This document shows, one piece after another, positions 1-64,000 of a stretch of 64,000 bases of DNA; positions within the stretch are counted from its first letter, which is position 1; every line of letters starts with the position of its first letter. The notes under the pieces were generated by a model that searched no databases, was not told where the DNA came from, and worked only from the letters and a program-made list of their open reading frames with translations. Source of the DNA: Thiocapsa rosea (lineage in GTDB: Bacteria; Pseudomonadota; Gammaproteobacteria; Chromatiales; Chromatiaceae); contig NZ_RBXL01000001.1 in the NCBI RefSeq assembly GCF_003634315.1, forward strand, positions 3,266,501 through 3,330,500. The letters run 5' to 3'. Both the position numbers and the translations under genes were made by a program.

Positions 1-948
1 GGAGACCTGCAGCGACTCATCGTGCGCCCGGCCGGAGCCGCTCCGCGGGAGCGTCTGGGCGAGCGCATCGGCGCGGCCGCGGAGGAGGGCAGCGCGACGG
101 GCACGGCCGTCGATCGGCCGGTCCCGGTCGATCTGGACGGCGTGCTCTGGGCGGCGGCAATCGAGCCCGAGCGCTTCGAGGACTGGCAGCGCCCGCTGCA
201 CGAAGACTATCCGGCCACCCCGAGCTATCACGCCCTGGCCCTGGCCGCGCTGCAGCTGACGGGGCAGCGCGCCATCGACGTGGTCGTGACCGGGCTGCCG
301 GTCGCCCAAGCCGGCGACCCTCGCCGTCGGGAGCGCCTGAAGCGGCTTCTGACCGGGCGGCACGGCAACGGCGAGGCGCGCCTCGAGGTCGGGGAGGTGC
401 GGGTCGTTCCGCAGCCGATCGGCGCCTACCTCGATCTGGTCTATGCCGCGACGGACGAGGAGATCCTCGAGCGCATCGAGACCGGCACCGTCATCGTGCT
501 GGACGCCGGCTTCTATTCCTTCGATTGGGCGCTCGTCGTCAAAGGGGAGCTGCGCCGCAGCGCCAGCGGCACCAGCCTGGAGGCCATGTCGGTGCTGCTG
601 GAGCGGGCCGCCCAGGAAGCCGCGGCCGAGGCGGGCGGCAAACCCCAGCCGCTGGGTCTGGAGGCCGCACTGCGTGCCGGGCGCGCACATGTGCTGCAGG
701 CCGGACATCGCCTGTCGGTGCCGACCCTGCTCGGGCGTGTGGCCGGACCGGTCTGCGCGGTCGCCCTGGAGAGCCTGCGCCGATCCCTGCGCCGCGAGAG
801 CGCGAGCGTGGATCTTGTGTTGATCGCCGGAGGCGGCGGAAGCTATTACGTGCGGGCGGCGGCCGGGCTGTTTCCGGGTGCGACGGTCGTGGTGGCCCCG
901 GATCCGATCGGTGCGAACGCACGGGGGTTTCATCGCTATGCCGGCTGA
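1..948 (+). CDS. ParM/StbA-like actin-family segregation protein (5' end cut by window)
   Basis: The frame is open from the first base, so the real start lies upstream; the phosphate-1 loop expected at the N-terminus is missing. What remains looks like the actin-like ATPases of plasmids and conjugative elements (ParM/StbA): VVVTGLPVAQ about one third in, VIVLDAGFYSFDWALV (the phosphate-2 type D-x-G), LIAGGGGSYYV and a C-terminal NARGFHRYAG, which is typical of this family. ParM-type proteins polymerise to push plasmid copies apart or help keep an element. The gene overlaps the next one by 11 bases and opens a run of transfer genes, so it probably belongs to the conjugative element. Family assignment is fairly safe; its partner and centromere are not identified. 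Confidence 0.75.
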   Translation, partial: GDLQRLIVRPAGAAPRERLGERIGAAAEEGSATGTAVDRPVPVDLDGVLWAAAIEPERFEDWQRPLHEDYPATPSYHALALAALQLTGQRAIDVVVTGLPVAQAGDPRRRERLKRLLTGRHGNGEARLEVGEVRVVPQPIGAYLDLVYAATDEEILERIETGTVIVLDAGFYSFDWALVVKGELRRSASGTSLEAMSVLLERAAQEAAAEAGGKPQPLGLEAALRAGRAHVLQAGHRLSVPTLLGRVAGPVCAVALESLRRSLRRESASVDLVLIAGGGGSYYVRAAAGLFPGATVVVAPDPIGANARGFHRYAG

Positions 949-1210
949 GGCGCGCTCCCGCGATCTGCTGCGTGCCGTGGTCAACATCGGCCCGTCCCAG
1001 CCCGAGCTGCTCGCGGATCTCGTGCAGTTGCCCAAGCGCTCGCGGGCCGCCCGGCTGCGCCACCTCGCCGCCGTCGGGTTGTTGACGATCAAAGGCGGTG
1101 CCGTTGCGCTTGCCAAGGTCGCACCGGCAACGCCGTCGACGCCCGACGATCCGGCGGCACTGCGGCGCCGGGATCGACTCGTCGGTCGGCTGGGGCGGGT
1201 CGATGATTAA
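938..1210 (+). CDS. small winged-helix-like protein next to ParM-like gene
   Basis: About 90 residues. The ATG at 938 lies inside the 3' end of the ParM-like gene, suggesting translational coupling. The segment PELLADLVQLPKRSRAARLRHLAAVGLLTIKGG reads like a winged-helix DNA-binding fold (helices followed by a short wing), of the kind seen in MarR-like or element-encoded regulators. The tail is basic. ParM needs a DNA-binding adaptor (ParR), normally ribbon-helix-helix; this protein sits where such an adaptor would be but has a different apparent fold. The stop overlaps the start of the transglycosylase gene. Function is inferred from position only. Confidence 0.55.
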   Translation: MPAEARSRDLLRAVVNIGPSQPELLADLVQLPKRSRAARLRHLAAVGLLTIKGGAVALAKVAPATPSTPDDPAALRRRDRLVGRLGRVDD

Positions 1211-2297
1211 GTGCGCCTGGTTTGCCGGTGTCCTCTGCGGTGTGCTGGCCACGACCGTGTCGGTCCATGCCGCGCCGGAAGCAATCGACGGCGCACCCGT
1301 CGGTACGCCCGACAGCCACGGCCAAGCATCGCTGCCGTCGGTCTGGGCCGAACCGGCAGGGGCTCAAGGGATCGAACCGCATCTGCTCTATGCCGCCGCG
1401 CTGTCGGCGAGCGGGCGGATCGCGAACGGGCAGGCCGCGCCGTGGCCCTGGACGCTCGTCGTGGACGGGCGTCGCGTGCACTACGCGACCCGCGAGGACG
1501 CGCAACGCGCCCTGGACGACGCCTCGTCGGACGCGGCGACAGACCTCGCGGTCGGACTCCTGGCCGTGCCGGTGCGCCACCTGTGGTTCGGCGGCACGCC
1601 GGCCGAATTGTTGGATCCGGCGCGCAACCTCGCGCGCGGGGCCGCGCTGATCGCCGTCGGCCTGCGCGCCTATCCGAGCAACCCGGCGCGGGGGATCGGT
1701 CAGTATCGCGCGGCATCGGACACCGCTGCCGAGACCCTCGGCGCGCGGATCCTCGCGCTCGCCGAGGCGCTGAGCGATCCGGCCACCGGGTTTGCGCCAT
1801 CTCCCGAACAGTCTTCCGCGCCTTCCGGGGCTCCGGCATCCGGCCCGCGTATTCGAACGGTCACGGCGGGCCTCCGTGCCCGCTGCATCGACCCTGACAA
1901 ACAACCCGTCGCCGCGCTCGTGGAGGCCGCCGCGCGCCGCCACGGCGTGGATCCGGCGTTCGCGCTCGCGATCGCCCGGCGCGAAAGTGCGTTCCGTCAG
2001 ACGGCGGTCTCCCCGAAGGGCGCGACCGGCGTGATGCAGCTGATGCCGGCGACCGCCGCGCGCTACGGCGCGAATCCGCGCGATCTGGAACAAAACATCG
2101 ACGCCGGCGTGCGCTACCTGCGCGATTTGGCCGGGATGTTCGACGGCGACCCCGCGTTGGTCGCCGCCGGCTACAACGCGGGGGAGGGCGCCGTGATCAA
2201 GCACGGCTATCGCATCCCGCCCTATCGCGAGACCCGCACCTATGTCCCCCGCGTTCTCGAATCCCGATCGGAGTATCTGCAATGTCGACAGCCCTGA
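1203..2297 (+). CDS. Conjugation-associated lytic transglycosylase with tandem SLT-like domains
   Basis: 364 residues. Signal peptide at residues 1-23 (MIKCAWFAGVLCGVLATTVS then VHA). The C-terminal domain (about 235-352) is a good SLT goose-type transglycosylase: catalytic Glu261 in ARRESAF, TGVMQLMP at 275-282 and AGYNAGEGAV at 322-331. Residues 57-172 follow the pattern of a second transglycosylase of ICE/pilus type (HLLYAAALSASG, PWPWTLVVDG, LDPARNLARGAALI, GQYRA), but where ALAESG is usual it reads ALSASG, so the catalytic Glu is Ala69. The enzyme would open peptidoglycan for the transfer apparatus in the periplasm. The ATG at 1203 overlaps the previous stop; the longer frame upstream lacks a signal peptide. 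The 3' end overlaps the FlhD-like gene by 16 bases. Confidence 0.88.
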   Translation: MIKCAWFAGVLCGVLATTVSVHAAPEAIDGAPVGTPDSHGQASLPSVWAEPAGAQGIEPHLLYAAALSASGRIANGQAAPWPWTLVVDGRRVHYATREDAQRALDDASSDAATDLAVGLLAVPVRHLWFGGTPAELLDPARNLARGAALIAVGLRAYPSNPARGIGQYRAASDTAAETLGARILALAEALSDPATGFAPSPEQSSAPSGAPASGPRIRTVTAGLRARCIDPDKQPVAALVEAAARRHGVDPAFALAIARRESAFRQTAVSPKGATGVMQLMPATAARYGANPRDLEQNIDAGVRYLRDLAGMFDGDPALVAAGYNAGEGAVIKHGYRIPPYRETRTYVPRVLESRSEYLQCRQP

Positions 2298-2596
2298 TGC
2301 CGTCCTCGGCAATCCCCGACCTGCAGGACACCGTGCGGCGCTGCAATCGCCTCTATTGGATCGGCGCACGGGATGCCGCCCAGGTCTCCCCGCAGGTGGC
2401 CGCAACACTCTTCGGCGTCACCCCGGAGCTGGCCGAGTGGCTCGCCGGCGCCACCCTGGAGGCGGTCCTCGATTTGGCCGAGGCACCCGTCGTGACCTTC
2501 CGCGCGAGCCTCGACGCACCGCTTGCCCGGGCGCAGGTGCCGCCGACCTTGCGCAATCTGCATCTGGCGCTGCGTGCCGCCGGGGGTGCGGGTTGA
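2282..2596 (+). CDS. FlhD-like transcriptional activator subunit
   Basis: 104 residues, close to the usual FlhD size. The core CNRLYWIGARDAAQ through LFGVTPELAEWLAG and LEAVLDLAEAPVVTFRAS aligns by eye with FlhD (NLSYLLLAQRLI, LGINEEMATTLAALT, MVKLAETNQLVCHFR). FlhD pairs with FlhC to form the FlhD4C2 activator. Here the pair sits inside transfer genes, as SetD/SetC do in SXT/R391 elements, where they switch on conjugation rather than flagella. The start overlaps the transglycosylase gene, and the FlhC-like gene follows at once. No flagellar gene is seen nearby. Confidence 0.8.
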   Translation: MSTALMPSSAIPDLQDTVRRCNRLYWIGARDAAQVSPQVAATLFGVTPELAEWLAGATLEAVLDLAEAPVVTFRASLDAPLARAQVPPTLRNLHLALRAAGGAG

Positions 2597-2607
2597 GCGC
2601 AGATCCG

Positions 2608-3228
2608 ATGAAAGCCAAGCCAGTGAGCACCGATCCGATCGGCACGGGGCGGATCGGTGTCGCGCCGATCAGTCTCGGAAACCGAAGTGCACGCGTGCCG
2701 GATGCCCGCCTCGCCCGGCACGACGCCGAGACCCTCGCGCTCGTCATGCTGCAGCACGGCGCGCGTGTCGGAATCGTGCACTGGGCCACCGGGCTGAAGA
2801 GCACGGTCCTTGCCGGCTGGTATCGACAGCTGCACGGACGGGCGCCGCCGCGCGGTCCGCTGCCGGACAGTGCCGGCTCGATGATCCGTACCCGCACCGA
2901 GCACGCTGCGGCCTCGCTCTTCGGTGTGGTCTATGCCGAGCACCGTCGCGACGGCGCCCTCGGGCGCATGATCGACCCGCACGGGCTGGTGCGTGCCTAC
3001 GAGCTCTATCTGGCGCTCGTCTCCGGTCCGCCTGCGGGTGCTCTGGGGATCAACCAAGCCTGGATCGTCGCGCGGGATCTGCGCGCCGGGCTCGCCGCGA
3101 TAGCCTGGTGCCCGTCCTGCGAGGCCCCGTACATCGCCTTGCGCGACGCGATCCTGATCGGGTGTCCGCTGTGCGCCCTCTATGCGCGGGCCGGCGGACG
3201 CGCCTCTCCTCGTCGAGCAGGGCCGTGA
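2608..3228 (+). CDS. FlhC-like transcriptional activator subunit (zinc-binding)
   Basis: About 206 residues. FlhC hallmarks: an N-terminal DNA-binding part (ARHDAETLALVMLQHGARV, TGLKSTVLAGWYRQLHG, RGPLPDS), a middle part with LVRAYELYLALVSG and INQAWIVARDL, and a C-terminal Cys4 zinc site made of WCPSCEAPY and GCPLCALYAR. With the FlhD-like partner it should form an activator complex for the transfer operon, like SetDC of SXT-type elements (inference from family and location). Start is uncertain: ATG 2608 is used; an in-frame TTG at 2593 overlaps the flhD-like stop. The stop overlaps the traF start as TGATG, so all these genes look co-translated. Confidence 0.8.
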   Translation: MKAKPVSTDPIGTGRIGVAPISLGNRSARVPDARLARHDAETLALVMLQHGARVGIVHWATGLKSTVLAGWYRQLHGRAPPRGPLPDSAGSMIRTRTEHAAASLFGVVYAEHRRDGALGRMIDPHGLVRAYELYLALVSGPPAGALGINQAWIVARDLRAGLAAIAWCPSCEAPYIALRDAILIGCPLCALYARAGGRASPRRAGP

Positions 3229-4229
3229 TGCGACCGATCCGACACCGCGCCGACGCCCTCGCCGCGGGCCTCCTGGTCGCACTGACGGCCGTGCCGACGC
3301 TCGCGACACCCGCGGGCGGCTTCTACGCGCGCGATGCCGAGGGCTGGTTCTGGTATCGGGAGCCGCCCCTGCCCGAGCCGGTGCCTGTCGTGCCTGCGCC
3401 GAGCGCCGAGCCGCCGCAAGCGCCCGTCGAGGCGAAACCCTCCGAGCCTCTCGCGGAGGTCTCCCCCGGACCGGCGCCGCTCTCCGCACACTGGTTCCGG
3501 GAAAATCTGGACACCTACCGCGACCGCGCCATCGACGATCCGTCCCCCGAGAACGTGGCGGTCTACCTGCACCTGCAACGCATCGCGATGGACAAGTCCT
3601 CGCGCTTCGCCCGGGTGTCCGAGCGTGTGGTGCAGGGCGATCCCGTCCTCGACGAGATCACCCGTCGACCCACCGCCAACTTCGGCGCGAACCTGGCCGA
3701 CAAGCAGGCGAGCGCCGCCGGCGACGCGCTGCTCGAACGCCTTGCCGGGGAGACCGCGCTCTGGTTCCTCTTCCGCTCGGACTGTCCCTATTGCGATGCG
3801 CAAGCCCCGCTCCTGGAGGCCCTCGCGCAGCGCTACGGCTTCGCGGTGCTGGCGGTCTCGCTCGACGGGGCCGGCCTCGCGGACGGGACGTTTCCCGCCT
3901 TCGAGATCGACCGCGGTCAGGCCGAGGCGCTGGGCGTGATCTCCACCCCGGCGATGTTCCTCGCCCGCCCGGATCAGGGTGCGGTGGCGCCGATTGCCCA
4001 GGGACTGCTCTCGCTCGCCCAGCTGCGCGATCGCATCGTCCTCGCCGCCGTCCAGGCCGGCTGGGTGAGCGAGGCGGAGGCGAGCCGTCTCCGAGCGGGT
4101 TCGGCCGATCGGGGCAGCGCTGCCGCGACGCTCACCGCACTCCCCGAGGATCCGTCCGCCTTGCTTGAGGCACTGCGCGCGACCGTCCCACCCGACACCC
4201 GACCCGACACCTACCAGGCCCCTCGATGA
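3228..4229 (+). CDS. traF: TraF, F-type conjugal pilus assembly protein with thioredoxin fold
   Basis: 333 residues. A signal peptide (ALAAGLLVALTAVPTLATPA) is followed by GGFYARDAEGWFWYREP, the usual TraF opening, a proline-rich linker, and WFRENLDTYRDRAIDDP. The C-terminal half is a thioredoxin-like fold with an intact redox pair in LFRSDCPYCDAQAP and the cis-proline loop STPAMFLARP. TraF acts in the periplasm with TraH and others in F-type pilus assembly; an active CPYC suggests it also oxidises or isomerises disulfides of partners, as F TrbB does. It begins inside the FlhC-like stop and ends overlapping traH, so it lies in one operon. Confidence 0.9.
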   Translation: MRPIRHRADALAAGLLVALTAVPTLATPAGGFYARDAEGWFWYREPPLPEPVPVVPAPSAEPPQAPVEAKPSEPLAEVSPGPAPLSAHWFRENLDTYRDRAIDDPSPENVAVYLHLQRIAMDKSSRFARVSERVVQGDPVLDEITRRPTANFGANLADKQASAAGDALLERLAGETALWFLFRSDCPYCDAQAPLLEALAQRYGFAVLAVSLDGAGLADGTFPAFEIDRGQAEALGVISTPAMFLARPDQGAVAPIAQGLLSLAQLRDRIVLAAVQAGWVSEAEASRLRAGSADRGSAAATLTALPEDPSALLEALRATVPPDTRPDTYQAPR

Positions 4230-5671
4230 AGATCCGACTCGCATCCTCCCTTGTCCTGATCGCCGCGACGGCGTCGCCCGGCGCCGTCACGGCCGCCGGC
4301 ATCGCCACCCAGTCGAGCATCATGTTCGACAGCATGGTCAATCTGACCAACCCCTCGGCGCACATGGGACAGCGCCGCGGCGCCTTCTCGGGCGGCTCGG
4401 TCGTGAACCGCAACCGCCTCATGAGCGAGTCGCTCTGGCATGTGGTCCCGCCGTCCTTCGAGGCCGGCTGCGGGGGCATCGACATGTTCGCCGGCTCCTT
4501 CAGCTTCATCTCCGCGGATCAGTTCCAACAGCTGATGCGCTCGATCGCGGCGAACGCGACCGGCTACGCCTTCGAGGTCGCCCTGACCGCCATGTGCCCG
4601 ACCTGTGTCGAGGTCATGGAGTCGCTGCAGCGCAAGCTCCAGGCGCTCAATCAGGGCTACGCCAACTCCTGCCAGCTCGCCAAGGGTCTGGTCAACGACG
4701 TGGCGAGCGCCTTCGACGTGCAACACAAGGACAACACCTCGCTGGTGGCGATGGTGAAGGGCTTCGGCGACGTCTTCGAGACCCGCAGCCTGACCTCCGG
4801 GGAAAGCCCGGTGAACCAGGTCGCGAACAACCTGACCGAGGAGCAGCGCGCCGAGGCCGATCTGCAGGGCAATCTGGTCTGGCAGGCGCTCAAACGCCAG
4901 GGCGCGGCCGGCTGGTTCGTCGGCGGCGACGATGCCCTGCTCGAAGCCATCATGAGCGTGACCGGCTCGGTGATCCTCGGCCCGCCCGAGCCCGCACCCG
5001 ACGGGGCCGGCGACAACTTCCGGGTCACCCCGCTGCCGGGCAACCTCATGAGCGTGCGCGATCTGCTCTGGGGCAGCAGCGCGCACGAGGACACCAGCAG
5101 TGGTCAGAGCACCGTCAACCATGTCGTGCGGCGCTACAGCTGCAACGACACGGCGGTCAACGGCTGCATGGCGCCGAGCGTGATCGCCGATACCCAGACC
5201 GTGGGGCTGGTGCAGTACACCGATCACCTGCTGCTGGGCGATCCGAACGTCGCGGGCAGCGTCGGTCTGGTGCAGAAGTTCCGTCTGGGCGCGACCGCAC
5301 CGACCGCCCGCGAGCAGGCCTTCATGGAGCTCGCCCCCAACGGCATCGGCGCACAACTGCGCAACCTCGCCCGTCACGACGCGGGGCTGGCGCGGATCTT
5401 CGCCAAACAGGCGGCTCCGGTGATCGCGCTGGAGATGGCTCAGCTCATCATGTCCGACCTGCTGCGTGCCGCGGAGAACGCACTCGCGATGGGTGGCAGC
5501 GCCTACACCGCCAAGGTCGCCGAGCAGATCAAGGGCGCGCGCGAGCAGGTGTATCGCGAATACGCCGTCCTCGCCGCGCGCTACGGCAACGCCCAGACCC
5601 TGCTTGCCTACTACCAAGACCTGTCCGCCCAAGTGAAGGGCCGGGCCGAGTCCACTCCCAACCAGCGCTGA
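4226..5671 (+). CDS. traH: TraH, F-type conjugal pilus assembly protein
   Basis: 481 residues. Signal peptide at 1-23 (KIRLASSLVLIAATASPGAVTAA). The family pattern follows: MFDSMVNLTNPSA, RRGAFSGGSVVNRNRL, then a Cys-containing segment FEAGCGGIDMFAGSFSFISADQF that is strongly characteristic of TraH, ALTAMCPTCVEVMESLQ, and a C-terminal helical region. TraH lies in the periplasm or outer membrane part of the F-type system and is needed for pilus extension and retraction. ATG overlaps the traF stop (ATGA), and traG follows after 15 bases, the usual F-type order traF-traH-traG. Confidence 0.92.
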   Translation: MKIRLASSLVLIAATASPGAVTAAGIATQSSIMFDSMVNLTNPSAHMGQRRGAFSGGSVVNRNRLMSESLWHVVPPSFEAGCGGIDMFAGSFSFISADQFQQLMRSIAANATGYAFEVALTAMCPTCVEVMESLQRKLQALNQGYANSCQLAKGLVNDVASAFDVQHKDNTSLVAMVKGFGDVFETRSLTSGESPVNQVANNLTEEQRAEADLQGNLVWQALKRQGAAGWFVGGDDALLEAIMSVTGSVILGPPEPAPDGAGDNFRVTPLPGNLMSVRDLLWGSSAHEDTSSGQSTVNHVVRRYSCNDTAVNGCMAPSVIADTQTVGLVQYTDHLLLGDPNVAGSVGLVQKFRLGATAPTAREQAFMELAPNGIGAQLRNLARHDAGLARIFAKQAAPVIALEMAQLIMSDLLRAAENALAMGGSAYTAKVAEQIKGAREQVYREYAVLAARYGNAQTLLAYYQDLSAQVKGRAESTPNQR

Positions 5672-5686
5672 GGCACGGCAACAGCC

Positions 5687-8600
5687 ATGTTCGAGATTTC
5701 TTCCATCGGCGACGCCGCCTACCTCGCCGCCGTCCTCAACGCCGTGGCCATGCTCATGGGCACCGGCAACATGAGCCAGCTCGCCGGCGTGGGCTTCCTG
5801 ATCGGCGTCATCTTGGTGACCTTCCAGGGCCTGGTGCAGGCGCGCGCCCCCCAGTACCAGCAGATGCTGATCGCGCTGGTCATCTATCTGGGCATGTTCG
5901 GCCCGAGTGCGCGGGTGAGCGTGGAGGACCTCTACTCCGGGGCGGTGCACCGGGTCGACAACGTTCCCCTGGGCGTGGCCGCCGTGGGCTCGGCGCTCTC
6001 GCAGGTGGGCTACGGCGTGACCCGGCTCTTCGAGCAGGCGTTCTCCACCCCGGCGATGACCGATTATGGCTTCGCCGCACCCCTGCAGATCCTGCAGAGC
6101 GTGCGCGCGGGGACCCTCTCGCGCGCGCGGCTCGGTGCGGCCAACAGCCCGACACCGGGTGCGGACATCGAGCGCTCCTTCGTCAACTACATCGCCGAGT
6201 GCGTGCTCTACGATGTCGACACCGGACAACGCTCCCTGGACAGCGTGCTGCGCGATCCGAGCTGGACCGGCGCGCTGGCGGTTGCCAATGCGATGCCGAC
6301 CACCGAGCTGTGGTTGGGCGGGGCCCCGACGGTGAAGGAATGCGACGACGCTTGGGCGGATCTGTCCGCCTACACCACCACCGAGTTCCTGCCGGCGCTG
6401 CGCGGCTCGCTCGCCGCCACCCTCGCCGTGCAGGCCGGGGAGGTGGACAACGCCGTGCAGACCGCGCTGGATGCCGTCGCCGGCGCCGGGGTGGATGCGC
6501 AGAACTACATGGTGATGTCGGTGGCGGCGAGCGTCCTGCCCAAGGGCGAGGCGCAGGTGTGGGAGGAGCTCGGGCGCTGGGAAACCGCCGCGACCATCAC
6601 CCAGGCCGCCCAGCAGCGCAACACCCAATGGGCCGCCGAGGAGACCCTGTTCGCACGCATCGTGCGCCCCATGATGACCTTCTTCGAGGCGTTCCTGTTC
6701 GCCGTCTCCCCGCTGATGGTCTTCGCCGTCGGGCTCGGTACGATCGGCATCCGGATGATCGGCAAGTACCTGCTGTTCGGCCTCTGGATCCAGCTCTGGC
6801 AGCCGATCCTCGCGGTGATCAACCTCTACATCATCCTGACGACCCAAGGCAAACTCGACGCGCTGAGGAACGCCGGGATGGGCAACCTGGAGCTGCCCTC
6901 GATCTTCGCGCTGTGGAAGCTCGACTTCATCCTCTCGGATTATCTCGGGGTCGGCGGGATGCTCGCGGCGAGCACGCCGGCGATCTCCTTGATGCTGATC
7001 TACGGCTCGGCGGTGACCGCGACCCATTTGGCGGGACGCCTGCAAGGCGGCGACCACGTCAACGAGAAGATCGCGAGCCCCGATGCGGTGAATCCCGCGG
7101 CCGCCCTGTCGATGGGGTCGCTCAAGACCCATGCCCCGCTCACCGGCACGACGACGCCGAACGCCAATTCCGTGCTCTGGTCGGCGGATGTCGGGCGCTC
7201 CATGCAGGACAGCGTGCGCTCCGGCGAGCAGGCCGTGCAGCAGGCCAGCTCCCGTTTCTCCTCCTCGCTGGCCGGCACCGCGAGTGCGTCGGCGTCGCGG
7301 TCCGGCGAGTCCTTTGCCTCACGGTCCATGAACTGGGACTACGGGGCGACAGGAAGTGCGACCGATCGCGCGATCATGAGCGAAGCGCGGGGGCTTACGG
7401 AGAAGTATGAGCAGAGCGGGATGAGTACACAGCAAATGGCCGGCATCGTCTCCGGAGCCATCGCAGCGAAGGGCCGCTTGGGTGGCGATGAGGGCAGCCT
7501 CGCGGGTGATCTCTCGACCCAACTCCGAAGCCAGTACATCACCGACGTCAAACTCGCCGACACGATGGCTGCCGATATCGCTCGCCGTGTTTCGGGTGAT
7601 TCCGGCTTCGAGGCGCGTCTTGCCGAATCGATCCGCGCCGACTCCCAATCCGGCAGCCGCAACGTCTTCGCGGAGCGGCTCTCCAGCGACGAAAGCGCGC
7701 GGTTGGAGAAGGACGCAGCCGATGTGGTCTCCTCCTCGCGTTCGCTGGAGCGCGAGCAGTCGCTGGCGCGACGCTACGGCGCCATGGGCACCTACGGCGC
7801 CGCCGAGATCGGCAATGCGATTTCCAACGATCCGGAACTCATGGATCGGCTGCACCGGGAAATCGACCGACGCAATCTGACCGGGGATCACCAGCAACTC
7901 TCGGGCTCGTGGGCTTACGCCCGGAACCTCAACCGCGACGCGGCGAGCGCGGCGGCAGGTGTGGCGCTGTTGATCGGGCACGCCGAGGGAACGACCTTGC
8001 GGCGATTCACCCCGGCGGAGGCGCAGAGTGCGAAAGAGGCCGGATACGGCATTCTGGCGGACACGTTCGGAACACACGCGCCTGCGATCAACCCGCACGA
8101 CAACGCTGATCTGCGCGAGTCCGCTCCGCACTTCGGAGCCGCGCGAGGTGCGGTCGAAAGCGTCGGTTTGCAGGATCCTCGCGACGACGTCGCAGGCCTG
8201 CGCGGCGACATCGAGGCGCACGGGCGTTCGGTCGAGACCCAGTATAGGCCGAGTGCCGCCGACAACTTCCATGCCGCCAACCGCGAGTCTGCCGCAGAGG
8301 GCCTTGCCGCCCGACAGGATCAGGTTCGCGAGCAGGTTCGCGAACGCATCGGGTCGGAGATCGACCGGCGGGCGATCTTGCCGCGTCCCGCAGCGCAGGC
8401 CCTCCACAACGAAGTCGGGGGCACCTTCGTGAAGCTTGCGGAGACCGGGGCCTTGGCCAGCGCCGGGGCAACGGCTGCTCTGGGACAGACCGTCGCGGCC
8501 GCGAAGGCCTTCGGCTCCACCCTGGCGAGCGGAGGCGATGTCGCCGCGGCGGTCGCTGCCGGACGGGAGGCCGCAGGGGGCGAGGTCGGCTGGACGCAGG

Positions 8601-9439
8601 CACGGGGCGCCATGATCGACGCCCGTCTGCAGCAGGTTGCCGGCCACGGTTTGACGGATGCCCAGCAGACCCTGTTCCGGGAAGCCACGACGTCCGTGTT
8701 TGCCTTCGCGCCGAGCGCTGCGCAACAGGCGGCCCGTCAAGCGGTCATCGACGAGGCCGGAGGCGGGGCGAGGGGTCAACATATGGCCGACCTCGTCGAA
8801 CGTTCCGCGGTGTCGCGCGACGACAGCGATCTGCGCCTGATCGGCACCTACAATGCGCAAGGCATCGGCTCAAAAAAAAAGACTGATGGACTAAGCGGCG
8901 CTTCCCGGCCAAGCGGAACCCCGGTCACGGAACGCAGCGTGACACCGGGACCGCGCGGCGAGGTGCTGGATCTGCTGGCCCAACCGGAGTCTCGCGGCAA
9001 CTACAACGCCTGGTTCGGCAAGGCCGATCAGAGCGCGATCGACCTGACCCGGATGACGGTGTCCGAGGTACGGGCGCTCCAGAGTCGACTCTTGGAGAGC
9101 GGAAACGGAGGGTCGGCGATCGGTCGCTATCAGATCATTCCGAGCACGTTCGATGGGTTGATCAACCGGATGGGGTTGACGGGGGAGGAACTGTTCAGCC
9201 GTCAGCTCCAGGATCGGATGGCGTTGCGACTCGCAAACGATGCCGGCATGAGCAGTTGGCTGCGTGGCGGGATCAGCGATCACGACTTCGCCCACAACTT
9301 GTCCCGCATCTGGGCCGGGCTACCCAAGGATGCGTCGAACGAGAGCTTCTATCAGAAAGACGGTGTCAACAAAGCCCACATCGATTACGGTGTCGTTATC
9401 GCAACACTCGGTGAGATTCGCGGGCGATCGGGATCCTGA
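5687..9439 (+). CDS. traG: TraG mating-pair stabilisation protein fused to a C-terminal lysozyme-like domain
   Basis: 1250 residues. Residues 1 to about 470 match the TraG N-terminal domain: several membrane segments (AVLNAVAMLMGTGNMSQLAG, LIALVIYLGMFGPSARV) and the region PMMTFFEAFLFAVSPLMVF to MLIYGSAVTATHLAGRLQGG. A long Ala/Ser-rich periplasmic part follows. From about residue 1085 there is a distinct lysozyme-like domain with a candidate catalytic Glu in AQPESRGNYNAWFG, then GRYQIIPSTF and a C-terminal helical part. The joint carries a run of nine A at 8872-8880. In F, TraG stabilises mating pairs; the fused muramidase-like part could open peptidoglycan at the contact. The C-terminal entry-exclusion type region of F TraG is not obvious. 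Confidence 0.9.
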   Translation: MFEISSIGDAAYLAAVLNAVAMLMGTGNMSQLAGVGFLIGVILVTFQGLVQARAPQYQQMLIALVIYLGMFGPSARVSVEDLYSGAVHRVDNVPLGVAAVGSALSQVGYGVTRLFEQAFSTPAMTDYGFAAPLQILQSVRAGTLSRARLGAANSPTPGADIERSFVNYIAECVLYDVDTGQRSLDSVLRDPSWTGALAVANAMPTTELWLGGAPTVKECDDAWADLSAYTTTEFLPALRGSLAATLAVQAGEVDNAVQTALDAVAGAGVDAQNYMVMSVAASVLPKGEAQVWEELGRWETAATITQAAQQRNTQWAAEETLFARIVRPMMTFFEAFLFAVSPLMVFAVGLGTIGIRMIGKYLLFGLWIQLWQPILAVINLYIILTTQGKLDALRNAGMGNLELPSIFALWKLDFILSDYLGVGGMLAASTPAISLMLIYGSAVTATHLAGRLQGGDHVNEKIASPDAVNPAAALSMGSLKTHAPLTGTTTPNANSVLWSADVGRSMQDSVRSGEQAVQQASSRFSSSLAGTASASASRSGESFASRSMNWDYGATGSATDRAIMSEARGLTEKYEQSGMSTQQMAGIVSGAIAAKGRLGGDEGSLAGDLSTQLRSQYITDVKLADTMAADIARRVSGDSGFEARLAESIRADSQSGSRNVFAERLSSDESARLEKDAADVVSSSRSLEREQSLARRYGAMGTYGAAEIGNAISNDPELMDRLHREIDRRNLTGDHQQLSGSWAYARNLNRDAASAAAGVALLIGHAEGTTLRRFTPAEAQSAKEAGYGILADTFGTHAPAINPHDNADLRESAPHFGAARGAVESVGLQDPRDDVAGLRGDIEAHGRSVETQYRPSAADNFHAANRESAAEGLAARQDQVREQVRERIGSEIDRRAILPRPAAQALHNEVGGTFVKLAETGALASAGATAALGQTVAAAKAFGSTLASGGDVAAAVAAGREAAGGEVGWTQARGAMIDARLQQVAGHGLTDAQQTLFREATTSVFAFAPSAAQQAARQAVIDEAGGGARGQHMADLVERSAVSRDDSDLRLIGTYNAQGIGSKKKTDGLSGASRPSGTPVTERSVTPGPRGEVLDLLAQPESRGNYNAWFGKADQSAIDLTRMTVSEVRALQSRLLESGNGGSAIGRYQIIPSTFDGLINRMGLTGEELFSRQLQDRMALRLANDAGMSSWLRGGISDHDFAHNLSRIWAGLPKDASNESFYQKDGVNKAHIDYGVVIATLGEIRGRSGS
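8872..8880 (+). promoter_or_regulatory. A9 slippage-prone tract between TraG and its lysozyme-like domain
   Basis: Nine consecutive A in a very GC-rich gene, read TCA AAA AAA AAG, giving S-K-K-K at residues 1062-1065. The last seven bases fit the slippery heptamer A AAA AAG. Insertion of one A, or a -1 ribosomal shift, gives GAC then TGA at 8884-8886; loss of one A, or +1, leads to TAA at 8892-8894. Either slip ends the protein just before the lysozyme-like domain. Whether slipping happens is inference. Confidence 0.5.
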
Positions 9440-9515
9440 AATGTCGTCTCGTCCCGGGCGAACGGTGAGGGCTACCCGCCCGAAACAGGGCGCGGCAGAG
9501 TATTGGAGGTTGGTC

Positions 9516-9833
9516 ATGAACAGCAGTGAGCGTTGGGCGCGAGCATTCGGATCCATACCATCGAGGGTGTGGTGGATCATCTGCACGCCCGTTATTTTTG
9601 CTCTCTTGTTTCTCCTCGACAGGCATTTAGGTATGACGTCGTTGTTGGTCGGGATGGTCGTCCTGGGGTTGACCTTTCCGCGGGAAAAAATGAAGAGACA
9701 GACGATCAAGCGAAGCAACGACTTCTGGATCAATCCTTCGACCGGAATGATGATGGATTCGGCCGGCGGCGTGGATTCGTCGGGTTATTTGTTCGGCGAA
9801 GACACTTCAGTGGATTACCCCGATCACTCTTGA
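9516..9833 (+). CDS. small membrane protein downstream of traG
   Basis: 105 residues. A GGAGGT ribosome site at 9504-9509 supports ATG 9516 (longer frame upstream has no such site). Two adjacent hydrophobic stretches (VWWIICTPVIFALLFLLDRH and MTSLLVGMVVLGLTFP) form a likely hairpin in the inner membrane, followed by a basic and then polar, acidic C-terminus. No family recognised. It follows traG by 76 bases, is oriented with the transfer genes, and its base use is less GC-rich than theirs. Its stop (9831-9833) abuts the stop of the opposite-strand yqaA gene, so this may be the edge of the transfer operon. Confidence 0.65.
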   Translation: MNSSERWARAFGSIPSRVWWIICTPVIFALLFLLDRHLGMTSLLVGMVVLGLTFPREKMKRQTIKRSNDFWINPSTGMMMDSAGGVDSSGYLFGEDTSVDYPDHS

Positions 9834-10274
9834 TCAATACGGCCATCCCAGCACGAGCGAACTCAAGACGAGATAGCGCCCGCCCTTGGCGAGCGTGACC
9901 AAGCCGAGGAAGCGCCAGAGGGGCTCGCGCAGGACACCGGCGATCAGGGTAAGGGGGTCGCCGACGACGGGGACCCAGCTCAGCAGCAACGACCAATGGC
10001 CGGTGCGTCGATAGAACCCCCGGGCCTGAGCCAGCCGATGCGCGCTGACCGGAAACCAGCGTCGACGACGGTACCGTTCCAGGCCGCGTCCGAGGGCCCA
10101 GTTGACCACCGCGCCGAGGACATTGCCGATGGTCGCCACCGTCAGCAGCGCCCAGACCGCATGGGCATCGGCGAGCAACAGCCCGACCAGCACGGCCTCG
10201 GACTGCAACGGCAGCAGGGTCGCGGAACCGAGCGCGGCGAGAAAAAGACCGAGGTAACCAGGGAGTCCCGCCAT
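9834..10274 (-). CDS. yqaA: YqaA/DedA-type (SNARE-associated, VTT) membrane protein
   Basis: 146 residues, typical for the short YqaA group of the DedA/VTT superfamily. Signature pieces: LGLFLAALGSATLLPLQSEAVLVGLL near the N-terminus, TVATIGNVLGAVVNWALGR in the middle and WVPVVGDPLTLIAGVLREPLWRFLG near the end, the last resembling the re-entrant loop of the family. These inner-membrane proteins are linked to lipid scrambling or envelope stress tolerance. It is convergent with the small membrane protein, the two stops being directly adjacent (TGATCA). It looks like a chromosomal housekeeping gene and may mark sequence outside the transfer region, though no attachment site was found. Confidence 0.85.
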   Translation of the reverse strand: MAGLPGYLGLFLAALGSATLLPLQSEAVLVGLLLADAHAVWALLTVATIGNVLGAVVNWALGRGLERYRRRRWFPVSAHRLAQARGFYRRTGHWSLLLSWVPVVGDPLTLIAGVLREPLWRFLGLVTLAKGGRYLVLSSLVLGWPY

Positions 10275-10583
10275 CAGGGGAGTAGGGGCGCTCCTGCGGG
10301 GTACTCGGGTCGCTCTGCGAAGGTATTGCGATCAGCGATCATCGGGGTGAGGCATATCGTCGATCTGCTCCTACCGATTGGCGGTGGTGCCGAAGCGCAT
10401 AAGCCGCAGAGGATGCTCATCGAGGATCGACATCGCGATGACCGCGACCGGATACTAGACCCCGTGGGCCTTCCGGCCGACGGCTGCGTCCGCAAAGGCC
10501 ACGCCCTCGAACGCGTGAGCCGAGACCGAAGACGCACGCGTCGGACAAAGACCGTTGGTTTGCGAGCAGTGGAGAACGGGATC
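10275..10583. other. 309-base gap between yqaA and the GNAT gene
   Basis: No gene is convincing on either strand here. The open frames have no recognisable family, no good ribosome site and change character at the GNAT start. It must hold the promoters for yqaA (leftward) and the acetyltransferase (rightward), but no clear -35/-10 pair was picked out. Confidence 0.5.
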
Positions 10584-11120
10584 ATGACATCGAACATCAA
10601 GATCAGGAACGAGACGAACAACGATATTGCCGCGATCGCCGAGGTGACGGTCGCGGCGTTTCGGGACCTTGAGATCAGCAACCAGACCGAACACTTCATC
10701 ATCGACGCGCTCCGCGCCGCCGAGGTCCTTGCACTCTCGCTCGTCGCGGAGGTCGATGGCCGTGTCGTCGGCCACATTGCCTTCTCGCCCGTCACCTTAT
10801 CGGACGGCACACGGGATTGGTACGGACTTGGCCCGATTTCGGTCTTGCCCCAGGTCCAGCGCCGAGGGATCGGACAAGCCTTGGTGCGTGAAGGCTTGTC
10901 GCGGCTCAAGCGCATGCAGGCGCGCGGCTGCTGCCTGGTGGGGCATCCGGAGTACTACCGAAGGTTCGGGTTCGAGAACTGTCCGCAGCTCGTCTTCGAG
11001 GGCGTTCCGCCTGAGGTCTTCTTCGCAGTGTCCTTCGACGGGACGATGCCGCGGGGCACTGTCGCGTTCCACAAGGCATTCGCAGCGGTTGGCCGGTCGT
11101 CGCGCGCAAACGAGGTGTGA
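10584..11120 (+). CDS. GNAT N-acetyltransferase (YhbS-like)
   Basis: 178 residues. The GNAT fold is visible: IKIRNETNNDIAAIAEVTVAAF (first strand and helix), ALSLVAEVDGRVVGHIAFSPVTL, LGPISVLPQVQRRGIGQALVREGL (motif A with the acetyl-CoA binding Q-x-x-G-x-G/A pattern, here QRRGIGQA), and GCCLVGHPEYYRRFGF, typical of the YhbS group. It would transfer an acetyl group from acetyl-CoA to an unknown small amine. ATG 10584 is chosen because the family starts here; upstream codons in the same frame have no similarity. Stands alone; no operon partner. Confidence 0.85.
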   Translation: MTSNIKIRNETNNDIAAIAEVTVAAFRDLEISNQTEHFIIDALRAAEVLALSLVAEVDGRVVGHIAFSPVTLSDGTRDWYGLGPISVLPQVQRRGIGQALVREGLSRLKRMQARGCCLVGHPEYYRRFGFENCPQLVFEGVPPEVFFAVSFDGTMPRGTVAFHKAFAAVGRSSRANEV

Positions 11121-11186
11121 CGGGGCGGGCGAGGGTAAGACGCGCGCGGCACCGATCGAAGCGGACCCTTCCAGGGATGAAAACGG

Positions 11187-11585
11187 CTATTCATCGCGAC
11201 TGGAAAGGTGGTCGATGTCCAACGGATCGCTCTCCACGTAGTCGCGGGCCGTTAGGTCATCGAGTGTGAGTACCGCGCCGCCGACCTCGCCGAAGCGCCC
11301 CCTCACGGGAACGCGCTTCAACCAAGCCTGGAGGAGGACGTCCCAGCCCTGCCTCTCGAAGGTCGGCTGATCCTCGTTCCGGATGAACCAGAACATGAGC
11401 TGGACAGACTCCGCATCCCACGAAGGGGCAGCCCGAACTGCCGCAGCGGCCGCGTCTTCCGTCAGCGGAGCGTCGGGCGATACGCGGAAGACGAACCATT
11501 GCTCGCCGAGAACACAATCGCCCTGCCGCCACCGTTGCAGTGCATCGTCGATCTGCGCCCGACCGTCGGCGTCAAGAGGTTCCAA
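11187..11585 (-). CDS. unknown 132-residue protein, third gene of the TIGR04255/XRE operon
   Basis: 132 residues, acidic, with no family recognised. Segments such as LGEQWFVFRVSPDAPLTEDAAAAAV, VQLMFWFIRNEDQPTFERQGWDVLLQAWL and YVESDPLDIDHLSS suggest a soluble mixed alpha/beta protein. The likely start is a TTG at 11585 lying 14 bases inside the 3' end of the XRE gene, so translation is probably coupled and expression tied to the two upstream genes. Its constant position after a TIGR04255 protein and a helix-turn-helix protein suggests it is a functional part of the unit, possibly the effector or its partner; that is inference. Confidence 0.6.
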   Translation of the reverse strand: MEPLDADGRAQIDDALQRWRQGDCVLGEQWFVFRVSPDAPLTEDAAAAAVRAAPSWDAESVQLMFWFIRNEDQPTFERQGWDVLLQAWLKRVPVRGRFGEVGGAVLTLDDLTARDYVESDPLDIDHLSSRDE

Positions 11586-12285
11586 GCCGCTTGTTCCTCA
11601 CGGCGCGAGCAGCCCGTGCTCGGTCACGGTTGCGATGAACGCGATCTTGTTGCGCGTCGACCAGTTCCTCCGGCGGCAGAGGTTTCCGGTCCGCCTGAGC
11701 TGCGGCAGTCAGCTCTGCGAGCGCCGGTCTTGATCGAGCCGTGCCAACGCTCAGAATCGCACGGGCCTCTTCGAATCGCTTCGCGCTCAACAAGGCGAAC
11801 GCGGTCGTTCCCTCTTTTGCCGCGAAGAGCGCTGCGCGGGTTGACCGCGCGTCGCTGCGGTCTGCTGCCCTGATCACGTCCAGCACCTGCATCAGCCGCT
11901 GCTCGTTGTGAGCGTTTAGAGGTTTACCGCTCGCCCAGAAGTGTATGCTTCGCCGCGATACATCGAAGATCTCACCGAGCTGTTCCCAGGTCAGACCCGA
12001 GATCCGACGTAACTCGGAGATCGCCTGTCGTGTCGCCTCCGCATCACTGGTGGTTTCGACACGCTGTTCCCAAACACGTCCGCTGGCCGTCGCCTCAGGC
12101 TCGCGGACGTAGGGCGCCTCCCAAAGACGGGTAGGCTCCATGGACGAGGTGCCGGGAGCCGAGAGTGCTCCACTGACAACGATCACCAAGAGCGGAGGCA
12201 CACGCTCGCGAATGCCGCCAAAGCCGGTCGCGTCCGGACGCGGACGCATTCGTGCCGTCTCGAAAGCAGGGGGCTGTGAAGTCAT
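11572..12285 (-). CDS. XRE-type helix-turn-helix regulator paired with TIGR04255 protein
   Basis: 237 residues. A helix-turn-helix of XRE type is visible in the middle: AISELRRISGLTWEQLGEIFDVSRRSIHFWASGKPLNAHNEQ. The N-terminal 80 residues are Pro/Gly-rich and contain a hydrophobic stretch (PPLLVIVVSGALSAPG); the C-terminal part is helical and basic. ATG 12285 overlaps the stop of the TIGR04255 gene as ATGA, and the 3' end overlaps the next gene, so the three genes form a tightly coupled leftward operon. It probably binds the three phased repeats at 13156-13184 ahead of the operon (inference). An upstream in-frame extension is not used because it has no family-like sequence. Confidence 0.7.
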   Translation of the reverse strand: MTSQPPAFETARMRPRPDATGFGGIRERVPPLLVIVVSGALSAPGTSSMEPTRLWEAPYVREPEATASGRVWEQRVETTSDAEATRQAISELRRISGLTWEQLGEIFDVSRRSIHFWASGKPLNAHNEQRLMQVLDVIRAADRSDARSTRAALFAAKEGTTAFALLSAKRFEEARAILSVGTARSRPALAELTAAAQADRKPLPPEELVDAQQDRVHRNRDRARAARAVRNKRLGTS

Positions 12286-13082
12286 GGTTGACCTCCGTAG
12301 CGCCGTAGAAACGTATCGGTTACTACCCAGCGAAAGACGCTGTAGATGCGCTCTGCGAATCCTCGTGCCAGCTGCACGGTCGCGTCGACATCGAGTTCTC
12401 TCGTTTCCGCTTGAAACGCGTCGATATCCAGCAGCCAACTCGGTTCGTCGATAGCATCGACAGCAGCCGGATCGACCGTTCCGCGCGCGGGAACGAGCCC
12501 CCAGCGCGCCGTCAATTGTCCTGCGTTGTCAGGCAGAACGAATACCGCCTCGGAAATCGCGTGATAGGCGTAGGAAGCCAGAGACGTCGAGAGAATGCCG
12601 CTTATCTCCGGGCGCACAAGCTGTGTCAGGTCGCGAAGGTTGTCGCCGGTCACGCGGTCGATGTAGCGCACACCGAGGCGATCGATCATCTTCGGGTTTA
12701 CATAGGCGACCAGCGCATCAAGCACACGCTTCAGCCGGTCGAGGAAGTCGTCGCGACTTGTGTAAAGGCTGGTTTCCAGCGCGAGGAAGTCGGGGGCCAG
12801 CGTGACACGCCACGCACCACCGGCATCGTGGAACCGCCATAAGGTGTTCTCGCGGGTGTCCGTCATGCCCTGCTGTCCGAAAACAATGCTACGGTTTTGC
12901 TCGGGCCTAAGGACCGGATATTCGGCGCGGACTGCCTCCTGGAACGGCGCCATAAAGTCGCGCTTCTCTACGGACGCCACCAGCGGGAACTGCACTTGAG
13001 CGATCACGCGCACCAGAGGGGCATCCCTGAGCACCACCTCGGCTGGCGGTGGGCCCGTCAGTGGGGTCTCATTGGCAGTCAC
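12282..13082 (-). CDS. TIGR04255 family protein
   Basis: 266 residues, the usual size. Family-like features are the opening LRDAPLVRVIAQVQFPLVASVEK, ENTLWRFHDAGGAWRVTLAPDFLALETSLYTSRDDFLDRLKRVLDAL and MIDRLGVRYIDRVT. TIGR04255 proteins are scattered across bacteria, often with accessory or defence genes, and their biochemical role is not known. The start is GTG at 13080-13082, preceded by AGGAGG at a good distance. It is the first gene of a leftward operon with an XRE regulator and an unknown protein, and lies downstream of three phased repeats. No catalytic motif is visible. Confidence 0.8.
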   Translation of the reverse strand: MTANETPLTGPPPAEVVLRDAPLVRVIAQVQFPLVASVEKRDFMAPFQEAVRAEYPVLRPEQNRSIVFGQQGMTDTRENTLWRFHDAGGAWRVTLAPDFLALETSLYTSRDDFLDRLKRVLDALVAYVNPKMIDRLGVRYIDRVTGDNLRDLTQLVRPEISGILSTSLASYAYHAISEAVFVLPDNAGQLTARWGLVPARGTVDPAAVDAIDEPSWLLDIDAFQAETRELDVDATVQLARGFAERIYSVFRWVVTDTFLRRYGGQP

Positions 13083-13155
13083 GGCGGGGCGCCTCCTCTA
13101 TCGGTTCCAATCTCCAAGGGTCTCTGGATCGAAGGTAGCGCACACTGGCTAAATT

Positions 13156-13184
13156 GTGAAGTTAAATGTGAAGTAAGGGTGAAC
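13156..13184 (-). promoter_or_regulatory. Three helically phased GTGAA(G/C) repeats, candidate operator
   Basis: On the + strand GTGAAGTT (13156), GTGAAGTA (13168) and GTGAAC (13179) recur every 11-12 bases, about one DNA turn, in an AT-rich patch 70-100 bases before the TIGR04255 start. Phased sites upstream of an operon with its own XRE protein suggest cooperative self-regulation. Promoter hexamers could not be fixed. Confidence 0.45.
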
Positions 13185-13501
13185 AGATTGCGTGCTGCCG
13201 ACCGTGCTCCGACTCTTTTCGACTGGTAACCTCTTGTTGTGATGATTCTCCCGGCGCGGCCAGATGCAAACTGACCTTCGTCACCGACGCAGTTTCTTCG
13301 AGCGCATCATTACCCGCATCGGCCAAGCCGGGGCCTCAACGTCCGATTTGCCGGAGTCGGTCGCGTCTCTTTCGCGAACCCGACTCGGAGCGCTTCTGCC
13401 CGAACCCCGGCACTCCTCAGGCCCGGATCGGATCGGACCAACCGCGCAATCGCCCCCGATGCGCATCGCAGGCCCCGTGCTCCAGGCTCAGATTCTCAGG
13501 C
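13185..13501. other. gap between the TIGR04255 operon and recD2
   Basis: About 317 bases with no supportable gene. The open frames here are in GC-rich sequence with no recognisable product. Nothing repeated or strongly palindromic was seen apart from the phased repeats just to the left. Confidence 0.4.
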
Positions 13502-15691
<2,190 letters not shown>

Positions 15692-15946
15692 CGCCGGATT
15701 GTAGACCCGACGACATGTTCCAGGGTCGGGACGGTAAGGCAGTCGTTGCGGCGCAAGAAGACGTCGCCGCGCGCCACGATGATCCCCCTCCCTTGTGCGA
15801 ATCTCGACGATTCTGCCCTTGGCGTCCCGACCCCGAATCGATCAGTGTTCGACGAACGTCGTCCCGTTCCAACGCAGCGGATTCGGGCTGCCGCCGTCGG
15901 ACGTGAGCGCGATGACGGGGGGATCGCCCCCACCGATTTTCTGTCC

Positions 15947-16312
15947 GTGCTGTTGGCGGTCGCCGTGACTCAGGCGCAGACCCAATTCGATCTGAACCTG
16001 GGTGCCTGTGCCGAGCTGGACGCAGCCGATGCCGCGCTGAACCGTGCTTATCAAGACATCCTTGCGCGCTACCGCGGCGAGACGTTGTTTCTCGCCAAGC
16101 TCAAGACCGCGCAGCGTGCTTGGATCGCCTTTCGGGACGCCGAGCTGGAGGCGATCTATCCGGCCGCCGAGAAGCATATCGAGTACGGCTCCATCTACCC
16201 GATGTGCCGGTGCACCGTACTGGCCGATCTGACGACCCAACGCACCGAGCAGTTGAGGACGTGGCTGGAGGCGGAGGAGGGCGATCCCTGCAGCGGCAGC
16301 CGCCGGCCCTAG
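15947..16312 (+). CDS. LprI/DUF1311-type small secreted protein, start unclear
   Basis: About 121 residues from GTG 15947. The body fits the DUF1311 (lysozyme-inhibitor LprI) family very well: ACAELDAADAALNRAYQDILARY, FLAKLKTAQRAWIAFRDAELEAIYP, SIYPMCRCTVLADLTTQRTEQLRTWLEAEEGDPC. Such proteins are periplasmic with a signal peptide and paired cysteines. Here only a short hydrophobic piece (LLAVAVTQAQTQ) precedes the domain, no Shine-Dalgarno site is seen, and upstream codons in frame are not signal-like. Either the N-terminus has been lost and the gene is decaying, or start and signal are atypical. Alone between recD2 and a broken dioxygenase gene. Confidence 0.6.
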   Translation: MLLAVAVTQAQTQFDLNLGACAELDAADAALNRAYQDILARYRGETLFLAKLKTAQRAWIAFRDAELEAIYPAAEKHIEYGSIYPMCRCTVLADLTTQRTEQLRTWLEAEEGDPCSGSRRP

Positions 16313-16423
16313 CTCGCGCGGAACGGCTCATGCGCCGGCGCCCGTCGGGCCGAGCGTGTCATCGGGTTCGGTGTCATCCCCGCTCGAACTCGACCGCGAT
16401 CTGATCCTGATCCAACGAGGCCG

Positions 16424-17038
16424 ATGCCCATGCCTGCAGAGATCATCACCACGTCCGCCCCGATCCGGATGCCGAGCTGGTACATTCCGCATGGTGCCGG
16501 GCCCTGTTTCTTCATGGACTGGCATCCGCCGACCGCCTGGGAACGCATGGCCGGATTTCTTCGCGGCCTCGCCGCGACCTTGCCCGCCCGACCGCGAGCC
16601 ATCGTCGTGGTTTCGGCGCACTGGCTGGCGCCCGTCTTCGGTGTGACCGCCAACGCACGCCCCGACCTGATCTACGACTACGCCGGCTTTCCTGCGCACA
16701 CCTACGCGCTTCGCTACCCCGCTCCGGGCGAACCCGCCTGGCTGCTCATCATCGGCAGCGGGATGAGCTTCCACAACATGCGCGGTTACGGCGATCCGCG
16801 CTACGGTTCGATCTCCGACGACTTCGATCGTTGGCTCACCGCCGCGGTCGAGGCCGAGCCGATCCGCCGCGCGCAAGCGCTGGCCGGGTGGGCAGACGCA
16901 CCCTCGGCACGTCTTTCCCATCCGCCGGGGGGCGACGAGCATCTGCTGCCGCTGATGGCGGTTGCCGGTGCGGCCGGCGACGATCACGGTCGGCGTGTCT
17001 TTACCGATCGGGTGCTTGAACCTAGATCCGGCAGTTGA
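16424..17038 (+). pseudogene. DODA-type extradiol dioxygenase with internal deletion and MITE-derived 3' end
   Basis: 204 residues against roughly 260-270 for the family. The start is normal (MPSWYIPHGAGPCFFMDW, RAIVVVSAHWLAP, LIYDYAGFPAHTYALRYPAPGEPAW), as in class III LigB/DODA dioxygenases with metal ligands near the N-terminal His residues. Then the sequence jumps straight to LLIIGSGMSFHNMRG; the usual 60-75 residues between these blocks, which include the DHG loop with a metal-binding His, are missing in frame. The C-terminal residues and stop come from the palindromic element beginning at 17016. Both defects argue against an active enzyme. Two ATG codons (16424, 16430) are possible starts. 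Confidence 0.7.
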
Positions 17039-17262
17039 CCGCTTCGTGCTTCATGCAAGGCTTTGACTGTCTTGAAGATCGCGGTCGCCCGAGGGCTCAC
17101 CGGCCGGGTGAAGGCCGCTACGCCCCCTGGAGCACGCCCCGCGCGGCGCCCGACTGCGTTGCAACTCGTTGGCGTAGAACCACTACGCCGCCTCGTTGCG
17201 CCTTGCCGGACACCGCGCGGGACGCACTCCAGGGGCCGTTCAACTGCCGGATCTAGGTTGAA
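17016..17262. repeat. 247-base MITE-like palindromic element
   Basis: Bounded by 23-base inverted repeats at 17016-17038 and 17240-17262 that share CCTAGATCCGGCAGTTGA. Inside lie nested inverted repeats: CCCCTGGAG near 17123 answered by CTCCAGGGG near 17226, and GGCGTAG/CTACGCC around a five-base loop near 17171-17189. The whole element can fold into a long cruciform. No coding capacity. Its left end supplies the stop codon of the dioxygenase remnant. Typical of non-autonomous elements; no parent transposase in this window has matching ends. Confidence 0.7.
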
Positions 17263-17450
17263 ACGCGCCTCTCGGCCTTTTGTTTCGGGTGAATCCAAGA
17301 AGCCAGCGACTCGCCCAGTTCCGTCAAGCGGCGTTGCAGCGTGCGGTGACTCACGCCAGCGGTAAAGACGCCGTGCAGATGCTCGATGCCGATCCCGTCG
17401 GCTTGACCGACGATCTCGAGCTCGATCCGTTCGTTCAGATCCGGCGGGTG
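17253..17450 (-). pseudogene. fragment of a winged-helix regulator
   Basis: On the minus strand a stretch of about 60 codons reads HPPDLNERIELEIVGQADG, then LHGVFTAGVSHRTLQRRLTELGESL, which resembles the C-terminal winged-helix tail of regulators with an S-x-R-T-x-Q-R-R-L recognition helix. Upstream codons in the same frame do not look like protein, and the fragment runs into the right end of the MITE-like element. It is best read as the remnant of a gene cut by rearrangement. Identification is weak. Confidence 0.35.
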
Positions 17451-17573
17451 TTTTTTGGGTATGACATCACGTCTTTTTACCCGACGACCAATGAACGTAA
17501 GGACAAACAGGGAAACATCTGCTTTGCACGACGGGGACATGACGACTTTGGACTCACACACAGTGCTGGATCC

Positions 17574-17602
17574 TTGTTGTCGCGGTATCTCTGATATAGG
17601 AT
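17574..17602 (+). promoter_or_regulatory. candidate sigma-70 promoter of the EPS locus
   Basis: TTGTTG (17574-17579) and TAGGAT (17597-17602) are separated by 17 bases. Each matches four of six consensus positions. Transcription would start near 17609, about 75 bases before the ops element and 250 before the first gene. Located in an AT-richer patch; otherwise unproven. Confidence 0.4.
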
Positions 17603-17683
17603 GCACCCGCCTTCCGGTTGATGCCGAAAGACAACGCAATTTCGCCAAGTTTTTGTTTTTGATGCCTATTCATGACGGGGTAG

Positions 17684-17696
17684 GGCGGTAGCGTGC
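17684..17696 (+). promoter_or_regulatory. ops element (RfaH recruitment site)
   Basis: GGCGGTAGCGTGC is an exact copy of the ops sequence at which RNA polymerase pauses and RfaH loads in enterobacterial capsule, LPS and toxin operons. It lies in the leader, on the coding strand, 162 bases before the MarR-type EPS regulator and downstream of a candidate promoter, exactly where ops sites sit. This implies RfaH-dependent antitermination of the long polysaccharide operon; rfaH itself is not in the window. Confidence 0.75.
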
Positions 17697-17857
17697 CCGA
17701 AGGCGTTGTTTGCAGGTCGCACGGGTAGGCGTTCATCGCCGGCCTGGGTGGCCGAAAAGGCATTTGGTCCAGCCCCGAACTCCACCTGTTGTTGCTCTCG
17801 CGCGGCCCCGAGTGTCGAGCCGCTCCGCAACGCGCCCGATGATCTCGCCGACGACGC

Positions 17858-18238
17858 ATGAAAACCGGAATCCTGTCCGACGATCTCGTTCTGAACGCCA
17901 TCCGGCTGCTGCAAGACAACCCCGAGGAACAACAGCGCACGCTCGCCAAGGCGCTCGGGATCAGCCTGGGTAAACTGAACAATTGCTTACGTGTCCTGAT
18001 CCAACGGGGTTGGATTGAGATGCAGGTCAACCCCGAGAGCTCGGGAAAACGCCGCTACTGCTATCCGCTGACCCCTTTGGGATTTGAGGAGAGAGCGAAG
18101 CTCACCACCCGCGTGCTCGAGAGCAAGGAAGCGGAGTATGTCGCGTTGCAGGCCGAGATCGAGCGCCTGCGCGCCGAGGTGCTGCAGCAACGTCAGCATT
18201 GCGCAACGTCTCGGTTGGTGGCAGAAAACCATGAATGA
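17858..18238 (+). CDS. MarR-family EPS-associated transcriptional regulator
   Basis: 126 residues. A winged helix fills the first 80 residues: DDLVLNAIRLLQDNPEEQQRTLAKALGISLGKLNNCLRVLIQRGWIEMQ, then YCYPLTPLGFEERAKLTTRVL. The C-terminal part is a coiled coil (ESKEAEYVALQAEIERLRAEVLQQ). This exact layout is that of the EPS-associated MarR-family regulator found as first gene of exopolysaccharide loci (TIGR04176). It likely controls the downstream cluster or tunes it with RfaH; target sites are unknown. The stop overlaps a possible ATG of the next frame (ATGA at 18235). Confidence 0.9.
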   Translation: MKTGILSDDLVLNAIRLLQDNPEEQQRTLAKALGISLGKLNNCLRVLIQRGWIEMQVNPESSGKRRYCYPLTPLGFEERAKLTTRVLESKEAEYVALQAEIERLRAEVLQQRQHCATSRLVAENHE

Positions 18239-18381
18239 CCGGCTCGATCCCGCACTCGATCGGCAAGAGCTGCTGCACAACCAGCATGACCCCCGGCGCT
18301 TCGAGCCTCCCGAGCGCAGTCAACCGGGACACTCGGACTCCCTCAACCCGACCCGCCGCCCGAGACCAATCGAACCAGGGC

Positions 18382-19080
18382 ATGCCTACCAGCGGCTGGT
18401 ACGAATACTATGTCGTCGACCCGGACACGCGGGCGCGCTCCCTGGCGCTCGCCGTTTACAAGCCGTGCGATGCCTTTCCCGAGCATGCCGTCCATGAGTG
18501 CGCACTGCTCCGTGAACAGATCGCGCGCAACCACGGGCGACTGCCTGTCGAATGGCTCGACGATCTGCTGCGCGAGCAGCTCGGGACGCTCTACGGCTTG
18601 CTTCCGCGCGGGTTCTCGGTTGCGGCCTTTTTATTCCTCATCCTGCGGGCCCAAGAGGACGCCCCGGAAGGGGAGCGGTTTCGTGCCCCGGCCCCGGAGG
18701 AGCCGCTCCGACGTGCCGTCGCGGAGGCGATGGACGCGCATGGCTTTCAGCCGTGTCGGCACGTCGATCCGATCCTCGATCAAGTGCTCTTCTACGTTGC
18801 GACCGGGCGGTTCGTGCGACCCTGGAGCCACTTCGCCAGGACATGGTCCGTGCTGAAGTGGCTCCAATACCTCACCCAACAGACACTTCGCAACGAGATG
18901 GGCTTGACGGTGGGCCGGCTCAAAGCGCCCCGGCCTGTGAGCCTGGTCGCACGTTTCTTCATCCACTGCGATCCCGTGGACCCGTTCAGCATCACCCGCT
19001 TGTCCATCAAGCTGTGCGATCCCGACCCGAGAAGCTTGCTAGATGATCCAGAAGACATACATTCCGGGTACCGGGACTAA
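18382..19080 (+). CDS. hypothetical protein after the EPS regulator
   Basis: About 232 residues from ATG 18382 (MPTSGWYEYYVVDPD). The same frame opens at ATG 18235, overlapping the regulator stop, but the extra 49 residues are Ser/Thr/Pro-rich and look like untranslated sequence, so the shorter form is preferred. The protein is soluble and mixed, with ALAVYKPCDAFPEHAVHECALLREQIARNHGRLPVEWLDDLLREQLG and HVDPILDQVLFYVATGRFVRPWSHFARTW. No known domain recognised. It ends one base before a strong hairpin. Being between the regulator and the sugar genes suggests a role in EPS, without further evidence. Confidence 0.55.
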   Translation: MPTSGWYEYYVVDPDTRARSLALAVYKPCDAFPEHAVHECALLREQIARNHGRLPVEWLDDLLREQLGTLYGLLPRGFSVAAFLFLILRAQEDAPEGERFRAPAPEEPLRRAVAEAMDAHGFQPCRHVDPILDQVLFYVATGRFVRPWSHFARTWSVLKWLQYLTQQTLRNEMGLTVGRLKAPRPVSLVARFFIHCDPVDPFSITRLSIKLCDPDPRSLLDDPEDIHSGYRD

Positions 19081-19102
19081 GGTGCTTTCCGGGAAAGCAC
19101 CT
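19080..19102 (+). terminator. hairpin after the hypothetical gene
   Basis: AGGTGCTTTCC and GGAAAGCACCT form an 11-base-pair stem with a one-base loop starting on the last base of the stop codon. There is no T tract, so it may be a mRNA 3' end protector or a repeat rather than an intrinsic terminator. Confidence 0.4.
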
Positions 19103-19175
19103 CATCACGGTACCCGCCCTTGAACGCAAACAAAATTCCCCGGGGCGTGAATCCGACCACCGGACAGCCTGACCG

Positions 19176-20150
19176 CTGACCGACGCCTCGCGCGACGACT
19201 ACGACAGCCCCTGGAACGAAGCGCTGGAGCGGTACTTCCCGCACTTTCTCGCGCTCCTGTTCCCGCGGAACCATACTGCGATCGACTGGTCGAAAGGCCA
19301 TGAATTTCTCGACAAGGAACTGCAACAGGTCGTGCGCGATGCCGAGACCGGCCGGCGCCATGCCGACAAGCTGGCCAAGGTCTACACGCGCGAGGGCGCC
19401 GAGACCTGGGTGCTGGTCCACGTCGAGGTCCAGGGCGATGCCGAGGCCGGCTTTGCCGAGCGCATGTACGTCTACCATGACCGCATCTTCGACAAATACC
19501 GCACCGACATCGTCAGCCTCGCCGTCTTGGCCGACGCCACCGCGCGTTTCCGCCCGAGCGCCTACGCCCGCGAGCGCTGGGGCTGCGCGTTGGACTTTCG
19601 CTTTACGACGTGCAAGCTGCTGGACCTGAACGCCCGTTGGGCCGAGCTGGAGGCCGATTCCAACCCCTTCGGCCTGGTGGTGATGGCGCACCTGAAGGCG
19701 CAGGAGAGCAAGGACGGGCCGGCCCGCAAAGGCTGGAAGATGCGCTTGGTGCGCCTGCTCTACCAACGCGGCTAAGGCCGCGAGGACATCCTGGATCTGT
19801 TTCGCGTCCTGGATTGGATGCTGCAGTTACCGGATGGATTGGAGCAGGAGTGCAGGCGCGAGCTGATTGCTTTCGAGGAGCAAGCCAACATGCCCTACAT
19901 CACCAGTATCGAACGCCTCGGTCGCCAGGAAGGCCGTCAGGAAGGCCGCCAAGAAGGCCGTCAGGAAGGCCAAGCCAACATGCTCTTGAGCCTGCTCGCC
20001 ATCAAATTCGGTCCCCTCGGTGAAGCGGATCGCCAGCGGGTGCTCGACGCCGATGCGCAGACCCTCCTGGAATGGTCCACACGCCTGCTGACCGCACGCA
20101 GCTGCGAGGACGTCTTCGGTGCCGGCCCTCGACCCGACTCGGAACACTGA
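19176..20150 (+). pseudogene. Rpn-family (PD-(D/E)XK) recombination-promoting nuclease, interrupted
   Basis: The frame reads DDYDSPWNEALERYFPHFLALLFP, then HEFLDKELQQVV, HADKLAKVYTREGAETWVLVHVEVQG (the PD-(D/E)XK core ends in V-H-V-E-V-Q), RMYVYHDRIFDKY, and downstream SREDILDLF-like GREDILDLFRVLDWM, the usual order of Rpn/transposase-like proteins. Two lesions: the start position has CTG (19176) with a stop just upstream and no ATG, and TAA at 19773-19775 stands where the family usually has Tyr. Both halves stay in the same frame. The C-terminal part carries the GRQEGRQE tandem repeat (12-base units, about 19921-19970) that is common in these proteins. Likely dead unless the TAA is read through. 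Confidence 0.75.
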
Positions 20151-20179
20151 GCCGGGCTGTCGACCGAGGCACCGATCGC

Positions 20180-20295
20180 GTAGGTCGGGTTAGACGTGCC
20201 GGCACTGCGGGCGTTGATAACGAAGAGGTTGGCGCGCGCCGTAACCCGACATCCGGCGATGCCCTGTCGGGTTACGCTGCGCTAACCCGACCTAC
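20180..20295. repeat. dispersed REP-like repeat with GTAGGTCGGGTTAG ends
   Basis: GTAGGTCGGGTTAG at 20180-20193 and CTAACCCGACCTAC at 20282-20295 are perfect inverted repeats; TAACCCGAC and GTCGGGTTA recur inside (20242 and 20266 areas). This is a common intergenic palindromic element of gammaproteobacteria. It fills most of the gap before the UDP-sugar dehydrogenase gene. Confidence 0.7.
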
Positions 20296-20418
20296 GGCGA
20301 ATACCTGCACAGTCTCTCCCCGGGCGTGTCGCTCCGACGCTCCGCGTCCCGAGCCCTAACCCCGGGCGTCCGCACCGCGCCCCCGAATCCGGACCCACAG
20401 CCAAAGCCCCGAGCACAT

Positions 20419-21861
<1,443 letters not shown>

Positions 21862-21890
21862 CGCAATGAGCGCAGCGCTTTTTCTACATA

Positions 21891-21926
21891 CACCGTGTAG
21901 GGGCGACTTGAGTCGCCCCTACACGG
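21891..21926. repeat. 36-base palindrome of the GTAGGGGCGACT family, copy A
   Basis: Seventeen bases, ACCGTGTAGGGGCGACT, are mirrored exactly around a two-base centre. It follows the dehydrogenase stop by about 30 bases. Related copies occur at 23734-23781 and 25864-25889, and a split copy around the IS66 and ISAs1 insertions. It could act as a terminator-like hairpin on either strand, but there is no T tract. Confidence 0.75.
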
Positions 21927-21960
21927 TTAGCACCATTCACCGGGAAAGTCCCTCGATCTT

Positions 21961-21993
21961 TCCATGTCTTCCGTGTCTTTCCGTGGCAAAAAC
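21961..21993 (-). repeat. CACGGAA-type dispersed repeat, copy 1
   Basis: Read on the minus strand it is TTTTTGCCACGGAAAGACACGGAAGACATGG. The same unit recurs at 23086-23120, 23905-23943 and twice near 27204-27331, always between genes of this locus. No coding role; a dispersed intergenic repeat. Confidence 0.6.
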
Positions 21994-22022
21994 CCACCTG
22001 AACCCATCCAGGCGCAATCCCG

Positions 22023-23075
22023 ATGCCCCCATCCATCACCGACCGCAAGATCCGCATCGCCGTCCTCGGTTGCGGACGAATCTCGAGGAATCACTTCGGC
22101 GCCATCGAGAAGCACCGTGATCGCCTGGAGCTGGCAGCCGTCTGCGACACCAACCCGGTCACACTCAAGGCGCACGCCGAGACCTTCGCTGTTCCCGGCT
22201 TCACCGATCTGAGCCAGATGCTCCAAGAGGTCACCCCTGATCTGGTCGCCATCTGCACCCCCAGCGGCCTGCACCCGGATGAGGCCATCACCGTCGCCCG
22301 GCACGGCGTGCATGTCATGACCGAGAAGCCGATGGCCACCCGTTGGCAGGACGGCCTTCGCATGGTCCGCGCTTGCGACGATGCCGGCGTTCATCTCTTC
22401 GTCGTCAAGCAGAACCGTCGCAACGCTACGCTGAAACTGCTCAAGCAGGCGGTCGAGCAGAAGCGCTTCGGCCGCATCTACTCCGTTGCCGTTAACGTCT
22501 TCTGGACCCGTCCTCAAGACTACTACGACAGCGCCAAATGGCGCGGCACCTGGGAGTTCGACGGCGGTGCCTTCATGAACCAGGCCAGCCACTATGTCGA
22601 CCTGCTCGACTGGATCATCGGTCCGCTGGAAAGCGTGATGGCCTACACCGGCACCCTGGCCCGCAACATCGAGGTCGAGGACACAGGTGTGGCGGCCCTG
22701 CGCTGGCGCAGCGGCGCCGTCGGCACGCTCAACGTCACTATGCTGACCTACCCGAAAAACCTCGAAGGCTCGATCACCATCCTCGGGGAGAAGGGCACCG
22801 TGCGTATCGGCGGTGTGGCCGTTAACGACATCCAACACTGGGAGTTCGCCGAGCCGCGCCCGGAGGACGAGGAGGTCGCCCAAGCCAGCTACGCCACCAC
22901 CAGCGTCTACGGCTTCGGCCATCCGCTCTACTACGACAACGTCATCAACACCCTGCACGGCGAGGCCGAGCCCGAAACCAGCGGCCGAGAGGGACTCCGA
23001 AGCCTCGAGCTACTCATAGCCATGTACCTCTCCGCCCGCGACGGCAAACGGGTCGCGCTCCCGCTCGAGTATTAG
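22023..23075 (+). CDS. wbpB: WbpB-type Gfo/Idh/MocA oxidoreductase (UDP-GlcNAcA 3-oxidation)
   Basis: 350 residues. The Rossmann start IRIAVLGCGRISRNHFGAI, the catalytic EKP in HVMTEKPMATRW and the C-terminal half (GGAFMNQASHYVDLLDWIIGPLESV, GRIYSVAVNVFWTRPQDYY) place it in the GFO/IDH/MocA family, in the WbpB group by the nearby genes and the NQASHYVDLLDW motif. WbpB oxidises C3 of UDP-GlcNAcA, using an internally recycled NAD in partnership with the WbpE aminotransferase. Neighbours are the WbpA-type dehydrogenase upstream and the WbpD-type acetyltransferase 45 bases downstream. A dispersed repeat occupies both gaps. Confidence 0.85.
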   Translation: MPPSITDRKIRIAVLGCGRISRNHFGAIEKHRDRLELAAVCDTNPVTLKAHAETFAVPGFTDLSQMLQEVTPDLVAICTPSGLHPDEAITVARHGVHVMTEKPMATRWQDGLRMVRACDDAGVHLFVVKQNRRNATLKLLKQAVEQKRFGRIYSVAVNVFWTRPQDYYDSAKWRGTWEFDGGAFMNQASHYVDLLDWIIGPLESVMAYTGTLARNIEVEDTGVAALRWRSGAVGTLNVTMLTYPKNLEGSITILGEKGTVRIGGVAVNDIQHWEFAEPRPEDEEVAQASYATTSVYGFGHPLYYDNVINTLHGEAEPETSGREGLRSLELLIAMYLSARDGKRVALPLEY

Positions 23076-23085
23076 CGGGGGATTT

Positions 23086-23120
23086 TTAGCCACGGAAACA
23101 CACGGAAAGACACGGAAAAA
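23086..23120 (+). repeat. CACGGAA-type dispersed repeat, copy 2
   Basis: TTAGCCACGGAAACACACGG then AAAGACACGGAAAAA fills the whole gap between the WbpB- and WbpD-type genes and runs up to the ATG at 23121. The acetyltransferase therefore has a repeat in place of its own ribosome-binding leader; GGAAAAA just before the ATG may serve instead. Confidence 0.65.
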
Positions 23121-23711
23121 ATGACCATCACCATCCACCCCACCGCCATCGTCGACGAAGGCGCCCAGATCGGGGAGGGCTCACGCATCTGGCACTGGGT
23201 CCATATCTGCGGCGGCGCCAAGATCGGCGAAGGCTGCTCCTTCGGCCAGAACGTCTTCGTCGGCAACGACGTCCGCATCGGCAACAACTGCAAGGTCCAG
23301 AACAACGTCAGCATCTACGATGCCGTCACACTCGAAGACAACGTCTTCTGCGGCCCCAGCATGGTCTTCACCAACGTCCACAACCCACGCTCCGCCGTCA
23401 TCCGCAAGGACGAGTATCGCCGCACGCTTGTTAAGAAAGGCGCGACCATCGGCGCCAACGCCACCATCGTCTGCGGCGTGACCCTCGGTGAATACGCATT
23501 CATCGCCGCCGGCGCCGTCATCACCAAAGACGTGGAACCCTACGCCCTCATGGCCGGCGTCCCCGCCCGCCAAATCGGCTGGATGAGCCAACACGGCGAG
23601 CGCCTCGACCTGCCCCTGATCGGCACCGGACAAGCCAAGTGCCCCGCAACCGGCTTGGCCTATCGCCTGGACAACGGCGGCCTTGAAGTTCTAGGCGATA
23701 TGCCAGAGTGA
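23121..23711 (+). CDS. wbpD: WbpD-type hexapeptide-repeat N-acetyltransferase
   Basis: 196 residues. A left-handed beta helix is obvious from repeated [LIV]-G-x4 hexads: [46 protein letters not shown], through [22 protein letters not shown], to [46 protein letters not shown]. This is the WbpD pattern: 3-N-acetylation of the 3-amino intermediate to UDP-2,3-diacetamido-2,3-dideoxy-glucuronate with acetyl-CoA, in the cytoplasm. Together with the WbpA- and WbpB-type enzymes it defines three of four steps; the aminotransferase step is only partly covered (see the VioA-type enzyme downstream). The product usually enters O-antigen or capsule. Confidence 0.85.
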
Positions 23712-23733
23712 ACCGTCGGGGCTGAGCAGGGCC

Positions 23734-23781
23734 GTGTAGGGCGTGGAGGGGCGACTTAAGTCGCCCCTCCACGCCCTACAC
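23734..23781. repeat. 48-base perfect palindrome, copy B
   Basis: Twenty-four bases starting GTGTAGGGCGTGGAGGGG are mirrored without a loop; the centre is GACTTAAGTC. Same family as copies at 21891 and 25864 but with a longer arm. It lies just after the WbpD-type gene and could form a large hairpin in the transcript. Confidence 0.75.
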
Positions 23782-23904
23782 GCCCTAAAGGAACACCCAG
23801 ACCAAAAGCGTATTCCCGGAAATCGCCTGGGGACACCATCGAATAAACCCGACCCGATAATATCGCCACGGCGCCCACGGAACACCCGGACCAATCCCAA
23901 CAAA

Positions 23905-23943
23905 AATTTCCGTGTCCTTCCGTGCCCTTCAGTGGCAAAAACA
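23905..23943 (-). repeat. CACGGAA-type dispersed repeat, copy 3
   Basis: A diverged copy, CCGTGTCCTTCCGTGCCCTT then CAGTGGCAAAAAC on the plus strand, lying about 50 bases before the ABC transporter start. Matches copies at 21961 and 27290 in orientation. Confidence 0.55.
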
Positions 23944-23991
23944 AACGTCCCATTGCCCCGCCACTCACCCGAAAGCCCCGAACCGTCGACA

Positions 23992-25806
23992 ATGCATCAA
24001 AACCCCATCCGCGATATCCCGCATTACCTACGCGTCTACCAGTCCTACCTGGGCGCGCGGATGTATCTGGTATTCGCCCTCACCCTCGCAGCGGTTTTCG
24101 CGGAAGGCCTCGGCCTCCTCATGCTGCTGCCCTTGTTGCAGGGCATGGACACAGGCGCTGCAGCAGACGCCGAACCTACGAACGGAATCGGCAAGTTGCT
24201 GCACGACATGCTCGCCGGATTCGGATGGGCCGACTCGACCGTCGCCATCATCCTGATCATCACCATCGCATTCATCGTGAAGGGCTCCTTGCTGTTCGGT
24301 GCCAACGCATTCAACGCAGTGCTCCGCGCACAACTCCTGCGGGAACTGAAGGGCCGGCTGTTCGACGACTACAGCCGTATGAGCTACCGATACTACGCCG
24401 AGCGCGATACCGGATACTTCATCAATGTGATCAACACCCAGATCACCCAGATGCTCAATTCGTTTCGATCCCTGATGCAATTGGGTTCCCAATTGGTCTC
24501 CGCGGTGATCTACATCGGACTCGCCTTCGTCGTCACCTGGCGCTTCGGTCTCATGGCCTTGCTGATCGGCCTCGTATTGCTGTTCCTGTTTCGCTGGCTC
24601 AGCATCTACGTGCGCAAGCTCTCGCGTCGAAGCGCCACCGAGAACGGCCACCTCTCCAAGCTGCTCATCCAGTTTCTTAACGCCTTCAAATATCTCACCG
24701 CGACCGGGCAGGCCGCCCATGTGCGCACCACGGTCATGGCATCCATCCGACGTCTTACCGAATACGAGATGCGCCGGGGAATCGCCGAGAGTTTCACGAC
24801 CGCCGTGCGTGAGCCGATCACCGTAGTCTTCATCATGCTCATCGTACTCGTGCAGATGGTTGCACTGGGCCAACCCCTGGCGCCCATCCTGGTCTCGATC
24901 CTGCTCTTCTATCGCGGTCTGAACACCATTTTGTCCCTGCAAAGCAGTTGGCTGGCCGCGCTGGGGCAAATCGGCAGTCTGGAGATGGTTCGGGACGAAT
25001 TCGCCGCCCAGCGTCGTCATAAGGAGCCAAATTCATCCCGGACTCTGAGCGACTTAAGTCAAGGCATCAGCCTGCGCAATCTGCACTTCAGCTATGCCCC
25101 GGAGCTCGCCCCTGTGCTGAGCAACATTAGTCTCGATATCCCGGTGAAGACATCGGTCGCGCTGGTCGGCGAGTCCGGCGCCGGTAAATCCACGATCGTC
25201 GACCTGCTGACCCTCATGCTCAAGCCCGATCAGGGTCAAGTCCTCATCGACAGTGTTCCGGGCGATCAGGTCGAACTCTCTAGTTGGCGACGTCAAATCG
25301 GCTATGTCTCGCAAGAAACCGTCATCTTCGACGACACCATCGCGAACAACATCTGCATGTGGGACGGCGACACCAGCACGGATTCAGCCTTGCTCGAGCG
25401 CGTACGCTCCGCGGCTCGCCAAGCCTACATCGCGGATTTCGTTGAAAGCCTGACCGAGGGCTATCAGACCCTGGTCGGTGATCGCGGGGTTCGTCTGTCC
25501 GGCGGTCAACGCCAGCGCCTGTTCATCGCCAGGGAGCTGTTCCGCGAGCCCAACCTGCTGATCCTGGACGAAGCCACCAGCGCGCTCGACACCGAGTCCG
25601 AGCGTTACATCCAAGAAAGCATCGACCAGCTCAAAGGCCGGATCACCGTCATCATCATCGCCCATCGGCTCTCGACCATCCGGAATGTCGATTACGTTTA
25701 TCTTTTCGACCGTGGGCGACTGGTCGAGCACGGACCCTATCAAGAGCTCCGCGACACCGAGGATTCGCGATTCGGTCGGCTCGTCGCATTACAGTCTTTA
25801 TACTGA
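23992..25806 (+). CDS. ABC transporter, fused permease and ATPase (MsbA/PglK-type flippase)
   Basis: 604 residues. The N-terminal half has six likely membrane helices (for example MYLVFALTLAAVFAEGLGLLMLLPLL, STVAIILIITIAFIVKGSLLF, FGLMALLIGLVLLFLFRWL, ITVVFIMLIVLVQMVAL). The C-terminal ATPase is complete: Walker A GESGAGKST, Q-loop GYVSQETVIF, signature LSGGQRQR, Walker B LLILDEATSALD, and the switch His in IIAHRLSTI. As a half-size homodimer amid sugar genes it probably flips a lipid-linked glycan, like PglK or MsbA. The frame stays open upstream to 23743, but that part is repeat-derived; ATG 23992 is preferred. Confidence 0.88.
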   Translation: MHQNPIRDIPHYLRVYQSYLGARMYLVFALTLAAVFAEGLGLLMLLPLLQGMDTGAAADAEPTNGIGKLLHDMLAGFGWADSTVAIILIITIAFIVKGSLLFGANAFNAVLRAQLLRELKGRLFDDYSRMSYRYYAERDTGYFINVINTQITQMLNSFRSLMQLGSQLVSAVIYIGLAFVVTWRFGLMALLIGLVLLFLFRWLSIYVRKLSRRSATENGHLSKLLIQFLNAFKYLTATGQAAHVRTTVMASIRRLTEYEMRRGIAESFTTAVREPITVVFIMLIVLVQMVALGQPLAPILVSILLFYRGLNTILSLQSSWLAALGQIGSLEMVRDEFAAQRRHKEPNSSRTLSDLSQGISLRNLHFSYAPELAPVLSNISLDIPVKTSVALVGESGAGKSTIVDLLTLMLKPDQGQVLIDSVPGDQVELSSWRRQIGYVSQETVIFDDTIANNICMWDGDTSTDSALLERVRSAARQAYIADFVESLTEGYQTLVGDRGVRLSGGQRQRLFIARELFREPNLLILDEATSALDTESERYIQESIDQLKGRITVIIIAHRLSTIRNVDYVYLFDRGRLVEHGPYQELRDTEDSRFGRLVALQSLY

Positions 25807-25863
25807 CAAGATCTCTTTAAAATCATCTCCCTACCGGATATTCGGGGAATGATGTCCCGATAT

Positions 25864-25935
25864 GTAGGGGCGACTTTAGTCGCCCCTACCAGGTTTCCGG
25901 AGAAACATGTCCCGACAAGGTGCGACTTAAGTCGC
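25864..25935. repeat. palindrome copy C plus a short half copy
   Basis: GTAGGGGCGACT, two bases, then AGTCGCCCCTAC at 25864-25889 is a perfect 26-base palindrome of the same family as copies A and B. A 14-base palindrome, GCGACTTAAGTCGC, follows at 25922-25935. Both are between the flippase and the aminotransferase. Confidence 0.7.
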
Positions 25936-25991
25936 CTAAAGGCTTGGAAATCACCTTTTCCGTCCCGTCGTATAACCATCGATCCGAAATC

Positions 25992-27098
25992 ATGTCCACA
26001 AAGCCGATCTACGTCACCCAGCCCGTCCTGCCGCCGCTCGAGCAGTTCATCCCGTATCTCGAGCAGATCTGGGAGAACAAGATTCTCACCAACAACGGGC
26101 CGTTCCATAAAGAGCTGGAGCGCTCCCTCTGCGAGCGTCTCGGCGTCGAGCATCTCGCCCTGTTCGCCAACGGCACCCTGGCATTGGTGACCGCCCTACA
26201 GGCGCTTCGGATCACCGGTGAGGTCATCACAACCCCGTTCTCATTCGTCGCCACGGCACACTCCCTGCTGTGGAACGGCATCAAACCCGTCTTCGTCGAC
26301 ATCGATCCAAAGACGCTCAACCTCGATCCCATGCGCATCGAGGCGGCGATCACCCCGCACACCACGGCGATCCTGCCGGTCCACGTCTACGGCAACCCAT
26401 GCGATGTCGAGGCCATTCAGCGCATCGCCGACGACTACAACCTCAAGGTGATCTACGACGCCGCGCATGCTTTCGGCGTTCAATGTCACTGCGGCAGTGT
26501 TCTGAGCCACGGGGATCTGTCTATTCTGAGCTTTCATGCCACCAAGGTCTTCAACACCTTCGAGGGCGGAGCGATTATCTGCCCGGACGCTAAGACGAAG
26601 CAGCACATCGATCACCTCAAGAACTTCGGCTTCGTCAGCGAGACCTGTGTCGTGGCGTCCGGCATCAACGGTAAGATGAACGAGATGCAAGCCGCGCTCG
26701 GCCTCCTCCAGCTCAAGCACATCGACCAGGCGATCGAGCGCCGCAGAGTGATCGACACCCGTTACCGCGAGGCCCTGCGCGGGGTCCCCGGTCTGCGCTG
26801 TGTCGAGCGTTCCGGCCAGACGGTCGACAACCACGCCTATTTCCCGATCCTGGTCGATCCCGATTACCCGCTGAGCCGTGATGCCCTCTACGAAAAACTG
26901 CGCGACCAGGGCATCCACGGAAGGCGTTATTTCTACCCGCTGATCTCGGCCTACCCCATGTACCGCGGCATGCTCTCCGCCCGACCGGATAATCTGCCGA
27001 TCGCCGAGGAGGTTGCCCAACGCGTCATTTGTCTGCCGATCTATCCTGCACTCAGTGATGAAGACGTCGATCGCATCATCGACATCATCAAGGGATAA
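25992..27098 (+). CDS. DegT/DnrJ/EryC1/StrS sugar aminotransferase (VioA/FdtB-like)
   Basis: 368 residues. PLP fold-type I features: ANGTLALVTALQALRITGEVITTPFSFVATAHSLLWNGIKPVFVDID, VIYDAAHAFGV, and the Schiff-base Lys in SFHATKVFNTFEGGAIIC, then NGKMNEMQAALGLLQL. The wording is closest to VioA/FdtB enzymes that aminate dTDP-4- or 3-keto-6-deoxy sugars, not to WbpE, whose start (QQARIKDKI-type) is absent. It may still serve the Wbp step, or make an amino-deoxy sugar. A shortened relic of a second such gene lies at 29762. ATG 25992 is chosen; sequence before it is repeat-rich. Confidence 0.85.
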   Translation: MSTKPIYVTQPVLPPLEQFIPYLEQIWENKILTNNGPFHKELERSLCERLGVEHLALFANGTLALVTALQALRITGEVITTPFSFVATAHSLLWNGIKPVFVDIDPKTLNLDPMRIEAAITPHTTAILPVHVYGNPCDVEAIQRIADDYNLKVIYDAAHAFGVQCHCGSVLSHGDLSILSFHATKVFNTFEGGAIICPDAKTKQHIDHLKNFGFVSETCVVASGINGKMNEMQAALGLLQLKHIDQAIERRRVIDTRYREALRGVPGLRCVERSGQTVDNHAYFPILVDPDYPLSRDALYEKLRDQGIHGRRYFYPLISAYPMYRGMLSARPDNLPIAEEVAQRVICLPIYPALSDEDVDRIIDIIKG

Positions 27099-27203
27099 AG
27101 CGCATAGGCCGGATTCGGGCCGTTATCGCTGGCTAGGCTGGGTACTCAGCGCTGTTGCACTTGATCGCGGCGTCTGTTCGTGGTGTCCCCGCAAGCAGTG
27201 GTT

Positions 27204-27331
27204 ATTAGCCACGGAAGCACACGGAAGTACACGGAAAAAGGAAAGGCGCGCTAGAGAAGCCAGTTCCCCGGATCACTGATAACGTTCTCTTCCACTTCCG
27301 TGTCTTTCCGTGTCTTTCCGTGGCAAAAAAC
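27204..27331. repeat. pair of CACGGAA-type repeats in inverted orientation, copies 4 and 5
   Basis: TTAGCCACGGAAGCACACGG then AAGTACACGGAAAAAG at 27204-27240 faces ACTTCCGTGTCTTTCCGTGT then CTTTCCGTGGCAAAAAA at 27294-27331. About 50 bases lie between. Each arm matches the single copies elsewhere in the locus; the pair could form a long imperfect stem. Confidence 0.65.
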
Positions 27332-27696
27332 CCGAAAGAGTTTGGCCGCTGAAGGACACGCAAACACGCGGATTAGTAGTCAAGTTCTGATCGTTCCGTG
27401 AATGTTCGTGTGATTTATCGGCGCATGCTTCAGCCTGACGCGTCGACGCGGTGGTCGGGAAAGTCGCCACCCCGATGATCGACGATCTCCTCCCGGAATC
27501 TCGCTATCGACAAATGACCGCCGAGCTTCATCAGAAGAGCCCCTCCTCAGAGGCGACAACTGGACCGGCGGCGTTGCGAGGCTCGGCATTGTCTGCCATA
27601 GGCCCAAGCCAGGGAGCTGTAGAATGTGCCACTCGCGCGCTCTCAAAGTTTGCTAATGTCATCGTCGTCACAACCGACGCAAGGTATTCAAAGGCC
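27332..27696. other. non-coding stretch with a short protein-like relic
   Basis: No whole gene. At 27448-27486 codons read DAVVGKVATPMIDDLLPE, which resembles WRWIKKVAIPMIDEIIPA coded at 31137-31190 beside the group II intron. Both look like pieces of the same unknown sequence. The rest shows nothing recognisable. Confidence 0.4.
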
Positions 27697-28170
27697 ATGA
27701 GCAACCATTCCACCCTCTACGACCAAGACTTCGACCGTTGGGCGAAGAACCAAGTCGAGCTGCTGCGGCAAGGCAGGGCCAAAGACCTCGATATCGAACA
27801 CCTGATCGCGGAGCTCGAGGACATGGGCAAGGGCAGCCTGCGCGAACTGGAAAGCCGCTTCATCATCCTGATCGCGCACCTGCTTAAATGGCAGTACCAG
27901 CTCCACACCCTGGCCGAGCAATGGCAAGCCTTCGAAGGCAAGAGCTGGCGCAAGACCATCATCGAAGAACGCGCCTAACTCGGCTTTCTGCTCGACAAAG
28001 TGCCGAGTCTGAAGACTTCGCTCGAGCTGGCACGCCAAGAGGCATACCCCGCCGCGAGACGCCTAGCGATCAAGGAGACGCGGATGCCGCCGGAAACCTT
28101 CCCGGATGTCTGTCCTTACACCGCAAGCGAACTGCTGGACGAGGACTTTATGCCCGCGGATTCGAACTAA
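27697..28170 (+). pseudogene. DUF29 family protein with in-frame stop
   Basis: Reads STLYDQDFDRWAKNQVELLRQGRAKDLDIEHLIAELEDMGKGSLRELESRFIILIAHLLKWQYQ, the hallmark of DUF29, then SWRKTIIEERA, a TAA at 27976-27978, and in the same frame LLDKVPSLKTSLELARQEAYPAARRLAIKET, FPDVCPYTASELLDEDFMP to TAA 28168-28170. The family normally continues through the stop position, so this is a single nonsense mutation in an otherwise intact gene. DUF29 proteins are of unknown function and very common in multiple copies in cyanobacteria and purple sulfur bacteria. Confidence 0.8.
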
Positions 28171-28179
28171 CTCATAACC

Positions 28180-28563
28180 ATGGACGCTACCACCGAAATC
28201 GCTGACTGCCCGCCGCATGACGCTGAGCCCGCGAACGGCCGGGTCTACCGATGCGCAAAGTCCAATCCGCCCACGATGCCCGATATGCAGACCCATGCGG
28301 AAAAAGGGCTGTCACCCAACGCGGACCCATGCTTGCGGCGAGCCCTTTCGGTCTTCCGGAGTCGGGGCGACGCGGAGCACCAGATGCGACTCTTTCGACG
28401 CTGGAAACGCCGCTTTGTCCTTACCGCCGACCTCGATCATCGGCATGGCAAGGCTAAGCCAACCAGCGGCCAGCAACCCACCCATACCAGTTGGTGGCCA
28501 GCACCCACGCTGTCGGTCGACGACCGCGCCGCCCTGTTCAGCCTGAGCTGCGAGGTGTCCTGA
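28180..28563 (+). CDS. uncharacterised 127-residue protein, first gene of a two-gene unit
   Basis: 127 residues, no family recognised. The first 50 residues are polar and Pro/Asn-rich; the second half is more ordered: DPCLRRALSVFRSRGDAEHQMRLFRRWKRRFVLTADLDHRHGKAKPTSGQQPTHTSWWPAP. It is rich in Arg, His and Trp, which would suit nucleic-acid contact, but no known motif is present. Its stop overlaps the start of the DUF6575-like gene as TGATG, so the two are translated together. Flanked by a DUF29 pseudogene and an aminotransferase relic; the pair is intact amid decay, which argues it is under selection or recently arrived. Confidence 0.55.
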   Translation: MDATTEIADCPPHDAEPANGRVYRCAKSNPPTMPDMQTHAEKGLSPNADPCLRRALSVFRSRGDAEHQMRLFRRWKRRFVLTADLDHRHGKAKPTSGQQPTHTSWWPAPTLSVDDRAALFSLSCEVS

Positions 28564-29759
28564 TGGCCTGGCACGATCTTGCTGAACTCCAGGCAGTCGA
28601 ACTGGTGCACATTGGTGCGCTGCAGCCCATTGAGGTGCTCTACCAATTCGAGCAGCCCTGCATCTTCACCGCGACCATCCCCTCGGGATCCTTGGTTCTC
28701 GCCTACCTCGTGGAAGAGCTTGAGCAGGATGAGCGGTTTCGCTACCTGCTGGCCACGACGGCAGCCAAAACGGTAGAAGACCTGAAAACCGGCGCCATCA
28801 GCGTTCGCGAAGCCTTGCTCCGTGGGTCGCTCTGGCTTGCCGATCTGGGCATCGATGATTTAGTGCCGAAGCAGGTTTTCAGCCTCAGCGCAGACCAGCT
28901 CCCAACCGATGCCCTTCCCGAGCCGGGAACCATGCTGCTGCCCTCACTGGAACCCGTGCTGCGCGTCAGATTGCATGGCGAGCAAATCAAGTTCGGCGCC
29001 TTACCTGCACCTGTGCTGGCGCACGCGGCGGAAATTGCCAAAACCGCGCTCAAGCCAATCTATGAGTGGCTGGCCAGAAGGCCCAGGGCAGACCTGCAAG
29101 GGCGACCGCCGGAATGGCTGCGCGACCTCTACAGCTTGCAGATTCAGCATCTCTCGCCGGGTAGTCTCGAGGTTGGCTTGAGGCTACCCGGATCGGTGGA
29201 CACTGACTCCACCGATCTTTTGGCTAAGGTCGATGGCGTCAATGACGTCCAGGACATTCGAGCGCAAGGATGGGAGCTCCTGCGGCAAGGTCTGGACTGG
29301 GCGACATCCGACAATCAAGATGATCGCGATCTTGGCGAAGCCGCTCCAGCCATTCTGGACTCACTTCGCCGTCTGGCGCCGACGAGCAGTTCCAAGGGTC
29401 CAGTGACCGCGGTCGAGGTCTCCGGCGCCATGCTCGGTCATTACGCCAAAACCTACAGCCTCACCCAACAAACAACGGCACGGATTCGAACGATACTGAC
29501 CCAAACCGGTAAGACGCAGGAAACCTTTCTGCGGGTGTTCGAGGGGCGAATTCGAAGCCTTGACCTGGACTTGCTGCGCTTTATCCTGCGCAACCCGTAC
29601 ACGGGCGTCGATGAGGTGCAGTTCCTGCTGGATGACGAGCGTTTTCTCGAGGATGCCAAAGAGGCCTACTATCAGGAACTGCCCGTCAAAATTGCAGGCC
29701 GCAGTCTCGATGAGAAAAGCTGGACGGTAGTCGACCTCGAGTTTGCAGCGGTCCGGTAA
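28563..29759 (+). CDS. uncharacterised protein with DUF6575-like N-terminus
   Basis: 398 residues. Residues about 12-105 (LVHIGALQPIEVLYQFEQPCIFTATIPSGSLVLAYLVEE and LKTGAISVREALLRGSLWLADL) resemble DUF6575, a small sensor-like domain of unknown role. The rest is helical, with KTYSLTQQTTARIRTILTQTGKTQETF and a C-terminal LPVKIAGRSLDEKSWTVVDLEFAAVR. No catalytic motif is evident. It overlaps the small upstream gene (TGATG). Two-gene units with a DUF6575-type protein are uncharacterised; a role in defence or stress is possible but not shown by the sequence. It ends directly against the aminotransferase relic. Confidence 0.6.
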   Translation: MAWHDLAELQAVELVHIGALQPIEVLYQFEQPCIFTATIPSGSLVLAYLVEELEQDERFRYLLATTAAKTVEDLKTGAISVREALLRGSLWLADLGIDDLVPKQVFSLSADQLPTDALPEPGTMLLPSLEPVLRVRLHGEQIKFGALPAPVLAHAAEIAKTALKPIYEWLARRPRADLQGRPPEWLRDLYSLQIQHLSPGSLEVGLRLPGSVDTDSTDLLAKVDGVNDVQDIRAQGWELLRQGLDWATSDNQDDRDLGEAAPAILDSLRRLAPTSSSKGPVTAVEVSGAMLGHYAKTYSLTQQTTARIRTILTQTGKTQETFLRVFEGRIRSLDLDLLRFILRNPYTGVDEVQFLLDDERFLEDAKEAYYQELPVKIAGRSLDEKSWTVVDLEFAAVR

Positions 29760-29761
29760 TA

Positions 29762-29946
29762 CGCTTCCACGCCACCAAGGTGTTCAACACCTTCGATGGC
29801 GGTGCCATCGTCTGTCCCAACGCCAAAACCACTTGCCACATTAAAGACTTGAAGAACGTCGGTTTGGCCGGCGCGAACCGCGTCATCGCCACGGGCATCA
29901 ACGGCCGGCGCTACTTCTACCCACTGATCTCGGATTCTCCGATGGG
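29762..29946 (+). pseudogene. relic of a second DegT/StrS aminotransferase, internally deleted
   Basis: Codons read RFHATKVFNTFDGGAIVCPNAK, then HIKDLKNVGLAGANRVIATGINGRRYFYPLISDSPMG. The first part matches the PLP-Lys region of the gene at 25992 (SFHATKVFNTFEGGAIICPDAK); INGRRYFYPLIS joins the INGK block directly to GRRYFYPLIS, so about 80 residues between are deleted. Both ends are missing as well. It marks a lost paralogue or recombination point. Confidence 0.75.
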
Positions 29947-29983
29947 CCTCGCACGTAAGCCTGGCCACCCACAACATCAGTCG

Positions 29984-30268
29984 CTCGTGACATTCGCTCT
30001 GCGGTGTCACGCATGCCCCTGGCGCTCTGCGCCACGTGCCACGATGGCAGGAGTTACGAGCCATGCCTTTCGATGCCTCGAGCATTAGACCGGCCACCCA
30101 ACCTACAAGGACTCGTGACACCGCAAGGACTCCCGTGACACCGCAAGGACTCGTGACACCGCAAGGACGCGTGACACCGCAAGGACGCGTGACACCACAA
30201 GGACTCGTGACACCGCTCCGCGGTGTCACGCATGCCTCAGGCGCTCTGCGCCACGTGCCACGATGGCA
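29984..30268. repeat. two 65-base direct repeats flanking a minisatellite
   Basis: 29984-30049 and 30204-30268 are near-identical (CTCGTGAC at the left, GGCGCTCTGCGCCACGTGCC then ACGATGGCA at the right). Each contains small palindromes such as GGCGCTCTGCGCC. In the first copy the sequence continues GGAGTTACGAG; in the second this continuation is found only after a 798-base insertion, which is read as a group II intron. Confidence 0.75.
30106..30215. repeat. six-copy tandem repeat, 18-base unit
   Basis: Unit CAAGGACTCGTGACACCG; copies start at 30106, 30124, 30144, 30162, 30180 and 30198. The second copy is 20 bases (two extra C); copies 4 and 5 have ACGCG for ACTCG. No spacer sequence between units, so it is a minisatellite, not a CRISPR array. 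GTGACACCG resembles part of the flanking direct repeats, from which it probably grew. Confidence 0.8.
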
Positions 30269-31066
30269 CCGGGTGGCCGCGGGTGATTGCTCACCCGCGG
30301 CTCCCACAGATCCGGACGTGCCCAACTCGGGCATCCGGCTCCTCAGTCTAAGCAGATGCTACACCCCGTCGTGGTGGTGCACCCTGACACCACGAGGCAT
30401 CTCGCTCGTGGGTCTCGATCGCACGCTTCTGTCGTTGTGTTGAGAGGACGATGCGGCTCGATGTCCGCGCCCTCGTTCCCTCCAGAAGCTGCCCAGACCG
30501 GTCGGCCGCTTCCCTCCCACGGGTCCTCTGGGGCGAGTTCCCCGCGCTCAACGGTACTATCAGCCGACTCTGACTGCTCAGCCGTCATCACGCCGCACTT
30601 CGTTGCCTTCGTTTGGCGCTACCTTGCCGTCGGTCCTGTTCGCTCCCGTCGGCCGGACCAGCGCCGTCGGGCCGGGGCGGCTTCTTACGCGATGCCCGCG
30701 CCGCGTCTCGAGCAAGGAGCAACTGAGCGCTCCCGGGTTCCCGGACGACCCGTGCGGACATGCCCTGCTCTCAGACCCCGGCGGAGTCTCGACATCAGGC
30801 CGTTACGATGCCGAAACTGTTGCCTTCCGGTGTTCCGAATACGTCGGCTCCGCTGAACTCAGTAACGGGGCTCCATCACATGGCCTGCACGCCCCCTGTG
30901 TACGCTTCGCAGGCGGGATCGCTCCCGCACCACGCAACACTCGGTTCCGGTGGATGGCCACTCCTTACCGGCTCGGGACTTGCACCCGGTGGGTCGCAAA
31001 AAGGAGTTTCCGATTCGCCTATCCGTTCGCTATCTTCCTCTCCTTCCAGGCTTTGCCTGGCGCAAC
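30269..31066 (-). mobile_element. ORF-less group II intron
   Basis: 798 bases on the minus strand. Near its 3' end is a domain V at 30341-30308: 34 bases starting GAGCCGGATGCCC and ending GGGCACGTCCGGATCT, with the AGC triad and the bulged stem. A 10-base-pair domain VI-like hairpin (30300-30277) follows, then CCACCCGGT. The 5' end reads GTTGCGCCAGGC, near the GUGYG consensus, with an early GGTGCAAGTCCCGAGCCGG block as in domain I. No reverse transcriptase frame exists inside. The uninterrupted target, ACGATGGCA joined to GGAGTTACGA, is present at 30041-30059, which fixes both ends. It would need a maturase from elsewhere to move. Confidence 0.7.
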
Positions 31067-31299
31067 GGAGTTACGAACAAGGTCGGATTGCCGAACAGGC
31101 GGCGGCCGAGACCGAGATTCCCGGAAAGAAGCGGTTATGGCGGTGGATCAAGAAAGTCGCCATCCCAATGATCGACGAAATCATCCCTGCGCAGACGGGA
31201 TGCCAATTCCCGGAAACCACCTTAAACGGAATCGATGCCCAATTCTTCCGCTCGTGAACGAGCGAAGGGTACTGAGGGACACGAGGACATCACCCAAAG
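31067..31299. other. sequence downstream of the intron insertion
   Basis: Begins GGAGTTACGAA, the continuation of the direct repeat. One frame reads SYEQGRIAEQAAAETEIPGK then WRWIKKVAIPMIDEIIPAQT to a stop at 31255, related to a short relic at 27448. Too short and without a start to be called a gene; a candidate gene tail split from its front by the repeats and intron. Confidence 0.4.
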
Positions 31300-32442
31300 A
31301 TGAAACACCACCAACACAAATCCGCCTTCCCCTTCGTCCGTCCCCCGGTCGAATTCGACAAGCACACCGACAAGCAGCTCCTCCAATACTGTCTCGGCGG
31401 CACGCTCTACATGCCCGGGACCAAGGATATCCTCGACAAAATCCTCCGCCGAGATCTCCAGGATCTGACCTCGATGGTGATGTGTTTCGAGGACGCGATC
31501 TCGGCGGACCAATTGCCGCAGGCGGAGATCAACGTCCTTCAACATCTCGACCGCCTCGCCGCAGCCGTCGCCTCCGGTGAGCTCGCTCTAAAGGATGTTC
31601 CACTCATCTTCCTGCGCGTGCGCAACACCGCACAGTTCATCACGTTTTCAAGCCGGCTCAGCGTTGCCCAAGCCGCAGTGCTCACCGGATTCGTCTTTCC
31701 CAAGTTCTACAGCCAAAACGCCCACCTCTTTCTCGATCAGTTGCGGACGTTAAACGAGACACTGGGTGTTCTGCTCTACGGCATGCCCATCTTGGAAGGT
31801 CACGCCATCGCCTATGGCGAAACGCGCAACTCCGAGTTGATGGCACTCAAGGCCATCCTCGACCCATTCAAAGACCTCATCCTCAACGTCCGCATCGGCG
31901 GGACCGACTTCTCGGCCATTTTCGGGGTCAGGCGCGGCATCAATACCTCGATCTACGATATCCTCCCGGTGCGTGACGTTCTTACGGATATTCTCAATTA
32001 CTTCAACCGGGCCGACGCGGGTTACACCATTTCGGGGCCGGTGTGGGAATACTTTCTGGCGGACACCGCCATCGATATCGACGACGTCTTGGCCGAGAAC
32101 ATCCATCGCTCCCTGCTCAACCGCAACCCCATCCTCAACGAGGCGCTCGATGGGCTCCTGCGCGAGGTCATCTTGGACAAGGCCAACGGATTCATCGGAA
32201 AGACCGTCATCCATCCCTCGCATCTGAAATACGTGAATGCCATGCACGCCGTGACTCGGGAGGAGTACGAAGATGCCTGCCAGATCATCGACGCATCCGG
32301 CGGTGTGATCAAGAGTGCGAAATCCAATAAAATGAACGAGATCAACCCCCATCGCAATTGGGCACAGCGGGTGGCGCGGTGTGCCGATGCCTTCGGTGTC
32401 ATCGAAGACGAATCCTGCTACCTTAAGCTCTGCCTGGCATGA
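31300..32442 (+). CDS. HpcH/HpaI aldolase / citrate lyase (CitE-like) family protein
   Basis: 380 residues. GGTLYMPGTKDILDKIL opens the TIM barrel as in CitE-like proteins of this length; SMVMCFEDAISADQLPQAEIN carries the metal-binding E-D, and DVPLIFLRVRNT, GILEGH-like PILEGHAIAY and the C-terminal FIGKTVIHPSHLKYVNAMHAVTREEYEDACQII (typical G-K-x-x-I-H-P) complete the fold. Such enzymes split or form C-C bonds in beta-hydroxyacyl compounds using Mg. The long 380-residue form is the one found with Ter-type and other biosynthetic operons. Here it starts an eight-gene run of small-molecule enzymes (TIM-barrel protein 34 bases downstream). Exact substrate unknown. Confidence 0.85.
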   Translation: MKHHQHKSAFPFVRPPVEFDKHTDKQLLQYCLGGTLYMPGTKDILDKILRRDLQDLTSMVMCFEDAISADQLPQAEINVLQHLDRLAAAVASGELALKDVPLIFLRVRNTAQFITFSSRLSVAQAAVLTGFVFPKFYSQNAHLFLDQLRTLNETLGVLLYGMPILEGHAIAYGETRNSELMALKAILDPFKDLILNVRIGGTDFSAIFGVRRGINTSIYDILPVRDVLTDILNYFNRADAGYTISGPVWEYFLADTAIDIDDVLAENIHRSLLNRNPILNEALDGLLREVILDKANGFIGKTVIHPSHLKYVNAMHAVTREEYEDACQIIDASGGVIKSAKSNKMNEINPHRNWAQRVARCADAFGVIEDESCYLKLCLA

Positions 32443-32476
32443 GCGATCCCACCCCATACCCGAGCCGCAGAACACC

Positions 32477-33379
32477 ATGGACAGCATGACCGCAACGCGC
32501 AACTTCCTCGGCACCCTTGGCCTGCCGACCGGCGACGCCTACGACCTGCCCACCTCCGACAAGCGCTTCGCCGACGGCGGCCAGTACCGATTCGAGGTCC
32601 CCGGCATTCAGGGACCGGCGGCCATGAAGGCACTGCTGGACGCGGTCGACGGGTACGGACTGACGATCCACCGGGTCACCCAGACCAAGGGCATCATGCT
32701 GCTCGCGGACGAAGACATTCAGGCCATGATCGATCTGGCCCGGACCGCCCGAGTCGAGCTGGTGCTCTCCGTCGGTCCGCGCGCGACCTACGACACCAGC
32801 GCCTCGGTGCAGACCCCGGAAGGCCAGCGCATGGGCTACCGCCTGCGCGGCCAAGAACAGATCGTGCGGGCCATCGAGGACATCAAGCGCGCCATCGCCA
32901 TCGGGTGTCGCTCCTTCCTCCTCTACGATGAAGGCCATCTCTGGATCTTGAACGAGATGCGCAAACAGGGCGAGATCCCTCCGGAATGCCGCTTCAAGAT
33001 CTCGGCGCACTGCGGCCACGGCAACCCCTGCTCGGCCAAGCTCCTCGAGCTCAACGGCGCCGACTCGATCAACCCGGTGCGCGACATCCAGCTCCAGATG
33101 CTCGCCGCGCTGCGCCAAGCGATCGCGATCCCGATCGACGTGCATACCGAAAACCCGGCGTCGTCCGGCGGATTCATCCGCCACTACGAAGTGCCCGAGA
33201 TGATCCGCGTCGCCGCGCCCATCTATCTGAAGACCGGCGGCTCGGTGGCCAAATCGCACTCCTGGGACACCACGACGGAAGACGCCAAGCAACGCGCCAA
33301 ACAGGTCCGGCTCGTCCGCCGCGTGATCGACGCTTACTACCCGGAAGCCGTCTGCTCCCCGGCGGGCTCTCTTCGGTAG
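32477..33379 (+). CDS. TIM-barrel-like protein, possibly U32-peptidase related
   Basis: 300 residues from ATG 32477. A regular alternation of strands and helices is visible: YRFEVPGIQGPAAMKALLDAV, VTQTKGIMLLADEDIQAMIDLARTARVELVLSVGPRA, EDIKRAIAIGCRSFLLYDEGHLWILNEM, FKISAHCGHGNPCSAKLLELNGADSINPVRDIQLQMLAAL, IPIDVHTENPASSGGFIRHYEVPEMI, YLKTGG. This suggests a TIM barrel; proteins of this kind are sometimes called U32 peptidase-like, but no protease residues are evident. H-C-G-H-G-N-P-C and D-V-H-T-E-N could bind a metal or substrate. It lies between the CitE-like protein and an aldo/keto reductase, so a step in the same pathway is likely. Confidence 0.6.
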   Translation: MDSMTATRNFLGTLGLPTGDAYDLPTSDKRFADGGQYRFEVPGIQGPAAMKALLDAVDGYGLTIHRVTQTKGIMLLADEDIQAMIDLARTARVELVLSVGPRATYDTSASVQTPEGQRMGYRLRGQEQIVRAIEDIKRAIAIGCRSFLLYDEGHLWILNEMRKQGEIPPECRFKISAHCGHGNPCSAKLLELNGADSINPVRDIQLQMLAALRQAIAIPIDVHTENPASSGGFIRHYEVPEMIRVAAPIYLKTGGSVAKSHSWDTTTEDAKQRAKQVRLVRRVIDAYYPEAVCSPAGSLR

Positions 33380-33439
33380 CCGTCTCTTCCTAGTCAGTCC
33401 GCACCAGCACCAAAACCGATCGTTCGACGAGAAACCTCG

Positions 33440-34396
33440 ATGGCGACACCCGTGCGACTCATCCTCGGCACCATGACCTTCGGCCCTCAGGTCGACCCCG
33501 AAGGCAGCAAGGCCATGGTCCGCCACTTCCTGGGACAGGGTCACCTCGAGATCGACACCGCCTATGTCTACAACGGCGGCGACAGCGAGCGCTATCTGGG
33601 CGATGCCCTGAAAGACGTGGAGTCCAGTCCGGTCAAGCTCGCCACCAAGGTGAATCCACGCATCACCGGCCGCCTCGATGCCGATGCGATACGGATGCAA
33701 TTGACGGAGTCACTGACGCGACTGGGCCAAGACAGGGTCGATCTGCTGTACCTGCACTTTCCGGACCCCGGAACCCCGATCGAATCCACGCTCGAAGCCT
33801 GCGCCGAGCTGCATTCCCAAGGACGTTTTACCGCTCTCGGACTCAGCAACTTCCCGGCCTGGCAGGTGGTCCACATCTGGCACCTTTGCAAGGCACAGGG
33901 TTGGCCACTGCCGGAGGTCTACCAGGGCCTCTACAACGGTCTGAGCCGGAGCATCGAAGCCGAGCTCCTGCCCGCGCTCCGAGCGCTCGGCATCCGGTTC
34001 TACGCCTACAACCCCCTGGCCGGCGGCATCCTGGCCGGGAAATATGCCAGCTATCACGACGAGCCGACCCCCGGGCGCTTTACCTTCCGCCCGAATTACA
34101 AAGCCCGATACTGGAAAAAGCCCTTTTTCGACGCGCTCGACATCCTCGCCGAGACCTGCAAAGCGTCACAGGTCAGCTTGGTGGAGGCTGCCTACCGCTG
34201 GCTCGCCTGGCACTCGGGCCTCGATGGAGCAGAGCGAGACGGCGTGATCATCGGCGCGTCGAATCTCGCCCAACTCGAGCAAAACATCCAGATATTCGCG
34301 CAGGGGCCGCTCCCGGATGCTGTCGTGGCGGCCTTCGATACCGCCTGGGAAGCCGCTAGGCCGGACGCGCCCGAGTATTTTCGGACGTCTGTCTGA
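33440..34396 (+). CDS. aldo/keto reductase (AKR7-like)
   Basis: 318 residues. ILGTMTFGPQVDPEGSKAMV, DTAYVYNGGDSERYLGDAL (catalytic Asp and Tyr), VKLATKVNP (catalytic Lys), VDLLYLHFPDPGTPIESTL (catalytic His), LGLSNFPAWQV and the C-terminal VIIGASNLAQLEQNI NADPH-binding segment are all intact. The layout matches the aflatoxin-aldehyde-reductase-like AKRs. It probably reduces an aldehyde or ketone made in this cluster; a phosphonopyruvate decarboxylase downstream makes aldehydes, so that is a reasonable partner (inference). Its stop overlaps the MmgE/PrpD start (TGATG). Confidence 0.9.
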   Translation: MATPVRLILGTMTFGPQVDPEGSKAMVRHFLGQGHLEIDTAYVYNGGDSERYLGDALKDVESSPVKLATKVNPRITGRLDADAIRMQLTESLTRLGQDRVDLLYLHFPDPGTPIESTLEACAELHSQGRFTALGLSNFPAWQVVHIWHLCKAQGWPLPEVYQGLYNGLSRSIEAELLPALRALGIRFYAYNPLAGGILAGKYASYHDEPTPGRFTFRPNYKARYWKKPFFDALDILAETCKASQVSLVEAAYRWLAWHSGLDGAERDGVIIGASNLAQLEQNIQIFAQGPLPDAVVAAFDTAWEAARPDAPEYFRTSV

Positions 34397-35793
34397 TGCC
34401 TGCAGAAGCCTATCGTTCCGCATGTGATCCGATGACCGATAACCTGACACAGCAGTTTGTTGCCCGCCTCCAGGTTTTAGCCGATGGCAGATTGGCCGGT
34501 GCTGAGATCCAACAGGCAAAACGCTGCCTTCTGGACTATATCGGTGCAGCACTGGCTGGCGCGGCGATCATTCGTCCGCAGGCTGAGAAGCTCTTGGCAC
34601 ACGGCTACGAAACAAAGGGCGGTTCGACGGTCATCGGTTTCGGCGCAAGGGCGGGACTAGAAACCGCAACCCTTGTGAATGGACTGTCGTCGCATGTCGC
34701 GGAAATGGATGACGGCGTCCGATTCGGAATGATTCATCCGGGATCGCCCATCTTCTCCTGCTTGCTGCCGGCTGCCGAACGCTATTCGGTCCAGGCGAGC
34801 GATCTCATCAAAGGCATCGTCATTGGCTATGATGCCGCACTGAGGCTCGCGAGCGCGATCCAGCCATCGCACTACCAACGTGGATACCATCCAACGGCCA
34901 CTTGCGGAACAATCGGCGCGGCCATGGGCCTCGGCGCGATGTTGGGATTTGATCCTCAGGAGATGGGATCGACCTTCGCCGCTGCCTGCGTGTCCGCATC
35001 GGGAAGCCTCAAGGTCGTCGATGACGGCTCCGAGTTGAAGCCCTACAACGCCGGCCGCGCAGCAGTTGTCGGATTGTTGTCCGCACAGATGGCCCGCGCA
35101 GGCTTCGGCGCTCCGCCGGATGCCCTGTCCGGTGAGGCTGGATTCCTGGCGATGATGTGTGACGGCTACGATGTGGAACGGCTCATCGAGCCATCCTCCG
35201 CCGGCTTCTGGATCCATCAGGTCTACGTCAAACCCTACGCTGCCTGTCGTCACGCACACCCCTCGATTGAAGCCTGCCTGCGTCTTCGCGAGCGGATTGA
35301 TCTAAACACCGATCAGATCAGCGGCATCCGAGTGACAACCTACAAAGGGCTGGTCGGAAGACATGACCACCGGACGTTCACCAATGTTGCATCGGCAAGA
35401 ATGAGCATTCCGTATGGGGTGGCGGTCGCTTTGGTTTATGGACGAGCGGGCATCGGCGAATTCACGGATGAAACCATCAGTAATCCAACGGTCCGCGCAC
35501 TCGCATTAAAGGTCGAAGTCGTGTCGGACGATGCATTCACCGCCTGGGTGCCTGAAAAACGTGCGGCACGAGTCGAAATCACCCTTAAGGATGGGACTGT
35601 CTACGAGGATCTGGTCGAGTATCCAAAGGGTGAGCCTGAGAATCCAATGACCGATCGTGAGTTAGAAGACAAATTTTTCGCCTTGTCCGAGTATGGTGGA
35701 CATGGGCCGGAGTCGTCCCGGATGATCGTCGAAACTGTTTGGAACCTCCCCGACAACCTTGAGCAGTTCTTCAGTCAGCTTCGTCATTGTTGA
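34396..35793 (+). CDS. MmgE/PrpD family protein
   Basis: 465 residues. Typical blocks: IQQAKRCLLDYIGAALAGA, STVIGFGARAGLETATLVNGLSSHVAEMDDGVRFGMIHPGSPIFS, GIVIGYDAALRLASAIQPSHYQRGYHPTATCGTIGAAMG, KPYNAGRAAVVGLLSAQMA and VYVKPYAACRHAHPSIEA. The family includes 2-methylcitrate dehydratase, cis-aconitate decarboxylase and iminodisuccinate epimerase, all acting on tricarboxylate-like or aminodicarboxylate substrates. Either ATG 34396 (overlapping the AKR stop) or ATG 34432 may be the start. No methylcitrate-cycle genes are near, so a biosynthetic role on a C4-C6 carboxylic acid is more likely. Confidence 0.85.
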   Translation: MPAEAYRSACDPMTDNLTQQFVARLQVLADGRLAGAEIQQAKRCLLDYIGAALAGAAIIRPQAEKLLAHGYETKGGSTVIGFGARAGLETATLVNGLSSHVAEMDDGVRFGMIHPGSPIFSCLLPAAERYSVQASDLIKGIVIGYDAALRLASAIQPSHYQRGYHPTATCGTIGAAMGLGAMLGFDPQEMGSTFAAACVSASGSLKVVDDGSELKPYNAGRAAVVGLLSAQMARAGFGAPPDALSGEAGFLAMMCDGYDVERLIEPSSAGFWIHQVYVKPYAACRHAHPSIEACLRLRERIDLNTDQISGIRVTTYKGLVGRHDHRTFTNVASARMSIPYGVAVALVYGRAGIGEFTDETISNPTVRALALKVEVVSDDAFTAWVPEKRAARVEITLKDGTVYEDLVEYPKGEPENPMTDRELEDKFFALSEYGGHGPESSRMIVETVWNLPDNLEQFFSQLRHC

Positions 35794-35810
35794 AGGAAAA
35801 GAGCACGACC

Positions 35811-36950
35811 ATGATCAACCTGACCGAGTTCTACACACTTCTAAAAAATGCCGGCGTGGACTTCGTCACCGGTGTCCCCGATACCTTGCTCAATGATTTC
35901 TGTCTCGGCCTGAATGCGCAATGGCCTGGTCACCGGCATGTCATCGCTGCGAATGAAGGTAATGCGATCGCACTGGCAACAGGGTACCATCTTGCAACCG
36001 GTACCGTGCCACTCGTCTATATGCAAAATTCCGGTATGGGAAATGCCATCAATCCATTGGTCTCCTTGGCGGACCCGGCGGTCTATGGGATTCCGATGGT
36101 CTTGTTGATCGGATGGCGCGGTGAACCTGGGTCCGGTGACTGGCCCCAACATCAACGCCAAGGCGAGCTTAGTCCGATTCTCCTCGACGCCCTGCGCATT
36201 CCATACCAGGTACTGGACATCGACGAGACGCGAGTACATGAAGCCGCCCAATGGGCTGTAAGCACCGCCCGTGCGGCAAGTCAGCCTACAGCGTTGCTAG
36301 TGAAAAAAAACATTTTGGCGCGTAAAGAAAAAGCAGGTTTTGACATGGAGGAACAACAATATTTGCTGAGCCGGGAGGATGCGATACGGACGATAATCTC
36401 CAGTGCGCCAGAAGACACGATCTACGTTGCCTCCACCGGGCGAATCACTCGCGAAATTCACGCTATCCGGGACGCTTTGGGCCAGCCTCACGACCGTGAC
36501 TTCCTAAATGTCGGGGCAATGGGGCACGCGCTTTCAATCGCCGCGGGCATCGCCGTCGCGCGCTCCGACCGTCACGTTATGTGCATTGATGGGGATGGCG
36601 CGTCAATCATGCACCTTGGTTCGCTCCCTGCCACCGCTCACATGCTACTCCCGAACCTCATCCACGTAGTTTTGAATAATGGTGCACACGAATCCGTTGG
36701 CGGACAGCCGACTGCAGCATTCTTTGCCGATCTTACCGGCATCGCAACAGCATCCGGGTACGTAACACTTCAAAGACCAATCACAACACATTCTGAGATA
36801 ACGTCTAACCTAACTCGGCTTATGAAGAGGGAAAAGACTTCCTTTCTGGAAATAAGAATAAGGAAAGGCATGCGGACAAATACTCCAATTCTTAAGATCA
36901 GAATTAAAGATGATAAGCGAACGTTCATGCAGAGCCTTGCCGCTGAATGA
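35811..36950 (+). CDS. ppd: phosphonopyruvate decarboxylase (TPP enzyme)
   Basis: 379 residues. ThDP features are clear: the opening GVDFVTGVPDTLLNDFCLGLN, catalytic Glu in VIAANEGNAIALATGYHLATG, YMQNSGMGNAINPLVSLADP, GWRGEPGSGDWPQHQRQGEL, and the ThDP-Mg motif CIDGDGASIMHLGSLPA ending NLIHVVLNNGAHESVGGQPT, which is highly specific to phosphonopyruvate decarboxylases. It turns 3-phosphonopyruvate into phosphonoacetaldehyde and CO2, pulling phosphonate synthesis forward. No PEP mutase is in the window, so substrate may be phosphonopyruvate made elsewhere or a mimic such as sulfopyruvate. The last 50 codons become AT-rich and Lys-rich, unlike the front. Confidence 0.88.
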   Translation: MINLTEFYTLLKNAGVDFVTGVPDTLLNDFCLGLNAQWPGHRHVIAANEGNAIALATGYHLATGTVPLVYMQNSGMGNAINPLVSLADPAVYGIPMVLLIGWRGEPGSGDWPQHQRQGELSPILLDALRIPYQVLDIDETRVHEAAQWAVSTARAASQPTALLVKKNILARKEKAGFDMEEQQYLLSREDAIRTIISSAPEDTIYVASTGRITREIHAIRDALGQPHDRDFLNVGAMGHALSIAAGIAVARSDRHVMCIDGDGASIMHLGSLPATAHMLLPNLIHVVLNNGAHESVGGQPTAAFFADLTGIATASGYVTLQRPITTHSEITSNLTRLMKREKTSFLEIRIRKGMRTNTPILKIRIKDDKRTFMQSLAAE

Positions 36951-37106
36951 CTATTCGGCGAAGAACTCCATCCGATGAAGGATTCATAAAGATTTTCAAC
37001 GCACAGATCGGAGACTCGATTTTTTCGATCCGCAGATCTTCTCAGGTCAGTCTCCTTTTGTATGACTACTCATCAGCTTCAATTTTCACAGGATTAAGAA
37101 TCTCCG

Positions 37107-38453
37107 ATGAGCGATATTGAAGGGAAGAAACTCCTGATTCTCGGCGGCGCGCCGATGTGGGTAGATATTGTAAAGGCGGCACACGCTTTGGGTGTGCATT
37201 CCACTGTTGTAGACTGGCATAAAGATAGACGGCTTTCACCCGCTAAACTTCTAGCCGATAGTAGCTATGATATCAGTATTTTCGATGTTGACGCTCTGTT
37301 GGAAGTGATAAGCAAAGATAAGATAGACGGGGTCCTGACCGGATACACTGATATTGTACTTGAGCCTTACGTGGCTCTATGTCATCGGGCCGGACTTTGG
37401 TGTTATGGTACTCCAGATCAGTTTACTCAATTAACCGACAAATCGAGGTTTAAGGAGTTATGTAAGATATGTTCGGTGCCGATCATTGATGGAATAACAG
37501 TAGATTGCGAGAATTTAGAGGAGGCATATTCTTATAGCGATTACCCGCTCGTCATTAAACCATCTGATAGCTGTGGTGCACGAGGGATTCGGCTCGTAAA
37601 AAATCGAAATGAACTTTCACAGTCTATTGATTACGCCGCCATTTATTCAAAATCCAAGAGATATATTATCGAACAGTTCTTAGATCATAAGATGGAGTTT
37701 ATGGCATGCTATACCATTTGTGATGGGGAGATTGTTCTATCTGCGCTCTGCGATCGATTTAAAAGCTACGAGATACCTGGTTTTAGCGCCGTTCCTTTAT
37801 GTCAGTACTTCCCCTCTATTCATATCGACCGATACCTGAGCGAGGTGGATGAAAGCGTGCGGCGTCTGGCGAATTATATAGAGCTTAAGAATTGTTATTT
37901 ATCAATCCAAGGCTTTGTTGACTCAGATCGATTTTATGTGAACGAGGCTGGTTTTCGTTTAGGAGGCGGACAGTTTTACAACTTCACCGAGTATGTCAAT
38001 GGGACGAATAGTTTAAAGAGATTGATCAGGTATGCGTTAACCGGAAGAATGCTATCTCGAGATGATAGCCTTACCTTTGACAACAGCAGATTTGATAAAG
38101 TTTGTGGTACGGTTTTCGTCAATGCCATGCCTGGCGTGATACATGCGATCGATGGATTGGATGTCATTGCAGAAGAGAACCCGGAAGTAATACATGTGAT
38201 GCAGCAGGCCCAGCCGGGTGATCGAATAGAATCCACGGGCTCACTCAATCATGTTATTGCCAGGATAAAGATAGTGGCGGTAGACGAGCGTAACTTTGCG
38301 GAAGTTGTAAGGAGAGTAATGGCCAGGTGTCGCGTGACTGATTCTGAGGGCAATTCGATGTTGATGAAGCCGCTTGCTTTCAACGCGGATAATTATCCTT
38401 TAGATGGTTCAAGTAACGAACCAATATCGTTTTCGGAGAAAGAACTTTTGTGA
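37107..38453 (+). CDS. ATP-grasp ligase in a low-GC island
   Basis: 448 residues. Opening KLLILGGAPMWVDIVKAAHALGVHSTVVDWH is the pre-ATP-grasp fold; LTDKSRFKELCKICSVPIIDG, YPLVIKPSDSCGARGIRLVKNRNEL (the Lys and glycine-rich loop), YIIEQFLDHKMEFMACYTICDGEIVL and FYVNEAGFRLGGGQF (metal-binding region) follow the ATP-grasp order. It should join a carboxylate to an amine or other nucleophile through an acyl phosphate. Base composition is clearly AT-richer than the genes around (many AAA, ATA and TTA codons), which suggests separate transfer. It follows ppd after a 156-base gap with no repeat. Confidence 0.85.
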   Translation: MSDIEGKKLLILGGAPMWVDIVKAAHALGVHSTVVDWHKDRRLSPAKLLADSSYDISIFDVDALLEVISKDKIDGVLTGYTDIVLEPYVALCHRAGLWCYGTPDQFTQLTDKSRFKELCKICSVPIIDGITVDCENLEEAYSYSDYPLVIKPSDSCGARGIRLVKNRNELSQSIDYAAIYSKSKRYIIEQFLDHKMEFMACYTICDGEIVLSALCDRFKSYEIPGFSAVPLCQYFPSIHIDRYLSEVDESVRRLANYIELKNCYLSIQGFVDSDRFYVNEAGFRLGGGQFYNFTEYVNGTNSLKRLIRYALTGRMLSRDDSLTFDNSRFDKVCGTVFVNAMPGVIHAIDGLDVIAEENPEVIHVMQQAQPGDRIESTGSLNHVIARIKIVAVDERNFAEVVRRVMARCRVTDSEGNSMLMKPLAFNADNYPLDGSSNEPISFSEKELL

Positions 38454-38616
38454 TTTCATTACGATGAACAGAGTTTCCGTGTATCGTGTTTCAGAATAAG
38501 GTCGGGTAACTATTACGATGAGCGTTCAAGACATTCTTACATACAGGGATGGCTCTGAATCTCGGCAGAAAGGCTGCGGCAGTGACATTCGTTGTATTCT
38601 GTCGGAGGGGCAGCGA

Positions 38617-39309
38617 ATGCGAGTTGCGGTTATGCAGCCATATTTTTTTCCCTACATCGGTTATTTTCAGTTGGTGCGGAACGTTGACTGGTTTGTGTTC
38701 TATGACGATGTCAGCTATATAAAGGGCGGATGGATTAATCGAAATCGTGTATTGGTCAACAGCAAGCCGAGCTATTTTACGGTGCGGGCGAGTGGCGCAA
38801 GCCCAAATAAGCGGATTACTGATGTCGGCTGGATAGACAATTCGACCCAACTGCTTCGCACGCTACACATGGCCTATGCTAGGGCCCCTTTCTATTCGGA
38901 GACCTTGAAGCTTGTGGAATCCTGCTTTGAGTGTGCAGGTTCGACGATTGCCGATCTTGCTGCGACAAGCGTAAGGATGATATCGGAGCACCTTGGAATC
39001 ACGACGCGTTTCACGCGATCCAGCCAGCAGTTTTCGGATAGTCTCGGTATGGAGCGCGTGCAGCGACTCGTTGCCATTTGTCATCAGACCGGATCTGCCA
39101 CCTACGTCAATAGCAGCGGTGGACGGGCTTTATACAACAGAGCCGCTTTTCTTGAGCACGGCGTCGAGTTGCGTTTTCTGGCGGAGCATGTCGAGCCTTA
39201 CAAGCAATTTGATGAGCATTTTGTTCCCAGTCTTTCTATCATCGATGTTTTGATGTTTAATCGGCGTGATCGTGTTTTGGAGATGTTGGACCGCGCGAGC
39301 TTGGACTGA
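38617..39309 (+). CDS. WbqC-like family protein
   Basis: 231 residues. MRVAVMQPYFFPYIGYFQLVRNVDWFVFYDDVSYIKGGWINRNRVL is the standard WbqC/PF08889 start; ITDVGWIDNSTQLLRTLHMAYARAPFY and the C-terminal FVPSLSIIDVLMFN fit as well. WbqC proteins occur in O-antigen and flagellin-glycan loci and are thought to help synthesise or attach acyl-amino sugar substituents; their chemistry is not settled. GGAGGGG at 38604-38610 supports ATG 38617 over the longer frame. Pairing with the ATP-grasp ligase upstream suggests joint action on an N-acyl side chain. Confidence 0.85.
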   Translation: MRVAVMQPYFFPYIGYFQLVRNVDWFVFYDDVSYIKGGWINRNRVLVNSKPSYFTVRASGASPNKRITDVGWIDNSTQLLRTLHMAYARAPFYSETLKLVESCFECAGSTIADLAATSVRMISEHLGITTRFTRSSQQFSDSLGMERVQRLVAICHQTGSATYVNSSGGRALYNRAAFLEHGVELRFLAEHVEPYKQFDEHFVPSLSIIDVLMFNRRDRVLEMLDRASLD

Positions 39310-39490
39310 ACGGGCTCTAATAGTTCTGATGGTGACCGCAGCAGGGAAACTCTAGCTCGTTAAGCCGGCGCGGGGAATTTGCGACACTTTGAGCACATAA
39401 CCAAGCGGAGCTTGTGAGGGAGTGGACGAGCCGACGAGTGAAACTTCTGAGAATGAACAGAGGATCTTTGTTGTCGTTACCAGGTGCTAC

Positions 39491-40843
39491 ATGACCTCAA
39501 GTCTGATTGACAGCCTTTACTTCGGCGATACCTTCGGCAATCCGGCGATGCGCCATGTCTTTTCGGACGAGTCGCGCTTTCGCTCTTGGTTGGACGTGGA
39601 GGCCGCGGTGGCGCGCACGCAGGCGCGGCTCGGCTTGATCCCGGTCGGCGCGGCTGAAGAGATCAGTCGAGCGGCGGTGATCGAGCGGCTCGATCTCGCC
39701 GCTATGAAGGAAGAATACGAGCGCGTCGGCTTCCCGATCCTGCCCTTGGTGCATCAACTGGCCAAGGCGTGCTCCCCGGAGTCGGCCCGCTGGGTCCATT
39801 GGGGCGCCACGACCCAGGACATCGTCGACACCGGCCTGGTGCTGCAGATGCGCGACGGCTTCGGGATGATCGAGCCGCAGATCGACGAGGTGATCGGCGC
39901 GGTGGCGCGCCTCGCCCGCGATCATCGCGACACGGTCATGGCCGGCCGGACCTTCCAGCAGCAGGCGGCGCCCATCACCTTCGGCTTCAAGGCGGCGGTG
40001 TGGCTTGACGAGCTGATCCGCCATCGCGAGCGCCTGTCCGAGATCAAGCGCCGTGCACTGGTGTGCCAGTTCGGCGGCGCCGTCGGGACCTTGGCGACGC
40101 TCGGTCAGGACGGGCACGCGGTTCTGGACGCACTGGCGCGCGAGCTCGGGCTCGAAACACCGTCCATCTCCTGGCATACGGCACGCGACGGCTGGGCCGA
40201 GGCGATCTTTTGGCTTGCGATGGTGGGCGCGACCCTGGCCAAGATCGCCACGGAGATCGCAACCCTCATGCGCACCGAGGTCGACGAGGTGCGCGAGCCT
40301 TTTGCCCCGGGGCGGGGCGGCAGCAGCACCCTGCCGCAAAAACGCAACCCCATCGCCTGTCCGATCATCATCGCCATCGGCAACCGTCTGCGCGAGTGCG
40401 TCGGAACGCAATTGACCGCCATGATCCAGGAGCACGAACGCTCCGTTGCGGGTCAGCCGTTGGAGTGGTTGGTGATCCCCGATGCCTTCGTTCTGACCTC
40501 CGGTGCACTGAAACAGGCCTTCGGCATCCTCGATCGTTTGACCGTCGATGCCGAGCGGATGCGCGCGAATCTGGACAGCGGCGGCGGTTTCCTGATGGCC
40601 GAGGCAGTCATGATGGGCCTCGCCCCGCACACCGGCCGCAACCAGGCCCACGACATCGTCTACGCCGCCGCCAGCCGCGCCATGGAGGCCGGCGACACCC
40701 TGCGCAGCGCACTGCGCGCCGATCCACTGGTCACCGCGCATCTGAGCGCGTCTCAGATCGACGCGCTCTTGGAGCCCGCCAACTACACCGGCTCCGCAGG
40801 CGCTATGGTGGATGCGGTGTTGGCGCAGGTGGAGCGGCGTTGA
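39491..40843 (+). CDS. fumarase/aspartase-superfamily lyase (adenylosuccinate lyase / carboxymuconate cycloisomerase type)
   Basis: 450 residues. FGNPAMRHVFSDESRFRSWLDVEAAVARTQARLG, VHWGATTQDIVDTGLVLQMR (first signature), GRTFQQQAAPITFGFKAAVWLDEL, and the superfamily loop GRGGSSTLPQKRNPIACP (G-S-S-x-x-P-x-K-x-N-P) are all intact, then LVIPDAFVLTSGALKQA. It resembles the PcaB/PurB-like group that cleave C-N or C-O bonds in succinyl compounds. The cell will have its own PurB, so this copy probably has a pathway-specific substrate; both this and MmgE/PrpD proteins handle aminodicarboxylates in some bacteria. GC is again high here, unlike the two genes before it. Confidence 0.85.
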   Translation: MTSSLIDSLYFGDTFGNPAMRHVFSDESRFRSWLDVEAAVARTQARLGLIPVGAAEEISRAAVIERLDLAAMKEEYERVGFPILPLVHQLAKACSPESARWVHWGATTQDIVDTGLVLQMRDGFGMIEPQIDEVIGAVARLARDHRDTVMAGRTFQQQAAPITFGFKAAVWLDELIRHRERLSEIKRRALVCQFGGAVGTLATLGQDGHAVLDALARELGLETPSISWHTARDGWAEAIFWLAMVGATLAKIATEIATLMRTEVDEVREPFAPGRGGSSTLPQKRNPIACPIIIAIGNRLRECVGTQLTAMIQEHERSVAGQPLEWLVIPDAFVLTSGALKQAFGILDRLTVDAERMRANLDSGGGFLMAEAVMMGLAPHTGRNQAHDIVYAAASRAMEAGDTLRSALRADPLVTAHLSASQIDALLEPANYTGSAGAMVDAVLAQVERR

Positions 40844-40933
40844 ACGCTGTGGGCTACAGTGACTCCGGTGGCAACGGTCTCGCAGGATCGCAATTCACCG
40901 AGCTCGCCCGGTGGTCGACAACAACGTGAGAAC

Positions 40934-41418
40934 ATGCTCATGACTGACCTTGAATTATTCATCCAGTCGCATCGGGGCCGACCGACCTCGGCGACCGATT
41001 GGAGCGCGCGCAAAGAAAAATGGTTGAGGGAGCTCGGCAAGCTCCTTTCGGGTATTCAAGAAAAACTCGTTTCAGCCGGAGTGGCAAGTGAAGACATTTA
41101 CTCGACCGAGCATTCCCTGAATGAGGAGTATCTCGGTCGATACGATGCGCCTGGCCTGGCCTGGCGATCCATATCGGAGGCAATGAGGTTGTTTTTCAAC
41201 CAAAAGGCAGTCGGATTATGGGCGCGTTCGGGCGTGTGGATGTTCTAGGTCCACGTGGTCGCGCACGATTGATTGCCGATGTCGAAGATGGGGAGACAAG
41301 TCACGCACCCCTCGATCGTGAATGGCAGTGGTATGTCTATCCGGAGCATGGCCGGAAAGGTCACTTTCTGTTGGAAGAAGATAGCCTTTTGCCCCTGCTG
41401 GAAATCGTGCTTGGTTGA
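40934..41418 (+). pseudogene. partner of HEPN-like gene, frameshifted by a (CTGGC)3 tract
   Basis: Frame 1: MTDLELFIQSHRGRPTSATD, through WLRELGKLLSGIQEKLVSAG, to EEYLGRYDAPGL. Frame 2 continues LAIHIGGNEVVFQPKGSRIM then GAFGRVDVLGPRGRARLIAD and ends WQWYVYPEHGRKGHFLLEED with LLPLLEIVLG. The break lies in three tandem CTGGC units (41151-41165); with two units the two parts join in one frame of about 155 residues. The restored protein belongs to a widespread uncharacterised type with a V-x-L-x-P-x-G-[ST] and RVD-x-x-GPRG core. It precedes the HEPN-like gene by seven bases. The tract could vary by slippage, so it may be off rather than dead. Confidence 0.65.
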
Positions 41419-41425
41419 TTGAGCG

Positions 41426-41938
41426 ATGCCGCCCTTCCCAACGATCGATCAAGCCTACGACTGGTATGTTTCGACAAGAGATGGCTTGGTCAGTTTGGGT
41501 TCTTATGTCTGGATGCGCGAAACTCGCTTGAACATCAGCGACAAAACGCTCGATGAGCTTTTTGGCATGACGGAAGCAGAGTGGCAGACTTACTACGAGC
41601 TTAATCTGGATAAGCACGAGCTGTTTTCGGCGCTCTCCTTGTTTGCAGCTTGCGAGGGAGGAATTCGGCGGGATTTTGATTGGCGCGTTCATGGAGACAA
41701 CGGGCAAAAGCATCATCAACGGTTCTTGAATTTGTACGAAAAAAATGGATCGGATGAACGTATCGCGCTGGCACGACTGGTTGATAACTGGTTGGCTGCG
41801 GAAAAACAGAACGTTTGTTTGAGACGTCAGTTGCAGGAACTGAAAACACTTTTTGCGCGACGTAACGATTTAGCTCACAGCCGGTCCGGCGAAAGTGTAT
41901 CTTTCGACGTCATTTTTGAGAAATTGAATCGAATTTAA
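41426..41938 (+). CDS. HEPN-like protein with RNDLAH motif
   Basis: 170 residues, all-helical in appearance. Residues 146-151, RNDLAH, in a late helix (TLFARRNDLAHSRSG) match the R-x4-H ribonuclease motif of HEPN domains, and the upstream helix FSALSLFAACEGGIRRDFDWRV resembles the first HEPN helix in MAE_28990/RiboL-PSP-like members. HEPN proteins with this motif are commonly toxins or effectors that cut RNA. It follows its partner gene by seven bases, so the pair resembles a toxin-antitoxin or defence unit whose first gene is frameshifted here. Composition is AT-richer than nearby genes. Confidence 0.6.
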   Translation: MPPFPTIDQAYDWYVSTRDGLVSLGSYVWMRETRLNISDKTLDELFGMTEAEWQTYYELNLDKHELFSALSLFAACEGGIRRDFDWRVHGDNGQKHHQRFLNLYEKNGSDERIALARLVDNWLAAEKQNVCLRRQLQELKTLFARRNDLAHSRSGESVSFDVIFEKLNRI

Positions 41939-42066
41939 AAAAAATGGCGTGATGGTGTCGATGATTTTCACGGCTACTAGCTCCACTGTTCTTGTGGTGA
42001 ACTCGGTATTAACTTCGACCACATCCGCGGCCGACTCCGTAGTCAGGTCATCCTGGCCTTACAGAA

Positions 42067-42085
42067 TCAGGGCTGGAAGCCCTGA
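42067..42085. repeat. short hairpin downstream of the HEPN-like gene
   Basis: TCAGGGCT, GGA, AGCCCTGA forms a perfect 8-base-pair stem. There is no T tract. The remaining 41939-42137 has no gene and leads to the IS66 insertion. Confidence 0.4.
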
Positions 42086-42229
42086 CGACTGACTGTTCGT
42101 CAGCCACGGCCGTGATTATCAGGAAGGCCCTACCGAGGGTGTAGGGTAAGCGTCCAGCGAACTACATCTATCCCGCGTGCTGCGCGATCTGCAAGATGCC
42201 GCCATGTTCCACGCACCGAGGGGAAGAGC

Positions 42230-42589
42230 ATGGCAGAGAAGCGGCGCAGTCGCGAGCAGTGGCGGGAATTGGTCAGGGGTTGGCCGGGCAGCGGTCTGAC
42301 GCAGGCCCAGTACTGCGAACACCACGGCATTTCGACCGGGAGTTTGTCGCGGTGGCGGGCGGTCTTCGGCCGGGAGCACCACGCGGGCGGCGGGCCGGCG
42401 CGATCCCGCGCCGAGTCGCCGGTACGCTTGCTGCCGGTGCAGTTCGGCGACGCCCTCGCGCCGGCGCGCAGTGATCGGGTGCTGACCGTCGTCTTCGGTG
42501 GCGGCGTGCGCCTGGAGGTCCCGCCCGGGTGCGATGGCGCCACGCTCGCGCGGGTGGTGGATGTGCTCGCGCAGCGCACGACGGCATGA
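42230..42589 (+). CDS. tnpA: IS66 TnpA accessory protein
   Basis: 119 residues. RSREQWRELVRGWPGSGLTQAQYCEHHGISTGSLSRWRAVFG is the helix-turn-helix of IS66 TnpA (IS66 Orf1); the C-terminal half is LEVPPGCDGATLARVVDVLA. Needed together with TnpB for IS66 transposition. Stop overlaps tnpB start as ATGA. Confidence 0.92.
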   Translation: MAEKRRSREQWRELVRGWPGSGLTQAQYCEHHGISTGSLSRWRAVFGREHHAGGGPARSRAESPVRLLPVQFGDALAPARSDRVLTVVFGGGVRLEVPPGCDGATLARVVDVLAQRTTA

Positions 42590-42939
42590 TCGGCTTCGGC
42601 GCACGCACGCAGGTGTATCTGGCTGCAGGGGCCACGGACATGCGCAAACAGATCGACGGTCTTGCGGCCTTGGTGGTCGATGTCCTTCAGGCCGATCCGT
42701 TCTCGGACCATCTGTTCGTCTTCTGCAATCGGGGCCGCGACAAGCTCAAGATTCTCTATTGGCACAACAACGGCTTCTGGCTGTGGTATCGGCGTTTGGA
42801 GCGCGAGCGGTTTTGGTGGCCGGCGCCGCAGAGCGTCGCACCGGTGATTCTCTCGATCCGCGAATTGGGCTGGTTGCTCGAAGGGCTCGATCCGCACCGT
42901 GTCAAAGCCCATCGACGAGCTGAATTCGACCTGCTTTAA
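42586..42939 (+). CDS. tnpB: IS66 TnpB accessory protein
   Basis: 117 residues. TQVYLAAGATDMRKQIDGLAALV, then DHLFVFCNRGRDKLKILYWHNNGFWLWYRRLERERFWWP, is the standard IS66 Orf2 (TnpB) sequence. Starts in the tnpA stop (translational coupling). Intact. Confidence 0.94.
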   Translation: MIGFGARTQVYLAAGATDMRKQIDGLAALVVDVLQADPFSDHLFVFCNRGRDKLKILYWHNNGFWLWYRRLERERFWWPAPQSVAPVILSIRELGWLLEGLDPHRVKAHRRAEFDLL

Positions 42940-42987
42940 ACGCGATCACGCTCGAATGAAGGTCGGTATTCCGGTATTATTCAGTTC

Positions 42988-44655
42988 ATGGACGGCCCGC
43001 TTCAAAGACTTCCGAATGACCCCGAGATGCTCCACGGGATCATTGGCCGGTTGAACGATCAACTGGCGCAATCCGAGCGCGAGCGGGCCGAACAGTCGCT
43101 GCGGTTGGAGCAGCAATCCAATACCCTGCAGCAGCAAACGCAGCGCATTGACCAGTTGCTCGAATACATCGAGCTGCTGCGGCGCAAGCGCTTCGGCCGC
43201 AGTGCCGATCGCATCCCCGACAGTCAACTCGGACTGTTTGACGAGACCGAGCTCGAGGCGCTGATCGCCGCGCTCGAAGCCGAGCTGCCGGCCGACACCG
43301 CACCGCCGGCGACACGCGCCGAAGACACCGTCGCGCCGCCCAAGGACAAGCCGGTGCGCCGGCCCCTGCCGAGCCATCTGCCGCGCGTGGAGCGCATTCT
43401 GGATCTACCCGCGGCGGAGAAGGCCGCCATGGGCGAGGACTGGGTCTTGATCGGCTACGACAGCTCCGAGCAACTGGCGGTCATCCCCCGTCAGACCTAC
43501 GTCATCGAATACAAGCGCGCCAAGTATGTCGCCCGTGACGAGGACGTGCCGGGTGCCGAGGTGGGCGTGAAGATCGCCCCGCGCCCGGCGCAGATCATCC
43601 CTAAATCGATCGCCCACAGCTCGCTGCTGGCCTCCATCGTGACGAGCAAGTTCGTCGATGCCCTGCCGCTGTATCGTCAGGAGAAGATCTTCGCACGCGA
43701 GGGCATCGCGCTCGGGCGCCAAACCATGGCGGGCTTGCTCATCCAACTGCAAACCCCGCTGCAGCCCGTCGCGGCGGCGCTGAAAGAGCTACTGCGCCGG
43801 GGACCGGTGGTGCATGTCGACGAGACGCCGGTGCAGGTCCTGCGCGAGCCCGGTCGCGAGAATACCCAAGACTCCTACATGTGGGTGTTCTGCGGCGGGC
43901 CGCCGGACACACCGGTGCGCTGGTTCGAGTATGCCCCGAGCCGAGCCGCGGAGGTTCCCCGTCGGGTGCTGTTCCCCGCCGACGTCGATCCGCCGCCGCT
44001 GCCGTTGTATCTGCAATCCGACGGCTACGGCGCCTATGGTGTCCTCGCCGCTGCGCCCGGGATCGTCGGCCACGCCGGGTGTTGGGCGCATGTGCGGCGC
44101 AAGTTCGTCGATGCCGCCAACGGGCGCAACGCCGGTGCCGCGCAGCAGATGGTGGCCCTGATCGGGGAGCTCTATGCGGTGGAGCGGCGCCTGCGCGACG
44201 CCGATCCCCAGACCCGGCTGCGCGGGCGTGCCGAGCACAGCAGAGCGATCCTCATGCGCATCCGCCAGTGGCTGGATCGCACCGCCACCCGCGTGCTGCC
44301 GAAGAGCCTGCTCGGCGAAGCCATCGGCTATGCCCTCGGCCAATGGCCGATCCTCATCACCTTCCTCGAGGACGGGCACCTGGAGATCGACAACAACACC
44401 GCCGAAAACGCCATCCGGCCCTTTGTGGTGGGGAGAACGAACTGGCTCTTCGCCGGCAGTCCCAAGGGCGCCGAAACCAGCGCGCTGCTCTACAGCCTGA
44501 TCGAAACCGCCAAGGCCAATGGCCTGGAACCTTGGGCCTCCCTCAACCACCTCTTCGAGCACCTGCCGAGTGCCAAGTCCCCCGAGGCGGTCGCGGCGCT
44601 GCTGCCGCACCATCTGAAAATGGACGACCTCAAAAGGGAGGGGGGAATCCGGTAG
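42988..44655 (+). CDS. tnpC: IS66 transposase TnpC
   Basis: 555 residues. An N-terminal coiled coil (QLAQSERERAEQSLRLEQQSNTLQQQTQRIDQLLEYIELLRRKRFGRSADR), a zinc-type linker area, then the DDE domain: VVHVDETPVQVL (first Asp), YLQSDGYGAYGVL (second Asp) and GHLEIDNNTAENAIRPFVVGRTNWLFAGSPKGAE (Glu region). The C-terminal IS66 tail AKANGLEPWASLNHLFEHLP follows. Complete, and ends 16 bases before the element's right end. Likely active. Confidence 0.95.
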   Translation: MDGPLQRLPNDPEMLHGIIGRLNDQLAQSERERAEQSLRLEQQSNTLQQQTQRIDQLLEYIELLRRKRFGRSADRIPDSQLGLFDETELEALIAALEAELPADTAPPATRAEDTVAPPKDKPVRRPLPSHLPRVERILDLPAAEKAAMGEDWVLIGYDSSEQLAVIPRQTYVIEYKRAKYVARDEDVPGAEVGVKIAPRPAQIIPKSIAHSSLLASIVTSKFVDALPLYRQEKIFAREGIALGRQTMAGLLIQLQTPLQPVAAALKELLRRGPVVHVDETPVQVLREPGRENTQDSYMWVFCGGPPDTPVRWFEYAPSRAAEVPRRVLFPADVDPPPLPLYLQSDGYGAYGVLAAAPGIVGHAGCWAHVRRKFVDAANGRNAGAAQQMVALIGELYAVERRLRDADPQTRLRGRAEHSRAILMRIRQWLDRTATRVLPKSLLGEAIGYALGQWPILITFLEDGHLEIDNNTAENAIRPFVVGRTNWLFAGSPKGAETSALLYSLIETAKANGLEPWASLNHLFEHLPSAKSPEAVAALLPHHLKMDDLKREGGIR

Positions 44656-44690
44656 TTGCCCGGACGCTTACGGTGTAGGGGCGACTTAAG

Positions 44691-45985
44691 CAGGGCAATC
44701 GCATCAACCGCGGCTAATATTTGGAGAACCTGATGGAGCGTTTTGCCCCGCGCTCGGTGGCGCATCAAAGAGGAGCTTCTCCAAGTACTGCTCGTCCCAG
44801 CCCGCCTTGAGACGTTTGTTCTTGATGCCGAGTTTGGTGCTGTCGTTCTTCAGCCGCGACATGGCGATGTGGCGCAACACCGCGAGGTTCTCGCGGGCCT
44901 GCGTCTCGCGCACGCGGCAGTCGTCCTCGCGCATGGCCACATCGAGGCTCCAATGCAGATCGTTTTCCACGCCCCAATGACCGCGTGCAGCTCGCCCGAA
45001 GTCGACCACACCGGTGCCGATACTGCCGATGAAGAAGCGTGTTTCGCGCGAGATCTTCCCGGCGATCTCGCGCGTGGACTCGACCATGCCGATCATGTTC
45101 ATGCCTTTCCACAACGCGCTGCGCGGCACGCCGGACAGCTCCCCGAGGGTGCGGTAGCGGCGCGTCTCGATCCGGCCGTGGCCGCGCTCGACGGTGTCGA
45201 GTGCCTCGCTCTCGACCCCGGCGTAGTCCTTGGCGTCGGCCTCGATGAATGCCTCCTCCACCTCCGCCGCCAGGACGCCCTGGTTGCCTTTGAGCGCCAG
45301 TAAGTAGTTGCCGCCTTGGTCGATGATCTGCTCGGCGATCTTGGTCTGACACCCCATCGCATCGATGGTGACGATGGCACCTTTGAGCATGAGCAGCGCA
45401 AGCAATTGGGGAATGGCCGTGATCTCGTTGGATTTGGCGTCGGTGGCGACCTGCCCGAGCACCACCCGGTTGGCCGTCGCCCACGCGCTGACCAGATGCA
45501 GCGCCGCCAACCCCTTGGCGCGGTTGTGGGAACGGCGCAGCGTCTTGCCGTCGATGGCGATGATCTCGCCGGGGATCACCGTGCGGATCGAGGCCACCCA
45601 GGCCCGGAAACACGCCTCGAACGCGTCGGGGGCCAGCAGGGAGAAGACGCGTCCGAAGGTATCGTGCGACGGGATGCCGTTGGGCAGCTCCAGGAACTGC
45701 CGAAACCAGACCTCCTTCGCGCGACCGAACTGAGCGATGGCCACCCAACCGTCGGCGCCGGCGAGCGTCGCCGCAATGGCGATGATCACCATGTCGAGAA
45801 GGTTGTGCCGGCGCCGCAACGCATCGCGAGGGTCTTCCAGCATGCTGAAGTGGCCCACAAGAGAGGAATCGGTTTCCGGCGTCATCATCGTCGCAACTCC
45901 ATATGGCAGAAAAATCTGCGCATTGTGGCCGCAACATGATGTTCTGTCTAAAAGTATATCTTAATTCTCTGATGCGATTGCCCTG
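44691..45985 (-). mobile_element. ISAs1-family insertion sequence
   Basis: 1295 bases. Perfect 16-base inverted ends: CAGGGCAATCGCATCA at 44691-44706 and its complement TGATGCGATTGCCCTG at 45970-45985. It lies 11 bases right of the IS66 duplication, in the same palindromic repeat. Flanks GCGACTTAAG (left) and GCGACTACAC (right) share only the first six bases, so a clean target duplication is not seen; the right arm of the palindrome has lost bases. Confidence 0.9.
44704..45888 (-). CDS. ISAs1 transposase
   Basis: 394 residues. DPRDALRRRHNLLDMVIIAIAATLAGADGW, PNGIPSHDTFGRVFSLLAP, IIAIDGKTLRRS (first Asp), VTIDAMGCQTKIAEQIIDQGGNYLLALKGNQ (second Asp) and YRTLGELSGVP with a C-terminal RAARGHWGVENDLHWSLDVAMREDDCRVR (Glu region) match ISAs1 transposases throughout. 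Complete; its stop codon is in the left inverted repeat. Confidence 0.95.
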   Translation of the reverse strand: MMTPETDSSLVGHFSMLEDPRDALRRRHNLLDMVIIAIAATLAGADGWVAIAQFGRAKEVWFRQFLELPNGIPSHDTFGRVFSLLAPDAFEACFRAWVASIRTVIPGEIIAIDGKTLRRSHNRAKGLAALHLVSAWATANRVVLGQVATDAKSNEITAIPQLLALLMLKGAIVTIDAMGCQTKIAEQIIDQGGNYLLALKGNQGVLAAEVEEAFIEADAKDYAGVESEALDTVERGHGRIETRRYRTLGELSGVPRSALWKGMNMIGMVESTREIAGKISRETRFFIGSIGTGVVDFGRAARGHWGVENDLHWSLDVAMREDDCRVRETQARENLAVLRHIAMSRLKNDSTKLGIKNKRLKAGWDEQYLEKLLFDAPPSAGQNAPSGSPNISRG

Positions 45986-46086
45986 GCGACTACACGATGC
46001 AACAGAGTTTATTCTTTCCTTACCGAGGCGTCGCTCGTTGCAGCGATCCAAGCCACCATCTTTAGCCTTGCACGATACCCTCTGAA

Positions 46087-47103
46087 ATGACAAAACCAAG
46101 ATGGCAGCATCGCCCCGACGGCTCAACCTGGGGCGACTGGGGCGCCGACGATCAGCTCGGCCGTCTCAATCTGATCGGCCCCGAGCAGGTCCTTAAAGGG
46201 GTCGCCGAGGTCAAGACCGGCAAGACCTTTTGCCTCAGCCTGCCGCTCGACTATCCGGGTGGGCAGGTCCTGAGCCCGGTGCGGCATCCACCGCAATTGC
46301 GCCCGGTCATCCGCAACAAGGCCCCGTACTACAACTATGTCTGGCGCGACTTCGATCCACGGCTGACCGATGTCGCCAGCGATGACGCGGTGCTCTTGTA
46401 TACCCAGTACTCCACGCAATGGGATAGTCTGGCTCATCGCGGTGCACTCTTCGACGCCGATGGCGACGGTGTTCCGGAGCCGGTCTACTACAACGGATTC
46501 CGCGCCGGCGAGCATATCGTCATGGATGCTGACCAGGGGGTCGCGGCGCATGCGCTCGGGATCGAGCAGATGGCCGTTCACGGCGTTCAAGGGCGAGGAG
46601 TCCTGGTCGATCTGCATCGTCACTTCGGCGAAACGCCGCGCAAGGAGGTCGGATACGCGGAACTGATGCGTGTGATGCAGATTGACGGCGTGACTGCGGA
46701 GCCGGGCGATATCCTCTGTCTCTGGACCGGGCTCGACCAGGCCATCATGCGGATGCAAGGGAAGCCCGATCCATCCATCAAGCAGGCGTGTGCGGTTCTG
46801 GACGGGCGGGACAATGAACTGCTGCAGTGGATCACCGACAGCGGTGTCGCCGCCATCGTCGCCGACAATCTGGCCGTTGAATCGGTCGGTAAACCGTTGC
46901 CCGAAGGTTACATGGGCACGAGCCTGCCGCTGCATGAACACTGCCTCTTCAAACTGGGCGTGCATCTCGGCGAGCTTTGGTATCTGGCCGATCTGGCTGA
47001 GTGGCTGCGTACGCACGGCAGATCGAGGTTTTTGTTGACGGCACCGCCGCTGCGGCTACCGGGCGCGGTTGGGTCGCCGGTGACGCCGATTGCGACCGTT
47101 TGA
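46087..47103 (+). CDS. cyclase-family (kynurenine formamidase-like) metal hydrolase
   Basis: 338 residues. The family motif is seen in WDSLAHRGALFDADGDG and VYYNGFRAGEHIVMDADQGVAAHALGIEQMAVHGVQGRGVLVDLHRHFG, where His residues bind metal, and DILCLWTGLDQAIM plus ADNLAVESVG and SLPLHEHCLFKLGVHLGELW at the C-terminus. This is the long (about 330 residue) branch of PF04199, often placed with aromatic or amino acid catabolism. Together with the carboxymuconate-type lyase upstream it might act on a ring- or amide-containing substrate; this is inference. Originally its stop lay five bases before the ATG of the next gene; an ISL3 element now separates them. Confidence 0.85.
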   Translation: MTKPRWQHRPDGSTWGDWGADDQLGRLNLIGPEQVLKGVAEVKTGKTFCLSLPLDYPGGQVLSPVRHPPQLRPVIRNKAPYYNYVWRDFDPRLTDVASDDAVLLYTQYSTQWDSLAHRGALFDADGDGVPEPVYYNGFRAGEHIVMDADQGVAAHALGIEQMAVHGVQGRGVLVDLHRHFGETPRKEVGYAELMRVMQIDGVTAEPGDILCLWTGLDQAIMRMQGKPDPSIKQACAVLDGRDNELLQWITDSGVAAIVADNLAVESVGKPLPEGYMGTSLPLHEHCLFKLGVHLGELWYLADLAEWLRTHGRSRFLLTAPPLRLPGAVGSPVTPIATV

Positions 47104-47111
47104 ATCAAATG

Positions 47112-48690
47112 GGCTCTCTTGCGTTTGGTGTGGGTAAACCGTCCAGGTCTCCCCGGATCATGTTGATGCCTTCGCACACTGTTTGTTCGCAAACGGACAC
47201 GCCGGCAGATGCGTGAGCTTGCCTGCGACCAGGTAGGCGATGGTGATGAGATGGCGCACGGTGCCGTAGCCGCGGGCCTTGGCCTTAGCCGCCTGAATCA
47301 GCCCGTTCGCCGCCTCGACGCGGCCGTTGGTGAGCTTGGAATCGAAGGCGTTGAGGATGCCGTCCCAATGGGTTTTGACGGTCTTGGCGAAGTCCTTCAT
47401 CGGCGCGAGGCGGCAGCGCCGGGCCCAGCTGTACCAGCGTGTGAGCAACGCCTCGGCCTCCTCGCGGGAGTTGGCCAGGCGGAAGATCTCGCGCAGGCTC
47501 TCCTTGATGCGGTAGGCACGGTGGGTCTTGAGGTTGAGGCGGCGCAGATCGACGTACTGGCGCAGCTGACGGCGGCTCCAGTCCTGTTGGTCCTTGAGCC
47601 AGATGTAGCGGCTGCGCTTGAGCACGGGCGTGGATTTGACCTCCGCGCGGCGCACCGCATCCACGGCCTGATTGGCCAGCTGGATGACGTGGAATTCATC
47701 GAAGGTGATGTTCGCCCACGGCAGCTGTTCCTCGACCCCGCTGCGGTAGCTCCCCGACATGTCGATGCAGACATCGCGGATGTTCTCCGCGCAGCCGCCG
47801 TGGGCCTCGAGGTCGTCGGCGAACTGCGCGACCACCTCGGCCTTGCGCCCCTCGGTGGCGAACAACAGCCGCGGCGCCTCCAGATCGTGAAAGAGACTGA
47901 TGTAATGGTGCCCGCGCCGCGCTGCGGTCTCGTCCAGACCGACGGCGGTGACGCCGGAGAAGTCCTCCTGCGCACGCGCTTGCTCAACATAATGATCGAG
48001 CACCCGCCACACGCGCATGTCGCTTACCCCGAGCAGCTGCGCGACCTGACGCACCGTCATCGCCCGGCACAAGGCGACGATCAGTGCCTCCATCAACTGG
48101 GTGAAGCCGGTGCCGGGACGCGCCCACGGCACCTCGACTTGGGTGGTCTTGCCGCAGGCGCCGCAGCGCACCCGCGGCACCTTGGCCTGAATGTAGGCCT
48201 GGAACTGGAAGAAGTTCAGATGACGCCATTCCCGCGCCTGCGTGTCATGCACCGGCTGGTGCTCCGCCCCGCAGTGCGGGCAGATAAAGCGGGTCCCGCG
48301 GGCGAAGCCGACCGCGAAATCGATGCGTCCGGCCTTCGGATCGAAGGCCACCTCGCGGACCTCCCAAGGTGTCTGCAGCCCCAACGCGACGGTGAACAAG
48401 GATGCGGAATCCACGGCGGCGACCTCCGGCGGTTGGCCTGTGGACATGTGGACGCGTCCTACGGACCGGCCCGAGCCCTGCGGGCCGTGTGGACAACCCC
48501 TGGACCGCGCCGAGCAAGGCCGTGCCGGTTGCGAGCTCATCGCCGGCGCGGCCCACCGGTTGACCACACTCTCGGGCCTCGCGCCCACATGCCCACAGGC
48601 CCAGCAACAGGTTTGACGAAATGTGCTCTAAAGGGTGCGAACCGGCCGGGGCGGAGTCAAGCCCTGACCCACAGGAAACGTAACAGAGGC
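47112..48690 (-). mobile_element. complete ISL3-family insertion sequence
   Basis: 1579 bases. Imperfect inverted ends GGCTCTCTTGCGTTTGG (left) and GCCTCTGTTACGTTTCC (right, complement). The 8-base target duplication ATCAAATG is at 47104-47111 and 48691-48698, the normal ISL3 length. The element lies exactly between the cyclase stop and the ATG of the next gene, which falls in the right duplication. Confidence 0.92.
47158..48447 (-). CDS. ISL3 transposase
   Basis: 429 residues from ATG 48447. Zinc ribbons RFICPHCGAEHQPVHD and VRCGACGKTTQVEVPWARPGTGFT, the helix-turn-helix MTVRQVAQLLGVSDMRVWRVLDHY, then the DDE core: VTAVGLDETAARRGHHYISLFHD (first Asp), VCIDMSGSYRSGVEEQLPWANITFDEFHVIQLANQAVDAVRR (second Asp) and NAFDSKLTNGRVEAANGLIQAAKAKARGYG (Glu). 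All hallmarks of ISL3 are intact, so the element is probably active. An upstream in-frame extension (to 48588) lacks similarity. Confidence 0.95.
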   Translation of the reverse strand: MSTGQPPEVAAVDSASLFTVALGLQTPWEVREVAFDPKAGRIDFAVGFARGTRFICPHCGAEHQPVHDTQAREWRHLNFFQFQAYIQAKVPRVRCGACGKTTQVEVPWARPGTGFTQLMEALIVALCRAMTVRQVAQLLGVSDMRVWRVLDHYVEQARAQEDFSGVTAVGLDETAARRGHHYISLFHDLEAPRLLFATEGRKAEVVAQFADDLEAHGGCAENIRDVCIDMSGSYRSGVEEQLPWANITFDEFHVIQLANQAVDAVRRAEVKSTPVLKRSRYIWLKDQQDWSRRQLRQYVDLRRLNLKTHRAYRIKESLREIFRLANSREEAEALLTRWYSWARRCRLAPMKDFAKTVKTHWDGILNAFDSKLTNGRVEAANGLIQAAKAKARGYGTVRHLITIAYLVAGKLTHLPACPFANKQCAKAST

Positions 48691-48695
48691 ATCAA

Positions 48696-49901
48696 ATGTC
48701 TACGGTACCAATGTTAATCGAAAATCAGTCGATGAATTATTTCGTTTTTATTGATAACACCAATAATAAATTTACGTATGCCTGTATTGCGCACAAGATC
48801 CTTGATGGCTATCTGAAGCCGGAGAATGTTGTATTATTCCACAGTAAAGAATCTTTTATAAAGGAAACGGACGATTATGGCGTGGTTTCTAGGCTTGATA
48901 AGGTATACGACATCGAAGAGCTGGTTAGATTCGATTTTAGGACCGCGTTGAAGATACATTTTCTGTCGCTACGCTCGAAGAACTCGGATGTTATTGATGT
49001 CGTAATAAATCAATTGGCGGTGGATCCGTCAAGAATATTCATCATCATCACGGACGATGAAGTGAGCAGGTGGTACGGCCTATACTTGGCACATGGTCGC
49101 TTGTTGCCGTGCATTGACAATTCCGTAAATGAAAAAACAATATCGTTGATGAGCCAGCTGAATAACTTTATATGTCTGTATGAACCGTGGGGAAACATGT
49201 TGGAAACGGTTCTCGGGAGACACGTCAATATATCGGATTTCAACGCAGGGTTTACACCCAACAGCGCACTCCGCGGTATCCCGTTGATCGAGCGAAAAGA
49301 CAAACGATCCTTTCGCGTTCTGTTTGGCGCCAAGCCGAGTTCTTTGCAATTCGATAGACAGGCGGCAAAGGCTGTCGTACTTTTTTTGTTTTCGTCAAGA
49401 AAAATCCTTCGAAATTCCCGAGTGAAATTTGGCTTCTGGAGTAGTCATCCTATTAGAATGATCCTGCGTTCGCCTTTTTCTTGGTTATATTGCGAGATCG
49501 CGAAATTCGTCGCTTTTGCCGGAGGCAGGTTATTGAGTATTGATATCAGGTTTGAATCATTGCGCGTTGCGCCGTTCAATGATTATGTCCAGGCTCTTTC
49601 AAGGTTTGATTTTCTGATCTTAAAGGCAAGAGGTTCCTTAGGTGGTAGTCACCTATTCAGGCGAATGGGCGGTGTGGTGCTTTTTCCAACGAATTCTCCG
49701 AATTACAGGGCAATCGCGAGTTTGGGCGCGCAATCAAATTTTCTTGTTTATAATGGGTTGCTCGATGCTCTCCAGACCGCCCTTTCTAAAATTGACACTT
49801 ATGACGATTTTGTTAAGAAAGACCGCGAGAGCCTGAATGCGCGGCGAGACATAATGTCCCGGCGTATCAAGGAGTTCTATTCTACGTCCGAATCTATTTG
49901 A
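48696..49901 (+). CDS. hypothetical protein in a low-GC island, polysaccharide-locus context
   Basis: 401 residues; AT-rich, rich in Lys, Ile, Asn and Ser, unlike the surrounding genes. The ATG at 48696 is in the ISL3 target duplication; ATG 48732 (MNYFVFIDNTNNKFTYACIAHKI) is an alternative. A Rossmann-like start (YFVFIDNTNNKFTYACIAHKILDGYLKPENVVLFHSK) and later LLSIDIRFESLRVAPFNDYVQALSRFDFLILKARGSLGG and VVLFPTNSPNYRAIASLGAQSNFLVY suggest a glycosyltransferase-like fold (GT-B with C-terminal acceptor loop), but no family is certain. Before the ISL3 insertion it followed the cyclase gene with a five-base gap. Likely acquired by transfer with nearby sugar genes. Confidence 0.55.
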   Translation: MSTVPMLIENQSMNYFVFIDNTNNKFTYACIAHKILDGYLKPENVVLFHSKESFIKETDDYGVVSRLDKVYDIEELVRFDFRTALKIHFLSLRSKNSDVIDVVINQLAVDPSRIFIIITDDEVSRWYGLYLAHGRLLPCIDNSVNEKTISLMSQLNNFICLYEPWGNMLETVLGRHVNISDFNAGFTPNSALRGIPLIERKDKRSFRVLFGAKPSSLQFDRQAAKAVVLFLFSSRKILRNSRVKFGFWSSHPIRMILRSPFSWLYCEIAKFVAFAGGRLLSIDIRFESLRVAPFNDYVQALSRFDFLILKARGSLGGSHLFRRMGGVVLFPTNSPNYRAIASLGAQSNFLVYNGLLDALQTALSKIDTYDDFVKKDRESLNARRDIMSRRIKEFYSTSESI

Positions 49902-50111
49902 ACCCTATTCGCTTTCTATAGATTGATTGTTGCCACGGCAATCTTCATTGTAATTGATGGATGTCGCATTAGGCGATGGGTGAGCTTGACACGAAATCGC
50001 CGCAGACTTGCCCCGACCTGTGCTTGAGCTTCTAGTTCATGTCTTTAATCTATTGAGGTTTCCATAATTTCTTTTGTGCGCAACAAAGGCGCGAGGTACA
50101 TGCAAGGCATC

Positions 50112-51140
50112 ATGCGGATAAAGAACCGGTTAATCGGCGTAGAATTTATGCCACTCGTCATCGCCGAAATCGGTATCAACCACGGCGGCGACATTAAGGT
50201 CGCCAAGCAGATGGTCGGTCTCGCGGCGGCGGCCGGATGCGAGTGCATCAAGCACCAAACACATATCGTCGATGACGAGATGACGGAGGAGGCCAAATAC
50301 ATCTTCCCGCCGAATGCCGATCGATCGATCTGGGACGTGATGGCGCAATGCGCACTCTCGCTCGACGACGAAATAGAACTCAAGGCGTATACGGAAGGGC
50401 TGGGGATGATCTACATTTCCACGCCGTTCTCGCGGGCCGCGGCGGATTTCCTGAACGAGATCGGTGTGCCGGCGTTCAAGATCGGCTCGGGGGAGTGCGA
50501 TAACCTTCCGTTGATTCGACATATCGCCGCTTTCGGCAAGCCGGTGATGATGTCGACGGGAATGCAGAGCATCGAATCGATCCGACCCAGCGTGGCGATA
50601 CTTGATGCTGCGGGTATTGATTACGCGCTTCTGGAGTGCACGAATCTTTACCCGAGTCCACCCGAGATCGTGTCGCTCAAGGGTGTCACGGATCTACGGG
50701 CTGCGTTTCCGAGGGCCGTGATCGGGTTTTCAGATCATTCCATCGGTCCCGAGATGGCGTTGGCCAGTGTGGCGCTCGGCGCCTGCATCCTGGAGCGGCA
50801 TTTCACGGACACACGTTATCGTCAGGGGCCTGACATCGCGTGTTCGATGGACCCCGCCGAGCTGCGCTTCCTCATCGACCGCAGCCGAGAGATTCATGTC
50901 GCTCTCCACAACGACAAGCAACGAACAGAGCCGGAGGAGGACGTTTACCGTTTCGCGCGATCCAGCGTCGTTGCCGACGCCGACCTCCCTGCGGGCCATA
51001 CTCTAAGTGATTGCGATATTTGGGCGCGGCGCCCCGGGTCCGGCGAGATTCCGGGCTACGAGTTCGACAAGGTCGTCGGTCGGCGTCTGACCCGTGCACT
51101 GCGCCGCAACGAGCAGTTGAAGTGGAGCGATTTGGTATGA
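50112..51140 (+). CDS. neuB: NeuB-type nonulosonic acid synthase
   Basis: 342 residues from ATG 50112 (MRIKNRLIGVEFMPLVIAEIGINHGG), chosen because the family begins this way; ATG 50100 and GTG 50076 lie upstream. The condensing barrel is clear: INHGGDIKVAKQMVGLAAAAGCECIKHQTH, IYISTPFSRAAADFLNEIGVPAFKIGSGE, PVMMSTGMQSIESI, LLECTNLYPSPPEIVSLKGV, VIGFSDHSIGPEMALASVALGACILERHFT. The C-terminal antifreeze-like SAF domain follows (ARSSVVADADLPAGHTLSDCDIWARRPGSGEIPGYEFDKVVGRRL). It condenses PEP with a ManNAc-type sugar to form Neu5Ac or a legionaminate-like acid. First of a neuBCA operon. Confidence 0.9.
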   Translation: MRIKNRLIGVEFMPLVIAEIGINHGGDIKVAKQMVGLAAAAGCECIKHQTHIVDDEMTEEAKYIFPPNADRSIWDVMAQCALSLDDEIELKAYTEGLGMIYISTPFSRAAADFLNEIGVPAFKIGSGECDNLPLIRHIAAFGKPVMMSTGMQSIESIRPSVAILDAAGIDYALLECTNLYPSPPEIVSLKGVTDLRAAFPRAVIGFSDHSIGPEMALASVALGACILERHFTDTRYRQGPDIACSMDPAELRFLIDRSREIHVALHNDKQRTEPEEDVYRFARSSVVADADLPAGHTLSDCDIWARRPGSGEIPGYEFDKVVGRRLTRALRRNEQLKWSDLV

Positions 51141-52288
51141 GAGTGCCCCGATCGATCCACTTCGTCACCGGAACCCGCGCCGATTTCGGCAAGCTCGAAC
51201 CCCTGGCGCGGGCCGCCCGAGATGCCGGGTACAGCGTGTCGTTTTTCGTCACCGGAATGCACATGCTGCCACGCTACGGCCTGACGAAGATCGAGGTGCA
51301 TCGCATGGAGGGCGTGGGGGTGGTCGAATTCCTCAACCACCGCGAGGGTGACCCGCAGGACGTGATCTTTGCTAAGACGGTGGTTGGGTTTTCGGACCAT
51401 TTGCGGATCTTGCGCCCCGATTTGGTCGTTGTGCATGGCGACCGCGTCGAGGCGATGGCAGCGGCCTTGGTCTGCGCCATCAACTATGTACGCTGTGCCC
51501 ATATCGAAGGCGGTGAGGTCTCGGGAACGATCGACGAGATCTTTCGCCATTGCAACACCAAACTTGCGGCCTGCCACATGGTCAGTTCCCAACAGTCACG
51601 GACCCGCGTACTGGCGATGGGAGAGACAGATGACAGCGTTTACGTGATCGGCTCGCCCGAGCTGGATACACACCGCGCCGACAGTGGGGTGACGCTCGAG
51701 GCGGTGCGCGCACGCTACGACATCCCCTTCGATGATTACGGCATCGTCATCATGCACGCGGTCACATCCGAAGCGGATTTCATGGGAAAACAGGCCGCCG
51801 ATCTGTTTGCCGTGCTGGCCGGGTCGGGGCGGTGTTTCGTGGTGATCCACCCCAACAACGACCCAGGATCAGACGCGATCCAACGGGTGATCGAGGCGCA
51901 ACCGCACGAGCGCTTCCGCGCCCTGCCGTCGATGCGTTTCGCCCATTTCTCGGAATTACTCCGTCATGCCAGTGCCATTATCGGCAACTCCAGCACGGGT
52001 GTACGAGAGGCGCCATTCCTGGGTGTGCCCAGTCTGGATATCGGCACGCGGCAGACCAATCGGGCGTTCAGTCCATCGGTGCATCACGCCGAGGCCGCCG
52101 ATCACGATGCGATCGGCCGTTTCCTGGCGACGGTTTGGGGTCACCGCTTTCCCGCCAGCACCGAGTTCGGCGGAGGGAATGCAGCGCTGAATTTTCGGCA
52201 CATTCTCGACGACGAAGGCTTCTGGAACCGACCCCTGCAGAAAAATTTCCACGATCTGCCATGGAATCGAGAGGCTCGTGATGCGTGA
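51137..52288 (+). CDS. neuC: NeuC-type UDP-GlcNAc 2-epimerase (hydrolysing)
   Basis: 383 residues from ATG 51137, which overlaps the neuB stop (ATGA). IHFVTGTRADFGKLEPLARAA (nucleotide-sugar epimerase start), DLVVVHGDRVEAMAAALVCAI, HIEGGEVSGTIDEIFRHCNTKLA, VYVIGSPELD, GIVIMHAVTSEAD and SAIIGNSSTGVREAPFLGVPSLDIGTRQTNR all match hydrolysing UDP-GlcNAc 2-epimerases of the NeuC/LegG group. It gives ManNAc-type sugar and UDP from UDP-GlcNAc. In legionaminate pathways the same fold acts on the 2,4-diacetamido sugar; the LegB/LegC genes needed for that are not in this window, so a Neu5Ac-like product is as likely. Confidence 0.9.
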   Translation: MRVPRSIHFVTGTRADFGKLEPLARAARDAGYSVSFFVTGMHMLPRYGLTKIEVHRMEGVGVVEFLNHREGDPQDVIFAKTVVGFSDHLRILRPDLVVVHGDRVEAMAAALVCAINYVRCAHIEGGEVSGTIDEIFRHCNTKLAACHMVSSQQSRTRVLAMGETDDSVYVIGSPELDTHRADSGVTLEAVRARYDIPFDDYGIVIMHAVTSEADFMGKQAADLFAVLAGSGRCFVVIHPNNDPGSDAIQRVIEAQPHERFRALPSMRFAHFSELLRHASAIIGNSSTGVREAPFLGVPSLDIGTRQTNRAFSPSVHHAEAADHDAIGRFLATVWGHRFPASTEFGGGNAALNFRHILDDEGFWNRPLQKNFHDLPWNREARDA

Positions 52289-52970
52289 GGCGGAGCACGC
52301 AGGTGGATGCATGGCCTTGATCCCCCTGCGCGCTGGTTCGAAGGGTCTGCCGGGAAAGAACACGCGGCTTCTAGCCGGGCGGCCCCTCTACGAACACGCC
52401 ATCGTGCAGGCGCGGGCCGCGGGAATCTCTCGCATAGTCATCTCGACCGATATCGAGGCACTGACCCTTACGCCGCCAACGCCAGGCGTGGTGGTCTTGC
52501 CCCGTCCGGCGGAACTGGCTGGCGATACCGTGCCGATGGACGCGGTCCTCAGACACGTCTTGATGGGGATAATCCAGGAGCCAACGCGCGTCGTGCTGCT
52601 TCAGGCAACCTCGCCGCTCAGACACCCCTCCGACATCCAGGCAGCGATAGATGTGCACCGACAGGGTGGATTCGACCTCGTGCTTAGCGCAACGCGTGCC
52701 GACTCCGGGGTGCTGAAATGGGGCAGGGCCGAGGGTGACCATTTTGTGCCGCTCTCGGACCCTTCGTACTGTTTCGCCAACCGAGCCGAGCTGCCCCCGC
52801 TCTACAGGCCCAACGGCGCGGTCTATGTCTTCGATGCGGACTGGTTCCGTACCACAGGTACGCTTGCGGCCGGGCGGATCGGTATGATCGAGATGCCGGC
52901 AAAGCGCTCGCTGGACATTGACAGCCTGGCCGACTTCGAAGCATGCGAGGCGTTGCTACGGGTAAATTGA
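52281..52970 (+). CDS. neuA: NeuA-type CMP-nonulosonate cytidylyltransferase
   Basis: 229 residues from ATG 52281 (a GTG is at 52278); overlaps the neuC stop. MALIPLRAGSKGLPGKNTRLLAGRPLYEHAI is the CMP-NeuAc synthetase signature (A-R-x-G-S-K-G-x-x-x-K-N), and VVLLQATSPLRHPSDIQAAIDVH, DLVLSATRADSGVLKW and KRSLDIDSLADFEACEALL close the fold. It activates the nonulosonic acid with CTP in the cytoplasm, ready for a CMP-dependent glycosyltransferase. A candidate of that kind (sialyltransferase-like) follows at 53941. Confidence 0.9.
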   Translation: MREAEHAGGCMALIPLRAGSKGLPGKNTRLLAGRPLYEHAIVQARAAGISRIVISTDIEALTLTPPTPGVVVLPRPAELAGDTVPMDAVLRHVLMGIIQEPTRVVLLQATSPLRHPSDIQAAIDVHRQGGFDLVLSATRADSGVLKWGRAEGDHFVPLSDPSYCFANRAELPPLYRPNGAVYVFDADWFRTTGTLAAGRIGMIEMPAKRSLDIDSLADFEACEALLRVN

Positions 52971-53411
52971 GCTAGTTAAGCTCACCTTAAGGAGATCGAT
53001 TGGCCGTATCCTAGTCCTTGTCTGAGGTTGCAGCTATAAACCCCTGCAACATTTTGCGGAATCTCTGAATGCACGGCTTCGCGCCGTCCCGAAAGCTTTC
53101 GGGGACGCCGGTCGAGTGATCCGCTAGCCGTGCGCCCGCACAATACGATCCAAGCGCTGCTCGTGACCTACGGCCACCTGTGTGAACAACCGCGCAGCCA
53201 ACCTCCAAACGATACCGGGCTCCAGAGGTGCGCTATGTATGATCGAAAGAAGGCCCACCTGCTAGCGAGGCTTCGCCTCAGACCGACGAGTCATGGGGTG
53301 AGCTCGGGTGTCGGGCGGCCCCGGTTGAGCGACGGAAGGCTAAACTTCCGTTGGTAGCCGCACGTAGCGGCGTGTGGCGCGTGGCCAAGATGTCAACCGG
53401 GGCCTGTCATC
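52971..53411. other. non-coding gap before a truncated mobile-element gene
   Basis: 441 bases with no credible gene and no family-like frame. GTGCGCCCGCACAATACG near 53131 and several short stem-forming pieces (CCCGAAAGCTTTCGGG at 53085-53100) suggest a structured or mobile-element leader for the gene at 53412, but the element type could not be named. Confidence 0.4.
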
Positions 53412-53910
53412 ATGTTAGACCAAACCGTCGGTGAGTTGCTGAACGATCGGGTCACGCTAGATCTCGAAGGAATCGACCGGTTGTATCTCAACCTGTATCA
53501 GCCGCGGCTGCAGACCGGTGGCGGGGTGGCCAACTTCTTCAAGGTCCATCGCGGTGCCAAGGTCGCCTCCACGGTGCTGATGGCCCCGATCAGCCGCGCC
53601 TTCGTCAAGGCGATCGAAGGGTTTGCACAACGCGAGGGCGTGGAGATCGTGACCTTCGCCAAGGGAGAGCGCAAGGACGACGTGACCCGCGAGCGGCTCG
53701 GCGACTTCGCTCAACCCGAGGGTGTCCTGTACATCGGCAAGGCGCAGGAACGGTTTGCCAGCTTCCGCATGATCAAGAAGATCAGCACCCAAACCGGCCA
53801 GCCGTACCCCTGGTTCACCCGCGGGACGGTGATGTGTAACCATTTCTATTTTTATTTGGTCGACGAGGACTTCGGCCCCCTGTTCATCAAGTTCTGTTCC
53901 TACTTTCCCT
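53412..53910 (+). pseudogene. 5' part of an uncharacterised mobile-element-like gene, truncated
   Basis: Reads MLDQTVGELLNDRVTLDLEGIDRLYLNLYQPRLQTGGGVANFF, RAFVKAIEGFAQREGVEIVTFAKGERKDDVTRERLGDF, EGVLYIGKAQERFASFRM, and VMCNHFYFYLVDEDFGPLFIKFCSYFP. This is the N-terminal third of a widespread protein type of about 500-550 residues (L-D-L-E-G-[IL]-D-R-L-Y-L-N ... DEDFGPxFIKxCSYFP) that lacks a known function and behaves like a mobile gene. After residue 166 the similarity stops and the sequence becomes that upstream of the sialyltransferase-like gene, so the rest has been lost. Confidence 0.6.
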
Positions 53911-53940
53911 CTAGAGCTTACTTGTGTTTCGCGAAGATCA

Positions 53941-55053
53941 ATGATGCCCGAAAGCCCAACACATACATTGTCACCGGGCCACAATGGAGCTGCAATTGTC
54001 TCCACACCGCTGCAGTACCTGAACGTTTGCGAAGCGGTTTATGCCCTCAATGTGCAAAGGCTGACCCTTGTCGTGTTGATGGGCAAGTATGCGTGGTCTT
54101 ATTTCGAACGCCTCCCTCCGGTTGAATGCGAGTGTGAGATCTACCGAGTGATGCGTTGGCCTGAGCAGCATGCCTCCGGACCTCGTATACTCGGGATCCA
54201 TGCCAGGAGGCTACTACGTTCTCTCATCGCTCGCCGCGAGCTAGCGGCAGTGGCGCGACATGTCAGAAGCGCCGGAAACCTGCAGTGGGTGTTGCTGGGC
54301 AACGAGCGCTCCGAATGGCATCGCAGGTTCGCACACGACGTCAGAGCAAGAGAGGTCGTGCGATGTGACGATGGCGCCGCGGACGCAGTTCCTGTCGGGA
54401 GTTCTCCGGCCACGAGTTCTTATCATAAGCAGCCCAGCCCTCTTCGTTGGCTTGGCTGGCCCGGCACGTCGTCAGAAATCAAGCCGGATGTCATTTTCTC
54501 TGCCTATCCGCGCGCGATGGACGGCCGCTCCGAAGGGGCTGTTGTTATAAAAAACAACTACGATGTTCTTCGGAGCAGGCTCCGCCGCCCAAGCAATCGC
54601 TCCGGCTCGGTGTGGTTTGTGGGGCAGCCCTTCTACACGACCAGCGAGGCTTCAGTACGCGCCTTTATTGCCATACTGGCCTTCGTTTCCCGTACTTTCT
54701 TCGGGGGCAAGCAGCTGTGCTACCGAGCGCATCCAGGAGAGGACATGGACGTTGTCCAGCAACTAGCTGCTGAACTTCGTTGGGACTGGGCGCCATTTAG
54801 TCAGCCTATTGAGCTTGAAGTCGCCGAATCGGAGATCGCGCCCGAGAGGATGCTAACCTTCTTTTCGAGCGTATTCCAAACGTGCCATCATATCTATGGC
54901 CCAGCTATTCCCTTCGATATAATTATACCAGAGCCTTCATTCTGGCCCTTGACATCGGTGCGAACAGAGCCTCCTGTTTACCGCTTCTTCGAGCGTCAGG
55001 GTACAGCGCCGAATCGGTTATTGCACGTTCCAGCCGCAGTCTTTAGTTCTTAG
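53941..55053 (+). CDS. candidate CMP-nonulosonate glycosyltransferase (sialyltransferase-like)
   Basis: 370 residues (two ATG codons at 53941/53944). Opening IVSTPLQYLNVCEAVYAL is typical of GT52/GT38-like sialyl- and polysialyltransferases. Three motifs of bacterial sialyltransferases occur in order and spacing: D-D-G at residues 143-145 (VVRCDDGAADA), H-P at 264-265 (YRAHPGEDMD) and S-S at 309-310 (TFFSSVFQTCHHIYG); VGQPF at 227-231 also fits. In known enzymes the first Asp is the base and His binds CMP. It follows neuBCA after a truncated mobile gene. Sequence is AT-richer than neuBCA. The donor and acceptor are not shown. Confidence 0.7.
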   Translation: MMPESPTHTLSPGHNGAAIVSTPLQYLNVCEAVYALNVQRLTLVVLMGKYAWSYFERLPPVECECEIYRVMRWPEQHASGPRILGIHARRLLRSLIARRELAAVARHVRSAGNLQWVLLGNERSEWHRRFAHDVRAREVVRCDDGAADAVPVGSSPATSSYHKQPSPLRWLGWPGTSSEIKPDVIFSAYPRAMDGRSEGAVVIKNNYDVLRSRLRRPSNRSGSVWFVGQPFYTTSEASVRAFIAILAFVSRTFFGGKQLCYRAHPGEDMDVVQQLAAELRWDWAPFSQPIELEVAESEIAPERMLTFFSSVFQTCHHIYGPAIPFDIIIPEPSFWPLTSVRTEPPVYRFFERQGTAPNRLLHVPAAVFSS

Positions 55054-55137
55054 ACGTGCCGCGCGGCCGATCTCCCTCCAATAGTGGACAAGCGGCGTCC
55101 ATGACATCTAAAAGTCACTAGCCGATCAAGGCGATTC

Positions 55138-57008
55138 GGCCTTGATCATCGATTGGTCCACCGTTGCTAAGCCGCCACAGGGACAAGGTACGGCTGCCTT
55201 GCCGGGCGCGGTCGTCGTCGGGCCGGTCGGGCCGGCCAGGGCATGCGCTCGAGCACCTGCTCGAACAAGGATGGGTGGGGCTGAGCGAAGAAGCGCTCGG
55301 CGGCCGTGGTGCCGTCGGGCCGCTTGATCGCAAAGTTGTGCAGGGCGGTCAAGACCTGCTGCTTGCGCGGGCCGAGGCGGTGATGCCCATGCTGATAGAG
55401 CGCGAGGAAGCCGTTGCGTCCCTCGACACAGGAGCTGCTGCGCTGGAACAGATCGGCACACTCCCCGGCGACCTGCTCGAGATGGTGACGGGTCTGCGGA
55501 TCCAGTGACTGGATCGGGTGCGAGGGCTGCCTCAGCGGGGCGAGACACTGCGCACTCAGTTCCCGGAGTCGATGACGGGGCTCGGCGCGGGTGCTGCGCG
55601 CGGCGGCGCGCTCCAGATAGAGCGCCGGGATCAGGTCGTCGAGCATCGCCTGCTCGATCGCCGGTGCCAGGTCCAGCGCCTGCACCCGGGTGTTGACCAT
55701 CATGAAGAAGAAGGTCAGCGTGGCGACGAGGCTATGGGTCAAGCGCTTCGCCTTGGCCAGATGTGCGCGCAGGCGCTCGGACAGATCCGCCTCCTCGGCG
55801 ATCGCCTCCAGGCGCGCAAACAGCGTTCCCAGACGCGTCTCCAACTGCTCGGGGGTTTGCGCCTGTCCCTGTTGGATCTCGTAGGGATGATCGACCTCGC
55901 TGAACGCACCGATCAGGGCTTTGGCCTCGGCGCGGTGCGCGTGGGCCTGCTCGCGCGCAAGGCTGGCTTGGACGGAGGCGCTCAGCGCCTCCTCGATGCG
56001 CGCGGCGAACGCCGGCGGGCGTCCCGGGCCATGGCGGCGCCGATGATAGGCCTGCTCGGCGGCACATTCGCCTTGCCAGCGCGCCTTCGCCTCGGCCTCC
56101 GCCGTCTCGGCCTGTTGCTCGGTGCGCTTCAGCGACAGACTCATCGCCTGGCTGACCTCATGCTGCAGATGGAACAGGTCCGTGGCATGGTGTGCGTCCA
56201 GATCACGCTCGACATGTGCCAACAGCCCTTTGGCCTCATCGCTGGTGCCTTGCACCACCGTGACATTCAGCCCCTCGAGCCCACCCTCGAGCGCCCGTGT
56301 CCAGGCCGCCGCCGAGCGCGCATCGCTCCTCTGCTTGAGCAGGATGAAGTTCGAGACCGCATCGATGCCCACCAAACGCATGCCGTCTTTCCACGTCTCA
56401 TCTTCGGCGATGCTCAGTGTGCGATGGGGCATGGCTTGAGCCAGCGTCCCGCGCAGTTCGGTGGCGGCGGTGACGATCTGCTCCTCCAAGTCGGTCTGGA
56501 AGGCCTGCTGCGCGCCGTAGGAGGCGCCGATGAACGCCGACAGTCCACTGCGCTCGAGAAAGTCGCAGACCACGCGCACGCCCGCGCCGCCCTGCTCGCC
56601 GATGCTCCAGTGCGCAGCGACCAGAATCCGGCGCAGCCACACCACGCCCTCGGGCGTCTCGACGAAGGCCGACAGCGCCGCCGGCGCCAATGGCGCAGGG
56701 GACGCGTTCCAGTGACGCAGGGTGCTGCGCGCCACGCCGGCGCCGATGACCGCCGCGCGTTGACTCTGCCCATCCTGCCGGGCTTGCGCCACCGCATGCA
56801 GGTGCTTGGCGCGATCCAAGCGACCATGGATTGGCGTGGGGCGTCGATCTGCACTAGAGTCGACACAGGCAGGGGCATCGGACAACGGCGTTTCCCTCGG
56901 TCAGTTTGCACTTCCAAGGGTACGCCTACCCGACGCTCCTGCCACTCCTTCAGGATGCTTGATCGCCTACTGAAACACCCCGTTTTGGACCAACCGATGA
57001 TCAAGGCC
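55138..57008 (-). mobile_element. complete insertion sequence with DUF6399 transposase-like protein
   Basis: 1871 bases. 23-base inverted ends at 55138-55160 and 56986-57008 (core GGCCTTGATCATCG, then A/G, then TTGGTCCA; one mismatch). A 9-base target duplication AGGCGATTC is present at 55129-55137 and 57009-57017. This defines a complete transposable element although the protein is usually listed only as DUF6399. Inserted between the sialyltransferase-like gene and the Wzy/WaaL-like gene. Confidence 0.85.
55167..56885 (-). CDS. DUF6399 protein, putative transposase
   Basis: 572 residues. VDSSADRRPTPIHGRLDRAKHLHAVAQARQDGQSQRAAV leads into a helix-turn-helix-like part (GAGVARSTLRHW), a core with RTLSIAEDETWKDGMRLVGIDAVSNFILLKQRSDARS (possible DDE Asp) and HHATDLFHLQHEVSQAM, and the C-terminal CVEGRNGFLALYQHGHHRLGPRKQQVLTALHNFAIKRPDGTTAAERFF, typical of DUF6399. 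Start is a TTG at 56885; a second frame upstream (MIIGW... LKEWQERR, from 57004) looks like the true N-terminus, so a one-base frameshift may exist near 56880. Function as transposase is inferred from the element ends. Confidence 0.75.
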   Translation of the reverse strand: MSDAPACVDSSADRRPTPIHGRLDRAKHLHAVAQARQDGQSQRAAVIGAGVARSTLRHWNASPAPLAPAALSAFVETPEGVVWLRRILVAAHWSIGEQGGAGVRVVCDFLERSGLSAFIGASYGAQQAFQTDLEEQIVTAATELRGTLAQAMPHRTLSIAEDETWKDGMRLVGIDAVSNFILLKQRSDARSAAAWTRALEGGLEGLNVTVVQGTSDEAKGLLAHVERDLDAHHATDLFHLQHEVSQAMSLSLKRTEQQAETAEAEAKARWQGECAAEQAYHRRRHGPGRPPAFAARIEEALSASVQASLAREQAHAHRAEAKALIGAFSEVDHPYEIQQGQAQTPEQLETRLGTLFARLEAIAEEADLSERLRAHLAKAKRLTHSLVATLTFFFMMVNTRVQALDLAPAIEQAMLDDLIPALYLERAAARSTRAEPRHRLRELSAQCLAPLRQPSHPIQSLDPQTRHHLEQVAGECADLFQRSSSCVEGRNGFLALYQHGHHRLGPRKQQVLTALHNFAIKRPDGTTAAERFFAQPHPSLFEQVLERMPWPARPARRRPRPARQPYLVPVAA

Positions 57009-57235
57009 AGGCGATTCCTTTACACCGAGTTACTTGAGCGAATAGCCGCACCGACTGATCACTCGTTCTGTTGCTACCGCGAGCAAACGATTAGCCGGTT
57101 GAGACCTTCGATCACTGGGGTCGGATTAACAGGGCGAGGAGGGCTCGCGGCAAAGCCACTTGCAACCCTCTTTCGATCCACCGTAATCGACGCTCATCTG
57201 CATGATAAGCAGAATCCGATACATCATGCGGAACC

Positions 57236-58630
57236 ATGCGGGTCCGAACGACGAGGCTCCTAATGCTGGCAGCAATCTTGATCTTAGCATTGTTCGGTGT
57301 GCTGATGGTCTCACTGAAGAAGCCGCTGCTTGGCCTTTACGTGATGCTGATTTCTCTGCAGATCGAGTATTTCTTTTACGGTATATTGCCGGGGGGCTTG
57401 ACGCTTGGCCGCCTCTCCGGTGCAATCGCACTCCTCGGCTGGGCATTGAACAGAAACGGGCTTCGCCGAACACTCATGGCCAACCGCCGTGAGCGAACCA
57501 TTGTTGTGCCATTAGCGTTTTTTTTATTCTTCACATTTGCAGGTACGCTGATGGCAGAAGAGCCAGGGACTGCGCTCTCAATGTGGATCCGTATCGTAAT
57601 GCTCGTCGCAATGTCGATAATGATCATTGACTTGATTCGGTCAAGAGCCGACATGGTAGCGCTCATCTGGGTCATCTCGCTGGGGGCTTTGATAGGCTCC
57701 GCTGTAGCAGTCCTCCAGTATGTAGGGTTCTCCCAAGGTGGCGAGGTGCTCGGGAATATTCATCAGACGAGAGAGGGTGTCCGGTTCGAAGGCTTGACGA
57801 GCAATGCGAATGTCCTAGGGATACATTTGTTAACCGCCCTTCCATTTGTAATGGTGGGATTTTTTACGTCGAAAGCTAAGTCGGCACGGATATTTTTCGC
57901 CATCACAGCGACTTTGATGGCATTCGTAATTGTTCTAACGGTATCGCGAAGCACAATCTATCCCTTTTTGATTTTCGTGCTCTGTTACGTCGTGGCGCGG
58001 CAATTGATGGGCTTCCGATCTGAAGGTGCCTATATTGGCGTCGGTCTGTTGGTCGGGCTGTTGTTAGTCAGCGTGATGATGTCCGATGACTATACTCGCG
58101 AACGCATTATGCGGCCGATCGAGAACTATGAAGAAGAGACCTCTATGAAAAAGCGTATGGAGATTCTTTTTCAGGGTTTCGATATCGTGGAGATAAGTCC
58201 TCTGGTCGGAGTCGGGCTAGGTAATACGCGTAACTATCTCATGGGTCGAGACGCACACGATACGGTGAGTTGTCTTGTAGGGGAGACAGGGATACTTGGA
58301 TCGATATCTTTTCTTACCTTTTTTGTCGTCCTGTTGGTGTGGCAGCGTAGCGTGTGGTTGAGGACGAGAACGTTTGGTGATTCCTTGCAAAAAGAATTGG
58401 TGGTTGCCGTCGTTGCAACAGGGGTAGTGTTGATTCTTTGGTTTCCGGTTAAGATTTTGCTCTATCAGAGGCTGTTTTGGCTTTGGGTTGCGATGATCGT
58501 CTGGATGCACACTAGGTTGCCGTACGAAGGCCGGAATGACCCGGCTCTCAACACCTCGCGCAATTTGAATAGAGTCTGTGATCTCTCGCTGCCCACGCAT
58601 GGCCTTTCCAGGTACCAATCGAAGAATTAG
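57236..58630 (+). CDS. O-antigen ligase/polymerase-like membrane protein (Wzy/WaaL type)
   Basis: 464 residues with about 11 hydrophobic segments (LLMLAAILILALFGVLMVSL, GLYVMLISLQIEYFFYGIL, LWIVS-type VALIWVISLGALIGSAVAVLQ, IFFAITATLMAFVIVLTVSRSTIYPF, VGLLVGLLLVSVMM). A large polar loop contains RGEE-like KRMEILFQGFDIVEISPLVGVGLGNTRNYLMGRDAHDTVSCLVGETGILGS, where the G-x-G-x-x and H-D-T/HN-type element is the O-antigen ligase (PF04932) signature. It either polymerises the repeat unit or ligates it to lipid A core in the periplasm. An alternative start is ATG 57263. Confidence 0.85.
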   Translation: MRVRTTRLLMLAAILILALFGVLMVSLKKPLLGLYVMLISLQIEYFFYGILPGGLTLGRLSGAIALLGWALNRNGLRRTLMANRRERTIVVPLAFFLFFTFAGTLMAEEPGTALSMWIRIVMLVAMSIMIIDLIRSRADMVALIWVISLGALIGSAVAVLQYVGFSQGGEVLGNIHQTREGVRFEGLTSNANVLGIHLLTALPFVMVGFFTSKAKSARIFFAITATLMAFVIVLTVSRSTIYPFLIFVLCYVVARQLMGFRSEGAYIGVGLLVGLLLVSVMMSDDYTRERIMRPIENYEEETSMKKRMEILFQGFDIVEISPLVGVGLGNTRNYLMGRDAHDTVSCLVGETGILGSISFLTFFVVLLVWQRSVWLRTRTFGDSLQKELVVAVVATGVVLILWFPVKILLYQRLFWLWVAMIVWMHTRLPYEGRNDPALNTSRNLNRVCDLSLPTHGLSRYQSKN

Positions 58631-58642
58631 AGGATTTCCCAA

Positions 58643-59971
58643 GTGTTGGAGCAAAAGGTCAAAACCTCTCTCTTCCGCGTGTTTGGAGGGCAGGGGTCAG
58701 GGCGCGCACTTGCAGTACGAAAGGAACTTGCCGTCAGCCAGTACTGGCCCAGAGCTGAGATCGATACGTATCAACGCACTCGATTGATGGAGCTGTTGGA
58801 CATAGCGGTCCAGTCTTGCCCCTATTACCGTCGTCTAATCCATGATCCCTTGAAGTCAGATGGTGTGTCCGCGAGAGAAGTCTTGGCACAGCTCCCGTTA
58901 TTGTATAAAGCGGACGTCCGTCGGCATTGGACAGAGCTTCAAACGAGACGGAGGGATATCGTCAGGCTACAGTGTTTTCAAACTGGCGGCAGCACTGGGG
59001 AGCCGCTACGGGTATGTAAGGATCGACGCGGTTTGGCGGAGGTTAGCGCCTCTATCTTACGGGGGCATAGTTGGGCGGAGCTCCAGTTAGGAGATCGTAC
59101 AGCGTCCATTAAGGCTCATGGACGGGTGTCTCGCCTCGGTAAGCTCCGGCAAGCCCTTCTCAACGCCGTGAGCTTTAGTTCATGTGCAGATCAGGGCGTT
59201 TTGAGAGCAGAGGTCATTCCGGCACTCAAGCAGTTTCGACCAAGATGCATCACCGGCTACCCGACATCTTTGCTTGGATTGGCGTCTGAACTGAGACCGA
59301 GGGAGATCGTGATCCCGATTATACTGGTAACGGGTGAGATGCTGTTCCAACATCAGCGCACTACTTTAGAAGACGTCTTCGGTGGTCAGGTTTTCCAGTA
59401 TTATGGATCTAATGAAGTGTCGGGTATTGCGTTCCAGTGTAATAAAGGGGCACTTCATGTAACGGACGAGCAGGTTATAGTGGAGATTCTTGACGAAGCG
59501 GGCCAGCAGGTTTGGGATAGAGTCGGACGGATCGTTTTGACGGATCTGAGAAACGTTGGGATGCCCCTAATTCGCTATGAGATCGGCGATCTAGGCTCGA
59601 TAACGAGAGAGATTTGCGAGTGCGGAAGGACTTTGACTGTAATCAAAGAGCTTCAGGGAAGAACGCAGGATGTAATAATCGGGGACAACGGGGTTCAACT
59701 TTCGGGGGTTTTTTTCGCTGGGCGCTTCCGGGATTTGAAGTACGTACGCTCGTACCAGTTAGTACAAAAGGACCCAACACTTGTCCAGCTCAACTATGTC
59801 CCGGCAGGCGACGGAGCTGACGCAGAGATCAGTTCCATGATTCGAGCGATTGGCGAGAAGCTCGGGTGCACTGTCGTGGTGCAGCCGGTACCCTGCGATG
59901 AGTTGTCGCTGACACGGGCTGGCAAGACGCGATTGGTCGTTGGGCTTGTCGGTGGGCCTGCACCCATTTGA
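58643..59971 (+). CDS. CapK/PaaK-like adenylate-forming protein
   Basis: 442 residues. LLDIAVQSCPYYRRLI is the PaaK/CapK opening; CFQTGGSTGEPLRVCKDRRGLAEV is the adenylation loop (S/T-G-G-S-T-G-E-P), FQYYGSNEVSGIAFQCNKGALHVTDEQVIVEILD matches Y-G-S-x-E, and GRIVLTDLRNVGMPLIRYEIGDLG with GRTQDVIIGDNGVQLSG closes the domain. Such proteins in capsule loci may activate an acid as an AMP or thioester for transfer to a sugar. The start is GTG 58643; a TTG at 58646 is possible. Follows the Wzy/WaaL-like gene by 12 bases. Confidence 0.8.
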   Translation: MLEQKVKTSLFRVFGGQGSGRALAVRKELAVSQYWPRAEIDTYQRTRLMELLDIAVQSCPYYRRLIHDPLKSDGVSAREVLAQLPLLYKADVRRHWTELQTRRRDIVRLQCFQTGGSTGEPLRVCKDRRGLAEVSASILRGHSWAELQLGDRTASIKAHGRVSRLGKLRQALLNAVSFSSCADQGVLRAEVIPALKQFRPRCITGYPTSLLGLASELRPREIVIPIILVTGEMLFQHQRTTLEDVFGGQVFQYYGSNEVSGIAFQCNKGALHVTDEQVIVEILDEAGQQVWDRVGRIVLTDLRNVGMPLIRYEIGDLGSITREICECGRTLTVIKELQGRTQDVIIGDNGVQLSGVFFAGRFRDLKYVRSYQLVQKDPTLVQLNYVPAGDGADAEISSMIRAIGEKLGCTVVVQPVPCDELSLTRAGKTRLVVGLVGGPAPI

Positions 59972-60028
59972 TTTAGGTCAAGAGCCAGTGGAACGCAGGA
60001 CGATAAGTAACATGAACATGAGGGTAGT

Positions 60029-61171
60029 ATGATATCCGACGGGCAAGTCGCTATTGTATGTGGTACCGGCATCAATGCCCATACACTGGTCCGTAATCTT
60101 CTGCGTCTAGGCTGGAAGGGTCCACTCATACTCTTGCGTGATCAATCCGAGAATCCCGGCTTGGCGGGTTTATTGAACCCGGGTGTCTCGCAGTGGGCTG
60201 TCGAACTAAGGAATCCTGAAGATCTGCCCGGGGAAATTCATGCACGATTCGGCTCCGCAGAACGTGTGGCGGTGTTGTTTACGGATGAGCGATATCATCC
60301 GGGGTTCGCTTCATGGCGCAAGATGTATCCGAGTACGGTGCTGAAGTTTCATCTTGGCGCCGTCGCCCGAATGGACTGCGTGCTTGATCGATATGATTTC
60401 TGCATTTTTGTCGCTGACCGTGGATTAGCCGCGATTCCCCGTACGATTTCTGGGGAGGAAGACCCGCTCAAGGTATTTGGAGAGGCATTCATCGTCAGAC
60501 CGCGTTTCTCTTGGTTTGGTGTTGCGCAAAGGGAGCGGGTAAAGCTGGTGCGAGACCCATCGCAGTTTGATTTTGCGCTGGCGGATTATGCATCGAGGGG
60601 ACTTTGTCGGGCAGATCTCTGTTTCCAAGAGTTACTAAGTATTCGCAATGAGGATAATGTCTCCGTATGTGGTTGGTATGGCACTACCGTACGCCACCTA
60701 TATTGTTCACGCAAGGTCTTGCAGTATCCGCCGGGAGTGGGCGGTGGAGATCTTGTCGAACTAATCCCGCCGCCAAAGGGGGTGATGGAGCAAGCTCGAG
60801 CGATCCTTGCGGCATTATCGTATGAGGGGCCTTTCGAGATGGAGTTTGTCTTCGATACGATATCCGATCAATTTAAGGTCACGGAAGTGAATCCCCGTTT
60901 CTGGCTGCAGCATGGCCTCGTCGAGGAGGTGACAGGATGTGCGTTAGTGAGTACCTATCTGGAGTGCTCGCCGCTGGCGTCAAGCGAGGCTGAGACAACT
61001 GTCCGTTTTTGGGTTAATCCTCTCTACAGCGTCTATCGCGCGTTCAAGTTGGATTTCAGCAGTCTTCGATGCTGGATGTCAAGGAGGTCATGGGCTCCGT
61101 TCGGGTGGCTTGATGCTGTGCACTTTGGATGGTGGTATGTGCTTGAACGCGCAACGGGCAGGCAAAGGTAG
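60029..61171 (+). CDS. ATP-grasp enzyme
   Basis: 380 residues. The opening QVAIVCGTGINAHTLVRNLLRLGWKGPLILLRDQSENPGL is a pre-ATP-grasp Rossmann half; EAFIVRPRFSWFGVAQRERVKLVRD, CFQELLSIRNEDNVSVCGWYG and LSYEGPFEMEFVFDTISDQFKVTEVNPRFWLQHGL (metal-binding E-x-N-x-R) give the ATP-grasp domain. It should ligate an acid to an amine. Located after the CapK-like activating enzyme and before the aminotransferase-glycosyltransferase fusion, so an amide decoration of the glycan is a reasonable guess. Different from the ATP-grasp at 37107. Confidence 0.75.
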   Translation: MISDGQVAIVCGTGINAHTLVRNLLRLGWKGPLILLRDQSENPGLAGLLNPGVSQWAVELRNPEDLPGEIHARFGSAERVAVLFTDERYHPGFASWRKMYPSTVLKFHLGAVARMDCVLDRYDFCIFVADRGLAAIPRTISGEEDPLKVFGEAFIVRPRFSWFGVAQRERVKLVRDPSQFDFALADYASRGLCRADLCFQELLSIRNEDNVSVCGWYGTTVRHLYCSRKVLQYPPGVGGGDLVELIPPPKGVMEQARAILAALSYEGPFEMEFVFDTISDQFKVTEVNPRFWLQHGLVEEVTGCALVSTYLECSPLASSEAETTVRFWVNPLYSVYRAFKLDFSSLRCWMSRRSWAPFGWLDAVHFGWWYVLERATGRQR

Positions 61172-61178
61172 CGTCCTC

Positions 61179-63434
61179 GTGGCGGTCCGATTGAGCATCG
61201 TGAGGCCGATAGTCATCGAGCGGTTGCGCATTCGGCTGCTTATGCGGCGGATTGGCGAAGAGATGGGAGTAGCGCTCCTTCTCGTGGTTCCTAAGGCGAT
61301 ACTTATACGGAGTCTCCATCGAGCCGTTTCACGAGTTGTTTACGGGGGATGTTGCGTCCGCATATACCTCTATAAGAGTGGACGATCGGCCTTGAGTGGG
61401 CTCATGGAGGTCTTACGGCTTCGGATGCCGGAGGCTCGCGTCGCTTATGTGCCGGATTACGTGTGTAACGTCGTTGGAGAAGCGTGTCGGAAGGCAGGCT
61501 TCGAGACGGTGGAGTATCCCACCAATATGCAGTGTATGCCGGAGTGGAGATCACTGGAGCTGATGATCGGTCGGAACCGGGATGCAGTGCTTGTTCTCTG
61601 TTCTCAATTCGGCTCGGTCCCGGTGATGACTCCGGAGGCGGAGACGCTGGTGCGAGCGAATCCCGGAATCTTCGTCGTCGCCGATGAGTGTCAGAACTTG
61701 GTCCCGGACTCTCCTGTGCGGCCTGAAAGAAACCGGGCGGTTCTGTTCAGCTTCAACGACAAAACCTGCCCGGGCGTCATGGGTGGGGGGGTTGCGGTGT
61801 CGAGGGAATCCCCGTTGGACGCGCCGGTTGTTGCCATCGCGAGTATGTCACGCCGGCTATTGTGCACGGTGGCGCTCTACCGACTCTGGTTTATGGGTAT
61901 CGGTCGGATCCTCAAGCAGTCAGCGCGCCTTGCCATCGGTGCCGGACAGTCGCATCGGCTACCGACCTCCTATGAATTCTCGGTCTGCAAGAGCCCACAC
62001 TATGATTTACGACCGGAGCCGATTTACAAGCTGTCGGCGGCGCGTGCTTTGATGAGTGTGAATGGGCTTGAGCGCTATCGACGATTGAGGGTCGAGAATG
62101 CAAAGTCGCTCCGTCAGGGGTTAAACGGCCTGCAAGTTGGTTTGGACCTTGATGGCGTCGTGGCTGGTCCGGCATTTCTGCCGATCATGGCCGGCGTCGA
62201 CGAACTGCCGGTGAGCTTCCCGGCTGCGGTCAAGGCGTCTTATGGCCGATCGCCCATCCATGCGACAAAAGCCGACCATTGGTATTCGCTCAAGATCAAT
62301 ATGCCTCACCTTTCATACGCCATCAAGCCACCGGTCGTTGTGCAGCTGACGACTCGACATGCCATCACGGACAATCGCATCCTGCATTTGATGGCGCGAA
62401 CCGCGGACTGCGGGGGGTTTGAAAGTCTCGTGATGGGGCCGGCCTACGAGCACGGCGTATTTGAAGGTATTGAGCTACGGGCAACGCCTCGTATTGCCGC
62501 AGGCGCGAAACTTTCGTCTATGGCGCGGTCGCTAGAAGTTTTGATTGGAGCCTATCGGAGCGGGTATCCGCTGTTTCACATCCATGATCCGGACCTGATC
62601 CCTGCTGGTCTTGTTCTGAGGCTCCTAGGCCGCCGAGTCATTTATGATGTCCATGATGATTACGAGGCCAGTCTAAAGGACCGTTTGCGCACGCGCGCTT
62701 GGTTGGCGCGTTGGTTCCCGGCGACTTGGTGGTGGTTCGAGCGTTATGCCGCGACTGCATTTAATGGCGTAGTCGTCGCCGATCGGCATTTGGCGGGAAA
62801 GTTCGCGGTTTGTGCGCCGGTGATCCTTGGGAATTACCCGCGGCTGGATTTCACGCCACCGGCTCAAGCCGAGGAAGAAGAGACGTTTAACCTGATTTAT
62901 GTTGGTGGAGTGACTAGGGAGAGGGGATTGGGTGTAGCTTTGGAGGCGATAAGGCGATTGCCTTATCCGGAGTTACGATTGCACGTGATCGGCGCGGGCC
63001 GCGACAGCGCCTTGATGGACGCCTTGCGGGCCGAGCCGCGTGTGGTCCTGCATGGTCGTGTGCCCTGGACAGAGCTGCACCGCTACTACAGTCGGGCGCA
63101 TGTCGGGCTCGCCTTGTACCAGCCGCTTCAGGGCTTTCTTTATTATCCCGGCGAGAACGCGGTGAAAATCGTCGAGTACATGTCGGCCGGTATTCCGGTC
63201 TTGTGCTCGAACTTTCCGGGCTTAAAGACCTTTGTCGAGGATGCGGGCTGCGGCTTGGTGGTGCAGCCCGACGACGCCGAGGCCATCGCGGAGAAGATCC
63301 AAGCCCTCGTGGACAACCCTGGTCTGCGTCGTCAACTTGGGGCGACGGGTCGGCGGCTTTTCGAGATTGAGTACAACTGGGAGAAGCACCAAGGGCGCCT
63401 GATCCAGCTCTATGAACGGGTTCTTGCCAAGTGA
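61179..63434 (+). CDS. fusion of PLP aminotransferase-like domain and GT4 glycosyltransferase
   Basis: About 751 residues from GTG 61179 (start uncertain; ATG 61242 or 61263 possible). N-terminal half: IYLYKSGRSALSGLMEVLRLRMPEARVAYVPDYVCNVVGEA, VLCSQFGSVPVMTPEAETL, FVVADECQNLVPDS and FSFNDKTCPGVMGGGVAVS (candidate Schiff-base Lys) resemble DegT/DnrJ-like PLP enzymes. C-terminal half: DYEASLKDRLRTRAWLARW, VVVADRHLAGKFA, FNLIYVGGVTRERGLGVALEAI, VVLHGRVPWTELHRYYSRAHVGLALYQPLQGFLYYPGENAVKIVEYMSAGIPVLCSNFPGLKTFVEDAGCGLVV, a standard GT4 with E-x7-E-like area. No stop or restart lies between. This places sugar amination or another PLP step and transfer on one chain. Confidence 0.8.
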   Translation: MAVRLSIVRPIVIERLRIRLLMRRIGEEMGVALLLVVPKAILIRSLHRAVSRVVYGGCCVRIYLYKSGRSALSGLMEVLRLRMPEARVAYVPDYVCNVVGEACRKAGFETVEYPTNMQCMPEWRSLELMIGRNRDAVLVLCSQFGSVPVMTPEAETLVRANPGIFVVADECQNLVPDSPVRPERNRAVLFSFNDKTCPGVMGGGVAVSRESPLDAPVVAIASMSRRLLCTVALYRLWFMGIGRILKQSARLAIGAGQSHRLPTSYEFSVCKSPHYDLRPEPIYKLSAARALMSVNGLERYRRLRVENAKSLRQGLNGLQVGLDLDGVVAGPAFLPIMAGVDELPVSFPAAVKASYGRSPIHATKADHWYSLKINMPHLSYAIKPPVVVQLTTRHAITDNRILHLMARTADCGGFESLVMGPAYEHGVFEGIELRATPRIAAGAKLSSMARSLEVLIGAYRSGYPLFHIHDPDLIPAGLVLRLLGRRVIYDVHDDYEASLKDRLRTRAWLARWFPATWWWFERYAATAFNGVVVADRHLAGKFAVCAPVILGNYPRLDFTPPAQAEEEETFNLIYVGGVTRERGLGVALEAIRRLPYPELRLHVIGAGRDSALMDALRAEPRVVLHGRVPWTELHRYYSRAHVGLALYQPLQGFLYYPGENAVKIVEYMSAGIPVLCSNFPGLKTFVEDAGCGLVVQPDDAEAIAEKIQALVDNPGLRRQLGATGRRLFEIEYNWEKHQGRLIQLYERVLAK

Positions 63435-64000
63435 GTTCAGCCTCGGAACAAGGCGTGGCCCACTTGGCTGTCGTGACCGGCAACTACCCGGCGCCGGCCT
63501 GTCCTACGCATGGAACCTTCGTGCGTCAGTTCGCGCATGCAGTTGCGCGTCAGGGTGTTCGCTGTACCGTGATCCAGCCGGTCGCGGTCCACGAGGCATG
63601 GCGATCAGACGGGTTTCCGGCTCGAACCTATGAAGACGCAGGTCATGATGCGCGGGTCGAGATCTTCCGTCCGCGCTTCCTGTCGGTCTCGGCGCGTGAG
63701 TCCTATGCGTTTATGGGTCCGTTGAGTCCGTCACGCATGACACTGCACCGCTTCACTGCTGCCGTGCGAAGGGTCCTGAGCCGTTATCAGGTCAGGCCGG
63801 ATGCACTGTATGGTCACTTTCTTTACCTGTCCGGCGCTGCAGTTGTCCGACTTGGACAAGGCTTGGACATTCCGGCCTTTCCGTGCGTTGGTGAAGGGGA
63901 GTTGTGGACGGTGCGTCAGTTTGGTGTTGCCCACGCGCGGGAAAGATTGCGGCCGGCTAGTGGATTTCTGGCAAATTCTTCTGCGCTGAAAGGCACCTTG
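63431..64000 (+). CDS. glycosyltransferase, N-terminal part (cut by window end)
   Basis: The frame starts at GTG 63431, overlapping the previous stop (GTGA), and stays open to the last base; about 190 residues are visible. AHLAVVTGNYPAPACPTHGTFVRQFAHAVARQGVRCTVIQPV is the Gly-rich acceptor-side start of GT4-type enzymes (Y-P-x-x-x-x-P-x-x-G-x-F-V-R), followed by ALYGHFLYLSGAAVVRLGQGLDIPAFPCVGEGELWTVRQFG. The C-terminal donor-binding half is outside the window. It continues the run of glycosyltransferases of the polysaccharide locus. Confidence 0.8.
   Translation, partial: MSSASEQGVAHLAVVTGNYPAPACPTHGTFVRQFAHAVARQGVRCTVIQPVAVHEAWRSDGFPARTYEDAGHDARVEIFRPRFLSVSARESYAFMGPLSPSRMTLHRFTAAVRRVLSRYQVRPDALYGHFLYLSGAAVVRLGQGLDIPAFPCVGEGELWTVRQFGVAHARERLRPASGFLANSSALKGTL

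Follow-up and report, generated by a model that had tools for sequence, protein, structure and literature searches.

A conserved nine-A tract between TraG and its wall hydrolase, a putative slippage site in Chromatiaceae conjugation genes

The traG gene of Thiocapsa rosea encodes a conjugation protein that carries a wall hydrolase at its C-terminus. A run of nine A (A9) is located exactly at the joint between both parts and is followed by stop codons in the two slipped frames. Does this tract enable one gene to form TraG with and without the enzyme? The gene was analyzed in the window, i.e. the whole 64-kb stretch of DNA around it, and compared with TraG loci from other genomes and plasmids. 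Judged from sequence comparison, A9 would act as a programmed, mainly transcriptional, slippage site yielding both TraG forms, with a probability of roughly three in four.

The traG gene and its slipped frames

The coordinates of traG, its neighbours and the elements at the joint are compiled in Table 1. TraG_N was recognized with 342 bits against a curated cut-off of 36.1. The separate SLT lytic transglycosylase of the cluster may have a VirB1-like role.

Table 1. Features of the traG region, in positions of the window
Feature	Position	Strand	Remarks
Separate SLT lytic transglycosylase, same transfer cluster	1098..2297	+	PF01464, E 7.4e-26
traH, directly upstream of traG, same transfer cluster	4226..5671	+	PF06122, E 3.5e-92
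traG, TraG_N protein with C-terminal wall-hydrolase domain	5687..9439	+	1250 aa
TraG_N domain, residues 4-458	5696..7060	+	PF07916, E 7.4e-102
A9 slip site (putative), TraG/hydrolase joint	8872..8880	+	
A_AAA_AAG heptamer, in frame, ribosomal -1 slippery type	8875..8881	+	not kept as such in homologues
TGA closing the one-A-gain product	8884..8886	+	1066 aa, ...SKKKD; predicted from reading frames
TAA closing the one-A-loss product	8892..8894	+	1068 aa, ...SKKRLMD; predicted from reading frames
Phage-lysozyme-like hydrolase domain, about residues 1088-1250	8948..9436	+	
Candidate catalytic Glu codon, E1101	8987-8989	+	
Small ORF 3′ of traG, faintly TraS-like (entry exclusion)	9516..9833	+	PF10624, E 0.028 over 9519-9833, below cut-off

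The initial annotation described the C-terminal part as lysozyme-like and named a candidate catalytic Glu. A Pfam search with the enzyme domain gives no match above the cut-off; the domain is phage-endolysin-like (phrog_90, E 1.4e-17) and shows a weak profile match to lambda lysozyme (3d3d/1am7, E 0.004-0.005). Lambda-lysozyme-like hydrolases are grouped as GH104. The candidate Glu, E1101, is unchanged in both hydrolase alignments (7 and 21 rows). The positions given earlier for A9 and for the stops after gain (TGA) or loss (TAA) of one A proved exact, and the heptamer is in frame. The joint reads TCA AAA AAA AAG ACT, corresponding to S1062-K-K-K-T1066.

The window contains no A9 besides this one. 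An A9 is expected 0.14 times per dinucleotide-shuffled window, and one or more appeared in 11 of 100 shuffles. Thus, a single A9 in 64 kb is only mildly unusual, which is the point in favour of chance, or of an artefact of the genomes, as origin of the tract. The 6.11-Mb genome holds eight exact A9 on both strands. Among the other seven, one (L163) lies well within a long open frame and one (L158) in a 219-codon frame ending 24 codons later; none of the remainder is surrounded by a long, continuing frame.

Early closure of both slipped frames is shared by the related genes. In the 33 genes with A9 at the joint, the median distance to the stop is 1 codon after gain and 6 codons after loss of one A, compared with gene-body medians averaging about 77 and 22 codons, respectively. 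The null frequency of both stops being this near is below 0.05 in 32 of the 33 genes and below 0.01 in 23. The exception to early closure is L050.

Conservation of the tract among related genes

According to the initial annotation, a lack of tract conservation in related TraG-lysozyme fusions would count against its interpretation. The comparison turned out in favour of that interpretation, as the tract is widely kept, albeit not universal: 34 of 45 Chromatiaceae TraG-hydrolase joints have an A-run of at least eight (29 A9, 3 A8, 2 A10), and all four Methylomonas plasmid joints have A9. The copy of Thiocapsa roseopersicina DSM 217 is likewise A9. Altogether, 38 of the 49 joints read possess the tract, 33 of them as A9; these counts refer to related genes, some with several copies per genome, and are not independent events. 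One-contig duplicates across two collections were merged before counting. Left out were L133 (hydrolase side alone), L123 (match only to residue 699), L015/L053 and L028/L057 (joint beyond the contig end; for the L015 genome, the other half was read as L165), the distant or partial L017-L023, and small fragments in genomes G006, G014, G179 and G246.

The conservation at the joint takes the tract beyond chance. Across 36 loci (391,651 bases), 28 of the 32 A/T runs of at least eight are located at this joint. The longest A-run in the upstream traG coding sequence has six bases (44 genes, 132,612 nt). Recurrence at one position in 38 genes of Chromatiaceae and Methylomonas speaks against a chance origin, and of all explanations considered, chance or artefact is the least probable.

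Conservation acts on the DNA rather than on the protein. Among the 11 clade pairs listed, fourfold-site identity is 0.44-0.55, and 0.73 between the two Thiocapsa groups; silent sites are near-saturated between clades that keep the tract. The first base of the tract occupies codon position 2 in some clades and 3 in others, and the encoded residues differ. If the protein required Lys-Lys at the joint as a lysine-rich linker, and the A-run simply followed from it, this would explain that nearly all aligned tract genes have two Lys there (34/34 and 33/34). However, these Lys columns are AAA in 34/34 and 32/33 cases, although AAG provides 77% of the Lys codons in these traG genes; AAA fractions in 15 other Lys columns are 0.00-0.59. 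The test used 34 of the 38 tract genes, dropping four short rows, and comparison columns with at least 10 Lys. Rare codons flank the tract (TCA, 4.5% of Ser; GGA, 12% of Gly). A protein-level constraint on Lys-Lys is rejected in view of the codon usage and the differing phase, and the fused genes lacking the tract manage without it. A required lysine linker is thus very improbable. The run is kept at the DNA level beyond protein need, as indicated by codon use, phase and silent sites, while missing in a minority of the fused Chromatiaceae genes.

This minority comprises 11 of 45 fused genes without an A-run of at least seven (L008, L009, L038, L039, L040, L054, L058, L059, L060, L127, L165). 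Therefore, either not every system requires the short form, or these genes produce it in another way. A quick tree required five changes, with the same count for Methylomonas rows untrimmed and trimmed; the method gave a long-branch warning, L165 was left out, and gain and loss are indistinguishable in it.

The tract is associated with the presence of an enzyme domain and accompanies several hydrolases. Domains 3′ of it are phage-lysozyme-like, SLT, or M23 plus SLT. For comparison, 49 loci (L062-L110) were scanned for the non-Chromatiaceae set. Two turned out to be Chromatiaceae tract genes (L079, L105), leaving 47, and two others were not delimitable (L085, L108). None of the 45 remaining TraG loci has an A-run of at least seven; one T7 occurs, in L081. 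The three of the 45 that were domain-scanned (L062, L104, L109) have TraG_N alone in Pfam. The same holds for the plasmid TraG of Azospirillum, Geoalkalibacter, P. frederiksbergensis, Halomonas KO116 and Comamonas, and the coding sequences of these five genes contain no run of at least seven.

Wider searches for fused TraG with a Methylomonas TraG matched 8 of 369 genomes at the class level (E 1e-30) and, at the phylum level, 4 of 398 (E 1e-40), the own genome included in both. Among the matches listed, with the best two candidates scored per genome, none outside the own genome spanned both the TraG and the hydrolase part. In a plasmid search with the 422-residue C-terminal query, four of 1743 matching records cover 80%, all from Methylomonas.

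Slippage and its level

At the DNA level, the hydrolase is not in frame with TraG in six of the 38 tract genes: three with A8 (L032, L035, L079), two with A10 (L002, L135) and L050, in which a base was lost beside the A9 run. These copies could represent decay, sequencing error or DNA-level switching. L032 looks decayed, because a one-A slip in either direction still hits a stop before the enzyme. L025 and L135 are also broken elsewhere. A8 and A10 members may be labelled pseudogenes too readily. Replication slippage at a contingency locus would toggle the hydrolase domain between cells or strains; A8 or A10 in five of 38 tract genes, and genome G004 with one A10 and one A9 copy, are consistent with it. 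Nevertheless, 33 genes have exactly A9, the enzyme is in frame in 32 of 38, while a run varying freely should keep it so in only one third, and some A8 and A10 may be assembly errors. A contingency locus is improbable.

A ribosomal event would form short TraG from a uniform mRNA. In E. coli dnaX, a -1 ribosomal frameshift occurs on A_AAA_AAG, with a stop just after in the -1 frame. The window traG resembles it, having A_AAA_AAG in frame and the -1 stop two codons on. Among the A9 genes, the -1-frame stop, which is met after gain of one A, is the nearer one. Sliding on AAA codons is a second ribosomal route, and ribosomes are known to slide on A-runs (PMC4363877, in part). Unlike in E. coli dnaX, the heptamer is not conserved in traG homologues: it varies to A_AAA_AAA or A_AAA_AAC in other clades, while the length of nine is mostly kept, and nine A are more than a -1 heptamer requires. 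Conserved stimulators were not found either. The 38 genes show no conserved hairpin at the tract (mean fold z -0.12 on the 3′ side and 0.16 on the 5′ side; +1.61 for the 3′ side of the window gene) and no conserved upstream Shine-Dalgarno sequence; strings of the GGAG/AGGA/GAGG type occur within 20 nt upstream in eight of 38 and are absent from the window gene. Run length is therefore the constant element. The E. coli dnaX-type cassette is rejected for the lack of conserved stimulators and of a fixed heptamer phase; ribosomal slippage as a whole is unlikely, and we favour slippage of the RNA polymerase over a frameshift of the ribosome.

For transcriptional slippage, the following course is proposed. 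RNA polymerase would slip on the nine A, so that some traG messages have 9 A (or 9 +/- 3n) and some a different count. The former would be translated into full-length TraG with a periplasmic peptidoglycan hydrolase. Other A numbers would lead to a stop right after the run and thus to an enzyme-free TraG of about 1066-1068 residues, resembling the TraG of related systems that end without hydrolase. With such a mixture from one gene, only part of the TraG subunits per transfer channel would bear the wall-cutting domain. The sequences show the tract, the stops, their conservation in the DNA and the different enzyme domains following the tract. From these we infer that slippage occurs, that RNA polymerase and not the ribosome slips, that a certain ratio results, that the enzyme is periplasmic and that both forms are needed.

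More tentatively, with chances somewhat short of even, the nine-A joint might be a durable 'dosage linker', setting the fraction of enzyme-bearing TraG across a lineage of conjugative elements while the enzyme itself (phage-lysozyme-like, SLT, M23 plus SLT) is exchanged. Channels would be mosaics of TraG with and without the enzyme, their composition depending on RNA-polymerase stuttering, and any factor that changes slippage in the new host could affect them.

If transcriptional slippage is confirmed, programmed slippage would enter the core of a conjugation machine. For this branch, it would suggest how a dangerous wall hydrolase sits in the channel yet stays substoichiometric. As the slip site is fixed and the enzymes following it differ, the ratio hypothesis lends itself to direct tests, and more cases can be sought using the tract as sequence signature.

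Comparison with known systems

The mechanism itself is already known, and traG would be an added member. No report of programmed slippage in conjugation was found in the literature searched. In Thermus thermophilus dnaX, A9 yields tau and gamma with 50% short product and nearby stops; as proposed for traG, a nine-A template gives the full-length product and other numbers meet a nearby stop, giving the shorter form (PMC1088944, in part). Unlike this DNA polymerase subunit, TraG is a conjugation protein, and the part predicted to be removable is an enzyme varying by lineage.

The type VI secretion gene tssM of Citrobacter rodentium (A11) and Yersinia pseudotuberculosis encodes an envelope-machine protein formed in two lengths by transcriptional slippage, at about 20-25% for A11. 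Both forms are needed and their ratio is important (excerpt of PMC4256274); in traG, slippage would act similarly. The same excerpt describes slippage as not common among tssM genes, whereas the traG tract is kept in most joints. The part removed is an interaction domain in tssM and, as predicted, a hydrolase in TraG.

With the TraG of F/R100 and of SXT/R391-like elements (PF07916), the window gene has in common the TraG_N family and traH directly before traG. The C-terminal part of F TraG is periplasmic (PMC9797247, in part). Unlike the window gene, the 45 delimited non-Chromatiaceae genes, most judged SXT-like, lack the A-run.

VirB1-type hydrolases and the Gram-positive PrgK and pIP501 TraG cut the wall and are built from SLT and LytM, among other domains (excerpt of PMC12857230). 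In our judgement, pIP501 TraG shares only the name with the TraG_N protein. Wall-cutting enzymes of transfer machines with SLT-type domains are common to these systems and to the branch studied here; in that excerpt, they are not described as the slippage-controlled tail of a TraG_N protein, the arrangement proposed here for traG.

The tract and its surroundings in the window

The traG gene of the window carries a run of nine A (A9) at 8872-8880, between the TraG part and a C-terminal hydrolase domain, read TCA AAA AAA AAG ACT. A gained A leads to TGA at 8884, a lost A to TAA at 8892. These positions come from the initial annotation, all checked sequence details of which were correct. Judged from sequence comparison, the tract is probably (at roughly 0.7) a programmed, mainly transcriptional, slippage site, splitting TraG into an enzyme-bearing and an enzyme-free form. 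RNA polymerase would slip on A9, and one gene would yield TraG with and without the enzyme.

Features in and around the transfer genes of the window
Feature	Position	Strand	Match
ALP_N (actin-like) protein	22-948		NCBIfam PRTRC system protein D, E 1.3e-30
Separate SLT transglycosylase	1098-2297	+	Pfam
traH, directly before traG	4226-5671	+	Pfam
traG, TraG_N protein with wall-hydrolase domain, 1250 residues	5687-9439	+	PF07916, 342 bits
Small ORF 3' of traG	9516-9833		TraS (entry exclusion), E 0.028
395-codon open frame with A8 at 36303-36310	35763-36947	+	

The same contig has a TraI_2 relaxase match (E 9.7e-88), which we take to be of the MOBH type, at 3262799-3263719, shortly before the window begins. 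The small ORF has presumably the position that traS occupies in F; its TraS match is faint and below cut-off. The actin-like protein is encoded upstream of the transfer genes, and its nearest NCBIfam match is below the cut-off of that model.

The hydrolase domain starts near residue 1088. A lysozyme-like domain had been proposed. A Pfam search of the domain yielded nothing above cut-off, but it matches phrog_90 'endolysin' (E 1.4e-17) and, weakly as a profile, the lysozymes 3d3d and 1am7, the latter presumably lambda lysozyme (E 0.004-0.005). A profile match was also obtained to a '66 kDa protein' (11mn_A, E 2e-4). The Glu suggested as catalytic candidate is E1101, invariant in alignments of relatives. 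The same domain (32% identity) is present in L020 (G007:C299:8712-9266), within a 3364-codon open frame without TraG match, which suggests a phage or tail-protein origin of the enzyme.

A9 was present in 11 of 100 shuffles of the window, and from the window alone it is hardly beyond chance. The own 6.11-Mb genome contains eight exact A9 runs, both strands counted, and the other seven were read. Three (L159, L160, L161) precede a GC-rich, terminator-like inverted repeat, and L158 lies inside a 219-codon open frame ending 24 codons further. Besides traG, one A9 (L163, minus strand of G000:C1:5064300-5066800) lies well within a long open frame continuing through the run. This frame of 456 codons has three in-frame AAA codons (EKKKVER) and, in our reading, resembles a P-loop (KAP-like) NTPase; its A9 is another slippage candidate.

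Distribution of the tract among TraG genes

TraG relatives were matched in 23 of 142 relatives at E 0.001 and in 32 of 210 genomes of the order at E 1e-20, own genome included in both. The named genome collection held 92 relatives among 142 candidates, of which the best 80 were used; Thiocapsa species were the nearest named relatives. Among plasmids, 1439 records matched, none over more than 80% of the query, and nine were read. Merging of duplicates, with our own pairing of handles and named contigs, left 45 joints from 28 Chromatiaceae genomes. The tract is A9 in 29, A8 in three (L032, L035, L079) and A10 in two (L002, L135). Eleven fused genes lack an A-run of at least 7 (L008, L009, L038, L039, L040, L054, L058, L059, L060, L127, L165). 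All four Methylomonas plasmids (order Methylococcales) carry A9 at the same joint, in traG genes of 52-56% GC (three measured). The tract is thus conserved in 34 of 45 Chromatiaceae and 4 of 4 Methylomonas fusions and absent from 11 of 45. The conservation whose lack would have refuted the initial annotation is therefore present, though not universal.

In 36 loci (391,651 bases), 28 of the 32 A- or T-runs of at least 8 are the tract. Upstream of the joint, the longest A-run is 6 (132,612 nt of traG coding sequence, 44 genes). None of 45 delimited TraG genes outside the Chromatiaceae has an A-run of at least 7, and three scanned for domains showed TraG_N alone. Most of these 45 are SXT-like in our reading, and the title of PMC5122569 lists two of the strains, Marinomonas fungiae and M. 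profundimaris D104, among carriers of SXT/R391.

A phage-lysozyme-like domain follows the tract in the window gene and L013, and is alignable also in Thiocystis-, Thiorhodococcus-, Thiohalocapsa- and Lamprobacter-type genes. SLT domains stand behind the tract in Lamprocystis (L036, E 4e-26) and in all four Methylomonas proteins (E 6e-24 to 4e-22), and M23 plus SLT in Thiodictyon (L037, L055; E 1e-32 and 3e-23 to 4e-24). The enzyme type varies, and the slip site is therefore retained regardless of the enzyme.

Two of the Methylomonas plasmids (L137, L138) have a T8 at base 579, at the same place within traF, possibly a second slip site. In L133 (G145:C37), within about bases 1-97 of the reverse complement, a traG remnant borders on AT-rich foreign DNA exactly at A9; the TraG side is absent, which would fit insertion of an element into or next to the tract.

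Constraint on the tract and probable level of the proposed slippage

Where the tract begins within a codon depends on the clade, at position two in some (E/Q-KK-T/S) and position three in others (S-KKK-T; G/V/L/I-KK-N), and the encoded residues therefore differ. The two Thiocapsa groups do not share one phase. A codon alignment covering 34 of 38 tract genes has AAA in the two tract Lys columns in 34/34 and 32/33 cases, against 0-59% in the 15 other columns with at least 10 Lys; upstream of the joint, 77% of all Lys codons are AAG. Third-base identity at fourfold sites is 44-55% in the 11 clade pairs listed and 73% between the two Thiocapsa groups, so silent sites had ample time for change.

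In 33 A9 genes, a stop follows a median of 1 codon after a gained A and 6 codons after a lost A. With shifts introduced throughout the bodies of these genes, the medians averaged about 77 and 22 codons, respectively. The joint null frequency of both stops so close was <0.05 in 32 of 33 genes (the exception being L050) and <0.01 in 23, the genes being related and not 33 independent tests.

RNA polymerase is favoured as the level, because nine A are mostly kept in any codon phase, because the ribosomal heptamer varies (A_AAA_AAG, A_AAA_AAA, A_AAA_AAC) and because neither an upstream Shine-Dalgarno sequence nor a hairpin was found conserved near the tract in the 38 genes. Mean fold z was -0.12 on the 3' side (single genes -3.7 to 1.6) and 0.16 on the 5' side. 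Sliding of ribosomes on A-runs is described in PMC4363877; the differing heptamers and the unconserved signals speak against ribosomal slippage, which is considered unlikely here. Switching at the DNA level is less probable still.

Against the proposed slippage stand the 11 fused genes that lack the tract and the copies whose hydrolase is out of frame. Seven of the 11 tract-free genes form one clade (L009, L038, L039, L058, L059, L060, L127), and presence and absence of the tract require 5 changes on the tree. Five genomes, by our pairing, carry a tract-free element beside a tract-bearing one (Thiorhodococcus drewsii, Thiorhodococcus minor, Thiocystis violacea, Allochromatium humboldtianum, G146). 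The hydrolase is out of frame in 6 of 38 tract genes. A8 or A10 accounts for five of these; L050 (Halochromatium roseum, about 8167-8180) has an intact A9 but, compared with its sister L047, lacks a base immediately behind it, and its templated frame stops short of the hydrolase. A one-A slip would restore the enzyme in five of the six. It would not in L032, which therefore looks decayed. Decay or misassembly may explain the out-of-frame copies. Two tract genes (L025, L135) are broken elsewhere too; since one tract-free gene, L127, is broken as well, breaks are not clearly commoner in the tract group.

Comparison with known slippage

The slippage mechanism is already known, e.g. from Thermus dnaX, where nine A leave half of the product short (PMC1088944). 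Selection against slippage at runs of nine is evident in a large share of the genomes studied, according to the same paper. Both points favour RNA polymerase as the level in traG. Slippage is also known in Shigella type III genes and Citrobacter tssM (PMC4256274). In the open-licence papers searched, among them PMC3711429, PMC12857230 and the larger part of PMC5009743, slippage was not found described for TraG or any other conjugation protein. Compared with the known cases, the TraG fusions are unusual in that the proposed slip site stays the same while the enzyme under its putative control differs.
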